Source of the DNA: Fodinibius salsisoli
GTDB taxonomy: Bacteria; Bacteroidota; Rhodothermia; Balneolales; Balneolaceae
Length of the DNA stretch: 64,000 bases
Assembly (NCBI RefSeq): GCF_026229185.1
Contig: NZ_JAGGJA010000008.1
Coordinates: 124,001-188,000 of the forward strand
Direction of reading: 5' to 3'
Positions 1-64,000 of this stretch are shown here, one piece after another; position 1 is the stretch's first letter, and each line of letters begins with the position of its first letter. The position numbers and the translations under genes were made by a program. Under the pieces are notes generated by a model. That model did no database searches, was not told the origin of the DNA, and saw nothing but the letters and a program-made list of their open reading frames with translations.

Positions 1-737
1 TCTTCAAACATCGCGGCCCGATCAATAAGTCTCCCCTCCTGGTCGATAACACGAGAATCGCCATCCGAAATAAGTTCGGTATTCCCTCCCACCTGGTTGG
101 CATATAAAATGGGAACGTTAAGCTCTTCCACATTCTTTTTGAGCATCTTTTCGCGGATGGCCGGCTTGTTTCGGGTGTATGGAGAGGCTGAAATATTGAG
201 AATCATTTCCGCTCCCCGGTCCACTAATTGCCGGGCCGGCTGCAAATCGTACGTTAGATATTGCGGGTCACTGTAGTTGTACCAAATATCCTCACAAATA
301 GTAATCCCTACTTTATGCCCATAGAGCTCCACACATTCAAATTGGGTGCCAGGTTCAAAATACCGCAATTCATCGTACACATCATAGTTTGGCAGTAATG
401 CTTTATGAATTTCCGCTTTCACCCTACCCTTCTGAAGAACAAGCGCACTGTTATAGCACTTTCGTCCGACTCCGGATTCATTCTGCGTAACGGTCCCTAA
501 AACAACCGCCAAATCGTTGACCTGAGAAATAACTCGCTGATTGATCTCGTAAATGCTCTCCAAAAAGGCATCGTACTCGAGCAAATCCATCGGTGGATAT
601 CCGCAGGTAGCCATCTCCGGAAGCAGTAGCAGATCTATGCCATCAGCTTCAGCCGAAGATATAGCTTCACTAATCAGCTCAAAATTACCTTCCAAATCAC
701 CTATTGTCGGATTGTGCTGCTGTATCCGTATGTTCAT
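1..737 (-). CDS. nadE: Glutamine-dependent NAD+ synthetase, N-terminal part (cut by window edge)
   Basis: Only the first 245 codons lie in the window; the gene runs off the left edge. The translation begins MNIRIQQHNPTIGDLEGNFE and is a nitrilase-fold glutaminase domain. The catalytic Glu is in LLLLPEMATCGYPPMD, a Lys is in the VKAEIHKALLPNYDVYDE region, and the Cys is in GITICEDIW. In this family the domain releases ammonia from glutamine for the C-terminal synthetase domain, which makes NAD+ from deamido-NAD in the cytoplasm. The synthetase half is not visible, so a stand-alone carbon-nitrogen hydrolase is formally possible. The GYPPMDLL segment and the long N-terminal domain are typical of the two-domain NadE. 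The ATG at 737 is the first in-frame start. The amidohydrolase gene upstream ends 27 bp away on the same strand. Confidence 0.85.
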   Translation of the reverse strand, partial: MNIRIQQHNPTIGDLEGNFELISEAISSAEADGIDLLLLPEMATCGYPPMDLLEYDAFLESIYEINQRVISQVNDLAVVLGTVTQNESGVGRKCYNSALVLQKGRVKAEIHKALLPNYDVYDELRYFEPGTQFECVELYGHKVGITICEDIWYNYSDPQYLTYDLQPARQLVDRGAEMILNISASPYTRNKPAIREKMLKKNVEELNVPILYANQVGGNTELISDGDSRVIDQEGRLIDRAAMFE

Positions 738-764
738 AAACGCTTGTAACCTATATTGAAACTG

Positions 765-2441
765 TTAGTCTGTTGCTGAATACACTTTTTCCCCGGCAAC
801 CCATGTTTCCAAAACTTTTGTTTGCCAGATTTGCTGGACCGGCACTTCAAACAGATCTCTATCCACCAGTATAAAATCAGCCCATTTTCCGGGTTCCAGA
901 CTACCCAGCATCTCTTCCTGGTGGGCCGCATAGGCTGCACTAAGCGTAAAAGAGCGCAACGCCTGCTCGCGGTGCATCCGTTCCTCCGGGTACCAACCGC
1001 CTTCGGGATTCCCCTGCTGGGTTTGCCGGCTTACAGCAGAATACAAGCCATAAAAAGGATTCACATGCTCAACCGGAAAATCAGAGCCTGATACCACTAC
1101 CGTCCCCTGATCCAAGAAAGTCTGCCAGGCATAGCCGCCCTCCATTCGCTCCGGACCAATCCGATCTTCAGCCATATTTAAATCACTGGTAGCGTGCGTC
1201 GGCTGCATGGAGGCCAAAATATTGAGCGGTTTAAAGCGCGGGATATCTTCCGGGGCCACAATCTGGGCATGCTCGATGCGATGTCGCAACGACTGATTGC
1301 CCAGGCTATCTTTGACGTTGGCAAAGGCATCGAGCACAACCCGATTAGCCCGATCTCCGATAGCATGTACATTTGTTTGGTATCCGGCCGAAGCCGTTTT
1401 CAAGATCTTTTGGGTCATCTCCTGCTCCGAAGAAAACAGCAGCCCCCGATTATCGGGATCATCACTGTATGGTTTAATCATTGCAGCGCCCCGGCTTCCC
1501 AGCGCTCCATCGGCATACAACTTCACACTCCGAAGCGCCAGCATATCGTTCTGATATGACTCAACCGGTCCATTTTGCGACAACGAATCGAAGGTCTGCC
1601 CTGCTCCCGCAATCATGCCATAGATACGCGTAGTCAGAGAATCTTCATCAGCAAAATTTTTATACATTTTCCAAGCCTCAACACTTACCCCCGCATCATG
1701 AACACCGGTCAACCCATGGCTGCGCATTTGCTGGAGGGCTTTCAGTAAAGCAAGCTCTCGCTGTCTATCTGAGGGTTCAGGAATTTCGGAAGCAATCAAC
1801 TGCATGGCGGCATCTACAAATACGCCTGTCGGCTCCCCCTCTTCATTACGAATGATCTTTCCACCTTCGGGATCTTCCGTTTTGGAGGTGATGCCAGCCA
1901 GTTCCATGGCGCGAGAATTGGCCCAGCCCGCGTGTCCATCAATTCGACTCAGCCAAACCGGGCGCTCTTTAACAACCTGGTCGAGCTCCTGGGCCGTTGG
2001 GAATCGGTTAATATCCCAATGGGTATGATTCCATCCTCGCCCCTGTATCCAATTGAGGTTGGGATATTGGGTAGCATATTCCTCTACCTGCTGTAAGGCC
2101 TTATCCAACGATTGGGTGCCTGCCAGGTTTGCATTTATCTGTTGAAAACCTAATCCCATTACATGGCCATGCCCATCGATAAGTCCGGGTAGCATTACTT
2201 TACCTCCTCCATCAATAAGGGTGTATGCCCCTGCATTGACAAAGGTCGTATCACTGTAGACATCCACTACTTTACCATCCTCGAAAGTAATGGCAGAAAA
2301 CTCCTTCAGCTCATCATTATAAAACGTATATCCCTGCACATTCTGGATGACCACCCGGCTGGACACCTCTTGTACCTGACATGCATTAACCAGCAAGGCT
2401 AAATAAATAAATAACGGAACCGATAATTTTATTGGATTCAT
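765..2441 (-). CDS. Amidohydrolase family lipoprotein (YtcJ-like, amidohydrolase 3)
   Basis: A 558-residue metal-dependent amidohydrolase. The chosen start gives MNPIKLSVPLFIYLALLVNAC, a lipoprotein signal with the lipidated Cys at residue 21. The frame stays open upstream to 2618, but that extension overlaps the Nudix gene and would destroy the signal peptide. The metal-binding HGH motif is at about residues 91-93 (GLIDGHGHVMG). A second His motif is in VHAIGDRAN, and a catalytic Asp lies in SGSDFPVEHVNP near the C-terminus. The family hydrolyses amide or related C-N bonds in diverse small molecules; the substrate cannot be told from sequence. The lipobox suggests an outer membrane or periplasmic location, which is usual for Bacteroidota members of this family. 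It lies 40 bp downstream of the Nudix gene and could share its transcript. Confidence 0.8.
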   Translation of the reverse strand: MNPIKLSVPLFIYLALLVNACQVQEVSSRVVIQNVQGYTFYNDELKEFSAITFEDGKVVDVYSDTTFVNAGAYTLIDGGGKVMLPGLIDGHGHVMGLGFQQINANLAGTQSLDKALQQVEEYATQYPNLNWIQGRGWNHTHWDINRFPTAQELDQVVKERPVWLSRIDGHAGWANSRAMELAGITSKTEDPEGGKIIRNEEGEPTGVFVDAAMQLIASEIPEPSDRQRELALLKALQQMRSHGLTGVHDAGVSVEAWKMYKNFADEDSLTTRIYGMIAGAGQTFDSLSQNGPVESYQNDMLALRSVKLYADGALGSRGAAMIKPYSDDPDNRGLLFSSEQEMTQKILKTASAGYQTNVHAIGDRANRVVLDAFANVKDSLGNQSLRHRIEHAQIVAPEDIPRFKPLNILASMQPTHATSDLNMAEDRIGPERMEGGYAWQTFLDQGTVVVSGSDFPVEHVNPFYGLYSAVSRQTQQGNPEGGWYPEERMHREQALRSFTLSAAYAAHQEEMLGSLEPGKWADFILVDRDLFEVPVQQIWQTKVLETWVAGEKVYSATD

Positions 2442-2481
2442 AACACTTTTGGGCTCTAAAACATTATTTTGAATTTCAGGG

Positions 2482-2948
2482 CTAATCAAAGATGGTAAAA
2501 GAAGATCGATTTTCCCATAATTTAAGCTTGGGCAGCAAGCTTTGAGGAGCAAAGGGACGATCATCAAGTTCTGCGATAGGCATCCATTCAACGGCCTCCA
2601 GAAGCTGATCCCCGGCATTCAATTCGGGATCCCCCCCTAATGCAGGCGTACCCGACTGGTGGTGGACCTCGAAATAACATTCAACGGCATGGAAAGGCTC
2701 ATCAATAAGCTCGTTAATATGGAGCAAGCCACCTACTGTAACAGTGGCTTGGGTTTCTTCCTGAAATTCGCGCTCCAGGCTCTGTGCCATTGATTCTCCA
2801 AATTCTACTTCTCCGCCCGGTGGCATCCATACCTGCTGGTCGATAACCGGAGAGTGGATTTTTACCAACAGGATTTTTTCCTCTTGAACCAACAATCCAC
2901 AGGCACGCAGACGCACGCGATGAGAAAATACGTCGTTATCGAAAGACA

Positions 2949-2949
<1 letters not shown>
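2482..2949 (-). CDS. Nudix hydrolase
   Basis: 155 residues. The Nudix box lies at about residues 46-68: GEVEFGESMAQSLEREFQEE, followed by TQA. The REFQEE metal-binding helix is intact, but the Gly usually found after the EE pair is replaced by Gln, a tolerated variation. Nudix enzymes cleave nucleoside diphosphates linked to another group; the substrate here is unknown. The start codon overlaps the pyrG stop codon by one base (TAATG), so translation is probably coupled to CTP synthase. That hints at a role in nucleotide housekeeping, which is inference only. Confidence 0.8.
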
Positions 2950-4616
<1,667 letters not shown>

Positions 4617-4634
4617 CTATTAATTAGGGAAAGT

Positions 4635-4666
4635 AAAAAATAGAATGTTTCTGCTCAGCATTCAAA
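4635..4666 (-). promoter_or_regulatory. Putative pyrG promoter (TTTG-N20-TATTTTTT)
   Basis: On the minus strand, TTTG (4663-4666) is followed after exactly 20 bases by TATTTTTT (4635-4642). This matches the Bacteroidota TTTG / TAnnTTTG promoter with one mismatch. The pyrG start codon follows 27 bases after the -7 element. The same 20-base spacing recurs upstream of ndk and mgsA. It is a sequence match only; no transcript data are available. Confidence 0.45.
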
Positions 4667-4751
4667 CCAGAATACATTTTTTTTAAGAAAATATTAATTC
4701 TCTGTGGGCATCCTGTCTACCTTACCATTTCTCCCTACATAGATTGGTCTT

Positions 4752-6161
4752 CTAAGTTAATTTCATGCCTTCCGGATCCCAGGAAATCATCCGCTGCTCC
4801 CGTTGACTTATATTTGTGAGCAGTGCCGGAGCGGCCGCCCGAAATCCAAACGCTGGCCCCTCTACCACGGATGTGCCATTTCGGATGGCATCGAAGAAAT
4901 CCACAAAATGGGCTAATCGAGAGTCATACCCATCTGATGTGCTAAACTCAGTGGTATTATCTAACTCCGGCGATCCGGGCAGATCATCGGCATGCTCGGC
5001 CCGGTAGTTTTGCTCAAACTCCTGCTGAACTTTCTCTGAAAACGTCATCACCGAATTGTAGCCGTTGACCAGCTGATCGACCGATGGAGCGCGACGGGGA
5101 TAATGCGTTAATTTCACGCTGTTGCCCGGAGCCACGTCAATAGCGCCTTCATCACCAATAAACCGGATACGAAATCCACTGCCACCGCCATCCGCTAAAT
5201 TACTTTGCAGCAGAAGCGTAAACTCCGGATGGTTTTCGGTTTCCGGATAATGATACTGACCGCTGAGCACGTCCGGAGCTTCGCGGCCATCAAACCATGA
5301 GCGAAGCCCGCCTGCCCCGGCCACATGCGTGGGTCCTTTGGCTCCAACCACTGTATGCAGCCCTGTAAAAAGATGCACAAAAAGATCGCCGGGTACCCCG
5401 GTACCATAGTCGTGGTAGCACCTCCAGCGGAAAAACCGCTTGGGATCCCAGGGTACTTCAGGGGCATCTCCCAGAAAAGCATCCCAATCGACGGTTTCCG
5501 GGGTAGCGTCTTCCGGGATGGAATACTGCCAGGCCCCCAGAGAAGAATTTCGATTATACGAGGCTACCACCTGATTAAGCTTTCCTATAGCACCCGATTC
5601 AAAAAGCTCTGCTGCTTTTTGGAAAACGATATCACTGGCATGTTGGCTGCCCACCTGCATTACTTTTTGGGTATCCTTATGTGCTTGAATTACCTGGTGC
5701 CCTTCTTCAATGTCATGCACCATGGGTTTTTCGCAATAAACATGCTTACCGGCATTCATCGCATCAATCGACATCTTGGCGTGCCAATGGTCTGGTACGC
5801 AGAGTAATACTGCATCGACATCAGAGCGATCAAGAATTTCGCGATAATCTCTGGTGGTAAAAACATCATCACCGAAGACCTCTTTGGTTCGGACAAGCCG
5901 GGAATCATAGCAGTCGGCGGCAGCAACCAACTCTACGCCGGGTACTTCCAGAGCAGTCTGCGTATCATAGTGGGCGATAATGCCCATGCCAATGGTAGCA
6001 ATTTGGATACGGTCGTTTGCTGAAAAGCGGTCTTTCCAGTTGTTATTTTCTAAAATTTGCGGCGTGGAGGAGGCCGAAAGCCCAAAGCCTCCTGTAGCCA
6101 AGCCAGCCAATCCAAAAGTACTATTTTTGAGAAAATCCTTACGTGAAATATCGCCAGACAT
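4752..6161 (-). CDS. Gfo/Idh/MocA-family oxidoreductase, exported
   Basis: 469 residues. The N-terminus MSGDISRKDFLKNSTFGLAG resembles a twin-arginine-type signal (SRKDFLK followed by a hydrophobic run), so the protein is probably exported after folding with its nucleotide. A Rossmann fold follows (IATIGMGI, then VDAVLLCVPDHWHA), with the family EKP motif in HVYCEKPMVHD. The C-terminal half is the usual substrate-binding alpha/beta domain. Family members oxidise or reduce sugars and cyclitols with NAD(P). Secreted members are abundant in Bacteroidota and planctomycetes and are linked to glycan or 3-keto-sugar processing. The substrate is unknown and the flanking genes do not help. The only RR-like pair is SRK, so Tat export is uncertain. 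Confidence 0.85.
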   Translation of the reverse strand: MSGDISRKDFLKNSTFGLAGLATGGFGLSASSTPQILENNNWKDRFSANDRIQIATIGMGIIAHYDTQTALEVPGVELVAAADCYDSRLVRTKEVFGDDVFTTRDYREILDRSDVDAVLLCVPDHWHAKMSIDAMNAGKHVYCEKPMVHDIEEGHQVIQAHKDTQKVMQVGSQHASDIVFQKAAELFESGAIGKLNQVVASYNRNSSLGAWQYSIPEDATPETVDWDAFLGDAPEVPWDPKRFFRWRCYHDYGTGVPGDLFVHLFTGLHTVVGAKGPTHVAGAGGLRSWFDGREAPDVLSGQYHYPETENHPEFTLLLQSNLADGGGSGFRIRFIGDEGAIDVAPGNSVKLTHYPRRAPSVDQLVNGYNSVMTFSEKVQQEFEQNYRAEHADDLPGSPELDNTTEFSTSDGYDSRLAHFVDFFDAIRNGTSVVEGPAFGFRAAAPALLTNISQREQRMISWDPEGMKLT

Positions 6162-6352
6162 ATAAAATCCTTATTTTAATCCCAATTCTTAGTTATGGTA
6201 TTCCATTTCCTGATATTACCCAGTAAAAGTCCTTAAACCTATCTTCCTCTCTTGCATAGGTCATGCTTAATAAGATCTGCGAAAAAGACTACTTCTATTA
6301 TATCAGAATCTTGTAATTTATCAAATAGTTCTCCCCTAAAACCTTTTCCTCT

Positions 6353-7162
6353 TTACGTCTTTTTACCGTTTCTTCGCTGGTCAATAAGCGCTTTAAGCCG
6401 ATCGGGCCGGTTGGTAAAGATACCGCTGACATCTGCATCCAGCAGTTGCTGCATTTGGTCGGTCTCATCAACCGTATAAACAAAATGTGGAATATTGAGT
6501 TGGTGTAACTCTGGGCCCCACTTTGCCATATATTCGTGATAACTACAGTTGAACGCATCAACCTGGTAGTCATTCATAAGCTGGGCGGGAGGCCGACCGT
6601 TGGACTGTCCGCGATTATACAGTAGTGCCACCGGGATTTCAGAATCCAGTTTTTTAAGATGCCTGAGCGCCCTATAATCGAAACTTGAAAATAGCACATG
6701 ATGTTGCATATTTAAGTCATGGACCAGCTGCAGGCATTTTTCTTCCACGCCCCCCGATATTTCAGCCGAAACGGCTTCGGTTTTTATTTCAATATTCAGG
6801 GCTATTTTACCTGCTACCAGTTCCAGCACTTCTTGCAGCGTTGGAATTGTTGTTCCGGCATATTGAGGGCTAAACCAAGCCCCTGCATCGAATGCCTTGA
6901 GCTCTTCCAGCGTATGGTAGCTTAACAATCCCTTGCCATTGCTGTGGATACTGAGTTTTGCATCGTGAAATACGACCGGAACGCCATCACTGGTGAGCAT
7001 CACATCCAGCTCTATCATTGCTGCTTCCATCTCGAGGGCTCCCTTAAAAGCCGGGAGCGTATTTTCCGGATAATAGGCACTAGCGCCACGATGGGCAATT
7101 ACGATGCATTCCTCATAACTGTGATGAAATAAATCAGGCAGCCGATATGCTTGTTGATCCAT
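6353..7162 (-). CDS. Glycerophosphodiester phosphodiesterase
   Basis: 269 residues from ATG 7162. A GTG at 7222 would add 20 residues and overlap the upstream stop codon as GTGA, so it cannot be excluded. The start of the catalytic barrel is unmistakable: IAHRGASAYYPENTLPAF, then IELDVMLTSDGVPVVFHDAKL with the metal- and phosphate-binding Glu, Asp and His. The C-terminal VDGIFTNRP-like segment reads ADVSGIFTNRPDRLKAL. The enzyme splits glycerophosphodiesters from lipid turnover into glycerol-3-phosphate and an alcohol. No signal peptide is seen, so it is probably cytoplasmic. It follows two small membrane protein genes on the same strand and may be translated with them. Confidence 0.88.
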   Translation of the reverse strand: MDQQAYRLPDLFHHSYEECIVIAHRGASAYYPENTLPAFKGALEMEAAMIELDVMLTSDGVPVVFHDAKLSIHSNGKGLLSYHTLEELKAFDAGAWFSPQYAGTTIPTLQEVLELVAGKIALNIEIKTEAVSAEISGGVEEKCLQLVHDLNMQHHVLFSSFDYRALRHLKKLDSEIPVALLYNRGQSNGRPPAQLMNDYQVDAFNCSYHEYMAKWGPELHQLNIPHFVYTVDETDQMQQLLDADVSGIFTNRPDRLKALIDQRRNGKKT

Positions 7163-7218
7163 ATTAATGAAATGAAGAGTCAAAAAGAGCCTAAGGTTCC
7201 GTTTGGTACGGCTGCATG

Positions 7219-7545
7219 TCACTCATGCCGCTTCCACATTAAATAATCTATCAGTTCATTAATCTGTTTCCGCTGATAAAAAATGAGGCCGACATTAACC
7301 CCAAAGACGACCAGGATGATGATAAAAAACGTTTGGCCAAGCTGGGTTATATCGTAGTAAAAGGAATAGCCAAAAATCAGGATAGCCGCAATATTGACGG
7401 CCAACATGATCCATTTTTTACGATTTTTTTTATGAAGTTCCTCCACTTGTTCTTCAACCGGAAGCGACTGCTTGTCTTTTTTCAAATGAATATTAAGGTA
7501 CGACTGCAATCGCTCCTGCTCTTTCTTATCTGTAAAATCTGTCAT
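7219..7545 (-). CDS. Small membrane protein, two helices
   Basis: 108 residues, not recognised as a named family. The N-terminal 45 residues are charged and helical (DKKEQERLQSYLNIHLKKDK). Two hydrophobic segments follow, at about 49-65 (WIMLAVNIAAILIFGYSF) and 72-89 (FFIIILVVFGVNVGLIFY). It sits one base after the next small membrane protein gene and overlaps the alternative GTG start of the phosphodiesterase. The three genes are likely one transcript. The overall form recalls 2TM-domain proteins, but I assign no function. Confidence 0.6.
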   Translation of the reverse strand: MTDFTDKKEQERLQSYLNIHLKKDKQSLPVEEQVEELHKKNRKKWIMLAVNIAAILIFGYSFYYDITQLGQTFFIIILVVFGVNVGLIFYQRKQINELIDYLMWKRHE

Positions 7546-7546
7546 A

Positions 7547-7909
7547 TTAATTCTTCGACTCCATCACCCTTTTCATAGCATTACGCAAAAGCAAATCCGG
7601 ATCATGCAATTTGGAGACCGTATGATAAACCAGGAAGAAGCCCACCATCGTTGTAATACTTGCAATACCCGTTAACACGGTAGATAACCACAGCGAGGTT
7701 ATGTATCCCAAAATTGCTACAACAATGACCAACAATCCTAACGCCACCTGGCATAATCCTGCTACAATATAAATTGTAGAGGTAGAATGAATCCGATTAA
7801 TTAGCTTCGCAATACCGGTTCTGTACACAGAATCTTGTATATTCTGTGCATCGGATGGGGTCTTCCAGTCATTATTTTTGTTTGATTGTTCCATGATAAA
7901 AGCACCCAT
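7547..7909 (-). CDS. Small membrane protein, two helices
   Basis: 120 residues from ATG 7909, or 115 from the nearby ATG at 7894. Two long hydrophobic stretches occupy about 47-67 (YIVAGLCQVALGLLVIVVAI) and 72-95 (LWLSTVLTGIASITTMVGFF). A charged tail (SKLHDPDLLLRNAMKRVMES) follows. No family is recognised. It is the first gene of the three-gene minus-strand unit ending with the phosphodiesterase. It is divergent from rlmB, and the 67 bp between them would hold both promoters. Confidence 0.55.
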   Translation of the reverse strand: MGAFIMEQSNKNNDWKTPSDAQNIQDSVYRTGIAKLINRIHSTSTIYIVAGLCQVALGLLVIVVAILGYITSLWLSTVLTGIASITTMVGFFLVYHTVSKLHDPDLLLRNAMKRVMESKN

Positions 7910-7976
7910 TTTAATAAGCCATAATATACTAATAACTTAACCGAAATTGTTGTCTTTTCAATCCTAAATTTTCTAT

Positions 7977-8720
7977 ATGTCTGAAGATAATTCTAATATT
8001 TACATTTATGGGCGCCATCCCATCCAAGAAGCCCTTGAAAACGAAGCAGAGCGAATTGAAAAAATATATGTCCGCGACTCTCTGCGCGACCATCAGATTT
8101 CATCGATCTTTGATTTAGCTTCCAGCCATCGCATTCCTATTTCGCATGTACCCGGCTCCAAGCTTTATGATTTGGTAGGCAGCGTGAATGACCAAGGGGT
8201 TGTAGCTTTGATGAGCGCCATTTCCTACCAGGATTTTGGAACCTGGATTGATACAATCGACACCTCTGCGTATCCTGCTGTCCTTTTACTTGACCAAATT
8301 GAGGATCCCGGTAATTTGGGTGCTATTCTCCGTACTGCAGCTGCAGCCGGTATATCAGCCGTATTGGTCCCTAAACATCGGCAGGCCCCGGTTAATGCTA
8401 CCGTTTATAAAACTTCCGCCGGCACCGCAGGCCGAATTCCCATCGTGCGAGCAGGCAATTTAAACCAGGCTATCTTAAAACTTAAGGACGCCGGTTTCTG
8501 GATTGGCGGACTGGATATGGATGGCGATCAGGATCTCTGGTCCCTCGAAGTGGATCGCCCCCTGGCTTTTGTGGTTGGCAATGAAGGAAACGGCATCCGC
8601 CAAAAAACGCTTGAGCACTGCGACTACCATTTCCGTATCGATATGGATAATAACGTAGAATCACTCAATGCCTCTGTCAGTACTGCCCTGCTCTGTTATG
8701 AGTGGAAACGGAAAAAGTAA
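7977..8720 (+). CDS. rlmB: 23S rRNA (guanosine-2'-O-)-methyltransferase, TrmH/SpoU family
   Basis: 247 residues. The N-terminal substrate-binding domain (IYIYGRHPIQEALEN) precedes the knotted SPOUT domain. The three family motifs are present: LDQIEDPGNLGAILRTA, VVGNEGNGIRQ and NVESLNASVSTALLCYEW. RlmB methylates G2251 in the ribosomal P-loop using S-adenosylmethionine. A close TrmH-family relative with another rRNA target cannot be excluded from sequence. It is a single plus-strand gene that converges on the NamZ-like gene with only 12 bp between the stop codons. Confidence 0.88.
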   Translation: MSEDNSNIYIYGRHPIQEALENEAERIEKIYVRDSLRDHQISSIFDLASSHRIPISHVPGSKLYDLVGSVNDQGVVALMSAISYQDFGTWIDTIDTSAYPAVLLLDQIEDPGNLGAILRTAAAAGISAVLVPKHRQAPVNATVYKTSAGTAGRIPIVRAGNLNQAILKLKDAGFWIGGLDMDGDQDLWSLEVDRPLAFVVGNEGNGIRQKTLEHCDYHFRIDMDNNVESLNASVSTALLCYEWKRKK

Positions 8721-8732
8721 GCTGCGGGGTGC

Positions 8733-9968
8733 CTACTTTGGGTAAATCAAATAGGGCTTCCGGTGTTCACTAAATTCTCTGGCGGTTTGCTCCCATTCCT
8801 CGACGTAGCTTTCGTCCTCGAGCTGTTGCAGCAACCTTGCCTTATCGATGCCGCTCAGTTTCTGAATAAAATCACTGAGCTCGGCATCCGGGGTCGCATC
8901 CAGGAAGGCCGAAAGAAGGGCCGTACCAAATTTTACAGGATCAACCTGATCAACATCCGTAATTTGCAATTCCACTCCGTGGCAGCGTTCTCCTTCAAAA
9001 TCCGGATTGGGTGCCTTGCCGGGAATGGACTTCGGTCGAAAAGAGACGCGTTCCACATTAATACCCGCAAAGTTGCGGCGCAAGGGGGCAATATGGCTGG
9101 TGGTTAACTTTGAAGTGGGTGAGCCGATATTCATAAATGGGTCAGGAGTGCCCCGCCCTTCGGAGATATTTACTCCTTCAAACAGTACCGTCCCAAGATA
9201 GATGAATGCGTGCTTAAATGTCGGCAGGTTGGGAGACGGTGGAGTCCACTCCAGTCCTGTATCCGGCCATTTCATTGAACGCTCCCACCCTTGCATAGAA
9301 ATTACTTTCAAGGTACTGTCGGAAGCGTAATCTATCCATTGCTCTCCAACCATCATTTTAGCCAGCTCGCCGAGCGTCATGCCGTGGGCCATTGGAATGG
9401 GATAAGCGCCAACAAATGACCGATGCTCTTCCTCCAACATCCAACCAGAAATATAATCTCCCCCTGCCGGATTCGGACGGTCGAGGACCCAAACGGGTAC
9501 GCCGTGCTGTCCAGCGGCTTCAATTACATTGCCCATTGTAACGTTATAGGTATAGAAACGGGCACCCACATCCTGCATGTCAAACAGTAAGACATCCACC
9601 TCATCAAGCATTTTTTGGGTGGGCTTCTTGGTTTTACCATACAGCGAATAAACCGGAAGTCCCGTTGCTTGATCCACGCCATCCTCAATCGTTTCTCCAG
9701 CACCGGCATCCCCACGGAAGCCATGCTCGGCAGCAAAAAGGGCTGTCACGTTTACATTGCTGGCCATGAGTGTATCCAGCATATGAACGCCATCAACGCG
9801 GGCCGTGGGATTCATAACCAAACCCACTCGCTTTCCTTTCAGCTCATCAAGATGTTCATCCAGCAATACTTCTGCTCCTACTTTTACTTTGGAACGATCT
9901 ATGGATGTTTGAGACTGACAAGCAAAGGTACAAACCGTCAAAAAAAGAAGAAATGATCGGAGATACAT
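8733..9968 (-). CDS. DUF1343 lipoprotein, NamZ-type exo-beta-N-acetylmuramidase
   Basis: 411 residues from ATG 9968, chosen because it gives a lipoprotein signal (MYLRSFLLFLTVCTFACQSQ, Cys 17). The upstream frame to 10025 adds residues with no signal. The DUF1343 signature is clear: GLVMNPTARVDG, LFAAEHGFRGDAGAGE with the proposed catalytic Glu/His region, LPVYSLYGKTKKPT, DMQDVGARFYTY and VLDRPNPAGG. NamZ of Tannerella is known to remove terminal MurNAc from peptidoglycan fragments. This protein therefore probably takes part in wall recycling or scavenging at the cell surface. It stands alone here without other recycling genes. Confidence 0.85.
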   Translation of the reverse strand: MYLRSFLLFLTVCTFACQSQTSIDRSKVKVGAEVLLDEHLDELKGKRVGLVMNPTARVDGVHMLDTLMASNVNVTALFAAEHGFRGDAGAGETIEDGVDQATGLPVYSLYGKTKKPTQKMLDEVDVLLFDMQDVGARFYTYNVTMGNVIEAAGQHGVPVWVLDRPNPAGGDYISGWMLEEEHRSFVGAYPIPMAHGMTLGELAKMMVGEQWIDYASDSTLKVISMQGWERSMKWPDTGLEWTPPSPNLPTFKHAFIYLGTVLFEGVNISEGRGTPDPFMNIGSPTSKLTTSHIAPLRRNFAGINVERVSFRPKSIPGKAPNPDFEGERCHGVELQITDVDQVDPVKFGTALLSAFLDATPDAELSDFIQKLSGIDKARLLQQLEDESYVEEWEQTAREFSEHRKPYLIYPK

Positions 9969-10043
9969 AGCAGGTATGGATGATGGTTGTCGATTATTTA
10001 CCAGGTATTCTGTAATAACCGACAACCATTTGCAAAAAACAAC

Positions 10044-10475
10044 TTATGCTTTATTAGCAACCACTTCAGCTTCAGAAAAGAAGTAAGAAGCTTCTTTCTT
10101 GCCATTTTCTACAGAATCTGAACCATGAATAATATTTTCGCCTACACTGTCAGCGAAATCGGCACGGATGGTTCCTTCTTCTGCTTCATTAGGATCCGTT
10201 GCCCCGATAAAGGTTCGAAAATCTTCTATAGCATTCTCTTTTTCCAGGATCATGGGCACACAGGCGCCGCTGCTCATAAATTCACACAGCTCATCATAGA
10301 AAGGTCGTTCCTTATGCACAGCATAAAAACCACCGGCCGTATCTTTGGTGAGGCGGGTCATCTTCATCGCAACAATGTTAAAGCCTGCTTCTTGAATACG
10401 ACGGGTAACTTCGCCAATTAATTCTTTGCGTACACAATCGGGTTTCAAGATCGTCAGTGTTCGTTCTATAGCCAT
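10044..10475 (-). CDS. ndk: Nucleoside diphosphate kinase
   Basis: 143 residues, the normal length. [20 protein letters not shown] opens the ferredoxin-like fold. The active-site His 117 lies in [14 protein letters not shown], the conserved NxxHGSDS motif. The enzyme passes the gamma phosphate of ATP to other nucleoside diphosphates through phospho-His. It is transcribed alone; a promoter with a perfect TAnnTTTG element lies upstream at 10534-10565. Confidence 0.97.
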
Positions 10476-10533
10476 ATCAAAAAAGAATAAATTAAATCAA
10501 TTAAGAGTTCTGAATACTTATAAAATGCGGTCT

Positions 10534-10565
10534 CAAATATAAGACATAGATCATTAATTAACGAA
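10534..10565 (-). promoter_or_regulatory. Putative ndk promoter (TTCG-N20-TATATTTG)
   Basis: On the minus strand a perfect TAnnTTTG element (TATATTTG, 10534-10541) is preceded by TTCG (10562-10565) at 20-base spacing. The ndk start codon is about 58 bases downstream. It is the best match to the Bacteroidota primary-sigma consensus among the promoters I checked. Confidence 0.5.
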
Positions 10566-10679
10566 GCACATCCGTTCAATCAGCCCATCTTGTCATATTC
10601 TGAACTAATAAATCACTACACCCCTCAATCACATTGATAAGTAATGCATTTATCCTAAAAAACTTAAGAAAATAAATAG

Positions 10680-10711
10680 TTTGTGAGCTATCTTTACAAC
10701 CATTAGCTTAG
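10680..10711 (+). promoter_or_regulatory. Putative mgsA promoter (TTTG-N20-TAGCTTAG)
   Basis: TTTG at 10680-10683 is followed after 20 bases by TAGCTTAG at 10704-10711, one base off TAnnTTTG. It leaves a leader of about 50 bases before the mgsA ATG. Spacing is identical to the pyrG and ndk sites. Confidence 0.4.
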
Positions 10712-10764
10712 AAGCAGATGAGCTAACTCAAAGTTTTTACAACTATTATTTAATCTATCTATCC

Positions 10765-11274
10765 ATGAGTACAAATAATAAGAGCTATAAAAATGCCGAC
10801 CCACCCATTGCGCACAGTTCTAAGGGAATGAACAAGAAGAAAAACATTGCGCTTATTGCTCACGACCATCGGAAAGAAGACTTAATTGACTGGTGTGACT
10901 TCAACCAGGGCTCTCTTTCGAAACATAGGTTATATGGAACTGGAACAACCGGAAAATTGATTGCCGATAAAGTGGGGTTAGAGATTCATCGCTTCAGTAG
11001 CGGTCCATTGGGAGGTGACCTCCAGATTGGTGCCGCCATCTCTGAAAATGAAATTGATATGATGATCTTTTTCTGGGATCCGCTACAGGCACAGCCCCAT
11101 GATGTGGATGTGAAAGCGCTGCTGCGTATTGGCGTACTTTATAATATACCGATGGCATGTAATCGATCCTCCGCCGACTTTATGATTTCTTCAGATCTTT
11201 TTGATGATAAGTACGACCGGTTTCTTGTTGATTATAGCCAACGTTTCACCAAAGATATTGATGCAAAAGAATAA
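10765..11274 (+). CDS. mgsA: Methylglyoxal synthase
   Basis: 169 residues. After a 25-residue hydrophilic extension, the family fold begins [19 protein letters not shown]. The phosphate-binding [11 protein letters not shown] and the catalytic region [13 protein letters not shown] are intact, and the C-terminal [12 protein letters not shown] is conserved. The enzyme turns dihydroxyacetone phosphate into methylglyoxal and phosphate, a bypass of lower glycolysis when phosphate is short. Its stop overlaps the start of the DUF255 gene by one base (TAATG), so the two are translationally coupled. A promoter-like site lies 54 bp upstream. Confidence 0.93.
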
Positions 11275-13370
11275 TGAGTGACGACTCCGATCACAATCGA
11301 CTTGCGCAGGAATCAAGTCCTTATTTACTTCAGCATGCCGATAATCCGGTGGACTGGTACCCATGGGGGGAAGAAGCATTTGCCAAGGCCAAAGAGGAAG
11401 ACAAGCCCGTATTTCTTTCCATCGGATATGCCACCTGCCACTGGTGCCACGTGATGGCCCATGAGTCGTTTGAAGATGAGGATGTAGCTGCGATGATGAA
11501 CCAGGCCTTTGTGAACATCAAAGTAGATCGAGAAGAGCGTCCGGACATCGACAAAACATATATGCTGGTCTGCCAGATGCTTTCTGGCAGCGGTGGCTGG
11601 CCGCTGAACGTCCTTCTTACACCGGATAAAAAGCCCTTTTATGCCGCCACCTATATTCCTAAACAGGGCCGACAGGGTCACCCGGGCATGCGAGAGCTTA
11701 TCCCGTGGATTTCTCAACTCTGGCGAAATGAGCGAGAAAAAGTATTAAAATCTACCGATAATATTCAGGAGGCCTTCCAAAAGTCCAACGACTTTACCGC
11801 CAGCGATCAGTTGGGGGCCAACCTCCTGGACAAAGCCTACCAACAATTTAGCGGCCAGTTTGATACGTCTTACGGTGGATTTGGATCGGCGCCTAAGTTT
11901 CCGGCTGCCCATAACCTCATGTTTTTACTTCGGTACCACCAGCAGCATGATAATTCTGATGCGCTGCGGATGGTTCAGGAAACGCTCACCCAAATGCGGA
12001 TGGGCGGTATTTTTGATCACATTGGGCTTGGTTTCCATCGCTATTCCACCGATCGAGAATGGTTACTCCCCCACTTTGAAAAAATGCTGTACGACCAGGC
12101 GATGCTGTTAATGGTCTATATTGAAGGCTGGCAATGCACGAATCAGCCGTTATTCGAACAGACTGCCCGCGAGATCATCAGCTATCTGCTACGAAAGATG
12201 CAGCATCCCAAAGGCGGCTTTTATTCCGCTGAAGATGCGGACAGCGAGGGCGAAGAGGGTAAATTCTATGTTTGGAGCCCGTCAGAAATTCGTGACGTTT
12301 TGCCTACCGCTAAGGCCGAACTTGCTATCGAAGTTTTCAACATTATCAAAGAGGGCAATTATACCGATGAAGCCACAGGTCGTAGGACCGGCAAATCGAT
12401 TCCCCACCTAAAAAAATCAGTTCAAGAGCTGGCCGATGAACGAAATATGGAGAAGGCACAGCTGCAGGAGGAGCTGGAATCCATTCGCAAGGAACTGCTG
12501 CAAAAACGTCAAGAGCGCGTAGCACCCCTGCTGGATGATAAAATCCTGACAGACTGGAATGGACTTGTCATTGCAGCTCTTGCCAAAGCGGGACGAGCAT
12601 TGAATGAAGAGAATTACATCCGACAGGCTGAACAGTGCTTCCGATTTATTTCTGAACAACTGATAGACGAAAACGGCACGCTCTATCATAGATTTAGAGA
12701 AGGTAAGGCAGGGATTGAAGCTCATGCCGATGACTATGCTTTTCTTATCTGGGGGCTTATTGAACTTTATGAAGCCACTTATACCACTCGCTATCTGGAG
12801 CAGGCCGTACAGCTTAACCAGCAGTTTATTGACCGATTCTGGGATAATAAGCAAGGCGGATTCTATTTTACGGACGAGGCTGGCGAAGAACTTTTAGGAC
12901 GCAAAAAAGAAATTTATGATGGTGCTCTTCCTTCCAGCAATTCTATTGCCATGTTGAACTTGCTTCGATTAGGACGAATGACCGGAAATACGGAATGGGA
13001 AGAGATGGCGGATCAAATTAATCGGCTTTTTTCTTCCGAAATCCGGCAAGCCCCCACGGGATTTGGTGCTGCTTTACAAGGAGTCTCTTTCGCCGCCGAT
13101 CCCACTTCTGAAATCATCATTTCCGGTCAAAAAGAGGAGCCACTGACCCGCCAAATGACGGAGCTCCTTTCCAGCCGGTTCCTGCCCAATGCTGTTACCT
13201 TGCTCCACTCCCCGGAAGACGAGGCCATTCCGAAGCTTATCCCCTATTTATCTGACTTTGAAATGCAGGGTGGAAAACCCACGGCTTATGTCTGCCAAAA
13301 CTATAGCTGTGAGCTTCCGACCAACGATCCTGCAAAAATGTTGGCCTTGATCCAGTCTCCAGATGAATAA
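11274..13370 (+). CDS. DUF255 thioredoxin-fold protein, YyaL/spermatogenesis-associated 20 type
   Basis: 698 residues, the usual length for the family. The N-terminal thioredoxin-like domain (about 1-170) begins [20 protein letters not shown] and carries the CxxC active site in [10 protein letters not shown]. The remainder is an alpha/alpha six-barrel resembling GlcNAc epimerase/glucosidase folds, with [27 protein letters not shown] and [20 protein letters not shown]. The biochemical role of the family is not established. The one-base overlap with mgsA suggests joint expression, but whether this reflects methylglyoxal or carbonyl handling is speculation. Confidence 0.88.
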
Positions 13371-13386
13371 ATTTAGCTATTGACCC

Positions 13387-14592
13387 TTAACTTTTACTTT
13401 GAAGTTCAATAACTGTAATCGTTGGTGGGGCGTTATATCGGATGGGACCCAATGTAAAACCCAGCCCGTTATTGACATTGATGGGTAATCCGCCTTCATG
13501 ATATAAGCCGCTCACATATTTGGTTTCTCGTGCTGCCGCAGAAAAATCCATCCCCATGAACGGAACCTGAATTTGTCCCCCGTGCGTGTGACCCGCCAGC
13601 AGCATATCGAATCCGTATTTTTGCGAGCTTTCGATGAGATGTGCATCCACCTGGTGCGAGGCCATAATTTTCAGAACCGCATCTTTAGCATGCCAGGCCA
13701 GCGAATCGACGTCTTCAGGCTTTGAACGTTTGCTGTAAACCTGGGTGATTCCGGTCAGCATCACCCGGGACGAATCATCCACGAGAATCGCTCTATTTTC
13801 ATCCTTGAGTAATGGAATGCCATGCTCTGCCAATGCCTTTTCAACATGCTTTGTTCCGGCCCAGTAATCATGATCACCAAGGACGGCATACGTTCCATAA
13901 GTGGCTTCCGCTTTTCCAAACTCCTCGGCCGACATCCGGATAAAATCGGTGCCATAGGAGATCAGGTCGCCCGTAAAAAGAACCAAATCCGGATTCTGAG
14001 CATTAACTTTTCGCACATATTGGCCAATCTCACTTCGGCCGGTGTATTCATCTCCCTGGATATCCGAAATATGTACCACTTTAAACCCTTCTAATGCATC
14101 TGGCAAGTTTTTGACCTGCAAGACGACTTCTTCTTTCGTTATTTCGGTCGTATCATGATAAACTTTCCACCCGCTGTAGATGAAAGTCAATCCAAACAGT
14201 ATCAAAAGCAAATAGGCATGCCCTCTTTTAATTATCCCCGGATGCCACGAAAATAACCAACTGAATAATTTGGCCACATCCAGGATAAGCACCCATGTGA
14301 ACAGTTGAAAGACGAATATCAGCCCAAACCAGAACCAATAAGTCAAAGCCTTAGGATATTTTAATACATCAATATGCCCATTCACATAAAATTCCAATGT
14401 TCCCGCAATAGGAAAAATATAAAATGAGCAAAGAATGAAGGGAATGATTCGCTTACCAAAGGTTGTTGCTGTAGTCAATTGTCTGCCAGAAACATAAAAA
14501 CGCCATAGTAGATATAAAATAGCTGGTAACATTATTAATGATACCAAAAGAGTCATTCGAAGTAGCCAAGACATAAATTCTAAAGAGTTCAA
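13387..14592 (-). CDS. Membrane-anchored metallophosphoesterase (YkuE/YaeI type)
   Basis: 401 residues. Four hydrophobic segments fill about the first 145 residues, and a calcineurin-like phosphoesterase domain follows. Metal-binding motifs in order are VVHISDIQGDEYTG, LVLFTGDLISYG, YAVLGDHDYWAG and LLAGHTHGGQIQVPF. The first has DxQ where DxH is usual, and the third has GDHD where GNHD is usual; both are accepted variants. Relatives act on phospholipid-linked substrates or UDP-sugars at the membrane, but the substrate here is unknown. It converges on the DUF255 gene (16 bp apart) and diverges from the sigma gene at 14710. Confidence 0.82.
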   Translation of the reverse strand: MNSLEFMSWLLRMTLLVSLIMLPAILYLLWRFYVSGRQLTTATTFGKRIIPFILCSFYIFPIAGTLEFYVNGHIDVLKYPKALTYWFWFGLIFVFQLFTWVLILDVAKLFSWLFSWHPGIIKRGHAYLLLILFGLTFIYSGWKVYHDTTEITKEEVVLQVKNLPDALEGFKVVHISDIQGDEYTGRSEIGQYVRKVNAQNPDLVLFTGDLISYGTDFIRMSAEEFGKAEATYGTYAVLGDHDYWAGTKHVEKALAEHGIPLLKDENRAILVDDSSRVMLTGITQVYSKRSKPEDVDSLAWHAKDAVLKIMASHQVDAHLIESSQKYGFDMLLAGHTHGGQIQVPFMGMDFSAAARETKYVSGLYHEGGLPINVNNGLGFTLGPIRYNAPPTITVIELQSKS

Positions 14593-14667
14593 AAGTTTTG
14601 TTATATTTTTGCTGATTTAGCCTAATGTTATTTTAGCTTTTGAACAAACTTCTTTTGAAGGTAAATC

Positions 14668-14691
14668 TATTACGCTGCACATTGCGTAATA
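14668..14691. promoter_or_regulatory. Perfect palindrome in the leader of the sigma factor gene
   Basis: TATTACGC (14668-14675) and GCGTAATA (14684-14691) are perfect 8-base inverted repeats around an 8-base loop, ending 18 bp before the GTG start at 14710. It could be a protein-binding operator or an RNA hairpin controlling translation of the sigma factor. No partner site was found. Confidence 0.4.
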
Positions 14692-14709
14692 ACTAATAGG
14701 ATAACAATC

Positions 14710-15330
14710 GTGTTTATATTCAACATACTTGCAACCATCGGAAAAGTTACGCACGGTAACTCCGATGATGAAGTACAATTAATGAAAAGAATTAAGGCAC
14801 GTGATGAAGAAGCCCTCGAGGAGCTATATGAGCTATATAAAAGACTGCTCTTTGGGATGATTCTGTCTATCGTCAAAAAACGTGAGGAAGCTGAAGATGT
14901 GCTACAAGAAGTTTTTGTGAAAATATGGAATAAAGCGGATTCCTTTGATGAGAATCGCGGTAATGCATACAGCTGGATTGTAACATTAACGCGCAATAAA
15001 GCGATAGACCGTATTCGCTCTAAAGGGTATAAAACACAAAAAAAAGCTTCCGTAAGTATTCATGAGCCGCTTTTTACGTTGGAAGGCGACAAGCATGACC
15101 CGATGGAAACGACCATTTTTTCAGACCGCGCCGAACTAGTTAAAAAAGCTTTACAGGAAATTCCCGAGAGTCAGAGTCAAGTTATTAAAATTGCCTATTA
15201 TCGGGGCATGACCCAGTCTGAAATCGCGGATCATCTGGATATACCGCTGGGAACCGTTAAAACACGAACCCGACAAGGATTGATCAAACTAAAACGTATT
15301 TTAGAAGAATTTATATCAACCGATGGCTAA
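14710..15330 (+). CDS. ECF-type RNA polymerase sigma factor (SigK-like)
   Basis: 206 residues from GTG 14710. The only later ATG (14782) would cut into region 2. Region 2 covers about 25-95 (KRIKARDEEALEELYELYKR, then AEDVLQEVFVKIWNKA). Region 4 covers about 150-200 (IAYYRGMTQSEIADHLDIP, then GTVKTRTRQGLIKLKRIL). The following gene overlaps by 8 bp and encodes an RskA-type membrane anti-sigma factor. The pair therefore looks like a classical envelope-signal switch that keeps the sigma factor inactive until the anti-sigma protein is removed. A palindrome at 14668-14691 may be its control site. Confidence 0.9.
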   Translation: MFIFNILATIGKVTHGNSDDEVQLMKRIKARDEEALEELYELYKRLLFGMILSIVKKREEAEDVLQEVFVKIWNKADSFDENRGNAYSWIVTLTRNKAIDRIRSKGYKTQKKASVSIHEPLFTLEGDKHDPMETTIFSDRAELVKKALQEIPESQSQVIKIAYYRGMTQSEIADHLDIPLGTVKTRTRQGLIKLKRILEEFISTDG

Positions 15331-16189
15331 CGAACAATCACATAATGAACATTTCGAAGAGCTGTGTTCGGGCTACGTCCTGAATGCGCTTGATGAAGAT
15401 GAGCGTGCTGAGTTCGAGGAGATGTTGGCAGAGGCCACTGATGAACAGTTGCGCCTCTATCAGGCATTGTGGTCTACGGCCAACCAACTGGCTTTTACTA
15501 TAGAAAGGAATGAGCCTTCGGAAACACTTAAGTCCCGGATACTCGCTCAAATTCAAGCAGACTCCGAATCCTCGTCTGACGAAGCAACTGTAACCTCGAT
15601 AGACGATCAAAAAACCGCAGAAGACCAAGATCGGTCATTTAACTGGTCGGCCTTTTCTACTGCGGCCTCTTTTGCCCTGCTGATTGTAAGCCTGAGCCTG
15701 CTTTTTTACTCATTCAACCTGAGCTCTGAAATTGATCGAAAAGAAACCGTTATTGGCAATCAGGAGACTAAAATTACTGAACTGACCAATGAATTAGAGC
15801 GCAAGGAAGAAATGCTGGCGATCCTGGAATCCCGGGATGTGGACATGGTGCTGATGTCGGGACTTGAGGTCAATCCCGATGGCTATGGTAAGGTTATTTG
15901 GGATTCGGAAAAACAGCAGGCTTTGTTACAAGTAGCCAACCTGCCTCCCGTACCAACGGGTAAAGATTATCAGCTATGGCTCATAAGGGATAACCAACCC
16001 GTGAGTGCCGGAATATTCGCCGTTAACGACAGTAGTCGTGATAACTTTTTCAAAATTGAGGAGATGGCTCAAGCCAGTGAACAATCCGCTAATGCTTTTG
16101 CTATAACCATGGAGCCTAAAGGCGGTGTCCCACAACCTACCGGAGATATGTACCTATTGGGAAATATGACCCCTGATAATTCAAATTAG
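15323..16189 (+). CDS. RskA-type anti-sigma factor
   Basis: 288 residues. The N-terminal cytoplasmic part (HFEELCSGYVLNALDEDER) is the sigma-binding helical domain. One transmembrane helix lies at about 113-132 (TAASFALLIVSLSLLFYSF). A coiled-coil-like stretch (ETKITELTNELERKEEML) follows, then the extracytoplasmic RskA C-terminal domain (GYGKVIWDSEKQQALLQVAN, then GKDYQLWLI and AITMEPKGGVPQPTG). It starts inside the sigma gene (8-bp overlap), so production of the two is coupled. It probably holds the sigma factor at the membrane and is destroyed by regulated proteolysis on stress; the signal is unknown. Confidence 0.88.
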   Translation: MANEQSHNEHFEELCSGYVLNALDEDERAEFEEMLAEATDEQLRLYQALWSTANQLAFTIERNEPSETLKSRILAQIQADSESSSDEATVTSIDDQKTAEDQDRSFNWSAFSTAASFALLIVSLSLLFYSFNLSSEIDRKETVIGNQETKITELTNELERKEEMLAILESRDVDMVLMSGLEVNPDGYGKVIWDSEKQQALLQVANLPPVPTGKDYQLWLIRDNQPVSAGIFAVNDSSRDNFFKIEEMAQASEQSANAFAITMEPKGGVPQPTGDMYLLGNMTPDNSN

Positions 16190-16244
16190 GATATTCCTTA
16201 AAGGATTCTATCCCCTCACAAAGAATGTTTGATACTTTAAAAGT

Positions 16245-16281
16245 AAAAAAGCCCTTTTGAAAAAAATCAAAAGGGCCTTTT
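16245..16281. terminator. Bidirectional intrinsic terminator
   Basis: A perfect 10-bp stem, GCCCTTTTGA (16251-16260) and TCAAAAGGGC (16267-16276), has a loop of six A. An A-run lies before it and a T-run after it, so it can end the anti-sigma transcript on the plus strand and the DUF4412 transcript on the minus strand. Confidence 0.85.
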
Positions 16282-16303
16282 TATGATATAAATTTTGCTG
16301 ATT

Positions 16304-17059
16304 CTATCGGTTGCTCATCTTTTGGAAAAGGTATTGCTGCATGGTAAGTACTTTAACATCCGAAGGTACTTCTACTATAGAACGGTCAATTCGCGATTCA
16401 TTAATGCTGGCCACTTCCAGCCCTGAATGTAATACGTCCCCTTTGTACGTTTTTACAAGCAGCGGTATATACTTTTCCTGGAACACTAAATCCATAGGAA
16501 AGCTGTCGTTCATAAAAGTACTGGCATCTTCATTGCCCCATGGTTCGGCCAGCATGCCCCAGTTTACGTCAATTGCTTTAGTCATCCAGACTTCTGCGTA
16601 GTCTCCCTGCCCTCCTTCTTCGTCCCGGAAAATAAATTTCTCAGCCGAATAGCCCTTAATTTCCCCGGTTTCGCCTGTCCGGTTTTTCTGGATATCATAT
16701 TTCTCAGCAGCAGATGACACCTCATTTCCATTCCCAAACATGTTCATCATGGATGTTATGTCTGCTTTGGCTATCTTTAGTGCACTTTCGTCCCCCGTCA
16801 AGAAGACAAAATCTTGTTGATCCAGCCGCACCAGCACGCCTTCCGTCTTCATTGATCCCATAAAATCATACTCTTTTTCTCCCTGTAACAATATACGATC
16901 TGGCGTGATGTGGAGCGTAAATTCATCATTATTCTCCTTTTGATCGTTGTTGTAATCATAACTTTCGTAGGTTATTTCACCCTCAAATTGGGCCGTTGCA
17001 GGTTGCGTAAAACAGGCCACCATGAGCATTGCAGAGAGATAATATGTTGCTTTTTGCAT
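16304..17059 (-). CDS. Secreted DUF4412 domain protein
   Basis: 251 residues with a signal peptide (MQKATYYLSAMLMVACFTQP, cleavage near ATAQ). The mature part starts FEGEITYESYDYNND and continues with beta-rich sequence (FTLHITPDRILLQGEKEYDF) in the manner of DUF4412 proteins of Bacteroidota. A short charged region follows the VRLDQQDFVFLTGDESALKI segment. Function is unknown; the fold is lipocalin- or LolA-like by family expectation only. It shares the terminator at 16245-16281 with the convergent sigma/anti-sigma operon. Confidence 0.65.
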   Translation of the reverse strand: MQKATYYLSAMLMVACFTQPATAQFEGEITYESYDYNNDQKENNDEFTLHITPDRILLQGEKEYDFMGSMKTEGVLVRLDQQDFVFLTGDESALKIAKADITSMMNMFGNGNEVSSAAEKYDIQKNRTGETGEIKGYSAEKFIFRDEEGGQGDYAEVWMTKAIDVNWGMLAEPWGNEDASTFMNDSFPMDLVFQEKYIPLLVKTYKGDVLHSGLEVASINESRIDRSIVEVPSDVKVLTMQQYLFQKMSNR

Positions 17060-17136
17060 GATCGAAATATTGTTTTAATGATTGATCTTCAATAGAGCTA
17101 TTTAGACGAAACCTTGCTGTTTTTGTTTCATCCAAT

Positions 17137-17173
17137 AAAAAAGCCTGCCCGATATAAGAATCGAAGCAGACTT
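17137..17173 (-). terminator. Intrinsic terminator of mnmA
   Basis: On the minus strand, AAGTCTGC...CGAT pairs with ATCG...GCAGGCTT (with G-U pairs and one bulge), followed at once by TTTTTTATT. It lies 25 bp after the mnmA stop codon. Confidence 0.65.
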
Positions 17174-17197
17174 TGTAACGAGCACAAAAAGATTAAA

Positions 17198-18328
17198 TTA
17201 TACCTGCTCAAGAACATCCATATCTACATTAACTTTATGAATCCATCCGCCGGCTACCAGATCATTACCTTCGTAACAGACCACGGCTTGTCCCGGAGCA
17301 ATGGCTTCGCGGCCGGTTGGGAAGGTCACCTCAATCTCGTCTTCACCAAGTTGTTTTAGTTGCCCCATCACTCCATCATCATTGTACCGGATTGCACCGG
17401 TCACTTCCATTTTTCCGCCGGGCACTTCACCATATTTGCTGAGATTGACGTCTTTAGCCCGGCAAGTAGTACTCACAAGATCTTCCTTCTCCCCAATAGT
17501 GATAACATTGGTATAGGGATTGATATTCGTAACATACACTCGTTTGCCGAGCGCCAGGTCTAACCCGCGACGCTGACCTATGGTATAAAATGGATATCCT
17601 TCATGTTCACCTACAATATTGCCATCTTGATCAACAAATTTACCGCCTTTTACGCGCTCTTCAAGTCCATCTACGCGATCTTTTAAAAATCGACGATAAT
17701 CGTCATCGGGCACAAAACAAATTTCATAGGAATCGGGTTTACCCGCTACTTTAGTAAGGCCAAATTCTTCTGCCAGTTCGCGAATTTCTGTTTTCTCGTA
17801 ATTGCCCAGGGGAAATTTTGTGCGTGCTAAATGTTTTTGTTCCACCCCCCAAAGTGCATACGACTGGTCTTTTTGAGGATCAAGTCCACGAGATATTACA
17901 TGCCGGCCGTTTTCTTCACGCACATTGGCATAGTGCCCTGTGGCAATAAAATCGCAGCCCAGGTTATCTGCACGCCGCAGCAAGGCCGCCCATTTGATGT
18001 GCGTATTGCATAGGACACACGGATTGGGTGTACGTCCGCTCATATAATCTTCTACAAACCGATCAATCACCCAGTCACCAAACTCATCCCGAATATCTAC
18101 AATAAAATGCTTAAAGCCATGCTTTACAGCAATCTGACGAGCATCATTCATCGATTCGATGGTACAGCATCCCGTCTCCTTGTCAGACTTGCCGCCCACA
18201 CGCGAATAGTCCCACGTCTTCATCGTAATTCCGATGACGTCATATCCTTGTTCTTTGAGCATTACAGCAGCAACAGAGGAGTCCACCCCTCCGCTCATAG
18301 CTACTAATACTCGACCTTTACTACTCAT
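17198..18328 (-). CDS. mnmA: tRNA-specific 2-thiouridylase
   Basis: 376 residues. The ATP pyrophosphatase P-loop is at residues 12-18 (SGGVDSS). The catalytic Cys 104 lies in TPNPCVLCNTHIKW, and the second, persulfide-forming Cys lies in SYEICFVPDDDYR. The GTIGQRRGL-type C-terminal motif reads YTIGQRRGLDLALG. MnmA adds sulfur to U34 of tRNA for Lys, Glu and Gln. It is a single-gene unit ended by the terminator at 17137-17173. Confidence 0.95.
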   Translation of the reverse strand: MSSKGRVLVAMSGGVDSSVAAVMLKEQGYDVIGITMKTWDYSRVGGKSDKETGCCTIESMNDARQIAVKHGFKHFIVDIRDEFGDWVIDRFVEDYMSGRTPNPCVLCNTHIKWAALLRRADNLGCDFIATGHYANVREENGRHVISRGLDPQKDQSYALWGVEQKHLARTKFPLGNYEKTEIRELAEEFGLTKVAGKPDSYEICFVPDDDYRRFLKDRVDGLEERVKGGKFVDQDGNIVGEHEGYPFYTIGQRRGLDLALGKRVYVTNINPYTNVITIGEKEDLVSTTCRAKDVNLSKYGEVPGGKMEVTGAIRYNDDGVMGQLKQLGEDEIEVTFPTGREAIAPGQAVVCYEGNDLVAGGWIHKVNVDMDVLEQV

Positions 18329-18492
18329 CTGTTTGGTGATTGGGTATTGTTATTAGAAATCCGGTTCGCAAGCTGTTTAACCAGCATTATATAGCTGGCA
18401 TCGAACAACGAATCTGAAAAATACGAATTTTTTGTGTAAATCTTATGAAGAGCCCTGTTATCCGTTAGTTATCTCTAAAACAAGTAACGAAC

Positions 18493-18990
18493 TTACATAT
18501 AAAGGTAGGGTTTCCATTCTTCTTCCACGCCCCCCAATATTGATTGCAGGAAAGTAATATGTACCGGACGAAATGGATTTCGCTTTAATGGCATCTGCGC
18601 CTCTTGAGGTGTTCGATCTCCCTTCTTGACATTACAATTATCGCAAGCAGTAACCAAATTCTCCCAACTGTCTGCTCCTCCACGGCTTCGGGGTAACACA
18701 TGGTCGATAGTTAGGTTGTAAGATGATCCGCAATACTGACAGGTATTGGCATCTCGCTTAAAGATATTTCTCCTTGATAGCACAATCTTATTGTAAGGTA
18801 TATTGATATACCTCCGCAGTCGGATCACAGAAGGATAAGAATATTCCTCCGAGACTGTATGCAGTTTACGGTCCGGGTAATCGTGTATCATTTCGGCTTT
18901 ATCCAGAAATAACAGCTTTATGGATCGATGGACCGAACATACATGCAGTGGCTGATAATCCTTATTTAAAACCAGAACACTTGCATCCAT
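18493..18990 (-). CDS. HNH endonuclease
   Basis: 165 residues. The C-terminal half holds an HNH zinc finger: CQYCGSSYNLTIDHVLPRS, then GGADSWENLVTACDNCN with two CxxC pairs and the DH catalytic pair. The N-terminal half (MDASVLVLNKDYQPLHVCSV) is typical of short stand-alone HNH proteins found widely in Bacteroidota and Cyanobacteria. There is no sign of an intron, intein or mobile element around it. The biological target is unknown. Confidence 0.85.
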   Translation of the reverse strand: MDASVLVLNKDYQPLHVCSVHRSIKLLFLDKAEMIHDYPDRKLHTVSEEYSYPSVIRLRRYINIPYNKIVLSRRNIFKRDANTCQYCGSSYNLTIDHVLPRSRGGADSWENLVTACDNCNVKKGDRTPQEAQMPLKRNPFRPVHITFLQSILGGVEEEWKPYLYM

Positions 18991-19128
18991 AGCATCATAA
19001 TTTGATCACTATACTACTATAATCTCTCCACTTGGTCAGTGAAAAAATCTTTAAGATCTCAAATCAACATTAAATTTTACTTAAATGCAACCCTTTCTAT
19101 TCTTACAACCTGGGAGTCGTATTTGGTA

Positions 19129-20256
19129 TTATCCAAAAATGTAGTGAAACATATCGGTACTAATATCCGGATTGATGGCAATAGCTAATGCAATGGATAC
19201 GGCCAGGCCAAATAACGCATAGCCCGCATCCTTGCCTACCAGCTTCAGGCTGGTTCCCAATGGTTTGCCTTTGCCCCTTGCATCGGTAAAGCTCATAGCA
19301 ATTTCGCGGCCAGCCAGCAACCCTATAAATACCCACGTAGTACTCATCGGGATATTGCTTTGAATTTTAAAGAAATAGAGAATAATGGCATACACAAAGT
19401 CAATAATACTGGCAGAACGAATATCTCTGACATCAGACTTTTCGGTTACCACTTTCTGAATTTTATCTCCTTTCATATAGAACAGGATACCCAAGCCAAA
19501 GAAAATGTAGAGGGCAAAACCTAAAAACTGCGCTAATGACAATGAGCGGGGCAAATAAACCGCAATATTGGCGGCATCCTGCATAACCCATACCGACCAG
19601 AGCGTTCCGCTTGTTATCCATTGAAATACGGTCCATGCTTTGTGCGGTTTCCCTACAAAGTATTTTTTGATGATTTTGGATATGACCACCCAAACAATAA
19701 TAGCCGCGAGGAAAGCCACAAAATATCCCGAGAGGCTCTTCACAAGCACCTTGCCAATAGCCGAAGCGCTGGCAGAGAAGCAGCTTAACAGCAGAAAGGT
19801 AGTCGATACCGGCATCCGCATACGGGTTAACAGCAACAGGAAGATAGGAGCCGCAATCTGTAAAAAACTGAATGATTGCGGAGCATCAGCAAAGCCTTTG
19901 GCCGCCAATCGCTGGTTGCTTACGTCGCCGTCATACATGTACCAACTGGCAAAAACCGTGGCCAAGAAAATTCCTCCAATAAAAAGCCAGAGTACCCACC
20001 AGCGTTTATTTTCGTTTGAAGCAATAAAGGTGCCGATAGTCTGGATGCTATCATTGGCGATTGCAGAATAACCGGCGAGGGCAAAGCCTACCCATTTTGC
20101 GATTTCGGCATACGGAAATGTTATGCCGGCAACGATAAAGAAAAAACCAATGAGTGCTAAAAATACACGTTCTTCCCGAAGAGAGGCATAAAAACGAAGA
20201 GGTATAAGATTAGCAAAAAAAGAGCGTACGGATTCTGAGTTCCGATTATTAGCCAT
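19129..20256 (-). CDS. Divergent PiT-family inorganic phosphate (or sodium/phosphate-like) permease
   Basis: 375 residues and about ten hydrophobic helices. Two repeated motif pairs point to the PiT fold: first AIANDSIQTIGT with MPVSTTFLLLS, then QDAANIAVYLP with IPMSTTWVFIGLLAG. These match the GxND...PxSTT pattern of PiT carriers (GANDxxN and PVSTT), although the first Gly is changed. In known carriers these motifs bind phosphate and the coupling cation. Overall similarity is low, so another anion could be the substrate. The gene stands alone, divergent from glutamate dehydrogenase, with no pho genes nearby. Confidence 0.6.
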   Translation of the reverse strand: MANNRNSESVRSFFANLIPLRFYASLREERVFLALIGFFFIVAGITFPYAEIAKWVGFALAGYSAIANDSIQTIGTFIASNENKRWWVLWLFIGGIFLATVFASWYMYDGDVSNQRLAAKGFADAPQSFSFLQIAAPIFLLLLTRMRMPVSTTFLLLSCFSASASAIGKVLVKSLSGYFVAFLAAIIVWVVISKIIKKYFVGKPHKAWTVFQWITSGTLWSVWVMQDAANIAVYLPRSLSLAQFLGFALYIFFGLGILFYMKGDKIQKVVTEKSDVRDIRSASIIDFVYAIILYFFKIQSNIPMSTTWVFIGLLAGREIAMSFTDARGKGKPLGTSLKLVGKDAGYALFGLAVSIALAIAINPDISTDMFHYIFG

Positions 20257-20541
20257 TTACCAAATTGTTTAACGAGTAAGGAATGTACTGATCACATATT
20301 GTTGATATAGAAAATCCTGAATTAAACTCAAAAATGCACATTATTTTATTGTTAATAAACGAAAGAGAAGCACAAAAAACGGAAAGCCACTGAATGCATT
20401 AGGGTTATAAACAATACCATCTGTAAATTGAACCTATATGATCTATAGAATTTTTCATACCTTCTTTCCATCGCGCCGAATTAGGTGGATTGTCAATAAC
20501 AAAAAATAAAAAGCTAATTCCTTATTTAGAGATATTGATCT
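20257..20541. other. Divergent intergenic region, nothing recognised
   Basis: 285 bases between the permease and glutamate dehydrogenase genes. It must hold promoters for both, but I see no convincing TTTG-N20-TAnnTTTG match, palindrome or repeat. Confidence 0.4.
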
Positions 20542-21849
20542 ATGCCCTACAATAAAAATATGCACACCACAGGCTATTACAAAGAACCCGGACCAAAGTT
20601 AGACGAAGAATCTCCTTTCAAATCCATGATGGAGCGGTTTCGGTTCGCCGCAGAAATTCTTGAGCTCGATGAAGGCATGTTTCAATACTTGGCCAGTCCG
20701 GTGAAACAGGTTATTGTATCTGTGCCCGTAGTAATGGATTCCGGAGACATTCAGGTCTTTGAAGGATATCGTGTGATCCATGACAACGTGCTGGGGCCTT
20801 CAAAAGGGGGCATCCGCTATGCACCTGATGTGAATCTGGAAGAAGTGAAAGCTCTGGCTTCGTGGATGACCTGGAAATGTGCTATTGTTAACGTCCCTTT
20901 CGGTGGGGCTAAAGGAGGCGTTCGATGTGATCCGAACCAGCTTTCCAGAAATGAGCTGGAACGTCTTACGCGCCGTTATACGGCCAATATGCTCGAAGTA
21001 TTTGGCCCCGATCGGGACATTCCCGCCCCGGATATGAACACCGACGAGCAAATTATGGCATGGATCATGGATACCTACAGCATGAATGCCCATAAAACAG
21101 AAAATGCGGTTGTTACGGGTAAACCGATTATACTGGGAGGCTCGCATGGACGAAAAGAAGCGACGGGGCGCGGAGTGGTTACCGTTACACTGGCAGCCCT
21201 CAACAAAGCAGGCATTGCCCCTAACAAATGTACTACGGTCGTCCAGGGTTTTGGCAACGTAGGATCCGTTTCTGCCAAACTGATGTATGAGCAAGGCTCA
21301 AAGGTCATTGCCATCAGTGATATTACGGGGGGATACTATAACGAAAATGGTATCGATATCCCTGAAGCCATGGAATATGCCAAGAAGAATGATAACTCCC
21401 TGGAAGGCTATTCCGAAGCCGATAAAATTACTAATGACGAATTACTACAACTGGAATGCGATGTGTTGATTCCCGCTGCCAAAGAGGATCAGATAAGTCC
21501 CCGCAATGCAGATAAGATTAATGCTCGTATTATTGCTGAAGGAGCCAATGGTCCCATTACCGCCAATGCAGATTCTATCTTAGAGGATAAAGGCATCATG
21601 GTAGTGCCTGATATTTTGGCCAATGCGGGTGGTGTAACTGTCTCGTACTTTGAGTGGGTGCAAGACCGGCAGGGCTATTTCTGGACCGAAGAACGGGTCA
21701 ACCGACGACTCAATCGGATGATGCGTGCCGCTTTTGATAACCTCTTTAACGTGCGTGAAGAACACGACATCACCCTGCGTCAGGCAGCTTATGTATTTGG
21801 TATCAACAAAGTGGCCACTACACTGCGTATGCGTGGTATCTACGCCTAA
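20542..21849 (+). CDS. Glu/Leu/Phe/Val family dehydrogenase, probably glutamate dehydrogenase
   Basis: 435 residues. The substrate domain holds GPSKGGIRYAPDVNLEEVKA, with the catalytic Lys region PFGGAKGGVRCDP and PAPDMNTDEQIMAWIMDTYS. The Rossmann domain carries VVQGFGNVGSVSAKLMYEQG and AISDITGGYYNENG. The length and the GGAKGG/APDM motifs fit NAD(P)-dependent glutamate dehydrogenase, which interconverts glutamate with 2-oxoglutarate and ammonia. The acidic residue ending the second coenzyme strand (AISD) suggests NAD preference, but this is inference. An RsbW-like gene follows 46 bp later. Confidence 0.88.
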   Translation: MPYNKNMHTTGYYKEPGPKLDEESPFKSMMERFRFAAEILELDEGMFQYLASPVKQVIVSVPVVMDSGDIQVFEGYRVIHDNVLGPSKGGIRYAPDVNLEEVKALASWMTWKCAIVNVPFGGAKGGVRCDPNQLSRNELERLTRRYTANMLEVFGPDRDIPAPDMNTDEQIMAWIMDTYSMNAHKTENAVVTGKPIILGGSHGRKEATGRGVVTVTLAALNKAGIAPNKCTTVVQGFGNVGSVSAKLMYEQGSKVIAISDITGGYYNENGIDIPEAMEYAKKNDNSLEGYSEADKITNDELLQLECDVLIPAAKEDQISPRNADKINARIIAEGANGPITANADSILEDKGIMVVPDILANAGGVTVSYFEWVQDRQGYFWTEERVNRRLNRMMRAAFDNLFNVREEHDITLRQAAYVFGINKVATTLRMRGIYA

Positions 21850-21895
21850 TCCAAGCTACTCTCAGCCCTTGCATTAACCCTGCGGAGTTTTGTTT

Positions 21896-22309
21896 ATGTC
21901 TGAAGACCATAAGAAAGAGCTAATCTTACGCTCCTCCTTTGAGGAAATGGAGAAGCTGGAATCTTTTGTAAACAAATTACAAAACCAGCTCTCTTTTAGT
22001 GATGCCCAATATAATCGGATCTTGCTGCCACTCAGTGAAGCCGTGAGTAACGCCATCATGCATGGAAACAAGCAAGACCCAGGGAAAAAGGTAACAATTA
22101 CGGCTAAAAGCTTAGAAAACAAGTTCCAAATTAGTGTCCGGGATGAAGGGGGCGGATTTGATCCCTCCTCTCTTCCCGATCCCCTCAAAGAAGAAAATCT
22201 ACTCAATCAAGGCGGACGTGGGGTGTACCTTATTAAAGAATACGCCGATGAGGTTTCTTATTCTGATGGAGGAGCAAAAATTACCATGCGATTTATTTTG
22301 AACAAATAG
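21896..22309 (+). CDS. ATP-binding anti-sigma regulatory factor (RsbW-like kinase)
   Basis: 137 residues from ATG 21896; a TTG two codons earlier is possible but weaker. It is a bare GHKL ATPase fold. The N box is LPLSEAVSNAIMHGNK, the G1 box VRDEGGGFDPSSLPDP, and the G2 box GGRGVYLIKEYADEV. Such proteins bind or phosphorylate anti-anti-sigma factors in partner-switching control. No partner STAS or phosphatase gene lies nearby, so the target is unknown. It follows the dehydrogenase gene on the same strand and may be cotranscribed. Confidence 0.85.
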   Translation: MSEDHKKELILRSSFEEMEKLESFVNKLQNQLSFSDAQYNRILLPLSEAVSNAIMHGNKQDPGKKVTITAKSLENKFQISVRDEGGGFDPSSLPDPLKEENLLNQGGRGVYLIKEYADEVSYSDGGAKITMRFILNK

Positions 22310-22441
22310 CAATTATTGGTGTTGCCTCGCAGTCTCCTGCTTTTTCCCGTCCTCTTCATTTGCTTTGTATTGCTCTCCGCTCCTCAATCTAAATTTTGAC
22401 CCATTTTACTTTTCTGAAAGCAAAGGAACTGCAATCAAAAC

Positions 22442-23911
22442 TTATTCGTGAATCAGTTTCTCATCCGCCTGGTAATTCGAAGGCCGCCGGAACATAACAT
22501 CTGTTGCGCCATCCGCTTCCAGCGCATCAAAGAGTTCATTTCGCATTTGTTGCACGCGTTCTTGCTGGGCGGGTACATCAATAAGATTATGCATTTCACG
22601 CGGATCGTTCTTCAAGTCATAAAGCTCGTTTTTATCCCACACCCCATGATAGTAGATGTATTTATACCGGTCTCCCCGGATTGCATAGGTGGTGGGGGTA
22701 TGTGGGAAAGCATGCTCCCAAAAGTACTGGTACACAAAGCTGGTCCGCCAGTCTGATATTTCTTCTCCTCCCAGGAGCGGCAAGAACGATCGGCCATCGA
22801 CCGTATGATCATTCGGCATGGCTCCGTCAGCCAAGTCCAGGATGGTAGATGCGATATCTATATTCAACACATTTTCATTAATTGTGGTACCGGCTTCGAT
22901 ATATCTCGGCGCCCACGCGAGCATAGGAACCCGCATCGATTCTTCATAAGCCTGACGCTTGTCGATAAGACCATGTTCTCCCAGCATAAACCCATTGTCG
23001 CCCATATAGACCACAAGGGTATTTTCTGCAAGTCCCTGTTCTTCCAAATAATCCAGTACACGGCCTATACTTTCATCCACCGCCATCAGCGATTCGCTGT
23101 AACGAGTGATGATCTCTTCCAGACTTTGTGGATGGTCATCCCGATTATGGTACATATAATCCACACCATGCCAGCTATAACGTTGTTCGCGCACCCAATC
23201 TGGCTTGCCCTGGTAATTCTGCTCAATATTTTTCATCGACTGCGGCATGGATAGATCTGCATCGGCGTATGTTCCCTCATGACGCTCGGCCGGTTCAAAT
23301 TCAGCGTGGACCGCTTTATGAGAGAGATACACAAAAAATGGCTGGTCTCCCTCACGATTGTCGAGCCAATCCAGCGTATAGTCTGTTAGCAAATCAGTGA
23401 TATACCCCTCAGCCTGTTGACGTTCACCATCAATATTCAGCGTTGGATTGTAATATACGCCCTGGCCCCGGAAGCTCACCCATCGATCGAAGCCCGGCTT
23501 TGGCTTATCATGCGCTTCACCGATATGCCATTTTCCAAAGAAGGCGGTCTGATACCCTTCCTCCTGTAGTTGCTGAGGAAAAAAGGTTGTGCCGGGCTTA
23601 ATGGGATTTGCATTGTCTACGGCTCCATGGCGGTAAGCATATTGACCTGTCAAAATAGAAGCCCGGCTTGGCGAGCAAAGAGAAGTCGTCACAAAGGCAT
23701 TGGCCAAATGCACCCCTTCCTTGGCCATGCGGTCCATGGAGGGTGTTTCCAGAAAATCCGGGCTATCTGGATGAAAGCCCATATAATCATAACGGTGGTC
23801 ATCACTTAAAATGAACACTACATTTTGGGGCTGTTGAGCCTGAGCTTTCAAACCCAATCCTATCAGAACCCCAAAAAAACATAACCCGACTATCCATTTG
23901 TTTGCCCTCAT
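22442..23911 (-). CDS. Secreted sulfatase (arylsulfatase family S1)
   Basis: 489 residues with a signal peptide ending near LKAQAQQ. Metal-binding Asp 37/38 sit in FILSDDHRYDYMG. The formylglycine signature Cys 79 lies in SLCSPSRASILTGQYAYRHG, so it is a Cys-type sulfatase that needs a maturing enzyme encoded elsewhere. Further motifs include FFGKWHIGEAH and VVYMGDNGFMLGEHG. It removes sulfate esters, probably from a polysaccharide, in the periplasm. It lies at the end of the minus-strand run with the dehydrogenase-cytochrome, DUF1080 and SusCD genes, so the substrate may be a sulfated glycan. A palindromic repeat separates it from the dehydrogenase gene. Confidence 0.9.
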   Translation of the reverse strand: MRANKWIVGLCFFGVLIGLGLKAQAQQPQNVVFILSDDHRYDYMGFHPDSPDFLETPSMDRMAKEGVHLANAFVTTSLCSPSRASILTGQYAYRHGAVDNANPIKPGTTFFPQQLQEEGYQTAFFGKWHIGEAHDKPKPGFDRWVSFRGQGVYYNPTLNIDGERQQAEGYITDLLTDYTLDWLDNREGDQPFFVYLSHKAVHAEFEPAERHEGTYADADLSMPQSMKNIEQNYQGKPDWVREQRYSWHGVDYMYHNRDDHPQSLEEIITRYSESLMAVDESIGRVLDYLEEQGLAENTLVVYMGDNGFMLGEHGLIDKRQAYEESMRVPMLAWAPRYIEAGTTINENVLNIDIASTILDLADGAMPNDHTVDGRSFLPLLGGEEISDWRTSFVYQYFWEHAFPHTPTTYAIRGDRYKYIYYHGVWDKNELYDLKNDPREMHNLIDVPAQQERVQQMRNELFDALEADGATDVMFRRPSNYQADEKLIHE

Positions 23912-23969
23912 AAGAACCGTTGATTTAGCATTTATGGATTATCTATATACGATACCTTTCAAAACTATA

Positions 23970-24077
23970 CTTGTCATCCTGAATCACGTGCTGAACTTGT
24001 TTCAGTATCTCTTCAGGATCTCCATTTAAATGCCAATAAGTGTTAGTGAGATTCTGAAATGAGTTCAGAATGACAAG
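23970..24077. repeat. GTCATCCTGAA-type palindromic repeat, copy 1
   Basis: Ends are CTTGTCATCCTGAA and TTCAGAATGACAAG in inverted orientation. The inner blocks TTCAGGATCT and AGATTCTGAAA recur in the copies at 36.6, 41.6 and 43.2 kb. This copy lacks clear CTTTGCAAAA ends. It sits between the sulfatase and the dehydrogenase genes. Confidence 0.75.
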
Positions 24078-24137
24078 AAAAAATAGCTTTTACTAAGCTA
24101 TCTATAAATCAGAAAATCAACCATAAATAGCAAATTC

Positions 24138-26075
24138 CTACTTCAGCGAATTAATCCATTCGGCAATCTGTAAGGCTTCATCTTCTGGAACAATTGTCAT
24201 GGGGGGCATCGCCGTAGCATAATCCGGCCAGTTTGAAAGGTCAGGATTGTACATCAGCTCAACCATTTCTTCTTCGGAGTACCCCCGCTTCGCAATTTCT
24301 GCAAACGGTGGGCCGACCTTACGCTCATTTCTGGCATGACATGCCGTGCAGGTATACTGTGCCAGAAATGGTTTTATTGTTTCGTATGAAGGAGCTCCTC
24401 CCTCTTCTACAGACTCAGCCTTTTCCTGCTGTTCTTCCTCTGCTGCAACCTCTTCTTCAGCATTCGCTTCGGGATCTGGAGTTGCCGTAAATTCATCCAT
24501 CGACAACTTTTCACCTTCTGGAATCCGCTTTAAGGTGTAGTAAGCTGACCGGTGTAATAATGGATGATCACCTTCCGCAGAACGAATACCAAACAATGCA
24601 AGCTGGTGGACGTAATTTTGGCGCATATTGTCGATCACTAGCCGAACTTTCATACCATCTTCCGAAACTTTTACGCCTTTGATATTTGCCGATGTACGAT
24701 CAACCATGGGGCTGCCATATACCGGGAAATATTTGTAGATAAAGCTCGAAATTTCATATGATCCCAGGTTATTAGCGGTTTCAGGATCTACAGGTTCAGT
24801 AAAGGTAATTTCAAAGCCATCGGGCTTGGCACGTACGGTTTCCATCTCGAATGGTACCTGGCTGTTCCAAACTAATCGCTGCAGTCCTTCATCAGCGTCA
24901 CCGGCCGATCCCCATCCACGGTTCGTTTCTCCGATGAAGAGTGAGCCATCCTTGGCCCAGGCCATGCGTAATACCCCGGACTGAAAATCACTTCGGAAAT
25001 CAAAAGCTACTCCCTGGTACGTTCCATTTACTTTTTCCAGATCCACCCGCATAATTTTACTTTGCCCCTGGTCTCCTACGAATAATTGTCCGCCAAAGGG
25101 TCCCCAGTGGCCTTCTGGAATCGCAAGGATATCTGAATTTGAAATACCCAGAATACCATGCGGCAACCACACTGCCGGTGTTTTTAGAGCTGGTAGCTCA
25201 TCCTGGAGCTCAAACATGGTTCGATACTCTTCGCCTTTCTTGTTCTCAGGCTTGATGTAATTTCCATTTTCATCTTTGTTATACTCAGGATCCACATATT
25301 TATACAGCTCTTCGGTGGTCATATCAACCGGTGAATTTGGCTGGTCGGACCATCGCAAACCGGCAGGATGGCCGGTAAAATCGCCTTTTTCAACATGCCA
25401 GATTCCTCCGGATCCAATCCAGTCGCCCTGGTTTTCTGCATAAAAAAGTTCGCCGTCAATCATCCCAAGGCCGGCAGGAGATCGCATCCCTGTTGCCCAA
25501 GGCTCCATTTCACCGTCTTCAGTAATGTGCATGGTCCATCCTCTCCATGGCACCCGACTTTCGCCGCGCCACCATTGCTGATCACCAAAAGCTACATTTG
25601 CAGATACAAAAAAGGAACCGTCCGGGGCGATAATCGGACCATAGCTATACTCGTGGTAATGTCCGGAGAGTGGCCAGGAATAAATCGTTTCGATAACATC
25701 GGCTTTGCCATCCATATTGGTATCTTCAAGCTTGGTAAGCTCTCCTCGCTGAGCGCAATACAGCGCACCATCTTTGTAAGCGAGACCAAGTACTTCATGT
25801 AATCCGGTAGCAAATTTTCTAAAATAAGGTTGGTCACTGGTGGGGTTTTCAACAATGAAAATATCACCGCGACGGGTAGCAATTCCTAAATTTCCATTGG
25901 GTAGTACCGTAAGCCCCCCCACCTCCAGCAGGTATTCTTCGGGACTGGTTACATCCACAATCTTAAAATAATCCTCTTCCGAGGGAGTTTCCTGGGCCTG
26001 GGCTGACCCGCTGATAAACAACAGAATAATCAAAGCACTTAAAAAATGACGTAAGCAATACATAAACGACTTCAT
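24138..26075 (-). CDS. Secreted sorbosone-dehydrogenase-like beta-propeller fused to cytochrome c
   Basis: 645 residues from ATG 26075, which gives a signal peptide (MKSFMYCLRHFLSALIILL, cleavage near GSAQAQ). The longer frame to 26156 would overlap the DUF1080 gene. The body is a PQQ-sugar-dehydrogenase-like six-blade propeller (GGLTVLPNGNLGIATRRGDI, ATGLHEVLGLAYKDGALYC, SGHYHEYSYGPIIAPDG). A low-complexity acidic linker (AEEEVAAEEEQQEKAESVEE) follows, and a class I cytochrome c ends the protein, with TCTACHARNERKVGPPF and a distal Met in TAMPPMTIVP. It could oxidise a sugar and pass electrons directly to its own heme. Substrate and cofactor are inferred. It follows the DUF1080 gene by 16 bp, clearly one operon. 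Confidence 0.82.
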   Translation of the reverse strand: MKSFMYCLRHFLSALIILLFISGSAQAQETPSEEDYFKIVDVTSPEEYLLEVGGLTVLPNGNLGIATRRGDIFIVENPTSDQPYFRKFATGLHEVLGLAYKDGALYCAQRGELTKLEDTNMDGKADVIETIYSWPLSGHYHEYSYGPIIAPDGSFFVSANVAFGDQQWWRGESRVPWRGWTMHITEDGEMEPWATGMRSPAGLGMIDGELFYAENQGDWIGSGGIWHVEKGDFTGHPAGLRWSDQPNSPVDMTTEELYKYVDPEYNKDENGNYIKPENKKGEEYRTMFELQDELPALKTPAVWLPHGILGISNSDILAIPEGHWGPFGGQLFVGDQGQSKIMRVDLEKVNGTYQGVAFDFRSDFQSGVLRMAWAKDGSLFIGETNRGWGSAGDADEGLQRLVWNSQVPFEMETVRAKPDGFEITFTEPVDPETANNLGSYEISSFIYKYFPVYGSPMVDRTSANIKGVKVSEDGMKVRLVIDNMRQNYVHQLALFGIRSAEGDHPLLHRSAYYTLKRIPEGEKLSMDEFTATPDPEANAEEEVAAEEEQQEKAESVEEGGAPSYETIKPFLAQYTCTACHARNERKVGPPFAEIAKRGYSEEEMVELMYNPDLSNWPDYATAMPPMTIVPEDEALQIAEWINSLK

Positions 26076-26091
26076 ATTATTTCGTAAAATT

Positions 26092-27942
26092 TTAAAATAG
26101 GATGGAATAAGAAACAGTTGACTGAGCGGGAACAAGAAGTTCCTGGCGATCATCAATAGATCGCACTATCGGACTTGATGAACCAGCGGCCTCAATGTAA
26201 TAGGCATCGTCCACGATATATCGATGATTTCCCGCTTCCTCAATAGAGCTCCCCGCTGCTAACCGAACATATAAATCATCAGGAGCCTCCTGAATATCTA
26301 TCGTTCGCTGCAAGCCCTTGCCATCCTCAATGACGCGAATCTCATCTTCTACAGATGTTCCGTAGATCTGATAATTAAAAGTTGGCTCATCATCCTTATT
26401 CAACTGATATCCCTTGGGTTTCAACCCGGTGCCAGAAGTATCATCAGACCAACTGCTTTCCTGCTCGTTATCCAGTTTATTCAATGCCAGCGCAGGTTTT
26501 TCCAGCAGGTTGAGAACGGAACCATTGGGTCGAGAAGATCCATCGCCCCTGCTATACCACATGGGGGTAACATTCAGAAACTCACCTCTCCAAGCCTGTA
26601 CGATATTCCCACTTTTGAGATCGTATGTATAATGCAATTTATCCAAACTGCCTACCGAAACTGCGTGCGTCACACGAATGCCGCCCGGGAGATCCCTAAA
26701 GCTGCGCAGCAACGGCTTATCCTCGGCATGTACATAAATAGGATTGACATTATTTCCACTACTCAAAGACTGATCGCTCAGCACATGTGCCCTGAGCTGA
26801 TCACCGGATACGACAAACTGTAAATTAGGATCACTCCATCCGGCTTGTTTGTGATAAAGAATCTCAAAAGACGACTCACCTTCTGGCAAGCTCACCGTAT
26901 GCTCATTACTATCAAATGGAATTACCTGCTTACCATTCACTGAAAGAATTCCTCCTCCACCGGCTGTATTTAATTGAAACTGGTATTCTCCAGCCTCTTT
27001 GGCCTGAATGGTCCCCGTATATTGCATCAAAAACTGATCGGGCAATCCGGATAGGTTAGTCGTCAGCTTTTCAGAAGTTCCAGATTTTATGGGAGTGAGG
27101 CTGTCCAGATTCGGAAGCTCATCAAAATCTCCTTCGAATACCTTAAACTCAAAGTCACTGACCGTTGGGGCGGTGCCATCATACCGGCGAATGTTAATGT
27201 TTCGAAAGGCAACCGCTCCATGATCGCCTTGTATACGAAGTGGCCCCTGGGCAACATCATCTTCCTCCAAAGCTCCACGGGTTGGACCGTATAGCTCAAT
27301 GTTTTCATGGATTGTCACCCCATTAAGCTCGGCATGGAGAATTTTAGCATTCTCAATTTTATTTCCCTCGTCATCAAAGCGGGGAGCCTGGAACGAAATT
27401 TCCAGATGCTGCCAAAGTCCGGCCGCGCGGCTGGCATTTTGCCGGGGAGCATAGCCTTGGAAACCCTCTTGCCCCTGCGGACGGTTCGTATCCCATCGCT
27501 CATAGATGCCCCCATTGTCTCCGGAAGTTGGAACCTTAACATTCCAGCTATCCAATAGCTGAATTTCATACTGTCCTTGCAAATAAATACCAGAATTTGA
27601 GTTGGAAGCCATCATATACTCAAGCTCCAAGTCAATATCTCCATGTTCGAAACTGGTCAATAAATCAGCACCATTATGGTCCGAAGGATTATTGACTAAA
27701 ACACCGGTACCTTCCGATGTAATAACCGTATTTTCCTGATCTAACGGAGCGGAAACATCTCCGGCTATTTGCCAACTATCTGAAGGATCCTCAAATTCTG
27801 ACAGATCCTGCAAGGATAGCTCTTGTCCTGATTGTGCTTGTAGTTGACCTAAGGCTACTCCAAATAATAACACAGCAGCCATGAACATACCGCGGTAAGC
27901 CAAGGCAAAACTGTGTATCTTTCGTATTGCTATATAAGACAT
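26092..27942 (-). CDS. Secreted DUF1080 (3-keto-disaccharide hydrolase-like) and PA14-like protein
   Basis: 616 residues with a signal peptide ending near LGQLQAQSG. The first half is a DUF1080/LamG-like jelly roll (MASNSNSGIYLQGQYEIQLLD, NGGIYERWDTNRPQGQEGF, GPLRIQGDHGAVAFRNINI). DUF1080 proteins are now often named 3-keto-disaccharide hydrolases. A PA14-like region follows at about 300-390 (GTIQAKEAGEYQFQLNTAGG, LSVNGKQVIPFDSNEHTVSL). The C-terminal 220 residues are beta-rich and unassigned. It heads a two-gene unit with the dehydrogenase-cytochrome gene. Together they suggest periplasmic oxidation and cleavage of a glycoside, which is inference from context. Confidence 0.78.
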   Translation of the reverse strand: MSYIAIRKIHSFALAYRGMFMAAVLLFGVALGQLQAQSGQELSLQDLSEFEDPSDSWQIAGDVSAPLDQENTVITSEGTGVLVNNPSDHNGADLLTSFEHGDIDLELEYMMASNSNSGIYLQGQYEIQLLDSWNVKVPTSGDNGGIYERWDTNRPQGQEGFQGYAPRQNASRAAGLWQHLEISFQAPRFDDEGNKIENAKILHAELNGVTIHENIELYGPTRGALEEDDVAQGPLRIQGDHGAVAFRNINIRRYDGTAPTVSDFEFKVFEGDFDELPNLDSLTPIKSGTSEKLTTNLSGLPDQFLMQYTGTIQAKEAGEYQFQLNTAGGGGILSVNGKQVIPFDSNEHTVSLPEGESSFEILYHKQAGWSDPNLQFVVSGDQLRAHVLSDQSLSSGNNVNPIYVHAEDKPLLRSFRDLPGGIRVTHAVSVGSLDKLHYTYDLKSGNIVQAWRGEFLNVTPMWYSRGDGSSRPNGSVLNLLEKPALALNKLDNEQESSWSDDTSGTGLKPKGYQLNKDDEPTFNYQIYGTSVEDEIRVIEDGKGLQRTIDIQEAPDDLYVRLAAGSSIEEAGNHRYIVDDAYYIEAAGSSSPIVRSIDDRQELLVPAQSTVSYSILF

Positions 27943-28040
27943 ATACGTTTTACAATATATTTAAATCTATTAATAGTAAATTGTGCTTAATTCCAAAATC
28001 CAGTTCCTTGTATATATAATGAAAGGGGTGAATCTTGGTA

Positions 28041-28054
28041 TCGGTTTTAACCGA
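28041..28054. promoter_or_regulatory. Palindrome TCGGTTTTAACCGA upstream of the DUF1080 operon
   Basis: A 6-bp inverted repeat around TT, about 100 bp upstream of the DUF1080 start codon. The shape resembles a LacI-type operator, but no regulator of that family is in the window. Sequence symmetry is the only evidence. Confidence 0.25.
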
Positions 28055-28343
28055 CCAATAATGTATCTTTGAATTTGTTGAATTCCAACTTTTTTCACAA
28101 GTTTTCAAACTTTTTGCATTGCTACTTAGCTCTGCTCTCAAGCATAATAGTTTTGACTCCAGATCTCCAAGGTCATTATTATGGAGAGTATAAAGTCGAA
28201 GGGCCAACATTTTTTACACTTCAAATGTGCTATGCTAACAGAAGTGATACATGTACAATCCAGATTATACCCATTGCCTATTTTACTACTACAGCACAGG
28301 GTATACCAAAGAGATTTGCCAGGGCATCTAAGCGATAAAAATA

Positions 28344-28418
28344 ATATAGCAGTAACACGAATATTGATAATTCATCTACTAAATATTTATCAATAGAAAA
28401 GTTATATTACTGCTATAT
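28344..28418. other. Nested hairpin downstream of susD
   Basis: The outer arms ATATAGCAGTAA (28344-28355) and TTACTGCTATAT (28407-28418) pair perfectly. Inside them TATTGATAA (28362-28370) pairs perfectly with TTATCAATA (28387-28395). It lies 28 bp after the susD stop codon and has no T-run, so it may protect the 3' end of susCD mRNA or weaken read-through rather than act as a classical terminator. Confidence 0.55.
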
Positions 28419-28445
28419 ATTCAATTTGTAGAATACAACTGCTGT

Positions 28446-30047
28446 TTAATAGCCCGGGTTCTGTTCTAAGTTTGGATTAACCTTGATACTACTTTCATGA
28501 AAAGGCCATACATAATTATGGGGTTCAAATGAACGTTCTTCAATATGGAGCGTCTCAACCTCACCGTTTACTTTCCTTGTATGTCCCAAGGCTGGCTGAT
28601 TTAATACCTCTTCGGCGATGCCCCATCGTATGATATCATTGTACCGCTGTCCTTCAGCTGCAAACTCAATTCTCCTTTCATTCCGAATTAAATCAATCCA
28701 TTGTTCCTGGGTATAAGAACTGTAGCGCGGCAATGTTACGTCAGCTTCTGTCATATCCAGTCCTGCCCTTTTTCTAACTCGGTTAATAGATTTTTTTGCT
28801 AATGCATCTATATCATTAAGCATAATTTTAGCTTCAGCATAGGTTAAGAGTACCTCAGCATAGCGTATAAGTCCATATTCAAAGTTACCACCACTTTTAA
28901 AAGCATCAGCTTCTGAGACAAACTTTTTGAACCAGTACCCTGATGCACTCGCCCGTTCTTTTTCATAAAACATCGGGCTATTCTCATTATAGACATCGAT
29001 GGTATCTTCATAAAAGACATCACCATGCCCCATAATACTTGCTTCGTAACGTGGATCACGATGAAGATGGGGGTTTAATTCATGTTCCTCTCTTGTATGT
29101 TCTGGACAATTTCCAATTTTGTATCCATCTAAAGTCCAATACGAATCAACTAACGATTTTAAGGGAACTAACCATGAATCACCTTGACTGGTTCTATAAT
29201 GGGGCCCTAAATGATTAAAAGACCACGTATCCCGATTGCCAAAGCTTGCTCTATCTTGCCAGAGAATAAACTCATTATTGTTGGAAGCAGCCTCATACTG
29301 AAACAAGTCACCATAGTTGGGATGCAATTCATAGTTTCCACTGTCCATTATTTCTTTTGCCAATTGGGCTGCCAACTCATAACGCTCATTATATAAGGCA
29401 TAGCGCATTGTTAAAGCCTTAAATGAATACTGGTTAAACATATACTTATCTGTTGTATACTCATCCGAAGGCAAGCTACTTGCTATTTCTTCGGCCTGCA
29501 TAAACAAAGTATCCAGAATTTGTTCTTTAGGCGTTGGTGCTGCCGTAGCTTCTTCTAACGTAGCCGGCTCTAATACAAATGGCACATCCCCCCACTGCAT
29601 GGTTAAAATGAAATAGTGCCAGACCCGTAGCCCTTTTAGTACATTTTCATATTTGGTTCTGGTTGCTTCATCTTCTACATAGGGTTCATCAATGTTAGCA
29701 AGATAGGTATTAATTCTACCTATATGCTTCATACGTATGGTATAATAGTACTCAAATATTCTTGAATTACTATTAAAATTACCGTTCCCTATGAGTTGAT
29801 GATGGTCGCCAGTGTTACGAGAATAGGCATTATCTGATCTACCATCTTTCATATAAAACAAGAGTCGACGGTCACCGGGATTCGTAAATACATCTAAATA
29901 ACTACTGTATACTACCCGGTTTAAATCGTTTTCATCATTAAAAAATTCAGTAAATTGTGTTGCTGTAGGATCGGTTTTATCCAAAAAATCCTTACAGCTT
30001 GTGAAACTGATCGATACAAGTACTATAACAAATAATAGCTTCTTCAT
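28446..30047 (-). CDS. SusD/RagB-family glycan-binding outer membrane lipoprotein
   Basis: 533 residues from ATG 30047, which gives the lipoprotein signal MKKLLFVIVLVSISFTSC (Cys 18). Tetratricopeptide-like helices of the SusD fold follow (KGLRVWHYFILTMQWGDVPF, KEQILDTLFMQAEEIASSLP). The C-terminal family motifs are NRVRKRAGL, IRNERRIEFAAEGQRYNDII and FEPHNYVWPF. SusD caps its SusC partner and binds the glycan at the cell surface. It follows susC by 29 bp. The ligand cannot be named; the sulfatase and DUF1080 genes downstream suggest a sulfated or unusual glycoside. Confidence 0.93.
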   Translation of the reverse strand: MKKLLFVIVLVSISFTSCKDFLDKTDPTATQFTEFFNDENDLNRVVYSSYLDVFTNPGDRRLLFYMKDGRSDNAYSRNTGDHHQLIGNGNFNSNSRIFEYYYTIRMKHIGRINTYLANIDEPYVEDEATRTKYENVLKGLRVWHYFILTMQWGDVPFVLEPATLEEATAAPTPKEQILDTLFMQAEEIASSLPSDEYTTDKYMFNQYSFKALTMRYALYNERYELAAQLAKEIMDSGNYELHPNYGDLFQYEAASNNNEFILWQDRASFGNRDTWSFNHLGPHYRTSQGDSWLVPLKSLVDSYWTLDGYKIGNCPEHTREEHELNPHLHRDPRYEASIMGHGDVFYEDTIDVYNENSPMFYEKERASASGYWFKKFVSEADAFKSGGNFEYGLIRYAEVLLTYAEAKIMLNDIDALAKKSINRVRKRAGLDMTEADVTLPRYSSYTQEQWIDLIRNERRIEFAAEGQRYNDIIRWGIAEEVLNQPALGHTRKVNGEVETLHIEERSFEPHNYVWPFHESSIKVNPNLEQNPGY

Positions 30048-30076
30048 AATCTGCAAATTCATTTTTTGATATTTAT

Positions 30077-33000
30077 TTAATATATCGATGCTTTAATCCC
30101 AAAAGTATAGCTTGCCATTCTGGGATAATGCCCATTGCCGCCATTCTTTTCAGGATCGAACCCTTCCCAATTGGTAAAAGTGAAAGCATCCTGAATATTT
30201 ACATAAAACCGAACATTCTTGATGCTATTGGTTATACCCGGCAGAGAATACCCCAGTTCTATTGATCTAATTCTAAAGTAAGAGGCATCGCTTAGCCAGA
30301 CGTCGCTCAACTCAGCATTGGGGCTTGATCCTGTCCAAACTCGAGGGAAACGGCTGTTAGGATTATCGGGAGTCCAGCGGTTATCCATATAGTATTGCCT
30401 TGGAGTACCATAGCTATTGGAACCTCCATCCATGATCACCGGATAACCTGTAAGCCCATTCAACCGGCCGGTTCGTTCACCCACGCCCTGGCCTATCAGG
30501 TGAAAATCCCAGCGTTTATAGCGTAAATCTACATTTACGGAATAGTTATAATGTGGATTAGGATCTCCGAGGTTAACACGATCCTGGCTATTAATAACCC
30601 CGTCTCCATTTTGATCTATATACCTGATGTCTCCCGGCATGGTATTGGGCAGTTTGGCCTCGGCATTGTCCACTTCCTGCTGAGTCTGGAAATAACCGTC
30701 ACTTTCATAACCATAATAGTTATCCATGGTAATACCCCGGTACCAAATCCTTTCACTTGTACCTTTAAAAATAAGGGTGTCTGATTTTGCATGTCCTGCT
30801 TTGAGTACCTTGTTCTGGTTATCAAAGAGCATACCACCAATGCTATAGGAAAGTTCACCAATGTTATCATTCCACTGGGCAGATACCTCCCATCCCTTAT
30901 TTTCCACCTCACCAATGTTAACAGACGACTCCAAACTACTAGAGCCTGTCAGGGGAGGCACCGGATAGGTAGAATAGATCAGATCATAAGAGTGCTTCCG
31001 ATAGGTATCGAAGGTAACATCCAGTCGATCGTTTAAAGTGGTAAGGTCAACACCTACATTGGCTTGTTTTTGGGTTTCCCAAGAGAAGTCGGGATTTGGA
31101 ACACGCATTGTCCATCCCCAGTTATTTACAACCTCTTCCCACAGGTATGGATCCACATTTTCATTTCCTATCAATCCATACGAAAGTCTGATTTTCATCC
31201 TATTCAGAAAACCCCCATCTACCAGAGACGACATAAATGATTCATTATGCACATTCCACGCAAGTGCTCCCGATGGAAATACCCCCCAACGATGCCCGGG
31301 AGCAAATTTACTGCTACCGTCTGCTCTAACAGTTCCTTCAATCAGGTAACGGTCATTAAAAGAGTAGTTCACCTTCCCAAAAAAGGATACTTTTGAGATT
31401 TCCCGATAGTCGGTATAATTATGATTCATGAGTTCCGTTCCGGCTGTCAGATATAGCTTATCTTTATCTTTTCTGAGCCCTCTTTCATAATTCAAAAGTG
31501 CTCGCGTTGTAAGCTGACTTACACTTGTCCCCTGGTCTGCGCCCACTTCGTTCCCCCAGATTGCTACCGGTTTTCCATCACCGTCAAAAAACTTAAAGGT
31601 ATTACGTTCATATTTACTTGCACTTTTATTAAGCATATATGACACGTTGCCCTTCAGGCTTAAATTGTTATTTATATTATAAGAAGGGCGCAGATTTATG
31701 GTCATTCGGTCATGTAAATTATTAGCGGCTCCTCCTTCATTGAGGCTTGCTACCGGATTCAGATCATCATGCAACCTATAATGGTTCTCCCTGTCAGATT
31801 CATAATAAACAGAGTCGGTTGGATTCATTCTCCATGCAGCTTCGTATATGCCATTCCCTCCGTTCATATGCAGGCGGTCTACCTGTAGCCGTCGTGCATA
31901 GAAATCAGCTAAAAGCACAAACTTATCGGCTACATTAATATTCGTATTGAAACGGGCGGTATACATTTCTTGCCCCTGATAGGAGTTCAACCCTTTTTGA
32001 TCTTTATAGCCAAGCATCAGATTAAAGGTACCGACACCTCCACCTCCCGAAATACTGGCTGAAGTATTATGAGCATAAGGTTGATCCCGCATAATTTCGT
32101 CCATCCAATCCACATTGGCATACGCTCCCTGATCAGCTAAATTTATCTCTTCCTGAGAAAACGCCTCTGTTTGTCCCTGCATAGACCGGGCCTCATTACG
32201 AAGTAGCATATAATCTGCGGAATTAACAAAATCTGGCACTTTTATGGGCTCATCCGCTGTAAAAGAAGAATGGAGATCCACTTTAAACCGGTCTGCAACT
32301 CCACGCTTTGTATTGATAATAATTACCCCGTTAGCCCCGCGTGAGCCATACATCGATGCAGAGGCTGCATCTTTCAAAACGCTAATGTCTTTAATATTGT
32401 CAGGATTCAAATCCGTCAAAGACTGTTCCATTCCATCAACAATCACTAAGGGAGAGGCATTCTGGAGAGTACTTTTCCCCCTGATTCTAATAGCACCGGG
32501 TACATCTCCAGGCAAGCTATTCGATTGCATCATCACAACTCCCGGAATAGTTCCACTGAAAGCCTCCTCCATTTTAGAAAGAGATTGGGTTTCAATTTCA
32601 GCAATATCTACTTCTGAAACAGAAGAAGCTACGTGCTGTGTCTCTACCTCACTATAGCCTACAACGGTAATTTCATTTAATCCAACTGTTGCTTCATATA
32701 ACGTTACATTAATGATATCCTGATCAAAATCACCAGTATTTACTTCTACATCCTCAAAGCCAATCATACTAAAAATAAGTGTTACATTACCATCAACATT
32801 TATTTCATAATGACCTTCACCATTAGTAGAAGTACCTATATTAGATCCCTTAACCAATACGTTAACTCCCGGAAGTGGTTTTCCTTCTGAATCGATTACC
32901 TTCCCTTTAATGGTTTTCATCGATTTCTGTTTTTGTGGTGCAACAATGCCCAGCGTTCTTTGGGTCAACTTTTTATATACTAAATCAAATTCTGTAAGGA

Positions 33001-33295
33001 TATTATCCAGTAAATTAAACAACCCTTCTTCAAAATTTAATGTCTGCTGACTTGAAAGAGTTTTGTCATCAAGCAACCGACTGTCAAATAAGAAATTTAC
33101 ATCATATCCCCCCTCGATCATGGATAGAACATGTTCCAGGCTTGTTCCTTTTTCTACTACTTTAACAGCCTGTTCATTCCAATTTTCGGCAGAACTGACG
33201 TAAACATTTCGTTGCTCCTGGGCTTCTGTCCACTGCGTAACAGCCACCAACAGGATGACCAAGCTTACTATCAACTTATACCTTTCCATAATCAT
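30077..33295 (-). CDS. SusC/RagA TonB-linked outer membrane transporter with STN domain
   Basis: 1072 residues with a signal peptide ending near TQWTEAQ. An STN (secretin/TonB N-terminal) domain spans about 45-115 (LEHVLSMIEGGYDVNFLFD, then LDNILTEFDLVYK). A carboxypeptidase-regulatory-like domain follows (IKGKVIDSEGKPLPGVNVLV), then a TonB-box-like EITVVGY, the plug (GVVMMQSNSLPGDVPGAIRI, ASASMYGSRGANGVIIINTK) and a 22-strand-type barrel ending in FGIKASIY. The STN domain marks it as a transducer that can signal to the FecR protein encoded 6 bp upstream. It imports the SusD-bound ligand with TonB energy, and ligand loading should turn on the ECF sigma factor. Confidence 0.94.
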   Translation of the reverse strand: MIMERYKLIVSLVILLVAVTQWTEAQEQRNVYVSSAENWNEQAVKVVEKGTSLEHVLSMIEGGYDVNFLFDSRLLDDKTLSSQQTLNFEEGLFNLLDNILTEFDLVYKKLTQRTLGIVAPQKQKSMKTIKGKVIDSEGKPLPGVNVLVKGSNIGTSTNGEGHYEINVDGNVTLIFSMIGFEDVEVNTGDFDQDIINVTLYEATVGLNEITVVGYSEVETQHVASSVSEVDIAEIETQSLSKMEEAFSGTIPGVVMMQSNSLPGDVPGAIRIRGKSTLQNASPLVIVDGMEQSLTDLNPDNIKDISVLKDAASASMYGSRGANGVIIINTKRGVADRFKVDLHSSFTADEPIKVPDFVNSADYMLLRNEARSMQGQTEAFSQEEINLADQGAYANVDWMDEIMRDQPYAHNTSASISGGGGVGTFNLMLGYKDQKGLNSYQGQEMYTARFNTNINVADKFVLLADFYARRLQVDRLHMNGGNGIYEAAWRMNPTDSVYYESDRENHYRLHDDLNPVASLNEGGAANNLHDRMTINLRPSYNINNNLSLKGNVSYMLNKSASKYERNTFKFFDGDGKPVAIWGNEVGADQGTSVSQLTTRALLNYERGLRKDKDKLYLTAGTELMNHNYTDYREISKVSFFGKVNYSFNDRYLIEGTVRADGSSKFAPGHRWGVFPSGALAWNVHNESFMSSLVDGGFLNRMKIRLSYGLIGNENVDPYLWEEVVNNWGWTMRVPNPDFSWETQKQANVGVDLTTLNDRLDVTFDTYRKHSYDLIYSTYPVPPLTGSSSLESSVNIGEVENKGWEVSAQWNDNIGELSYSIGGMLFDNQNKVLKAGHAKSDTLIFKGTSERIWYRGITMDNYYGYESDGYFQTQQEVDNAEAKLPNTMPGDIRYIDQNGDGVINSQDRVNLGDPNPHYNYSVNVDLRYKRWDFHLIGQGVGERTGRLNGLTGYPVIMDGGSNSYGTPRQYYMDNRWTPDNPNSRFPRVWTGSSPNAELSDVWLSDASYFRIRSIELGYSLPGITNSIKNVRFYVNIQDAFTFTNWEGFDPEKNGGNGHYPRMASYTFGIKASIY

Positions 33296-33301
33296 ATTTC
33301 C

Positions 33302-34357
33302 CTAACCTTTTTTATTATTATTAATAATTAATCCATCTTCCGATTGCTCAATCTGAATATCAAAAATCTTAGCTACAGCATCCGTCAATCCATCTAAGCT
33401 CTTAAAGTCCACTGACCCAGAGAGCTTCTTTCTTAATATCTCAGGATTTTGAACTTTTACTTTTACTCCATAAGTCCGTTTAATTCGGTTAACCAGTACT
33501 GATAATGGCGTATCATCAAAGAAGAGTTCATTCGTAGACCAAGAGGTATATACCCTTGGATTTACCTTTTGAAGCTGAATTTCTGAACTTTCTTTTTGAA
33601 ACGTCGCCATCTCTCCAGGGTTCATGGTCATTCTTTTATCCTGTATGGTCCTCACTTCAACTTCTCCCTCTTCTAATACCACACGGGTGCCTTCAACATA
33701 AGTATCTACCGTAAAGCGGGTGCCCCATACCGAGGCTGTGCCATCCTCTGTTTCAACCTCTAATTTTGGATGAGTTTTAGCTTTTTTAGGTGCTACAGCA
33801 AAAAAAGCTTCTCCATCTAAACTAAGCCGCTTAGTAGGCTGCTCCAGCCAATTCTCTTTGAATGAAAGCTGAGAGTTGGCCGCTAAAATAATTTGTGACC
33901 CATCGGAAAGGTTCAGCGTCTTTGTCTCTCCGTAGTCCGTTGTAACGGTATGTACAGCAACCTCTTGTTTTACCTGATTGGACTCTTGAAAGATATAGGC
34001 CGCAAAACCAACAAAAGCACCGACTAATAACACAGCTGCTACTTTGTACAAGACAGAAACAGCATCCCAAGACTTACCGTTACCTAAATTTGTAACTTTA
34101 GCTTCTGCCTGTTCTTTTGCTGTAACCCTATGGTGCACTTTACTCCATTCTTCCTGCACATCAGGCAACGCTGGCTCATCAAATACAAAACCAGATATCC
34201 TTTGCTGAGCTTCAATGGCCAGCCGACGGTTTTCTTCATTCTTTTGTACCCACTCATTCCAGCTTTTCTCTTCGTTCTGGGTTGCCCTTCCTTCTACCCA
34301 TCGGATAAAAGAAGGATCACTGCATAAGTGCTGAACTGTTATTGAATTACCTTCCAC
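33302..34357 (-). CDS. FecR-family anti-sigma factor
   Basis: 351 residues. The N-terminal cytoplasmic domain (DPSFIRWVEGRATQNEEKSW) binds the sigma factor. One membrane helix lies at about 105-125 (VLYKVAAVLLVGAFVGFAAY). The periplasmic FecR domain follows (TLNLSDGSQIILAANSQLSF, VWGTRFTVDTYVEGTRVVLE), and a DUF4974-like C-terminal domain (LSVLVNRIKRTYGVKVKVQN) touches the STN domain of the transporter. It lies 6 bp before susC and 294 bp after the ECF sigma gene, a standard trans-envelope switch. Confidence 0.93.
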   Translation of the reverse strand: MEGNSITVQHLCSDPSFIRWVEGRATQNEEKSWNEWVQKNEENRRLAIEAQQRISGFVFDEPALPDVQEEWSKVHHRVTAKEQAEAKVTNLGNGKSWDAVSVLYKVAAVLLVGAFVGFAAYIFQESNQVKQEVAVHTVTTDYGETKTLNLSDGSQIILAANSQLSFKENWLEQPTKRLSLDGEAFFAVAPKKAKTHPKLEVETEDGTASVWGTRFTVDTYVEGTRVVLEEGEVEVRTIQDKRMTMNPGEMATFQKESSEIQLQKVNPRVYTSWSTNELFFDDTPLSVLVNRIKRTYGVKVKVQNPEILRKKLSGSVDFKSLDGLTDAVAKIFDIQIEQSEDGLIINNNKKG

Positions 34358-34650
34358 GTTAAGTATGTTTATGTTAATCTTTTCCGTTTCTTTCCACTAT
34401 AGAGCAAATAAATCCTATTTGTACTCAATTTTTTTCAAAAACTAGGAATAATTACTGAAAACCCGCTTATAATACCCTAAGTGCCTTTTTAAGGAAGTAT
34501 TAACGTTAATCCCTGAGCAAGAAAAGACGTTTTATTTGTACTAAACGCTGCGTTTTGTGCGTATCGATTGCAAAAATTATCTGCAAGTTGATATAAGAGG
34601 TAAATTTGCGAGAATAGAATTGCCTGCCCTTCTTAGCAGTTCTCGAGTTG
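34358..34650. other. Gap between ECF sigma and fecR genes
   Basis: 293 bases with no gene. It should contain the fecR-susCD promoter, read by the ECF sigma factor itself, but I cannot single out the site. There is no strong palindrome or repeat. Confidence 0.35.
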
Positions 34651-35295
34651 CTATATCCCAAAAAGGAATGAAAACAAAAATGGTAACAATGAAATGGTGA
34701 TCTCCGAAATATTTTCATTCAAAATATTCCTAAGCCGCTTAACCGCCCGATATATATGATTTCGTATCGACTGGTAACTGATCTCAAGTATTTCCTGAAT
34801 CTCCTCGTAACTCATCCCATTAAAATATTTCAGATACAAGACTTCTTTCTGACGGTCAGGAAGGGCGTCAAAGGCTTCATATAGCGCTTGTAACTTACTA
34901 TTTTCTCTCTCTCTTTTAATGATTAGCTCTTCTGGTGAAAACTGAATATCGACTGAATGGCTTGTGTCTTCCTGTTCAAGACTGGTAAAGTGTTTCCTTT
35001 TTTTCTTCAGCCTTTTTAAAAGCTTTCTTCTAAGTGAAGCTAACAAATAGGCTTTAATAGATTGTACTTCATCCAAATGGTCTCTGCGCTCCCACAGTAC
35101 CACAAAGAGTTCCTGGATACAATCTTTCGTCAGCTCTGGGCGAGCAGAAAGTTTTAATCCATAACCATACAAATCCTTATAAAAAAGGGTGAAAATACGC
35201 TCCCATGCTTCTAAATCGCCACCTAAAAATTGCTCCCAGAGCTGACGACTTTCGGCGTACCCATTTCCCGTTGATTCCCTTCCTTCAAATGTCAT
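34651..35295 (-). CDS. FecI-like ECF sigma factor with hydrophobic C-terminal tail
   Basis: 214 residues from ATG 35295; a TTG two codons earlier is possible. Region 2 is at about 20-85 (LEAWERIFTLFYKDLYGYGL, TKDCIQELFVVLWERRDHLD). Region 4 is at about 135-190 (LPDRQKEVLYLKYFNGMSYE, EILEISYQSIRNHIYRAVKR). After region 4 the protein ends ITISLLPFLFSFLFGI, an uncharged hydrophobic tail that could touch the membrane. It is the likely activator of the fecR-susC-susD operon. A perfect palindrome lies 67 bp upstream. Confidence 0.9.
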   Translation of the reverse strand: MTFEGRESTGNGYAESRQLWEQFLGGDLEAWERIFTLFYKDLYGYGLKLSARPELTKDCIQELFVVLWERRDHLDEVQSIKAYLLASLRRKLLKRLKKKRKHFTSLEQEDTSHSVDIQFSPEELIIKRERENSKLQALYEAFDALPDRQKEVLYLKYFNGMSYEEIQEILEISYQSIRNHIYRAVKRLRNILNENISEITISLLPFLFSFLFGI

Positions 35296-35598
35296 ACCCA
35301 ATTCTTTTAGTAGCCGATTCTACATAAATTTTAACCATTCAGGTGAAGAATAACTTTCCGTAAATACTAAAAAGTATTTGTTTTTCGATCTGAAAATATC
35401 CACAGCCCCTTACTTTTTATCTTTCTTCTAATAAAAAGAAAGTATATGACTGATGCCAATTACAATTAAATCCGGTTTATCGGCAATCAAGAATGTCGGA
35501 ACTAAAAGGAAGTATATAGCCGTAGAAAGGCTCATATATAGAGCCATATTCAGTACGAGCAAATTGCCTTGACTATACAAAATTTATTTATAAATAAA
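35296..35598. other. Gap between ECF sigma gene and eboC
   Basis: 303 bases separate the sigma factor start from the eboC stop codon. The only feature seen is the palindrome at 35362-35379. No gene is supported. Confidence 0.4.
35362..35379. promoter_or_regulatory. Palindrome upstream of the ECF sigma gene
   Basis: AAATACT (35362-35368) and AGTATTT (35373-35379) are perfect 7-base inverted repeats around AAAA, 67 bp before the sigma factor start codon. It is a candidate operator, supported by symmetry and position only. Confidence 0.3.
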
Positions 35599-36522
35599 TC
35601 ACGTCACATCAAAAAGCTTGGCGACTAATATAGATAAAGGCAGCAATAAGGCTACTATTATTCCCATTCTCCACCCTCCAAATCCTGCAGCCAGGGCTGC
35701 ATTTAATAAAATCAAAGACAGGACTCCTCGCTTAATGGCTTTTTTAATGAAAGAAGGTTTAGGATGAAGAGCGGCTTTCCAGAAAGGGGGTAAAACGAGA
35801 CCACCGAACACAAGGACGAAAATAGTTGCTGGCCCTACTGCATAGGATGGAAGTATACCCAATAAGAACAAACTGAGCGTCACGAATACAATCAGTGCCA
35901 ATGACGCGAAACCCGATCTTTTATTACCTCCGTGTACCTCTCCCTGACTAACCAAGGTAATAGCCCCGATATAAGCGATAGGTAGCAGAGCCAGAAACCA
36001 TAAATCGGCTATCAAAGCAGGAAATACGCTACAACCAAGCAGCAGATTCCCCCCCCGACAGCTTCCCATAAAAAGAGGCCCCCAAAGGGTTGAGTGCTTG
36101 GCCCAATAATCATATACCAAAGCGCAGATCGCAATCCCCAAGGCAAGCAAACCGGCGTACTCATTAACCATCGCCGCGGCTACAATGCCGGAGATTAGCA
36201 ACAGCCCTCCCAGAAGAATAGCTCCTGTCTTTGAGGCCCTACCGCTGGGGATAGCTCTTTCTGGACGTTCTTCCATATCCAGTTTGGCATCAAAGACATC
36301 GTTAAAAACTACGCCGCCGCCATACAGTCCAAAGGTGGAAAGCAAAAGCCAACCCAACGTTACCGGCGAAACGGATACCACCCCATCTGTAAAGGCTACT
36401 ACTCCACCCGCTGCGGCAAAACCAGCTAAAATATCAGCAAATGCTGTAATAATGTTGGCTGGACGCATGAGCTCAGCATAGGCCCGAACCTTGGATAAAA
36501 ATGAATGCTTAGCTTGGTTCAT
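35599..36522 (-). CDS. eboC: UbiA-like prenyltransferase EboC
   Basis: 307 residues and about nine transmembrane helices. The prenyl-diphosphate-binding motif of the UbiA family is at about residues 73-84 (NDVFDAKLDMEERPERAIPS). The second conserved region reads LVYDYWAKHSTLWGPLFMGS. UbiA enzymes join a prenyl chain to an aromatic or other acceptor in the membrane. Its placement beside EboA and EboB homologues identifies it as the EboC member of the ebo cluster rather than a quinone-pathway enzyme. It is the last gene of the leftward arm, separated from eboB by a palindromic repeat element. Confidence 0.85.
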   Translation of the reverse strand: MNQAKHSFLSKVRAYAELMRPANIITAFADILAGFAAAGGVVAFTDGVVSVSPVTLGWLLLSTFGLYGGGVVFNDVFDAKLDMEERPERAIPSGRASKTGAILLGGLLLISGIVAAAMVNEYAGLLALGIAICALVYDYWAKHSTLWGPLFMGSCRGGNLLLGCSVFPALIADLWFLALLPIAYIGAITLVSQGEVHGGNKRSGFASLALIVFVTLSLFLLGILPSYAVGPATIFVLVFGGLVLPPFWKAALHPKPSFIKKAIKRGVLSLILLNAALAAGFGGWRMGIIVALLLPLSILVAKLFDVT

Positions 36523-36582
36523 AATTTATTTCGTAGTGCGTAGGACATGGTCAAATGACGCCACAATAAGCAATAAGAGGAA

Positions 36583-36723
36583 CTTTGCAAAACCAAACTT
36601 GTCATCCTGAATTCAGTTCAGGATCTCCTTAAAAAGCTGTCAAAGACATATAAGATTCTGAAACAAAGCCTGTCCCGACTACTGTCGGGGTCCTGAATGA
36701 CAAGATATAGTAGTTTTGCAAAG
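36583..36723. repeat. GTCATCCTGAA-type palindromic element with terminal inverted repeats, copy 2
   Basis: A 141-bp element bounded by CTTTGCAAAA (36583-36592) and TTTTGCAAAG (36714-36723). Inside these are CTTGTCAT (36598-36605) and ATGACAAG (36697-36704). It fills the gap between eboC and eboB and has no coding capacity, like a MITE or a REP/BIME unit. Confidence 0.8.
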
Positions 36724-36742
36724 TCCCAGTACGCAGTAGTCC

Positions 36743-37678
36743 TTACTCAATAATAATGTCGTCTTCATCGGGGTGCTCTTTCTCGATAAAAGGCTCTGCC
36801 CCGCCACGCAATACAGAATTACCGCTGTAGGTTTGGCTCTGGTCGATCGAGGGACGGTCAAGCCAGTCTTCTTCGCTCATCTGTCCGCTTTGCGCATAGG
36901 CATCCAAGGCATTTTGGTAGCACACTTTCTTGATGTCCTCCTCAGGTATTCCCCGCTTGGCCATCAGTTGTGCCGTCTTGGGAACGCCCAGCGGATCACT
37001 TTTGCCCCAGTCAGCAGCACTGTCGATAAAGATTCGCTCCGTGCCGTACTGCTTCACAACTTCGACCATCCGCTCATTACCCATCTTGGTTCCCGGGTAG
37101 ATCGTGAAGGCCGTCCAGTAGCCGCGATCAAGCACATCCTTCACTGTTTCTTCATTGTTGTGGTCAACAATGACTTTGGATGGATCAAGCCCATGTTCTT
37201 CACAGAGATCCATACTGCGGATGGTTCCCTGTTTTTTGTTGCGATGCGGAGTGTGAATCAGCACCAGTTTATCCATCTTCTTAGCCAGCTCGAGCTGCTG
37301 GTGGAAATACTTTTCCTCCAGGTCCGTCATGTCGTCATAGCCAATTTCTCCAATGGCTACTACTCCCTCTTTATTGGCAAAGCGAGGTAACAGCTCCATG
37401 ACATCCTCCGCGAACTCTTCATTGTTGGCTTCTTTGGCATTCAAGCCGATGGTACAGTAGTGGCGAACACCAAACTGCTCGGCCCGAAACCGTTCCCATC
37501 CAACAATCATACTAAAATAATCGAGCATAGAGGCCGCATCCGTTCGTGGCTGTCCGAGCCAGAAAGCCGGTTCAATGACAGCTACAACCCCCGCTTGACG
37601 CATGGCTTCGTAGTCATCCGTTGTTCGGGAAATCATGTGAACATGCGGATCAATAAAATTCATTTCATCAATGGACAT
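36743..37678 (-). CDS. eboB: TatD-type metal-dependent hydrolase EboB
   Basis: 311 residues. It is an amidohydrolase-fold TIM barrel with ligands in order: His 12 and His 14 (FIDPHVHMIS), a Glu in VAIGEIGYDD, His in LVLIHTPHRN, His in VIVDHNNEE and Asp in IFIDSAADWG. TatD relatives are metal-dependent nucleases or hydrolases; ebo cluster members have no assigned substrate. No signal peptide is present, so it is cytoplasmic. An internal ATG at residue 6 (MNFIDPHVH) is an alternative start. It lies 59 bp after eboA on the same strand. Confidence 0.85.
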   Translation of the reverse strand: MSIDEMNFIDPHVHMISRTTDDYEAMRQAGVVAVIEPAFWLGQPRTDAASMLDYFSMIVGWERFRAEQFGVRHYCTIGLNAKEANNEEFAEDVMELLPRFANKEGVVAIGEIGYDDMTDLEEKYFHQQLELAKKMDKLVLIHTPHRNKKQGTIRSMDLCEEHGLDPSKVIVDHNNEETVKDVLDRGYWTAFTIYPGTKMGNERMVEVVKQYGTERIFIDSAADWGKSDPLGVPKTAQLMAKRGIPEEDIKKVCYQNALDAYAQSGQMSEEDWLDRPSIDQSQTYSGNSVLRGGAEPFIEKEHPDEDDIIIE

Positions 37679-37737
37679 AAAACAAGATAATTTGATTCAA
37701 AATTGTGTTAAAATATCTGGATGACTTCAGGACTTAA

Positions 37738-38646
37738 CTATTCATCATTATTATTAAACCGGGCCCCGATGTCATCCCAGTTAGCCTTTTTTTCTTTAGC
37801 GCGTTTTACAATCTCGGAATGCTGGTTAAGCAAGCCCTTTGCTTCTTCTGATAAACTGGCTGACAAAGCCAAGACGGCGGCCTGCTGCTGAATTTCATCC
37901 TCATGGGTTAAAACCTTTTCAAGATCGCCAATCATATCACCTTCAGCAAAAGGCCCCACCGAGCGCCACAACTCGGGAGATACGCTCCGACCGGCGGCCC
38001 AACGTTCATGCGCATAATCAACCAGCATATGTGCCAGTTTTTCATTGGCGCGCCGATCGATACCCTCAATCAGGTAGAGCGGGCTCTCGACAAAAAGGGC
38101 TTTGAGCACCACCTGGTTCCAGGCTCCCTGATCCATATAATCTGCCGGATAAGGATTTCTAAGGGCCACGGCATTGAAAACGGAAGTCATATTGCTACGT
38201 ATCCCCTCGGCGGCTCTTTTGTCTAATTGCTCAGGATAAGGCAGGATTGCTAAACTCTGATAAAGTGCCACCGCTTCTCCAATGTCACTTGCCACAAATG
38301 TCTTTTCGAGAATATCCAAAAAATACGACTGATCTCTTTCCGCAATACTCAACACCAGAGAGGTTCTTGCCAGTTCATCCAGCGACCAGTATTCGGGCTG
38401 CCATCCGGGTCTAATATTCCGGGCGGCCTCAATCTCTTCCGGTTTCAATTCTAATGCGGCTTTCCCTGTCTTCTGAGGTACTCCACTAAATGAAGCAAAA
38501 AATTCCCAATCTTCCGCTTCTCCCTGCAACTTTTTGCTGGTCGAGTTAAGCCAATCCAATACTTCTCCATCCAATCTTTGTTCTATCCAGGAATGTATCA
38601 ACGATTGCAGAGTAGAAAGGGCTATTTCTTGTTGAGCATCAGCCAT
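37738..38646 (-). CDS. eboA: EboA-family metabolite traffic protein
   Basis: 302 residues, alpha-helical, with no signal peptide or membrane helix. Typical segments are QPEYWSLDELARTSLVLSIA, ALYQSLAILPYPEQLDKRAA and GIRSNMTSVFNAVALRNPYP, followed by KALFVESPLYLIEGIDRRAN. The last two resemble the EboA family, for which no enzyme activity is known. Assignment rests on these segments and on the surrounding eboB-F genes. It is the first gene of the leftward arm and diverges from eboD; the 240-bp gap between them should hold the promoters of both arms. Confidence 0.82.
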   Translation of the reverse strand: MADAQQEIALSTLQSLIHSWIEQRLDGEVLDWLNSTSKKLQGEAEDWEFFASFSGVPQKTGKAALELKPEEIEAARNIRPGWQPEYWSLDELARTSLVLSIAERDQSYFLDILEKTFVASDIGEAVALYQSLAILPYPEQLDKRAAEGIRSNMTSVFNAVALRNPYPADYMDQGAWNQVVLKALFVESPLYLIEGIDRRANEKLAHMLVDYAHERWAAGRSVSPELWRSVGPFAEGDMIGDLEKVLTHEDEIQQQAAVLALSASLSEEAKGLLNQHSEIVKRAKEKKANWDDIGARFNNNDE

Positions 38647-38848
38647 TATAACATAAATTATGTTCGGTTATAATTTGTTTTAGACGAGGTAATTCAACAG
38701 ACAATAAAACTATTTATTATCCTGTTTTTATTGTGCCTTACGGTAACAATCATTTAGGTGAATTTCCACCGGCTGTTATAAAAATAACAATAGGCGCAGG
38801 GAATTAAATATAAAAAATGCAAAACTTGTAATTTTAACACTCAAAACT

Positions 38849-38880
38849 TTTGCACTTATTGAGCCATTTAAATAGGTTCT
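38849..38880 (+). promoter_or_regulatory. Putative eboD promoter (TTTG-N20-TAGGTTCT)
   Basis: TTTG (38849-38852) is followed after 20 bases by TAGGTTCT (38873-38880), two bases off TAnnTTTG. The eboD ATG begins six bases later, so if this is the promoter the mRNA would be nearly leaderless. Confidence 0.3.
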
Positions 38881-38886
38881 GCCATT

Positions 38887-40068
38887 ATGAAATCTATTGA
38901 ACAGAACGTACCCGTATCCTTTACCTATAACATCCACTTTACAAGTGGTTTATTCGAACACGATAACGCCTTATTTTCGGATACTGTTACCAAAGCTTCG
39001 GCTGAGGTAGCCCGCAAAGTCCTCTTTGTCATTGATGCCGGTGTTTCCCAACATCATCCGGACCTCAAAAACCAAATTAAGTCGTATGCGAAATCGCATG
39101 CAGATGCCTTTCAGGCGGTAAATGAGATACAGGTTATTCCCGGTGGAGAAGCCGTTAAAAATGACCCGACCATTATTGACCAGCTCCACGAAGCCATCAA
39201 TGCTGCCAACCTCGATCGGCATTCATATGTAGCAGCCATCGGTGGTGGTGCCGTACTTGATGCGGTAGGCTATGCTGCCGGAACGGCCCATCGCGGCATC
39301 CGCCTCATTCGCATTCCCACAACCGTCCTCGCACAAAATGATGCCGGCATTGGTGTAAAAAACGGGGTTAATGCTTTTGGAAAGAAAAATTTTCTCGGCA
39401 CTTTTGCTCCGCCTTTTGCGGTATTAAATGACTTTTCATTCCTCAACACACTCGATCAGAGAGACTGGCGTTCGGGGATTTCTGAAGCCGTCAAAGTAGC
39501 CTTGCTTAAAGATGCTGATTTCTTTGAATTCCTGGAAGATAAGGCCACCGCTCTTGATCATCGTGCCCCTGAAGCAATGCATCATCTCATTTATCGTTGT
39601 GCGGAGCTTCATCTGGAGCATATTGCCACCTCTGGCGATCCTTTTGAAATGGGCTCCTCGCGCCCACTGGATTTTGGACACTGGTCGGCCCATAAGCTTG
39701 AACAAATTACGGACTACGAACTGCGCCATGGCGAAGCAGTCGCTATCGGCCTGGCCCTGGATTGTATCTATTCCCAAGTTGATGGCCTGCTCTCTGAAGA
39801 GGCGTGCCAACGAGTTTTAACAATGCTGCGCAATGCCGGATACAAGCTCTTTATTCCAGAATTAGAGCATAAGATTGATGCCCCGGAGAATCCTGAATCT
39901 ATTTTCCATGGCTTGGAAGAATTCCGCGAGCATCTTGGCGGTGAACTAACCATTATGTTGCTGGAAGAGATTGGCACAGGACGAGAGGTTCATGAAGTAG
40001 ATTACGATGTGTACCGGGAAGCAATATCAGAACTAAAAGCATTTGAAGAGCAGCGAGCCCAAGTGTAA
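38887..40068 (+). CDS. eboD: 3-dehydroquinate synthase-like protein EboD
   Basis: 393 residues, of the sugar phosphate cyclase superfamily. The NAD-binding region is IGGGAVLDAVGYAAGTAHRG at about 118-137, followed by IRIPTTVLAQNDAG. Metal ligands by alignment to AroB are Glu 200 (SGISEAVKVALL), His 265 (LDFGHWSAHKLE) and His 281 (RHGEAVAIGLAL). True AroB makes 3-dehydroquinate. EboD members form a separate branch and probably close another sugar phosphate ring, as in 2-epi-valiolone-type synthases. The reaction here is unknown. It heads the rightward arm of the ebo cluster. Confidence 0.85.
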   Translation: MKSIEQNVPVSFTYNIHFTSGLFEHDNALFSDTVTKASAEVARKVLFVIDAGVSQHHPDLKNQIKSYAKSHADAFQAVNEIQVIPGGEAVKNDPTIIDQLHEAINAANLDRHSYVAAIGGGAVLDAVGYAAGTAHRGIRLIRIPTTVLAQNDAGIGVKNGVNAFGKKNFLGTFAPPFAVLNDFSFLNTLDQRDWRSGISEAVKVALLKDADFFEFLEDKATALDHRAPEAMHHLIYRCAELHLEHIATSGDPFEMGSSRPLDFGHWSAHKLEQITDYELRHGEAVAIGLALDCIYSQVDGLLSEEACQRVLTMLRNAGYKLFIPELEHKIDAPENPESIFHGLEEFREHLGGELTIMLLEEIGTGREVHEVDYDVYREAISELKAFEEQRAQV

Positions 40069-40152
40069 TGTTTTAGTTGTTGGTCATCTGTTAATGGATA
40101 CCTTTAACATGACCCTTGGAATAAGAATTTATTAATTGGAAAAAAGCATTGT

Positions 40153-40255
40153 CAATCCTCCTGTCCTCCTTCTCCAAGGAGGAACTCCTTGCTCAACATA
40201 AGTACTACATAATAACTCAAAGTCCCTCTTGGAGAAGAGGGATTTAGGGAGATTG
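40153..40255. repeat. Palindromic repeat element of a second type
   Basis: About 103 bp between eboD and eboE. The left arm (40153-40186, starting CAATCCTCCT and containing CTTCTCCAAGGAGG) and the right arm (40221-40255, containing TTGGAGAAGAGGG and ending GAGATTG) are near-complete inverted repeats of about 34 bases. There is no coding capacity. It differs in sequence from the GTCATCCTGAA elements. Confidence 0.7.
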
Positions 40256-40344
40256 AACTCCTGTACATAGAATGTTATCTCTCTTTTAACCGCTAAATGG
40301 GTTTACAAATAATCAATTATTAACAACACCCACAATAAATAAGG

Positions 40345-41568
40345 ATGCAATTAAGCAACCACCCCTCATTTCACTTAACGTATTGCACTAACATTCATCC
40401 CGGTGAAAAATGGGATCAGGTTTTTCAACAACTTAAAACCCATGTCCCCGGTCTTAAGAAGCGCCTTGCTCCACAACAGCCGTTTGGTATTGGTCTCCGT
40501 CTGTCTGCCCAGGCAGCTGCAACGCTCCGATCTGATAATAAGCTAAACGAATTTAAAGACTGGCTTGCCGATGAGGACTGCTACGTTTTTACGATGAACG
40601 GCTTTCCCTATGGCAACTTTCATCGTCAGCGAGTTAAGGATCTGGTTTATACCCCCGACTGGCGGACGGAAGAACGGGTTGAATACACAATTAATTTGGC
40701 TCACATTTTGGCTGAGCTCTTACCCAATGACGTTGAAGGTGGCATTTCTACCTCACCCATTTCCTATAAATATTGGCTTCAACAACCTTGCCTGGAAGAA
40801 CAGGCTTTTCGGAAAGGAAGCATCAACTTAGCGAGGGTCGCTGCTTTGTTAGCTGATATCAGGGAAGAACACGGTAAGCTAATCCATATCGATATTGAAC
40901 CCGAACCTGACTGCCTGCTGGAAAACACCCAGGAAACGGTGGATTTTTTTACCGAATGGCTCTTCCCGGTCGGTGCCGCCTACCTGATGGAGCACCATAA
41001 CTATAGTTTTGAGGAAGCGAAACAGTTATTGAAAGATCACATCCAACTCTGTTATGATACCTGTCACTTTGCCGTTGAATACGAAGAACCAAGTGAAGCC
41101 CTACAGCAAATCCATGAAGCCGGAATTAAGGTAGGCAAAACACAAATCAGTGCCGCTTTGAAGGTGATTCTTCCTGAAGCTGCAAAAGACCGTCAATCTA
41201 TCCAGAAGGAACTCCAAAAATTTGAAGAGTCAACCTACCTGCACCAGGTGGTAGAGCGACGAACAGATGGATCCATAAATCAGTATCGAGATTTAGATAC
41301 CGCTCTGCCTCATATCTTTGACTCGGATGCTCGTGAGTGGCGTATCCACTACCACGTGCCTATTTTTATCGATCAGTTCAATCAATTGACCTCCACGCAG
41401 GAAGATATCAGTAAAAGTCTGGACTTTCTGAAAGAAAACAACCTGTGCCAGCATTTTGAAATAGAAACATATACCTGGGATGTACTACCCGAAGAACTTA
41501 AGAAAACGCCCGTTGATTCTATTGAACGTGAATTCGAATGGGTTCTGACAGAATTTAACAAAGATTAG
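40345..41568 (+). CDS. eboE: Metabolite traffic protein EboE (xylose-isomerase-like TIM barrel)
   Basis: 407 residues, soluble. The start region FHLTYCTNIHPGEKWDQVFQ is characteristic of EboE, followed by GIGLRLSAQAAATL and FTMNGFPYGNFHRQRVKDLV. Possible metal ligands in an AP-endonuclease-2-like barrel are the Glu residues in IHIDIEPEPDCLLE, His/Asp in LCYDTCHFAVEYEEP, and the motif REWRIHYHVPIFID. No reaction is known for the family. It is the second gene of the rightward arm, with a repeat element on each side (40153-40255 and 41586-41718). Confidence 0.85.
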   Translation: MQLSNHPSFHLTYCTNIHPGEKWDQVFQQLKTHVPGLKKRLAPQQPFGIGLRLSAQAAATLRSDNKLNEFKDWLADEDCYVFTMNGFPYGNFHRQRVKDLVYTPDWRTEERVEYTINLAHILAELLPNDVEGGISTSPISYKYWLQQPCLEEQAFRKGSINLARVAALLADIREEHGKLIHIDIEPEPDCLLENTQETVDFFTEWLFPVGAAYLMEHHNYSFEEAKQLLKDHIQLCYDTCHFAVEYEEPSEALQQIHEAGIKVGKTQISAALKVILPEAAKDRQSIQKELQKFEESTYLHQVVERRTDGSINQYRDLDTALPHIFDSDAREWRIHYHVPIFIDQFNQLTSTQEDISKSLDFLKENNLCQHFEIETYTWDVLPEELKKTPVDSIEREFEWVLTEFNKD

Positions 41569-41585
41569 ATTAGTAAATTATCAGC

Positions 41586-41718
41586 GACCTTTGCAAAAGT
41601 TAACTTGTCATCCTGAATTTAGTTCAGGATCTTCGTTTGAATGCTATCAAATAGCTATAAGATTCTGATCCCGAGGATTCGGGACAGAATGACAAGATGA
41701 GGTAATTTTGCAAAGGTC
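41586..41718. repeat. GTCATCCTGAA-type palindromic element with terminal inverted repeats, copy 3
   Basis: A 133-bp element between eboE and eboF, bounded by perfect 13-base inverted repeats GACCTTTGCAAAA (41586-41598) and TTTTGCAAAGGTC (41706-41718). The inner CTTGTCATCCTGAA and ACAGAATGACAAG blocks match copies 1, 2 and 4. This is the cleanest copy in the window. Confidence 0.82.
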
Positions 41719-41750
41719 TTAATTAATCTGGCTTCCAACTTTTTTTGAAA

Positions 41751-43127
41751 ATGCAGAAAACAGCTGTACTAAATGTTGTAGGGTTGACGCCCGACCTGAT
41801 TGGCGAGCACACTCCCTTTTTACAGAAGTGGTTCAATAAGGGATCCGTGGCTTCGGTGGATCCCATCCTGCCTGCTGTTACATGCTCCGCCCAGGCTACT
41901 TATCTTACCGGTACCATGCCCAGCGAACACGGAGTAGTGGGCAACGGCTGGTATTTTCGAGACACCGGCGAAATTCGCTTCTGGATGCGGTCCGGCAAAC
42001 TCATCCAACAACAGACTATCTGGGATATCAGCCGCCAAAAAAATCCTGACTTTACCTGTGCAAACCTATTTTGGCGTTATGCTACTTATTCCGGGGCTGA
42101 TTATGTAGTTATCGAACGACCGATGTATCGCAAAGACGGCGTTAAAGTTCCGGATATTTATGCTAAGCCGATGTCCTATCGAGATACGCTTCAGGATGAA
42201 CTGGGACAGTTTCCACTATTTAATTTCTGGGGACCGAATACATCTATTGTTTCCAGCCAGTGGATTGCCGATTCAGCCAAGATGGTAGCCAAAGAGTTCG
42301 ATCCTACATTAAACCTTGTTTACCTCCCCCATCTGGATTACTGCCTGCAACGATCCGGGCCTGATATTTCAGAAATAAAAACAGATCTGCAGGAAATTGA
42401 CCAAGTTTGCGAAGAGCTTATCAATTTTTATGAAGAGCGTGGCACGCAGGTAATCGTTCTCTCTGAGTATGGCATTACTGAAGTTAATCAGCCCGTCTCG
42501 CTCAACAGAACCTTGCGAAAAAACGGCTTCATTACCGTTCGTGAAGAGTTGGGAGGCGAGGTCTTAGATGCCGGAGCCAGCCGCGCTTTTGCCGTGGCCG
42601 ACCACCAGGTAGCTCATATTTATGTCGAAGATCCGGTGGATATTGAGCCTGTCAAACAGATGCTTGAAGAGATGCCGGGCGTAGCTGCTATTTTAGGTAA
42701 AGAAGGTAAAAAGGAAGCCGGGCTGAATCATGCGCGATCCGGTGAGTTGGTAGCCATTGCAGAGTCCAAAGCATGGTTTACTTACTACTACTGGCTGGAT
42801 GATGCCAAAGCCCCGGATTTTGCTCCCACCGTCGACATTCATGCTAAACCGGGCTACGACCCCGCAGAAATGCTCATGGATCCAGAAATCACCTTTCCAA
42901 TACTCAAAGCCGGCATGCGGCTGCTCCAAAAAAAGTTGGGCTTCCGGTATATGATGGATTTGATACCCATCCATGGCAAAGGTGTTCGGGGCTCACACGG
43001 ACTCATAACAGAATCAGCTGGCGTAAATCCGCTGTTAGTCTCGCAACAGGGGCAACATATTCCTAAATCCAGATTGGAACCGACCCAGGTCCAAGGCATT
43101 ATCCTGCAGCACCTGTTTGATAAATAA
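41751..43127 (+). CDS. eboF: Alkaline phosphatase/nucleotide pyrophosphatase superfamily protein, EboF
   Basis: 458 residues from ATG 41751; a TTG at 41745 is less likely. The first metal site comes early (VVGLTPDLIGEHTPFLQKW). The nucleophile Thr or Ser region is AVTCSAQATYLTGTMPSEHG, then GNGWYFRDTGEIRFW. Later motifs are VYLPHLDYCLQRSGPD, VIVLSEYGI and the His-bearing GVRGSHGLI. No signal peptide is present, so it acts in the cytoplasm, probably on a phosphodiester or pyrophosphate intermediate. It is the last ebo gene in the rightward arm. The symbol follows its cluster position; naming of this member varies. Confidence 0.75.
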   Translation: MQKTAVLNVVGLTPDLIGEHTPFLQKWFNKGSVASVDPILPAVTCSAQATYLTGTMPSEHGVVGNGWYFRDTGEIRFWMRSGKLIQQQTIWDISRQKNPDFTCANLFWRYATYSGADYVVIERPMYRKDGVKVPDIYAKPMSYRDTLQDELGQFPLFNFWGPNTSIVSSQWIADSAKMVAKEFDPTLNLVYLPHLDYCLQRSGPDISEIKTDLQEIDQVCEELINFYEERGTQVIVLSEYGITEVNQPVSLNRTLRKNGFITVREELGGEVLDAGASRAFAVADHQVAHIYVEDPVDIEPVKQMLEEMPGVAAILGKEGKKEAGLNHARSGELVAIAESKAWFTYYYWLDDAKAPDFAPTVDIHAKPGYDPAEMLMDPEITFPILKAGMRLLQKKLGFRYMMDLIPIHGKGVRGSHGLITESAGVNPLLVSQQGQHIPKSRLEPTQVQGIILQHLFDK

Positions 43128-43242
43128 ATCGCAACACTTCTCCTGCACTTTGGAAGTCCGGGGTAGATATTACAAGCTACCCACCATAATCGTCTGACGG
43201 ATTTAGCAAAGATCTCTTTAAGAGACCTTCTGCATAACCTGA

Positions 43243-43373
43243 CTTGTCATCCTGAATCATATGCTGAACTCATATTGAAGTCGGGACAAGCTTTGTTTCA
43301 GTATCTCTTCAGGATCTCCATTTAAACGCTGACAAATGTAGATAAGATTCTGAAACAAGTTCAGAATGACAAG
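43243..43373. repeat. GTCATCCTGAA-type palindromic repeat, copy 4
   Basis: Bounded by CTTGTCATCCTGAA and TTCAGAATGACAAG. The interior is close to copy 1 (CAGTATCTCTTCAGGATCTC, then ATTTAAA and GATTCTGAAACAAG), with an extra insert of about 20 bases. The CTTTGCAAAA ends are degenerate. It lies just beyond eboF. Confidence 0.75.
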
Positions 43374-43404
43374 GTGGAGTGGTTTTACAAACCCTCCTGC
43401 AAAT

Positions 43405-43437
43405 AAAAAAGGACGATGGAATACTCCACCGCCCTTC
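43405..43437 (-). terminator. Intrinsic terminator of trxA
   Basis: On the minus strand AAGGGCGGTGGA pairs with TCCATCGTCCTT (two G-U pairs), followed directly by TTTTTTATTT. It lies 23 bp after the trxA stop codon. Confidence 0.75.
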
Positions 43438-43459
43438 GAAAGTAATTGGTACTTAGCTA

Positions 43460-43789
43460 TTACAGCTGAGCTTCAAGCTTTTTCTTAAGCTGGGCCTTAG
43501 GAACGGCTCCAACAATCTGGTCAACTACTTCACCACCTTTAAAAATCAATAGTGCGGGAATACTGCGAATGCCATACTTTGTGGATGTTTCAGAATTGGA
43601 ATCAACATCTACTTTACCAATCTTGGCTTTCCCTTCAAACTCATCAGCCAATTCATCCACCACAGGACCTACCATACGACAAGGTCCACACCATTCGGCC
43701 CAAAAGTCAACCAATACGGGTTTATCGGAATCCACGTTAATGACATCTTCTTCAAAAGACTCATCTGTAAATTTTAGTGCTTTGCTCAT
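43460..43789 (-). CDS. trxA: Thioredoxin
   Basis: 109 residues, the standard length. The active site WCGPC (Cys 34 and Cys 37) sits in [20 protein letters not shown], and the cis-Pro region is [18 protein letters not shown]. It is the general cytoplasmic protein disulfide reductase. It is a single-gene unit with its own terminator at 43405-43437. Confidence 0.96.
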
Positions 43790-43900
43790 AACTACATTTT
43801 ATCCATTAATTAAGGTTAAATGCTTTTGAATTTTGTTAAATATCGTATAATATAACGATGCAATCATATCATTTCTTGTTATCCGATAGATTGCAAAAAT

Positions 43901-46900
43901 TTATCGACCATGACTCGCATTTCGTTTTAAGGTAACAGAATCGTTACCTAAGAGCGTTTTTAGTCCATTTAACAATTCTTCATTGGGATCAATAACGAAT
44001 TTACGAACGTGCATTGCAAATGGTCTTTTTGCTTCTTTGCTCAACACATTCAATCGTACATTCGTTTGTCCCTGGTGCTGTTTAAACAAATTGGCCATTT
44101 CTTGCAACTCATCCTCATTTACCTGGGTCGTATCAATATCCAGTTTTAACTCAATCTGATCCTGGTATTTTTCGCGCATGCTTTCGATGCGTTCAAAGCT
44201 GTTGGCAATAATTTGGGCTTTGCCGCGGCGGGTATCAATGCTACCATCAACGACGACCAGCGTATCCACCTGAATCATACCGAGATTGCTGTCATATACG
44301 TCGTTAAAAGCGATGACTTCGACCGTGCCGTGCAGATCTTCTACCTGCAGAAAGGCAAAAGGGCGCCCTTTTTTATCCGTTACGCGGTTTACTTCCGTGA
44401 TGATGCCTGCACATCGAACTTCTGTACGATTGTTCAGCTGCTCCAGCTTATCCGGATCGAGGGTGTGTGAGCAAAACATATCAACATCTTCCTGGTGCTT
44501 CTCAAGCGGATGCCCACTCAGGTAGAACCCAATAAGCTCGCGCTCTTTGTTGAGCCGCTCAATATTCGACCATCGCTGAACATTGGCAAGCTCGGGCTCA
44601 TCAATGGCCGAAGCGCTACCCGTTCCATCGCCGAACAGATCCGACTGATTGGAATTTTCCATTTCCTGCACGCGCGAGCCATAGCTAACAATCATTTCCA
44701 TACTTTCCAGCAGCTGGTGGCGATGCGGATTCAATTCATCAAAGGCTCCGGCCTGGATCAGGCTTTCCAGCGTGCGCTTGTTGCAGATGCGCGAGTCGAT
44801 ACGGCGGGCGAAATCATAAATAGATTCATACTTTCCATTCTCTTTTCGCTCTTCTACCACTTCTGCCACCGCATTAGAGCCCACGCCCTTAATAGCTTCC
44901 ATCCCGTACTGGATACGTCCATCCACAGCTACAAACTTACCGGCACCAGTGTTTATATTGGGCGGATCCACCGTAATACCATTATGGTAAGCTTCCTCAA
45001 TAAATTTCGATACTTTATCGATGTCACCCATATTGTGGGTGAGTACGGCGGCCATATATTCCGGCATGTAATTCGCCTTGAAGAAGGCCGTCTGGTAAGC
45101 CACCACCGAATAAGCAGCCGAGTGCGACTTATTAAAGCCGTAATTGGCAAACTCGGCCATAATATCGAAAAGCTCTTCGGCCTTGCTCTCGGTCACCCCG
45201 TTTTCTACCGCGCGCTCGGTAAACACCTTGCGCTGCTTGGCCATCACTTTCTTTTTCTTCTTCCCCATCGCACGGCGCAGCAAATCCGCTTCACCGAGTG
45301 AGTAGTTGGCAATGATCTGAGCAGCCTTCATAATCTGCTCCTGGTAGATCATAATGCCGTAGGTCGGCTTGAGCAATTCTTCCAGATCAGGATGGGGATA
45401 CTCGACCTCGCTACGTCCGTGCTTACGATCAATATATTCGGGGATAAACTGCATGGGGCCCGGACGATAGAGTGCGTTCATGGCAATCAGGTCATCCAGG
45501 GTGGTGGGTTTCAGCTGTTTGAGATACTTCCGCATTCCGTCCGACTCAAACTGGAAGGTCCCAATGGTATTCCCTTTTTGATACAGCTCGAAGGTCTTGT
45601 CATCATCCTCAGGCACATCATCCAGCTCGTAATGAACGCCATGATTTTCTTCCACATACTGGATGGCCGTCTTCAGGATCGAAAGCGTCTTAAGACCCAA
45701 GAAGTCCATTTTCAACAGTCCGCACTGCTCGGCATGGGGACCGTCGTACTGGGTAATCAATTCTTTATCCTTGGAGAGCGCCACCGGCACATAATCACTT
45801 ATTTCTCCCGGTGCGATAATAACGCCCGCCGCGTGTATACCGGTCTGTCGCGCAGAGCCTTCCAGCGTACGTGCAAACCGCATCATCTTCTGTACCTGTG
45901 GATCCGGATGTTCAAAAAGCTGCTGGATGTCTTTGGCCGACTCTGGGTTCTTGCGGGAATCAAGGACGTCTTCAAACTCAGTAAAGCCCGGTCCATCCGG
46001 AAACATTTTTGTGATACGATTTACCTCTTCCAACGGCACACCCAGTACACGCCCCACGTCACGGATGGATGTTTTGGCCTTCATCGTACCGTAAGTCACA
46101 ATCTGGGCCACATTGCTGCGCCCGTATTCTTCAACTACGTAGTCAATGACCTCCTGCCGGCCGCCATCGTCAAAATCAATATCGATATCCGGTGGACTTA
46201 CCCGCTCGGGATTCAGGAACCGCTCAAACAGCAAGTCGTGCCGCAGTGGATCTATATTGATAATGCCCAGGCAATAGGCTACGATAGAGCCTGCCGCCGA
46301 ACCCCGACCCGGCCCCACAAAAACATCACGCTTACGGGCTTCGGTCGTAAAGTCCTGTGTAATCAGGAAGTAACCGACGAAATCCATATCCTTGATAATG
46401 GCAAGCTCCTGCTCAATGCGCTCGCTTACATCCTGAGTGACTTGCCCATACCGCTCCTTGGCGCCCTCGTAGGTTAACTGGCGCAGGTAGTCGTACATGG
46501 AGTCATATTCATCCGGGATGGTATAATCTGGAAGCAGCAACTCTGAACTGAGCTCAATATCATCGACCTTTTCGATAATCTCATTGGTGTTATCCACCGC
46601 CTCCGGAACATCGCTAAAAAGCTCCTTCATCTCTGCCGGCGTCTTCAGGTAGAACTCGGTATTCAGGTTGTTGTTGTCATCGGTAAACCGAAATCGATTG
46701 GGATCATTAATATCCGCATTAGTCTGCAGAGCCAACAGAATATCGTGCGCCTCAGAATCTTCTTCCTCCACGTAATGCGAATCATTGGTCGCAATCATCT
46801 TTACGTTATACTCCTTCGACCATTTGATCAGCACTTCGTTACACCGATTCTGGTCTTCCAGGCCGTGGCGCTGAAGCTCAATGTAGTAATCATCCCCAAA

Positions 46901-47383
46901 GACATTCAAATACCACTCAAAAAGGGCTCGTGCTTCTTTCTCGCTCTCATTGATGATGGTCTGGTTAATCTCGCTGGCAATACAACAGGTGGTAGCAATC
47001 AGTCCTTCGGAATGCTCGGCCAGTGTTTCTTTGTCGATACGGGGCTTGTAATAAAGTCCATCCGTGTAACCGAGAGAGCAGAGCTTTGCAAGGTTTCGAT
47101 AACCGTCCATATTCTTAGCCAGCAGCACCTGGTGATACCGCGTTCGGTCGCTTTTATCATCCATGCCCGAAGGCGTAATGTAAAACTCACATCCAATCAC
47201 CGGCTTCACGCCATGCTTGTGCGCTTCATTCACAAACTCCGGCACGCCAAACATGTTACCATGGTCCGTAATTGCAATGGCAGGCATCCCTTCATTTTTC
47301 GACTTTTTGACAAGCTGGCTGATGCTCGCAGCGCCGTCAAGCATACTAAATTGCGTGTGACAATGAAGGTGTGAAAAGTTCAT
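43901..47383 (-). CDS. dnaE: DNA polymerase III alpha subunit
   Basis: 1160 residues, full length. The N-terminal PHP domain opens MNFSHLHCHTQFSMLDGA, with AIAITDHGNMFGVPEF. The palm holds the catalytic acidic residues in SPPDIDIDFDDGGRQEVIDY and the nearby LKMDFLGLKTLSI. Helix-hairpin-helix and OB domains follow (ELIGFYLSGHPLEKH, then AGIITEVNRVTDKKGRPFAF). It is the catalytic subunit of the replicative polymerase, DnaE1 type rather than PolC. The start at 47383 fits the PHP motif HLHCHT. A minus-strand TAATTTTG element upstream (47441-47448) may be its -7 box. Confidence 0.97.
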   Translation of the reverse strand: MNFSHLHCHTQFSMLDGAASISQLVKKSKNEGMPAIAITDHGNMFGVPEFVNEAHKHGVKPVIGCEFYITPSGMDDKSDRTRYHQVLLAKNMDGYRNLAKLCSLGYTDGLYYKPRIDKETLAEHSEGLIATTCCIASEINQTIINESEKEARALFEWYLNVFGDDYYIELQRHGLEDQNRCNEVLIKWSKEYNVKMIATNDSHYVEEEDSEAHDILLALQTNADINDPNRFRFTDDNNNLNTEFYLKTPAEMKELFSDVPEAVDNTNEIIEKVDDIELSSELLLPDYTIPDEYDSMYDYLRQLTYEGAKERYGQVTQDVSERIEQELAIIKDMDFVGYFLITQDFTTEARKRDVFVGPGRGSAAGSIVAYCLGIINIDPLRHDLLFERFLNPERVSPPDIDIDFDDGGRQEVIDYVVEEYGRSNVAQIVTYGTMKAKTSIRDVGRVLGVPLEEVNRITKMFPDGPGFTEFEDVLDSRKNPESAKDIQQLFEHPDPQVQKMMRFARTLEGSARQTGIHAAGVIIAPGEISDYVPVALSKDKELITQYDGPHAEQCGLLKMDFLGLKTLSILKTAIQYVEENHGVHYELDDVPEDDDKTFELYQKGNTIGTFQFESDGMRKYLKQLKPTTLDDLIAMNALYRPGPMQFIPEYIDRKHGRSEVEYPHPDLEELLKPTYGIMIYQEQIMKAAQIIANYSLGEADLLRRAMGKKKKKVMAKQRKVFTERAVENGVTESKAEELFDIMAEFANYGFNKSHSAAYSVVAYQTAFFKANYMPEYMAAVLTHNMGDIDKVSKFIEEAYHNGITVDPPNINTGAGKFVAVDGRIQYGMEAIKGVGSNAVAEVVEERKENGKYESIYDFARRIDSRICNKRTLESLIQAGAFDELNPHRHQLLESMEMIVSYGSRVQEMENSNQSDLFGDGTGSASAIDEPELANVQRWSNIERLNKERELIGFYLSGHPLEKHQEDVDMFCSHTLDPDKLEQLNNRTEVRCAGIITEVNRVTDKKGRPFAFLQVEDLHGTVEVIAFNDVYDSNLGMIQVDTLVVVDGSIDTRRGKAQIIANSFERIESMREKYQDQIELKLDIDTTQVNEDELQEMANLFKQHQGQTNVRLNVLSKEAKRPFAMHVRKFVIDPNEELLNGLKTLLGNDSVTLKRNASHGR

Positions 47384-47440
47384 GCAGATTACTCCAGTTT
47401 AAGAATGAAAGGTTGGCATAATGATACAATTCATACGCCA

Positions 47441-47448
47441 CAAAATTA
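47441..47448 (-). promoter_or_regulatory. Possible dnaE -7 promoter element
   Basis: On the minus strand TAATTTTG is a perfect TAnnTTTG match about 57 bp before the dnaE start codon. No TTTG is found at 20-base spacing, so support is weak. Confidence 0.3.
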
Positions 47449-47537
47449 AGGAGATATTTGGAATTGTTTGGAGCAAAGACAAAGACTCCTGCTCCCGGAC
47501 CAGACTGTAGAGAATACTTAACTTTCTAAAATTTATA

Positions 47538-47664
47538 TTATCTATTGCAGTTGACTTCAGTCAACTGAATAAGAATTGAAAAAAGATTTAAGCCTTCTTC
47601 CTTAGCAGTCAATTCGAACTGTCTTCTTATCATGCAGTCAGCTGAAGCTAACTGCAATAGATAA
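47538..47664. repeat. REP-like double-hairpin element next to a RAYT gene
   Basis: The ends TTATCTATTGCAGTT (47538-47552) and AACTGCAATAGATAA (47650-47664) are perfect 15-base inverted repeats. Each arm continues into its own small hairpin: CAGTTGAC-TTCA-GTCAACTG on the left and CAGTCAGC-TGAA-GCTAACTG on the right. The two hairpins are also nearly complementary to each other. This is the layout of a BIME, two inverted REP sequences, and it ends 10 bp from the transposase gene stop codon. Confidence 0.75.
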
Positions 47665-47674
47665 CTGTGGCTTC

Positions 47675-48103
47675 TCATTCCTTCCATCCATACTTATCTG
47701 TAAATTCTCTAAGCTCCTTGGAAAAAGACTTGGTTTTATGATGTTTTTCCTGATTATGAATATATTTCCTCAATGATGACACATGGCTTTCGCTTACACT
47801 CACTGCCCAATAATCATCCTGCCACATAAATTTATGCCGGGTGAGTTCATTTTCATTGATCCAATAGGATGATTCTCCTTTTATAAACTGAACAACCTTG
47901 CCTAACGTTTGTTCTTTTCCAAGCGCAATAAGACAATGTGCATGATCGCGGTAACCATTCACACAGTCCAGCCAGATCTCTTTATCTTCAGCATTCTGCT
48001 TGATATGCCGAAATACTTTATATCTCAGCTCTCTTGTTTTGAGAAACGGCATCCTGTTTTTTGTTGAGAATACGATATGCACCCAAATTCTTACCCAACT
48101 CAT
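47675..48103 (-). CDS. REP-associated tyrosine transposase (RAYT, IS200/IS605-like Y1 family)
   Basis: 142 residues from ATG 48103; an in-frame ATG at 48112 is also possible. The start MSWVRIWVHIVFSTKNRMPF is typical of RAYTs. The HUH metal-binding pair is His 54 and His 56 in GYRDHAHCLIALG, and the likely nucleophile is Tyr 114 in SLRKYIHNQEKHHKTKSF. These single-strand nucleases cut at REP hairpins and spread or maintain them in the genome; they do not usually move their own gene. The matching double hairpin at 47538-47664 is probably its substrate. Confidence 0.88.
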   Translation of the reverse strand: MSWVRIWVHIVFSTKNRMPFLKTRELRYKVFRHIKQNAEDKEIWLDCVNGYRDHAHCLIALGKEQTLGKVVQFIKGESSYWINENELTRHKFMWQDDYWAVSVSESHVSSLRKYIHNQEKHHKTKSFSKELREFTDKYGWKE

Positions 48104-48201
48104 AATTTCCAACTCTTGTGAATGATTTCTCTCTTTTTTAAACGCTCTTTGTTAAAAAGCTGTACTCATATTTAGTTTTTTTGTCAATGAATTCCAAATA
48201 T

Positions 48202-48621
48202 CTACTCTCCCAAAACCTGCAAGAAAACAGCTCGCTCCCGTGGACGATTATCGTGGTTGATAATGACGATCTGCTGCCAGGTGCCCAAGACCGGTTTGCC
48301 GTTGTGCAATGGTACGGTGATGCCGGGCCCCATCATAGTGGCACGCATGTGCGAGAATCCATTGTCATCGCCCCAAGTCTGGCCATGGCGCGTCGTTTGA
48401 TCCTGGGGCGCAAACTCCTCCAGCTTGTCTTTCATATCCTGCACTAGAGCGGGTTCGAATTCAATGGTTGTGATAGAAGCCGTAGATCCAATCGGAAAAA
48501 TATGGATAAGTCCCTCGGTAAAATCATTCTCACGGACAAACTGACGAACATGATCCGTAATATCCCTGATATCCGAGAACCCTTCCATTTCTACCGTGAT
48601 TTTTTGTCCGACAATATCCAT
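48202..48621 (-). CDS. YjbQ/UPF0047 family protein (secondary thiamine-phosphate synthase enzyme)
   Basis: 139 residues, the family length. Motifs are LIHIFPIGSTASITTIEFEP, HMRATMMGPGITVPLHNGKP and LGTWQQIVIINHDNRPRERA. The trimeric fold carries a conserved His cluster. Some members show weak thiamine phosphate synthase activity, but the main cellular role is unsettled. The gene lies 4 bp after the alpha/beta hydrolase gene on the same strand, so the two are cotranscribed. Confidence 0.85.
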   Translation of the reverse strand: MDIVGQKITVEMEGFSDIRDITDHVRQFVRENDFTEGLIHIFPIGSTASITTIEFEPALVQDMKDKLEEFAPQDQTTRHGQTWGDDNGFSHMRATMMGPGITVPLHNGKPVLGTWQQIVIINHDNRPRERAVFLQVLGE

Positions 48622-48625
48622 AGGT

Positions 48626-49459
48626 TCAATCTTTTGAGTTTGGGTATGCGTCAGTGTCTAAAAACTGTTGGAGTGCTTCCCGGTATTCTAGCCCCGTATC
48701 CAGGAATCCAGTTCCGTGACTCCCCTGCAACTCAACAAATGTCTTGGGTTCCGGTGCTGCCTCAAAGAGTACGTTTCCATGGTGGAAGGGCACAACCCGA
48801 TCGTCTCTACTGTGCGCCATAAACAATGGCACTTTCACCTCCTTGATGTAATCTATAGTCGGATACTGATACCGGAGGAGTTGCCTTACCGGAAGCCAGG
48901 GATATAAGTCAGCTCCGAGATCTGCCGCCGAAGTAAAGGTAGATTCAATAATCAGTGCCGCAGGATTTGTCCGGGCGCCGAGCCAGGCGGCTATAGCTCC
49001 TCCCAACGACCGCCCCTTAATAATGATATTTTTGGAATCTATACCACGAACAGTCGTCAAATAGTCCCAGGCAGCTTTCGCATCTCGGTAGGTTCCCTGC
49101 TCCGATGGCGAACCCTCGCTTTTCCCGTACCCCCGGTAGTCAAAAATAAAAACATTAACTCCGAGTGAATGCAGTAGCTTAATACTCGCCAAACGCCCCG
49201 ATATGTTACCTGCATTGCCGTGGCAATAGAGCACCGTGGGCTTCTCACTACCCGCTGATATAAACCATCCATGAAGCTGGATGCCATCTGTAGTCTCAAA
49301 AATAATTTCCTCAAACGGTAACCCTACGGATGAAGGGTCTCCCCACAACTCCTCGGTTGGGTGATAGACCATCTTGGCCTGAAACAGATACAGCAATAAC
49401 AGAATACAAATATATCCTGCTCCAATTGTTCCTGCTATCCATAGCAATGGCTTAATCAT
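48626..49459 (-). CDS. Alpha/beta hydrolase, membrane-anchored
   Basis: 277 residues of the BEM46/ABHD13 type. An N-terminal membrane segment lies at about 5-27 (LLWIAGTIGAGYICILLLLY). The oxyanion and nucleophile regions are VLYCHGNAGNISGR and IIKGRSLGGAIAAWLGA (Ser in GRSLGG). The acid is Asp in AHSRDDRVVPFHHG, and the His is in VELQGSHGTGFLD. Substrate is unknown; relatives are lipases or serine peptidases. It is the first gene of a pair with the YjbQ family gene. Confidence 0.85.
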   Translation of the reverse strand: MIKPLLWIAGTIGAGYICILLLLYLFQAKMVYHPTEELWGDPSSVGLPFEEIIFETTDGIQLHGWFISAGSEKPTVLYCHGNAGNISGRLASIKLLHSLGVNVFIFDYRGYGKSEGSPSEQGTYRDAKAAWDYLTTVRGIDSKNIIIKGRSLGGAIAAWLGARTNPAALIIESTFTSAADLGADLYPWLPVRQLLRYQYPTIDYIKEVKVPLFMAHSRDDRVVPFHHGNVLFEAAPEPKTFVELQGSHGTGFLDTGLEYREALQQFLDTDAYPNSKD

Positions 49460-49579
49460 CTCAACCTAATAGATTATTTATAATAATATAGGAGGATCCT
49501 CTTTCTTGCAGGATTACGTTAGATCCTCACTTACCAGGCTACTTTGATCGAAGAAAATAAAAAGTGATAGTAAACTATA

Positions 49580-49855
49580 TCAATGGTAACGTATTTCGAA
49601 GGTATCGAAATCTTCCTCTGTTTCTTCGACCTCCACATCTACATTATCGACCCTGCTGGCTCCTGGACCCTGCTCACAGCGATTAACCATCTCGCGTATA
49701 TGATCCAGCGGACCTGCAAATACAGCTTCCACACGACCATCAGGCAGATTTTTAATCCATCCAAAAACACCAATTTCTTCTGCATTGACTTTCGCAAAAT
49801 GGCGATAACCAACACCTTGCACTCGTCCATCTATAAATACATGCGCTTGTTGCAT
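49580..49855 (-). CDS. acyP: Acylphosphatase
   Basis: 91 residues from ATG 49855. The frame is open further upstream to 49930, but that part has no family similarity. The catalytic Arg and Asn are in GRVQGVGYRHFAKV and FGWIKNLPDGRVEA, the two family signatures. It hydrolyses acyl phosphates such as acetyl or 1,3-bisphosphoglycerate in the cytoplasm. It is a single gene, divergent from oxyR. A perfect -7 element TACCTTTG lies at 49919-49926 on the minus strand. Confidence 0.93.
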   Translation of the reverse strand: MQQAHVFIDGRVQGVGYRHFAKVNAEEIGVFGWIKNLPDGRVEAVFAGPLDHIREMVNRCEQGPGASRVDNVDVEVEETEEDFDTFEIRYH

Positions 49856-49918
49856 ATAACTAAACTCCTTGTAACTCTTTTGATCTAAAATTTTTTGTTC
49901 ATTAATCCCGTTAGCGGT

Positions 49919-49926
49919 CAAAGGTA
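49919..49926 (-). promoter_or_regulatory. Possible acylphosphatase -7 promoter element
   Basis: The minus-strand TACCTTTG is a perfect TAnnTTTG match, 64 bp before the acylphosphatase ATG. There is no good TTTG at 20-base spacing. Confidence 0.3.
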
Positions 49927-50032
49927 CCAATCTAAAAGGAAATATCTAACTTTCAACAATTTATAATCATAAAGTTTGTATAATTAACCCTTGTGAATTG
50001 AACTTCTACTATACACAGACCTATTTTCTCGA

Positions 50033-50968
50033 ATGACACTTACCCAGCTTTCTTATATTGTAGCCGTTGATCGCTATCGGCATTTTGCTACTGCAGCCGA
50101 AAAGTCCTATGTCACCCAGCCTACCCTGAGTATGCAAATTCATAAATTAGAAGATGAGTTAGGCATTACCATTTTTGATCGATCTAAATCGCCGGTTATA
50201 CCAACTGAAATTGGCGAAAAAATTATTGCCCAGGCTCAAAAGATCCTCAAACAGTCCAAACATATTGAGGATTTGGCTTCTCTTAGTGACGATAACCTCC
50301 GTGGTACTTTCCGGATTGGTATTATCCCAACGATAGCTCCTTACCTGCTCCCCCTCTTTTTGCGCAACTTCCGAGAAAACTATCCCGATGTACAGCTTGT
50401 GTTTGAAGAAGTGGTAACAGAGGAACTGCTTGACCTGCTCGATGATGACCATCTGGATATCGGTATTTTAGCCACACCAGTTGAACGAGGCCATGTTTTT
50501 GAAGAAGATCTCTATTACGAGCCTTTCATCGGTTATGTCTCAGAAAATCACCCGCTTGCTGAAAAAGAATCCCTTTCAATCGAAGATCTGAATATTGCCA
50601 ACCTTTGGTTGCTTAATGAAGGGCACTGTTTCCGTGACCAGACAGTGAAACTCTGCAAAAAATTCCGGAAAAATAAGCTTCAAGATCCTGATATTGAGTT
50701 TGAAAGCGGGAACCTGGAAACGCTTAAACAACTGGTGGAACAGGATTTTGGGATGACATTATTGCCTTATCTTGCGAAGAATCAAATTAATGAGCAGTGC
50801 GCCAAAGCGAATATGCGTTTTTTTGAAGATCCTGTACCGCGGCGCAAAATACGAATGGTATATGGACGTGAATACCTGAAGCAAAATATCATCGAGGCTT
50901 TCAAGAACGAGATTCTGGCTGTTATACCCGATGAACTCAAACAAGAAGATGGATTGGTGGTAGAGTAA
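50033..50968 (+). CDS. oxyR: LysR-family peroxide sensor OxyR
   Basis: 311 residues. The N-terminal winged helix-turn-helix reads FATAAEKSYVTQPTLSMQIH. The redox cysteines are at exactly residues 199 and 208, in NEGHCFRDQTVKLCKK, the same positions and spacing as in E. coli OxyR. Hydrogen peroxide should join them in a disulfide and change DNA binding. Usual targets are catalase, peroxiredoxin and iron-storage genes, none of which is in the window. It diverges from acylphosphatase; a TerC-family gene follows 150 bp downstream beyond a palindromic repeat. Confidence 0.92.
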   Translation: MTLTQLSYIVAVDRYRHFATAAEKSYVTQPTLSMQIHKLEDELGITIFDRSKSPVIPTEIGEKIIAQAQKILKQSKHIEDLASLSDDNLRGTFRIGIIPTIAPYLLPLFLRNFRENYPDVQLVFEEVVTEELLDLLDDDHLDIGILATPVERGHVFEEDLYYEPFIGYVSENHPLAEKESLSIEDLNIANLWLLNEGHCFRDQTVKLCKKFRKNKLQDPDIEFESGNLETLKQLVEQDFGMTLLPYLAKNQINEQCAKANMRFFEDPVPRRKIRMVYGREYLKQNIIEAFKNEILAVIPDELKQEDGLVVE

Positions 50969-51039
50969 GCAGGTTACAAGGTCCAAGTTTCAGGATGCAG
51001 GATACGGGTTCACGTTGTGCCCAGTATCTTGCAACCTGC
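50969..51039. repeat. Palindromic repeat between oxyR and the TerC-family gene
   Basis: GCAGGTTACAAG (50969-50980) and CTTGCAACCTGC (51028-51039) form a 12-base inverted repeat with one mismatch. The inner GATACGGG and CCCAGTATC also pair with one bulge. The interior (CCAAGTTTCAGGATGCAGG) has the caag/cagg heptad look of Bacteroidota intergenic repeats. It has no T-run, so it is not a typical terminator. Confidence 0.55.
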
Positions 51040-51118
51040 CACCTAAAAACACCCTTAGTAATTCTGTTAAAGGTTCGCTAATTTTGATGCTTCTTTAAAA
51101 CGATTAAGTAATTTCTCC

Positions 51119-52066
51119 GTGGACCACTCTTTTATACTTTGGACCGTTTTCAACATTTTTATTATCGCAATGTTGATCATCGATCTTGCGGTCTTTCACA
51201 AAAAGGATCATGAAGAAAGCATTAAAGAGGCACTCATCTGGACGGGTGTCTGGATTGTCCTTTCCCTCATTTTTGGGGCCGGCGTGTATTACTATATGGG
51301 TACGCAAACCGCCCTGGACTACTATACCGGCTACCTGATTGAAAAATCCCTCAGCGTTGATAACATATTTGTTTTCCTGCTGGTCTTTAACTATTTCAAA
51401 GTGCCGGCCAAATACCAGCATAAAGTACTTTTCTGGGGAATATTTGGCGCCTTGGTCATGCGTTTTTTCTTCATTTTTACGGGAGTAGCTCTTTTAGAAC
51501 GGTTCCACTGGATTATCTACATTTTTGGTGGCTTCCTGGTCTATACCGGCATCAAGCTGGCCTTTGAGAAAGATAAAGAGGTTCAACCCGACCAAAATCC
51601 CGTTCTCATTCTCGTGCGCCGGTTTATTCCCACCGTCAAAACGTACTACGGCTCCCATTTTTTCATACGCAAGATGGGCAAGTTAGTCGCTACGCCACTT
51701 TTTGTTGTGCTTGTTGTCATTGAAACAACTGATCTTGTCTTTGCGCTTGACTCTATCCCGGCTATTCTTGCCATTACGCGCGATGAATTCATTGTCTACA
51801 GTTCCAATGCCTTTGCCATATTAGGATTACGAGCCCTTTATTTTGCAGTATCAGGCATTATGAGACTTTTCCACTACCTGCACTATGGACTCTCAGCAAT
51901 TCTGGTCTTTGTAGGAATCAAAATGCTCATTGCGGAATTCTACCACATTCCCACCCCCTATGCTCTTGGATTTGTGGCAGCATCCCTAACCATTTCGGTG
52001 GTTGCTTCAATTATGGATCCCCTCGAGGAGGATGAAGTCATAGAAAAAGAAAGACAACCCCATTAA
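51119..52066 (+). CDS. TerC/Alx-family integral membrane protein
   Basis: 315 residues from GTG 51119, which places the first helix at residue 4. About nine hydrophobic helices are seen. Family motifs are LSVDNIFVFLLVFNYFKVP and VVIETTDLVFALDSIPAILA, with acidic residues inside the membrane. The C-terminus is acidic (MDPLEEDEVIEKE). Members export or meter manganese and protect secreted metalloproteins; older names refer to tellurium resistance. I see no yybP-ykoY-type riboswitch fold in the 150-bp leader. A small membrane protein gene follows 12 bp later, probably in the same operon. Confidence 0.9.
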   Translation: MDHSFILWTVFNIFIIAMLIIDLAVFHKKDHEESIKEALIWTGVWIVLSLIFGAGVYYYMGTQTALDYYTGYLIEKSLSVDNIFVFLLVFNYFKVPAKYQHKVLFWGIFGALVMRFFFIFTGVALLERFHWIIYIFGGFLVYTGIKLAFEKDKEVQPDQNPVLILVRRFIPTVKTYYGSHFFIRKMGKLVATPLFVVLVVIETTDLVFALDSIPAILAITRDEFIVYSSNAFAILGLRALYFAVSGIMRLFHYLHYGLSAILVFVGIKMLIAEFYHIPTPYALGFVAASLTISVVASIMDPLEEDEVIEKERQPH

Positions 52067-52078
52067 CCGGCCCCTGGC

Positions 52079-52501
52079 ATGTCTTTTTCCGCCAAATGGT
52101 TTTTAGTTTATTATGCAGCCTTGGGATTTATACTCATCCTTAGCGGTGGATATATTGCATTCCAAAAGAACCAGATCAAACAATGGTTTTTATCGGCCTC
52201 GGAACAAGAGCAACCACCGGTTTTACTTATTCGTATTCTCAAATATCTCGCTCTTTTTACCCTCCCCGGGCTTATTTTATCCTTTCTTCCCTTTTCCTGG
52301 ATCGAACTTCTTTTCACCGCTTGGAGTTTAATACTTCTATACCTGGCAAGCATCCAACTTGTTCGCTGGGCACAAAGCCGAATAATCATCCAACAAAATG
52401 AAGAACGGCTTACTTATTTAATTCGCACCAGTGGTGCCATAATGTTGTCAGTAGGCTTTGCTATTTTACTGCTTGCATATTTTGTGGCTCAACGATCCTA
52501 A
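52079..52501 (+). CDS. Small integral membrane protein, four helices
   Basis: 140 residues with no recognised family. Hydrophobic segments lie at about 5-26 (WFLVYYAALGFILILSGGYI), 47-70 (ILIRILKYLALFTLPGLILS), 73-93 (FSWIELLFTAWSLILLYLAS) and 115-135. It sits 12 bp after the TerC-family gene and 5 bp before the ligase-associated exonuclease gene, so it is probably cotranscribed with both. No function can be inferred. Confidence 0.65.
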   Translation: MSFSAKWFLVYYAALGFILILSGGYIAFQKNQIKQWFLSASEQEQPPVLLIRILKYLALFTLPGLILSFLPFSWIELLFTAWSLILLYLASIQLVRWAQSRIIIQQNEERLTYLIRTSGAIMLSVGFAILLLAYFVAQRS

Positions 52502-52506
52502 CACTA

Positions 52507-53493
52507 ATGAATATTACCAAAGCGGGCTATCACGGTATCCTGCTTCCGGATCTTAATATTGGATTCGATTACAGTGGTACCGAAACTCAATATACCTTTA
52601 TTTCTCACGCCCATGCCGACCATATGCCGCGGGGAAAGGCCACCCATGTCTACTGTACCCCCAATACGCATGATCTGATGCGCAAACGAGGGTTTAAAGG
52701 GAAAGCCGATCGACTACATTTTGGCGAGACATTAACAACAGACAAAGCAAGGATCACCCTTTATCCTGCGGGACACATCCTGGGGTCGGCCATGGTTTTT
52801 GTGGAAAGTGATGACGGAAATATACTTTATACCGGCGACTACCGAACGCCTCCCTCTCCCGCTTCCGAGGGGTTCTCGCTTCCTGAAAAATCAGTAGATC
52901 ATTTCATTACGGAAGCTACGTTTAGCCTGCCCATTTACAAGTGGGACTCTCATGAAGTTTTGGGTAAAGAGATCAGAACCTTTGCAATACAATCACTCGA
53001 AGAGGGCTACACACCTGTCTTCCTGGCTTATAATCTTGGCAAAGCGCAGGAGGTGATGCATATGCTGGCCCCTGCCCAGTTGCCCGTTCAAATCCATGGA
53101 GCCGGCTATAAATTATGTGATATTTATGAACAAGCAGGAATTGATTTAGGCAACTATGCTCCCTACGACCGACAAAGTTGTAAAGGCAAGGTACTTATAA
53201 CCACTAATTCAGCCATTAATAATGGCTTTGCCTCTAACGTCCGCAAGAAAAAACTGGCGTACTGCTCAGGATGGGCTACCAGAGAGGCCACCCGATCGCA
53301 ATTGACCGTTCATAAACTGATTCCGCTTTCTGACCATCTGGATTTCTTCGAGTTGATTAACCTCTGCAAAAAGTTGAGGCCCCAGAAAGTATATATTACT
53401 CATACCCCCAATGCCAGCGTCGTACAGCATTATCTGGATGAAGCCGGAATTGCATCCCGATTTTTAGACCTTGAAATGGAAGAAGATGACTGA
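52507..53493 (+). CDS. Ligase-associated DNA exonuclease (metallo-beta-lactamase fold)
   Basis: 328 residues. The metal site is HAHADH at residues 34-39 (FISHAHADHMPRG), with further ligands in YPAGHILGSAMVFVE, LYTGDYRTPP and the late VHKLIPLSDHLDF. This is the SNM1/CPSF-like exonuclease regularly encoded beside bacterial ATP-dependent ligases and thought to trim DNA ends for repair. Its last 8 bases overlap the ligase gene, so translation is coupled. The helicase that often completes this module is not in the window. Confidence 0.88.
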   Translation: MNITKAGYHGILLPDLNIGFDYSGTETQYTFISHAHADHMPRGKATHVYCTPNTHDLMRKRGFKGKADRLHFGETLTTDKARITLYPAGHILGSAMVFVESDDGNILYTGDYRTPPSPASEGFSLPEKSVDHFITEATFSLPIYKWDSHEVLGKEIRTFAIQSLEEGYTPVFLAYNLGKAQEVMHMLAPAQLPVQIHGAGYKLCDIYEQAGIDLGNYAPYDRQSCKGKVLITTNSAINNGFASNVRKKKLAYCSGWATREATRSQLTVHKLIPLSDHLDFFELINLCKKLRPQKVYITHTPNASVVQHYLDEAGIASRFLDLEMEEDD

Positions 53494-55216
53494 TTTCAAT
53501 AACTCATTTCAAAAACTGGCCGAAACCGCGCAACACATTGCGGAATCCCGTAGCATCAACCGTAAAATAGCGATCTGTGCCAAGTATTTTAAATCGATTG
53601 ATCGAGATTCCAATTTAAACTTAGCGGCCCAATTCCTGGCTGAAGGAGCTTTCTCTAACCTATCCGGTAAGCGGGCCACCGTAGGTAGCCGCACTTATTC
53701 TACCTGTGCAGCCAATTTTTGCGAAATTGATTATGAAAAAGTATTTAAACCCTGCAAAACAGCTCTGGGAAGCTCATCTGAGGCCATTGAAAAGCTGATG
53801 CATAATATTGAAGCTGCCCGGGAAAAGCGAAGTCCTCAAAAGCTTTCTTTGGCAGATATTGTAGCAATCTATGAAAATATTGCTGCTGTTTCTTCCCGGG
53901 ATGATAAACAGGCTATTTTACGCAGCGCCTGGAAAAAGATGACTCCTGTAGAAATTAAATATTTCATCCGTGTTATGACTCGCGGCTCCCTGCGCATTGG
54001 CTTCGAATCCAAAAGTGTAGTGGCAGCCTTAGCCCAGGCATTTGATAAAGGTGTTGAAGCAGTACGATATGCCCACATGATAACCGGTAGTATCGGTCGT
54101 ACAGCGGTGCTTTGTAAAAACAACCAGCTGGATGAAGCCTCGTTCAACCTCTTTCATCCGCTTTCATTTATGCTCGCCTCTCCTATCGAAAGCCGCGCGG
54201 TAGAAAACCTGGGGCACTATGTAGCAGAGGAAAAATTTGATGGCATGAGGACGCAAGTCCACCTTAGTGGCAACCAAGTGGAGATTTATTCCCGAGACCT
54301 AAATGAAATCACGCACTCCTTCCCGGAAATCGTTACCTTTTTTGTCAGCCGCAACCTGCCGAACCTTGTATTGGATGGTGAAGTATGCGTTTATAAAGAT
54401 GAAGAAATCCTTCCCTTTCAACTGCTGCAAAAAAGAATGGGACGTAAGAGACCTTCCCAAAAAATACAGCAAAAATACCCGGTGTTATTTATTGCTTATG
54501 ATGTGCTTTTCTATGAAGATCGTCCCATTTTTGAAAAAACGCTTATTGAGCGTAGACAACTGCTCCAAAAAGTGTCTGAATCATCCCGACTGCCCATCAC
54601 CAATCAGTTTGAAGTAACAGATGAAGATAGTATAGAAGAACTTTTTGACCAGGCGCTGGCTCACGGTAATGAAGGACTGGTGCTCAAGAAAAAGAAGAGT
54701 ACTTACGAATATGGACAGCGTCGCAAATCATGGCTCAAGGTTAAAAAACCGGGCGGCACCCTCGATACGGTCATCATGTATGCTCACGCCGGAAGCGGGA
54801 AGCGCGGAGGCTATTATTCGGATTTTACTTTGGGAATTCGGGTAGCCGAGGATGAACGCTATGAAGAAGAGTTTATCCCGATTGGCAAAGCGTATGGCGG
54901 CTATACGGACGAGGAGATGAAGCGTCTGAACAAGCGAATTAAAGAGCTGACCGTTGAGAAATATGGTCCTACACTTGGACTTATTCCTGAAGTGGTTGTT
55001 GAGCTGGAATTTGATGACATCCAGGTGAATAAACGAACCAAAGCAAACTATACTCTGCGACTGCCTCGGTTTAAAGCCATCCGGTGGGAGCTGGGCCCCG
55101 AAGATACTGACAGCCTCAAAGAAGTAGAACGTCTCTACGACGAAAAGATTAATCGTGATCGTCTCAAACAGGATGAAAATCCGTCATTTTATTTTGCTTC
55201 TAAGTCACCGGACTGA
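53486..55216 (+). CDS. ATP-dependent DNA ligase
   Basis: 576 residues from ATG 53486; the TTG-started version at 53471 adds only five residues inside the upstream gene. The N-terminal ligase domain precedes the adenylation domain. The nucleotide-binding Lys 250 lies in EEKFDGMRTQVHL, with later motifs NLVLDGEVCVYKD, FIAYDVLFYEDR, EGLVLKKKKSTYEYGQRRK and SWLKVKKPGG. The C-terminal OB domain is present (VVELEFDDIQVNKRTKANYT). It seals nicks with ATP and probably serves a repair pathway together with the exonuclease; replication would normally use the NAD-dependent LigA encoded elsewhere. Confidence 0.92.
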   Translation: MTDFNNSFQKLAETAQHIAESRSINRKIAICAKYFKSIDRDSNLNLAAQFLAEGAFSNLSGKRATVGSRTYSTCAANFCEIDYEKVFKPCKTALGSSSEAIEKLMHNIEAAREKRSPQKLSLADIVAIYENIAAVSSRDDKQAILRSAWKKMTPVEIKYFIRVMTRGSLRIGFESKSVVAALAQAFDKGVEAVRYAHMITGSIGRTAVLCKNNQLDEASFNLFHPLSFMLASPIESRAVENLGHYVAEEKFDGMRTQVHLSGNQVEIYSRDLNEITHSFPEIVTFFVSRNLPNLVLDGEVCVYKDEEILPFQLLQKRMGRKRPSQKIQQKYPVLFIAYDVLFYEDRPIFEKTLIERRQLLQKVSESSRLPITNQFEVTDEDSIEELFDQALAHGNEGLVLKKKKSTYEYGQRRKSWLKVKKPGGTLDTVIMYAHAGSGKRGGYYSDFTLGIRVAEDERYEEEFIPIGKAYGGYTDEEMKRLNKRIKELTVEKYGPTLGLIPEVVVELEFDDIQVNKRTKANYTLRLPRFKAIRWELGPEDTDSLKEVERLYDEKINRDRLKQDENPSFYFASKSPD

Positions 55217-55387
55217 TCCAAACGGCCAGATGACCAAGGTAGAAAGTTCGCTTATCCTCTTCTGTGATTTCTACCTCCCACACCGTCGTCGGTTTGGGCA
55301 GGAGCCAGAAATGGGCAAAATAGCAGGCAGGCTATAATGAGTATATATTTCATCGTAGTTGGTTTTATTCTGTTGAGGTACTTTCCA

Positions 55388-55771
55388 TTAATCCCTCAAA
55401 TTTACGGCCGCAACGCGATCGAGGGAATCAAACCCAACAATTAGATCGTACGACCATGCATCACCACCGGGGCTTAACGTTTGTCCTTTATTCAGCCGGT
55501 AGAAATATAAATTTCGAAATTGGCGGTCGGCTGGTCCCAGCAACTGCTGAACCTTCGCCGTATCGGCCCCGATAAGCGTATCGTTTTCGATGAGATCCCC
55601 CGCCATAGCGCCCTTTCTACGGTCGGTACCATTTTTCCACTGTTGGCTGTCAAATTCTATCCCATAGGTAGGCATCCCGGACTCGGTGAAGGCCGGACGA
55701 TCAACAACGTACCCAACCATGAGAGCAAGGATCATTGCCAATATTACCGGCAGGTATTTTTTGATCTTCAT
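55388..55771 (-). CDS. Small exported or membrane-anchored protein, BamE-like fold possible
   Basis: 127 residues. One N-terminal hydrophobic helix (YLPVILAMILALMVGYVV) acts as a signal or anchor. The rest, with LIENDTLIGADTAKVQQLLG and then WSYDLIVGFDSLDRVAAVNL, has the alpha-alpha-beta pattern of BamE/OmlA-type proteins (ligand-turn LLGPADR). That assignment is a guess from pattern only. It lies 26 bp downstream of the large caspase-like gene on the same strand and is likely the last gene of its transcript. Confidence 0.55.
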   Translation of the reverse strand: MKIKKYLPVILAMILALMVGYVVDRPAFTESGMPTYGIEFDSQQWKNGTDRRKGAMAGDLIENDTLIGADTAKVQQLLGPADRQFRNLYFYRLNKGQTLSPGGDAWSYDLIVGFDSLDRVAAVNLRD

Positions 55772-55797
55772 ACGATCATTATTAATGAATTACACTT

Positions 55798-58700
55798 TTA
55801 CCATATTCGAAAATCAAATTCCACATTTTCCTGGCGCGTTGTGGGTGTTTGCTGCCCCTCCGTCAAAATCTCAACCTTCTTCAGCACGTACTCTTTAAGC
55901 TCTGATACCGTAATCCGGTAATTACCGTCATTGTCAGCCTCGCGTTCCGCCAGCCCCTGGATGATAGAATACGTAAAGACCCCGTTTTTCCATGTATCAT
56001 TTTCAAGGGCATAGCCGGTACCGCTGGCCGCGCTGATAATAACTGTTCCTGTAGAATTAAAATCGGCAAAAAGCTCTTTCATCAGTTTAAATTCATCTTT
56101 TTTATCAGATGAGGCGCTTGCACTTAAAGCGCCTACGCCCCGTTGCAAGTTGGATACAATGCGCGTATCCCCATAAGTGTGGATAGCGGAGCTGTCAGTT
56201 TGAATGTCAGTAGCTGATTCATCCAACTCGCCCGACTGGCAGGTGTCCATAAAAAGTACCCGCTTGCGCGCCTGGATACCGTCAAATAAATACTGAATAT
56301 CACCAAACGAAATTCCATGTCGTCCAGGATTTTTAAAATCCATATCGTGGCCGGCAAAGTAGTAAGTACTTTCCTCACCCAGCACGCCATGACCCGCCAG
56401 GAATACCATGACGATGTCATCGGGTCCGGCCTGCTCCAGCAGCTGTTTAACCGCGCGTACCGAATCTCGTACTACCTGTTTGTCAGTCAATATCTTGCGA
56501 TATATTTTTCCATAGTAATTCACGCCCCGCCAATCATGTTCATTAAATAAATTTTGCACATCACCGGCATCTTTCGCAGCATACTGCAAGTTATAGGCAT
56601 CCTGTTGGTAGTCTGAAACTCCGATGCTAACCACATACACATCCGGCCTTACCTCTTCAAAAGTTTCTTTATTTATGATGTGCTGAACAGGTATAGATCG
56701 TATACCAGCCTTATTAACAGCCGTAATTTTAATCCGGTTCGGCCCTTCCATAAGAGGTATTTCTGCGGTTTGCTCAATTACTTTGCCGGCTCCTGTATCC
56801 AGTTTTTTTCCGGTTGATCCGTAGAGTAGTACCCCATTTACCGATATATTCCAGCCCGCAAGGCCAAATCTGACATCCGATAAGCTCACTTTAACAGTAG
56901 TCAAAGTATCGGATGTTACGGACGAAATCTGACTATTATTTGTAACTGTGACCTCCGGAAAATTTTCGACATTGAATCGCTTTTTTATCGAACTCGAATC
57001 TACTCCGTTTCTTGCCAAGCGCTTTTCGTACGCCCCGCGGTATAAATCAACCTGATCATCGAAGGCAAACCCCAGTTTTTTCATCAGCCTGTCGGGGCGA
57101 TTATAAAGAATATCAAAATTCTCTACGGGATATGAACGGTCATTGATCTTTAATCCAATAACATCAAGTGCTTGCTTGGGGGCTGAATAAACAGTGCCGT
57201 CGGTAAACATGTTGTAGCCCTCGAGTTTGTACTGCTTGATCCCGTATGAAGAATTTTGCAGGGGATGTATTTGCAAGGGCTCTTGAAACGGTTTGATGAC
57301 TATCATCCGATCGTCAAAACTAATGTCCGTTGCGAAATCGGGCAAATTCTTAACGGTGGTGACAGAATCTTTACCTGCATTTCTTTCAACGATCATCACC
57401 GAAGGATCCCTAAAATAATCAGGGCCGTACTGCTCCATTTTAACCTGTACAGAATCCTGCCACTTTTCGAGCGAGTAATCAAAATTTAGCCCCAATGCCA
57501 TTCGGTCACCGGCAACCGCCATAGCGGTAAGGTCATTATTAAATTCCCAAAACACCTCTTCTTGTTTAGGATTAAACTGCACTTTTGTAATTGTTGTGTT
57601 ATATGCCGAATCTCTTTCTACAATATACAATTCACCATCAGCTGTAAATACCGGGGGCACCAGTTTACCCGAATATTGGAGCTGCTTTTGATATACCCGG
57701 TCTAATGTTTTCGTTTCGCGAACATTCAGGCTGAACGAGCTGTCAACCCATGCAATAAACCGACCGCTCATCGATGAAATTATGCCGGGATCAATTAAGA
57801 TATTAGCTTCTAATATTTTTTTATTATCAGCCATATTCCAGAACGTGTAGTCATTTGAAAATCCATTCAAGTTATGGAGCGAGGCAGTTGACATGTTATT
57901 TTGCATCGCCAGCCAATCATTGTCGGAATCCAGATACACGAGCTTGCCGATGTTTTTAAACAGATCTTTTTCCCAATTAAAAGGTCCGTATGCTTTCCTA
58001 AAGGACCAGTCATTTATATTGAATTCTAAAAAATAATTATCGCTGTTATACGTCGTATCCTGTCGGGGAAAAGCCCAAGTAAAAATACGCTTATTATGTG
58101 AATCTATCGTCACCACATTAGTTACTGCAGGGTGAAATACAGGTGGTGTAGAAAGGGTTTTGAGTGTAGAATCAATTCGTGCTGCTTTGCGAATCAAATC
58201 ATTCCAAAAAGCATAGCCATAGGTTTTATTTTCGAAATCATTAAAATTGATAATTTCAAGCGATTCGTCATTTTCATTAGTCGTGTAAACTTTGTCATCT
58301 CCAAAAATTCCTATCTCATTAAATTCATATCCTTCGGTCAAGCTTTGGTTAAAGAGCGCGGAATACCTTTGGGTGCTAATATCAAATGTAAACAGTGAAG
58401 ACCCGCTTGCCAGTACAAGCTCATTGCCTTGATTTAGAAAAACCATATCGGTGATTGTACCTATATCTCCAAAGTTGTCGCTGGCGTTTTCACCAAAATC
58501 CAAAGAGGTGAAATAAAGGCTGGGTGAATCGCTGTAGAGCAACTCAAATTTTTCGGTCTCCCAGACCATGTGATCAAAACGCCCGGTTGCCGCCAAGTAT
58601 TTGCCATCGGGCGAAAACAGGGCTTTGCCCAAGCCATCTTTCTCTGCCTCTGCCCCTTCAAGCTGATAGTCTTTTGAATCTATTTTTTTTACCGTTTCAC

Positions 58701-59463
58701 CGTCATCCAGTCGACGAATGATCAATCCTTTTTCTCGGGCTGAAAATACCACCCAGCCCTTACTTTCGGATATATCTATTGATGTTATGGGACTGTAAAA
58801 ATCGCTGACTTCCCAGATGGTTTTAAATGAACGAATATCAACTGCTTTTACTGAACCGTCGAAGAAACCTATTACAGCAATATTATTTTCAGGTGAAGTC
58901 TTAAAGCGGGTAACTTTGGTATCAAACAGAAGCTGCTTGACCTGCTCTGTTGAATCACGCGGCGGCATAATCAGTCCAGACTGCGAAAATATCACACGCC
59001 GGTTACTTACTCCAGGATCGGAATAGCTATTTAGGGTAAGCAGTAGCGACGTGTCGGCACTGTACCCAAAATCGAGTTCCCTACTATCGCGTGCTATAAC
59101 CTTTCCATCCGACAGGCGAATTGTCTCCGTCATCGATTGTTCTTGCCATTTATAATGGGTGAGATCATGCATGTTGACAATCATATTTTCAGCTGAACGC
59201 GAATACTTCAACTGCTGCCGAAACGTCCCTCCGGTATAATTCTCAACCTCATACTTGTCGAGAATCATGCGAGTATTCATATCCCACATAATTAGCTTGC
59301 CGTCGTTCCCCAGGGAAACCATCTGTTCCTTTTCCGGATGCATTGCCAGCGCAGTGATCTGACTATTGTGCCCGTTTTGAATGACCATTTCCGGGCTCTG
59401 CGCACAAAGCGGGTTGATGCTAAACGCAAGAAGCAGCGTTGCTATGTAGGTTTTTTCCACCAC
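55798..59463 (-). CDS. Exported caspase-like protease (C14) with long N-terminal beta-propeller region
   Basis: 1221 residues with a signal peptide (MVEKTYIATLLLAFSINPLC, cleavage near AQSP). Residues about 25-700 are WD40-like propeller repeats: NGHNSQITALAMHPEKEQMV, VSLGNDGKLIMWDMNTR, VIGFFDGSVKAVDIRSFKTI. A beta-sandwich stretch leads to the caspase domain at about 960-1210 (VYVVSIGVSDYQQDAYNLQY). The His-Cys dyad is His 1025 in MVFLAGHGVLGEE and Cys 1075 in LFMDTCQSGELDE. The propeller probably senses or binds a ligand and the caspase cuts proteins. Export to the periplasm or surface sets it apart from the cytoplasmic defence caspases. Its target is unknown. Confidence 0.83.
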   Translation of the reverse strand: MVEKTYIATLLLAFSINPLCAQSPEMVIQNGHNSQITALAMHPEKEQMVSLGNDGKLIMWDMNTRMILDKYEVENYTGGTFRQQLKYSRSAENMIVNMHDLTHYKWQEQSMTETIRLSDGKVIARDSRELDFGYSADTSLLLTLNSYSDPGVSNRRVIFSQSGLIMPPRDSTEQVKQLLFDTKVTRFKTSPENNIAVIGFFDGSVKAVDIRSFKTIWEVSDFYSPITSIDISESKGWVVFSAREKGLIIRRLDDGETVKKIDSKDYQLEGAEAEKDGLGKALFSPDGKYLAATGRFDHMVWETEKFELLYSDSPSLYFTSLDFGENASDNFGDIGTITDMVFLNQGNELVLASGSSLFTFDISTQRYSALFNQSLTEGYEFNEIGIFGDDKVYTTNENDESLEIINFNDFENKTYGYAFWNDLIRKAARIDSTLKTLSTPPVFHPAVTNVVTIDSHNKRIFTWAFPRQDTTYNSDNYFLEFNINDWSFRKAYGPFNWEKDLFKNIGKLVYLDSDNDWLAMQNNMSTASLHNLNGFSNDYTFWNMADNKKILEANILIDPGIISSMSGRFIAWVDSSFSLNVRETKTLDRVYQKQLQYSGKLVPPVFTADGELYIVERDSAYNTTITKVQFNPKQEEVFWEFNNDLTAMAVAGDRMALGLNFDYSLEKWQDSVQVKMEQYGPDYFRDPSVMIVERNAGKDSVTTVKNLPDFATDISFDDRMIVIKPFQEPLQIHPLQNSSYGIKQYKLEGYNMFTDGTVYSAPKQALDVIGLKINDRSYPVENFDILYNRPDRLMKKLGFAFDDQVDLYRGAYEKRLARNGVDSSSIKKRFNVENFPEVTVTNNSQISSVTSDTLTTVKVSLSDVRFGLAGWNISVNGVLLYGSTGKKLDTGAGKVIEQTAEIPLMEGPNRIKITAVNKAGIRSIPVQHIINKETFEEVRPDVYVVSIGVSDYQQDAYNLQYAAKDAGDVQNLFNEHDWRGVNYYGKIYRKILTDKQVVRDSVRAVKQLLEQAGPDDIVMVFLAGHGVLGEESTYYFAGHDMDFKNPGRHGISFGDIQYLFDGIQARKRVLFMDTCQSGELDESATDIQTDSSAIHTYGDTRIVSNLQRGVGALSASASSDKKDEFKLMKELFADFNSTGTVIISAASGTGYALENDTWKNGVFTYSIIQGLAEREADNDGNYRITVSELKEYVLKKVEILTEGQQTPTTRQENVEFDFRIW

Positions 59464-60310
59464 AGGTAGTATGTTTTTGGTTAATCAGCAGGCTTCGACT
59501 TTACGCTCAGCCTGATTTAATTAGAATTCTTAAAATCAATATGTACCCTTCGTTGTCCTGAGAACAGTCCCGATTAACAACCTTTGAAGCTGCAGGCGGA
59601 TTTTTAATCCCCGGCAGACCAACCCATCAGGTACCACTTATCATTTTTCTTTTCAACCAGAGGCGTTAATCCAATGGACGGCGGAAATGACTGCTTTATA
59701 CTATCAGCGTATCATTTATTAGACCAAACCAAATCAGACCACCAAATCCTTCATATTTATCGGATACCTCCTAACTCAAAATTCAATGCCCCCGTTAAGA
59801 GTGTTCCAACAAAACGACTTTTAGTATCGGGGTTGACATATCTTGGCACCTTATTTTCTAATACATATTTCTTGGCACTTAGTGAATCAAGATAGGGTGC
59901 ATAAACACAGGCTGTGGCAGAGACCTTAATGGGTCCTGATTGTAATTCATGAATTAGCTCTTTTCCTTGTGAGCAATACAAACTATTCCACATCATTTTA
60001 AACTCCTCTTTCTCTTCGTTACCTCTCAAGCCGTTAAAACCGGAATCATGATACTCCGTTTCATCCAGTTCTTTATAGGTATTTTGAGTTATTCCATCTA
60101 CAGAAAAAACAATCCCGGAGTACGATATAATTTGAACGTGTTTTTTTGTTATCATCAAAGTTTTGGAATATTACATTTCTTGCGATGAAATGGACCCAAG
60201 ATAAACTGTTTGGTAACATGGTTTTCATTTCAACTGGCCCTGCCAGGCTGCAATAACGAGGCTCCGCCCCCTCCAATAGTCCTAATAAGTCAAGGTTACC
60301 GATATTACAT
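59464..60310. other. Region with only a broken gene
   Basis: 847 bases between the two caspase-like genes. Apart from the interrupted frame at 59604-60158, it holds about 140 bp downstream and 150 bp upstream of that frame, in which I see no gene, repeat or terminator. Confidence 0.5.
59604..60158 (-). pseudogene. Unrecognised gene with two compensating frameshifts
   Basis: The open frame from ATG 60158 runs 133 residues and stops at 59757 just after LTGALNFELGGIR. One frame over, protein-like sequence continues (VSDKYEGFGGLIWFGLINDT) from about 59767 to 59708. It then returns to the first frame as YADSIKQSFPPSIGLTPLVE and KKNDKWYLMGWSAGD, with a stop at 59604. Two opposite indels about 50 bases apart would restore a protein of about 185 residues. 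No family is recognised and no signal peptide is seen. The gene may be decayed, or the assembly may hold paired errors. It sits between the two caspase-like genes on the same strand. Confidence 0.5.
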
Positions 60311-62374
60311 TCAAAACTCTTTATTTTTGGGAACGACCTTAAAGGAAAATGATGAAATGTTCGCTGAAGAGCCCCCCATGGAAAGGCTGCCTGCCCGCGT
60401 GGTTGAAGCAGCTTCTTTCATCAAGCGCTGAAAAGGACTACCCGATCCCGCACGCGTTCCCCTGATAGGATCAATTATTGGACGCAAATCCAGCGGTTCT
60501 TCGGTAGCAATCACTTTAAACATCTCATTTCCATGAGGTGCCTGCATAATAAACAATTGCTTCAAAGTAGTGGTCTGCCCTTTATCAATTATATAATCAG
60601 CTGGCTGCATGCTACTGTTTTTATTAGGCGCCACCAACGAGAGGCCCCCATCGGGTGTAAAATCGAGGATCGTAAAATAGGCCTTTCGATATCCTTTATT
60701 TTTTACCCGCAATTTAAACACCTGACCTTCTTCAAAAACAATATTACCGTTGGTATCGCGGAAATCGCCTAAAGGTATTTCTCCTTCTTCCTTAAAACGC
60801 CCGCGAGTCACTTTGCCTTTAAGTGGAACGATTTCTACTGATACTGCCCGACGGTCATCCTCCATCTCGAGGTTACGCAGAAAGTTTATTCGAGCATTTT
60901 CTTTCACGGTTTCAACAATAGTATTTGCCGCATTTTCCATTGCCTGACTGGAAGTACCCTCCACCTCAATCGTTCCCAGGCTCTGATCGTAGGGAGTAAA
61001 TATCTCAATGGCTCCACTGCGGGATATTCCTTTATTTGTAATCACCAGATCGGGATTTCTATCTACCATTATTCCGGCTCCAGAAGCTCTAATGCTATTG
61101 TGGATTTTCGACAGGGCTGCCGCACTCATTGCTAAGTCCAATTTTACTTTTACTTTAAGGCTGGCATAATTCTGCCCACTAATAACCACTTTTAAATCAG
61201 GAGGATCTTCTTCTGTCATTGGTTCGTCAAGTACCATAAAGCTTTCGGTGAGAGTAGCATCTAATATGTATCCTTCAGCCAAAGTATCAGCGTTAGCTAA
61301 ATCTTGCGCACTTAGATTAAAAACGGCCACTCGTGTGCTGTCAAATAGTCCTTTTAAGGTTCCTGCTTTCAAAAATGCAGTCGTATTATCCTCCCAATAG
61401 TCAGGAAGAAAATAGGGTTCTGACTCTATAAAGGCGCCACCAAACAGTTCTTGGTCAAGCGCGCCCTCAATTTGAGGGGTCTGATTGGGTACGCGCTTCT
61501 GCATCTCTATTTTAATACGATCGAACAACTCGCGGTAACTCATTTTTTTATCGGCGTGACTCATCACTTTACTAAAGGTATATGATAAAGAGCCTACGCC
61601 ATTACCATTATCGTCCTTGATTTCATAATTTAGCTCGTCGGCCGAAGCCCCGCTAATGGTAACCATCGGTGCCAGGTTTTGGTTATCGTTATGGCCTGCC
61701 TCCATAAAAGATTGTTGCCCCCGTGTATTTCTTTGTGAAGCCGCTATTGGAACCTTGTAACCTTCAGGAGCCATTTTTTGTTGTGTGCCACGCGCCTTGG
61801 CAATTCCTCGTGTTCCCGTGCCGGAGTGGCAGGCATCAATAAGGACCAACAGGTTTCCTTCAGGACCTAACTTTGTACGGACAGAACTAAATATCTCACC
61901 CAGTTCATCGTCTCGCAGGTGCTTCTCTCCCTCATAAACGCCTGCTTCAAAACTAAGATTAGCATCATAAGGAATAACAGCCTCATCAAAGCCGTCAACT
62001 TCATCTTCATTGTTGTCTATAACCTGTTGACCATGCGACGAAAAATGTACGTATACCACGTCACCTGTCTTTATTTTACTCATCAACTGTTCGTCAAATG
62101 TCTTCTTTATCCCCTCTTTTGTAGCCATTTCATCCCGAACAACAGTAATATTTTTAGATTTGAACCCCTGCTTTTCTAATGTTGATAAAATCAATGGCAC
62201 ATCATTTCCCGAGCTAATTTTCCCCCATCCCCCTGATTCAGGATAGTCACCAATGGCAAAGACCAATGCATACTTTTCCGGCGCCCCTGAATCTACTGGC
62301 TCGGGAAACATAGCCTCCTGCCAGTTCATTGAAAAAAATAATAGCACAAAAATAGCTGATACAATAAATTTCAT
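60311..62374 (-). CDS. Exported caspase-like protease (C14) with DUF4384-like C-terminal part
   Basis: 687 residues from ATG 62374, which begins a signal peptide (MKFIVSAIFVLLFFSMNWQE). The upstream frame to 62431 adds no useful sequence. The caspase domain occupies about 30-300: KYALVFAIGDYPESGGWGKI, catalytic His 114 in YVHFSSHGQQVID and Cys 182 in VLIDACHSGTGTRGI, close to metacaspases. The middle part is unassigned. The region at about 520-650 (GDFRDTNGNIVFEEGQVFKL, KAYFTILDFTPDGGLSLVAP) resembles DUF4384. It should cut after basic residues as metacaspases do, but the substrate is unknown. A serine/glycine-rich tail follows. Confidence 0.85.
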   Translation of the reverse strand: MKFIVSAIFVLLFFSMNWQEAMFPEPVDSGAPEKYALVFAIGDYPESGGWGKISSGNDVPLILSTLEKQGFKSKNITVVRDEMATKEGIKKTFDEQLMSKIKTGDVVYVHFSSHGQQVIDNNEDEVDGFDEAVIPYDANLSFEAGVYEGEKHLRDDELGEIFSSVRTKLGPEGNLLVLIDACHSGTGTRGIAKARGTQQKMAPEGYKVPIAASQRNTRGQQSFMEAGHNDNQNLAPMVTISGASADELNYEIKDDNGNGVGSLSYTFSKVMSHADKKMSYRELFDRIKIEMQKRVPNQTPQIEGALDQELFGGAFIESEPYFLPDYWEDNTTAFLKAGTLKGLFDSTRVAVFNLSAQDLANADTLAEGYILDATLTESFMVLDEPMTEEDPPDLKVVISGQNYASLKVKVKLDLAMSAAALSKIHNSIRASGAGIMVDRNPDLVITNKGISRSGAIEIFTPYDQSLGTIEVEGTSSQAMENAANTIVETVKENARINFLRNLEMEDDRRAVSVEIVPLKGKVTRGRFKEEGEIPLGDFRDTNGNIVFEEGQVFKLRVKNKGYRKAYFTILDFTPDGGLSLVAPNKNSSMQPADYIIDKGQTTTLKQLFIMQAPHGNEMFKVIATEEPLDLRPIIDPIRGTRAGSGSPFQRLMKEAASTTRAGSLSMGGSSANISSFSFKVVPKNKEF

Positions 62375-62639
62375 AATATAATTAAGATCCCTGTTAGGTT
62401 TTTGAACACCGTTCTTTGTGATAATCTTCACATCGTCGCTGCATGAAAAAAGTCATCTGTTAATCTCTTTATTTGGATCTCCATTTCTGTCACCTATAAA
62501 TCTATAATTTTCAGTATCACACAACGATAGTAGAGTTTGCGATTCGATATCCCTTCATAAGGTTTTCCCTTTATAGATACAGTCAGAACGAAGTATTTTT
62601 CCAATAGAACTTTCAGTTTCTTAACTTTCCGAACTCTTC

Positions 62640-63359
62640 TTAGTTACTTAATATATAGACTGTATTATCATATGCTCCTGTATTCGTAATACGAAAGGTA
62701 TATTTTGTTGTACTTGATGGTGTCCACGAAAAGTAAGCCCCGCTTTCATGGCTTTCATCCTTTGCAAGTAACGTGCCATCTTCAACATTGTAAATGTGTA
62801 CATTTATATCGGTATCATCATCCCCAACAAAAAGTATTTCAGCAAATTCATCCCCCTCAAACACCCACTTAAAATCGCGAGAGCTATAAGCCGGTATGGT
62901 TTCGTAAACTTTGATAAATCCTTTGCCATAAGAATAACCCCGGGAGCCGCGATTAGCTTTCTCAATAAGATCGTTTATCACCTCCATTATAGAAGTATTT
63001 CGATTTGCATAAAGTTGAGCCTCCTTTAGAATTACAGTCGAATTTAATGCAATAGGTTTGAGCCCCTCCCCTTTTGTAGTATGTTCCGATATACCGGTCT
63101 TTGCCGGCATTTTTTCTACTTTACCAGAGTTGGCATCATCTACTTCAAAATCCATCAAAATTTGTGCAGCTGCCACCATGGCATAGGGGTTTGCATTCCG
63201 CTGACCAAAATTGACAAGATTTTTAGCCATCTTAACTATTTTTATTGTTTCACTCTGTTTCTTTTCGTTCGGTAATTCAAAATCACTCTGGGCTACTGCC
63301 AGATAATTGGTCAGTAAAAGCAGGATAAGCGTGCAAAGAAAGTAATTTAACTTTTCCAT
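62640..63359 (-). CDS. Secreted protein with PPC-like (pre-peptidase C-terminal) domain
   Basis: 239 residues with a signal peptide (MEKLNYFLCTLILLLLTNYL, cleavage near AVAQS). The N-terminal half is helical and unassigned (KMAKNLVNFGQRNANPYAMV). The C-terminal 85 residues look like a PPC jelly roll: FKWVFEGDEFAEILFVGDDD, TDINVHIYNVEDGTLLAKDE, YFSWTPSSTTKYTFRITNTG. PPC domains are usually found on secreted peptidases. It precedes the DUF4384-type caspase gene by 265 bp on the same strand, so a role as partner or substrate is plausible but unproven. A hairpin lies 110 bp upstream at 63469-63502. Confidence 0.65.
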   Translation of the reverse strand: MEKLNYFLCTLILLLLTNYLAVAQSDFELPNEKKQSETIKIVKMAKNLVNFGQRNANPYAMVAAAQILMDFEVDDANSGKVEKMPAKTGISEHTTKGEGLKPIALNSTVILKEAQLYANRNTSIMEVINDLIEKANRGSRGYSYGKGFIKVYETIPAYSSRDFKWVFEGDEFAEILFVGDDDTDINVHIYNVEDGTLLAKDESHESGAYFSWTPSSTTKYTFRITNTGAYDNTVYILSN

Positions 63360-63782
63360 GATGATATATTACTTGAGTTACATTTTAGCATTCAGTCTTT
63401 ATATGTGATCAAAACCAAAAGGCAACCCCAATTTTAGTGGCTTAATTAATTCATCATTATTCCCGAGGATTCATAAGTACTTAGAATTAAGTATTTATGA
63501 ATTGGGTATTATCAGTTTTGGTAAAATAAATACCAGCAAACTAATTAAACTTCATCCAGTAATTAAGACTACCCCAAAAGCAAAACGCATTTATTTAGTA
63601 ATATATAGCTCATATCCGATTATTTAGCAAGTAATCATATGTTTTTATAAATAATGATACAGTGGATAGCAGTTATTACACTTAATATAATTGTACTTAT
63701 ATCAGTAACGTGATATAAAATACAGGTACGCATCAAGTTTACATTGATTGCTCTATCTTTTGGATTAAAGGGTGTTTAAAAA
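63360..63782. other. Intergenic region with one hairpin
   Basis: 423 AT-rich bases between the PPC-type gene and the interrupted frame at the right edge. Apart from the hairpin at 63469-63502 nothing is recognised. Confidence 0.45.
63469..63502. other. Hairpin upstream of the PPC-type gene
   Basis: ATTCATAAGTACTTA and TAAGTATTTATGAAT form a stem with a single mismatch around GAAT. It lies about 110 bp before the PPC-type start codon. It may be an operator or an RNA structure. Confidence 0.4.
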
Positions 63783-64000
63783 ATGGAAGAACAGGAGGAT
63801 ATAATATTTAATAGGGCCTCATAAAAAGATATCGAAAAGGTTGATCTGTATTAACAGCGTAAGCTGTCGGCTAAGGAGAATCAAATCTACAAAAAACGCT
63901 TAGGTGAAGATGAAAAACCACAAAAGTTACACTATGAACAGAAGCAGGTAATAGAAGGAATAACTTTTGCACAGGTGGGAGATTTTAAAAAGCTTGAAAC
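63783..64000 (+). pseudogene. Right-edge reading frame with two in-frame TAA codons
   Basis: From ATG 63783 one frame reads MEEQEDIIFNRAS, then TAA (63822-63824), then KDIEKVDLY, then TAA (63852-63854). It then continues open with QRKLSAKENQIYKKRLGEDE and EQKQVIEGITFAQVGDFKKL to the window edge. The charged, helical composition is continuous across both stops, so they look like point mutations, for example from CAA. Alternatively the true start lies after the second stop at a rare codon. No family is recognised. Confidence 0.4.

Follow-up and report, generated by a model that had tools for sequence, protein, structure and literature searches.

The locus analysed here most probably holds a REP/REPIN system run by an IS200-type Y1 transposase (class 1, subclass-1.2-like) and not by a classical RAYT, represented here by one gene and a single REPIN. 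It lies in the window, the whole 64,000-nt stretch of Fodinibius salsisoli DNA that was analysed (contig NZ_JAGGJA010000008.1, positions 124,001 to 188,000). Support for this reading came from the association of hairpins with the gene, compensatory changes in the stems, conservation of the loop, inverted pairing of the hairpins and, in relatives, dispersed copies and relics of the enzyme gene. The coordinates are collected in Table 1.

Table 1 Features of the transposase gene and the REPIN-like element, in window positions.
Feature	Position	Strand	Description	Evidence
REPIN-like element	47538..47664	.	Two REP-type hairpins, inverted and inward-facing; perfect 15-bp terminal inverted repeats (TTATCTATTGCAGTT at 47538-47552, exact complement at 47650-47664)	Single-strand fold z -5.1, -4.2
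First REP	47540..47573	+	Foot ATCTATTG, stem CAGTTGAC/GTCAACTG (47548-47567), loop TTCA	R2 model without window sequences: 50.7 bits, E 1.6e-11
Second REP, inverted	47629..47662	-	Foot ATCTATTG, stem CAGTTAGC/GCTGACTG (47654-47635), loop TTCA	R2 model: 38.3 bits, E 5.6e-8
14-mer AGATATTTGGAATT of the inverted pair bracketing gene and REPIN	47452..47465	+	Exact 14-mer only twice in the genome (other copy: 48190-48203)	
Second 14-mer copy, inverted	48190..48203	-	Overlaps the stop codon of the yjbQ-like gene	
Y1 HUH transposase gene, subclass-1.2-like TnpAY1	47675..48103	-	142 aa from the conserved ATG at 48103 (longest start TTG 48112)	Pfam Y1_Tnp E 2.2e-23; 42-row alignment; AlphaFold2 mean pLDDT 91.1
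HUH motif codons H57-A58-H59	47936..47944	-		H57 and H59 invariant in 42 alignment rows
Presumed catalytic Tyr codon, Y117 in YIHNQEKHH	47762..47764	-		Invariant in 42 rows; aligned with the Tyr of IS608 TnpA

The element was 127 bp long, and 10 bp separated its end from the stop codon of the gene (47664 vs 47675). Its arms were 79% complementary across 38 nt. The first stem had eight Watson-Crick pairs, and the second, read on the minus strand, seven plus one G-T. The two stems were unlike (CAGTTGAC vs CAGTTAGC), yet within each the two halves paired. Both arms, read from the ATTG side, had the same loop. The foot was ATTG on both arms, and a GT[AG]G foot was absent. The sequence-only reading had described perfect 15-base inverted ends, a small hairpin with a four-base loop in each arm, mutually complementary arms as in a BIME, a distance of 10 bp to the end of the gene and no obvious enteric-type GTAG; each of these was confirmed, with stems of 8 bp. 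A REPIN is two inverted REPs folding into one hairpin, and this is what was found for the 127 bp (z -5.1). The whole element folded as one long hairpin 5.1 standard deviations (4.2 on the other strand) below dinucleotide shuffles, and none of 200 shuffles was as low. A covariance model (R2), built from 58 hairpins of other genomes and none from the window, was applied to the window only. It found both hairpins, against a background of 15.1 bits for the opposite strand of the first hairpin and 12.3 bits for the next separate site.

By their sequences, the neighbouring genes, both on the minus strand, look like dnaE (43901-47383) and yjbQ (48202-48621). No tnpB-like gene directly adjoined the transposase gene. 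The 14-mer AGATATTTGGAATT bracketing gene and REPIN had no further exact copy in the genome. The two copies might be halves of a stem behind the yjbQ-like gene, with the unit inserted in its loop, or the terminal repeats of a larger unit.

The transposase gene had an open frame with H57-A-H59 and Y117 intact (residues numbered from the TTG at 48112). HMMER aligned the HUH and Tyr residues with those of IS608 TnpA. The middle HUH residue was Ala, not a bulky hydrophobic one. Pfam Y1_Tnp matched at 83 bits. Two NCBIfam models stayed under their cut-offs, with 51.4 bits for the IS200/IS605 transposase (NF033573, cut-off 55) and 35.5 bits for the REP-associated tyrosine transposase (NF047646, cut-off 80). 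PADLOC gave no match. The protein had one other match in its own genome, 38% identical, and a plasmid search returned two distant records at E 1e-10. In the PDB, a sequence search had no match at E 0.001; at E 10 it returned IS608 and ISDra2, with the closest solved structure at E 0.0027. The predicted structure was confident (pLDDT 91, pTM 0.82). Foldseek placed the predicted model closest to ISDra2 (E 6e-9), with ISDra2 and IS608 filling most of the first 29 rows and the E. coli REP enzyme 4er8 at rank 30 (E 5e-6). Opposite to the E-value order, the model had its lowest rmsd with 4er8, 3.2 Å (5.2 to 16.7 Å for the remaining 29, mostly between 6 and 9 Å), which may only be an effect of modelling a monomer.

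The motifs of the protein were DHAH, WQ and YIHNQEKHH (Y-x3-Q-x2-HH), in 142-145 aa. Subclass 1.2 of TnpAY1 is described with DH[IV]H, WQ, YIKNQKEHH (Y-x3-Q-x2-HH) and about 148 aa (Quentin et al. 2018, PMC6006769). The motifs of the protein match this subclass, with Ala replacing I/V in DH[IV]H. The RAYT/TnpAREP class has a Y-x3-NP motif, and a GT[AG]G foot occurs in most of its REP-bearing subclasses (PMC6006769). Y[IVL]xxNP was found in none of 82 alignment rows (80 homologous loci, the window and the family genome G067). Residues W94, Q95, E100, H101 and R104 of the E. coli enzyme have been discussed for reading GTAG (PMC6006769). At these positions the window protein kept W and Q, and had A, V and S as the equivalents of E100, H101 and R104 (A3 alignment, counted without gaps), which agrees with the absence of GTAG. 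Owing to YIHNQEKHH, the low NF047646 score and the greater closeness to IS200-type TnpA by sequence and Foldseek E-value, strict membership in RAYT/TnpAREP is not supported; the name RAYT would fit the function. The first description as a RAYT gene with an intact HUH motif and Tyr was thus right about the HUH and Tyr residues, invariant in 42 rows, but not about the class, with Y-x3-NP lacking and NF047646 below its cut-off.

Hairpins were counted beside homologous genes, using the best 80 of 88 loci from named genomes (75 at 53-69% identity, five at 32-49%). These loci spanned Bacteroidota, Ignavibacteriota and Balneolota, with related species counted apart (16 Dyadobacter). Two badly broken genes (L161, L167) and four with one stop each (L111, L120, L171, L172) were kept among the 80 and in the tree, with X at stops. 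A hairpin with an 8-bp stem and a 4-nt loop, any loop allowed, lay within 350 bp of the gene at 68 of the 80 loci. Control windows of almost equal size, placed about 1.5 kb off, fitted into 56 of the loci, and none of these had such a hairpin. Both limits, 350 bp and 8 bp, were set after examples had been seen. The proposed pairing of a Y1 HUH transposase with a REP-like double hairpin is supported by this count.

The hairpins near the genes shared their loop. TNNA-loop hairpins numbered 164 in 53.7 kb near the genes and six in 393 kb more than 1 kb away, and any-loop hairpins in the same sequence 169 and 35. The loop was TTNA in 82 of 89 distinct near hairpins vs 6 of 35 far ones (loop-open search). 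A first count restricted to TTYA had given 57 of 80 loci, with 131 hairpins near and 30 elsewhere. Stem variation was followed in 60 hairpins (A1), selected for good stems and for TTYA loops; counts of presence and loops come from the loop-open searches instead. The typical unit was ATCTATTG-CAGTYNRC-TTYA-GYNRACTG. Seven of the eight stem pairs varied on both sides among the 60, and the covariation score was 0.661 vs 0.209 in shuffles; as these hairpins were chosen for pairing, their 100% paired cells are uninformative. Among 24 more distant homologues (34-52% identity), a near hairpin was found at 11 loci and none at 13 (7-bp rule). Their loop was TTNA in 22 of 23 hairpins, on quite different stems, so that loop and architecture appear to be more lasting than the sequence of the stem. 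A TTYA-only scan allowing a mismatch listed hairpins at several of those 13 loci, e.g. L024 to L029 and L031. We count against the REP/REPIN reading that 12 of the 80 homologues and 13 of the 24 distant ones had no hairpin under the rules used.

The foot of the nearest TTYA hairpin faced away from the gene, as if enclosing it, upstream at 30 of 45 loci and downstream at 30 of 44, and 28 of the 80 homologues had TTYA hairpins on both sides. The window gene lies outside its hairpin pair, unlike this enclosing arrangement, which also counts against the REP/REPIN reading. At several Dyadobacter loci (e.g. L143, L139, L155) the foot ended in TAG, not TTG; the presumed guide thus differs between lineages.

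The position of the window hairpins, within the 291 bp from the stop codon of the gene to the start of dnaE, with both genes read in the same direction, would also suit a mere transcription terminator or RNA structure between the two. We find this very improbable. No terminator-like site was found in 47300-48700 and no Rfam match in 46000-50000, and many relatives have hairpins upstream of the gene as well as downstream, in both orientations.

The hairpin core occurred once in the genome (4.85 Mb, 43 contigs). With up to three mismatches there was one other place, with three mismatches, and the reversed control pattern had two chance places, also with three. A covariance model (R1) found nothing above 23.5 bits (E 0.08) beyond the two window hairpins, with 150 of 1,683 candidates scored. 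The sequence-only reading had named a single occurrence of the core as refuting evidence; by core search and covariance model, a single occurrence is literally the result for this genome. The lone REPIN, giving no sign of spread in this genome, counts against the REP/REPIN reading. We rejected the own-genome count as the deciding test, as too narrow, since relatives show the hairpins beside the gene and, in several, dispersed. Multiple REPs elsewhere or a replicating REPIN family were not found in the genome itself, and multiple REPs were present in several relatives. A classical RAYT/REP pair seems to coexist at L007 of the same genome (C4:53428-56694), where another Y1 gene with YILNNP has beside it a GTAG...CTAC 'double foot' palindrome, the hairpin at 1385.

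Dispersed copies were searched for in 92 family genomes using R1, which includes the two window hairpins plus hairpins from G071 and G061. At E 0.001, matches were found in 11 genomes. A homologue of at least 60% identity was listed in seven genomes (the window genome, G041 with a broken gene, G055, G061, G067, G068 and G071), and all seven held hairpins. Among the other 85, four had hairpins: G044 and G078 (one each), G046 (seven) and G050 (32). These four, lacking a close homologue of the gene, count against the REP/REPIN reading. The co-occurrence of gene and hairpins gave a Fisher p of 4e-8, which ignores relatedness. In G067, G068, G061 and G055 there were copies at a large distance from the gene or on separate contigs, and in G041, G071 and the window genome all matches were near the gene. 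G067 held at least 20 hairpins at E <= 0.001. Within the genus of the window, 0 of 11 other genomes had a match (covariance model, E 0.001). All copy numbers are lower bounds, as the family scan scored 76 candidates per genome with stricter filters, and a separate per-genome scan 150 of 1,321 to 2,144. A DNA similarity search with the element at E up to 10 gave matches in 91 of the 92 genomes, mostly noise; only those repeated by the covariance model were used. In G050, a genome of about 390 contigs without a listed match to the window protein, several hairpins were less than 100 bases from a contig start; the enzyme of its 32 hairpins may have been lost or may fall in a gap of the assembly.

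In Dyadobacter, one stem pattern, typical of some of the species, with up to two mismatches had matches in 11 of 12 genomes, G105 having none, and the reversed control pattern had none in the 12. Counting gene-adjacent sites, the genomes with matches had 1 to 21 of them on the forward strand and 1 to 22 on the reverse strand, the two strands mostly matching at shared sites. Some sites adjoined the gene (e.g. four G097 sites within the L152 span), and others were on other contigs. A tandem REP array was seen in Pedobacter cryophilus (G095, genome of L094), with seven same-orientation hairpins at C10:16191-16938 spaced about 119 bp apart.

The shape of the copies was examined in 20 stretches around matches in G067 and G068. 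Eleven held an inward-facing pair like that of the window, with spans of 135 to 365 bp, and two an inward-facing pair around the gene (L209, L221). Against the REP/REPIN reading we count the four foot-to-foot stretches (L211, L212, L219, L222) and the three with a single hairpin (L214-L216). In most G067 and G068 units a short hairpin, GGCTTTAGCC, followed each long one; it was not intact in the window, which counts against the same reading. Near-identical pairs stood at different places of G067, L233 and L235 with 97% identity over 459 bp and L233 and L234 with 99% over 340 bp. This near-identity indicates recent copying, in at least one relative.

Two G067 hairpin pairs retained different, internally deleted parts of the gene. 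The L213 pair kept the last 30 residues, 70% identical to the gene of G067 itself, and the L210 pair 15 residues from the HUH motif on (87%) plus a little of the 3' end. Similarity of both to the gene locus stopped about 60 to 190 bp outside the hairpins (5-kb stretches). Deleted derivatives with different break points would be what an autonomous element leaves, and a descent of REPINs from an IS200-like element would lead one to expect gene pieces inside hairpin pairs. On its left side, the G067 gene locus was split by an insert. At about 70-196 of L209, beside the transposase gene, a partly palindromic insert of ~127 bp, apparently in the foot of the left hairpin, had CTATTA on both sides. 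It appears to be like a MITE with a target duplication.

Such gene-bearing units with deleted copies in G067 would also be left by an ordinary or decayed IS200-type insertion sequence, whose hairpins are its ends and which is or was mobile only as a whole, the REPs having no life of their own. The gene often lies between inward-facing hairpins in relatives, and ISDra2 and IS608 TnpA are the closest solved enzymes, as such an element would have it. We nevertheless consider it rather unlikely, given that hairpin-only pairs outnumber the gene in G067 and G068, that a tnpB-like gene is lacking directly beside the transposase gene, and that near-identical gene copies were not found, with one homologue of at least 60% per genome among the matches listed. 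The place of the gene argues against it as well. In 15 of 16 Dyadobacter species the gene lay between argH-like and purM-like genes, and in the 16th beside the purM-like gene; such a conserved place is RAYT-like and would not be expected of an active insertion sequence. Of the usual IS200/IS605 traits, hairpins at both gene ends were not seen in the window, where both are 3' of the gene, nor were several near-identical copies per genome in the window genome.

Conservation of place in Dyadobacter, low hairpin copy numbers there and the single pair in the window genome would also be expected of a domesticated single-strand nuclease with a host job, its hairpins being fixed regulatory or processing sites that do not move now. 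The recent copying seen among L233, L234 and L235 speaks against it, as does the gene's absence from the same place in three genomes of the window's genus, and we regard it as quite improbable. In these three, yjbQ and dnaE were neighbours only 133, 173 and 190 bp apart, which leaves no room for the gene, vs 818 bp here; the three came from nine other genomes with a close yjbQ, in the remaining six of which dnaE was not found within the downstream reach. The gene had a GC content of 37.7% (GC3 38%), dnaE of 49% (57%) and the whole window of 44%. Base composition and the short yjbQ-dnaE gaps together point to a foreign origin in the window genome. Gene and one REPIN were thus probably acquired horizontally between the yjbQ-like gene and dnaE, without spread since. 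No well-supported group of the tree held the window protein (few alignment columns), which counts against the REP/REPIN reading, and we therefore name no donor.

A mechanism for the REP/REPIN system can be proposed by analogy. Related Y1 enzymes act on single-stranded DNA: they grip a hairpin at its loop or at irregularities, are guided by the tetranucleotide on the 5' side of the stem, and cut with their Tyr (PMC8266576, PMC6006769). For cutting of Marinomonas REPMb, T12, T13 and A15 are needed and position 14 is free, which makes a TTNA loop (PMC8266576). From the match of the present loop to this requirement, and from ATTG at the tetranucleotide position, we infer that the loop is the recognition signal and the foot the guide. 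Where the region becomes single-stranded, e.g. on the lagging strand, each REP would fold into its 8-bp hairpin. The enzyme would bind the hairpin by the TTNA loop, the unpaired ATTG foot would be set in place as guide, and Tyr117 would cut and rejoin the DNA next to the foot. The inverted pair, i.e. the REPIN (127 bp here), could thereby be copied or moved in trans. Both the gene and the pair look intact and may still be active.

A wider reading, which we rate as evenly balanced between true and false, is that there is a second REP/REPIN lineage on class-1 (IS200-type, subclass-1.2-like) transposases across Bacteroidota, Ignavibacteriota and Balneolota. It would have its own code (TTNA loop, ATTG foot) and preserve the step from insertion sequence to REPIN, with the gene inside the same inverted hairpin pair that, once the gene is deleted, makes dispersed REPINs. 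REPINs have been suggested to derive from the flanks of an IS200-like element (Bertels and Rainey 2011, PMC3116915). The G067 hairpin pairs with pieces of the transposase gene are material for this old question. If the REP/REPIN reading is true, at least a branch of subclass 1.2 gains a substrate and a mechanism. Dyadobacter would offer a convenient system: it has cultured species, the gene keeps its locus in 15 of 16 species, and 11 of 12 genomes searched had matches.

In the open-licence literature, outside which most subscription papers lie, we found no published description of these hairpins with this enzyme. A 2024 paper reports RayT genes in Chryseobacterium, and the part of its text consulted mentions no repeats (PMC11194056). 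A 2025 REP-counting tool found thousands of REP-like sequences in Flavobacterium genomes, with no transposase named in the searched part of its text, and some of these may belong to the present kind (PMC12306157). A 2021 survey includes a palindromic RNA candidate from Bacteroidetes, thought to be maybe a REP (PMC8040213). The CGTC-type repeats, reported from Bacteroidetes too, were considered and set aside as different: their stems begin with A-T pairs, and they flank no transposase gene (PMC3733652). REP/transposase pairs have been reported for Y1 enzymes of class 2, with atypical ones in class 3, and REPINs, RAYTs and the atypical subclass 2.6 structures without GT[AG]G are known (PMC6006769). 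The difference here lies in the enzyme class, subclass 1.2 having been reported without REPs.

Subclass 1.2 resembles the present system in DHxH, WQ, Y-x3-Q-x2-HH, a length of about 148 aa, a tail past the Tyr, few diverged copies per genome and occurrence in Bacteroidetes (PMC6006769). In 2018 it was distinguished by its lack of both insertion-sequence properties and REPs; Table 1 of that study gives 'no' for REPs, and typical terminal IS200 structures are generally lacking (PMC6006769). This differs from the defined hairpins at 68 of 80 homologues here, and the study describes the absence of REPs and terminal hairpins as general, not as defining (PMC6006769). Part of subclass 1.2 may truly be hairpin-free: no near hairpin was found at L003, the second such gene of the window genome, nor at L170-L172.

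IS608 and ISDra2 TnpA (subclass 1.1) are the nearest solved structures, both by sequence and by Foldseek. Unlike them, the present system has no near-identical copies, no adjoining tnpB, inverted pairs of like hairpins, and Y-x3-Q-x2-HH.

With class 2 TnpAREP/RAYT and REPINs it shares a low-copy Y1 gene beside inverted REP pairs that are also found elsewhere in genomes (Bertels and Rainey 2011, PMC3116915). It differs in lacking Y-x3-NP and GT[AG]G, in its ATTG/ATTA foot (TAG in several Dyadobacter) and in the single pair in the genome. Such class 2 systems are reportedly also the subject of Nunvar 2010.

Subclass 2.6, mostly from Bacteroidetes, has similar hosts and REP-like 'atypical secondary structures' without GT[AG]G, but its enzymes carry NH[LIV]H and YIH[QN]NP in a median of 179 aa, vs DHAH and YIHNQEKHH in 142-145 aa here (PMC6006769). 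Marinomonas REPMb has a stem of 5 bp, a GTAG foot and an enzyme of RAYT group 3, and is like the present hairpins in its perfect stem and in its TTNA loop, which is needed for cutting (PMC8266576).
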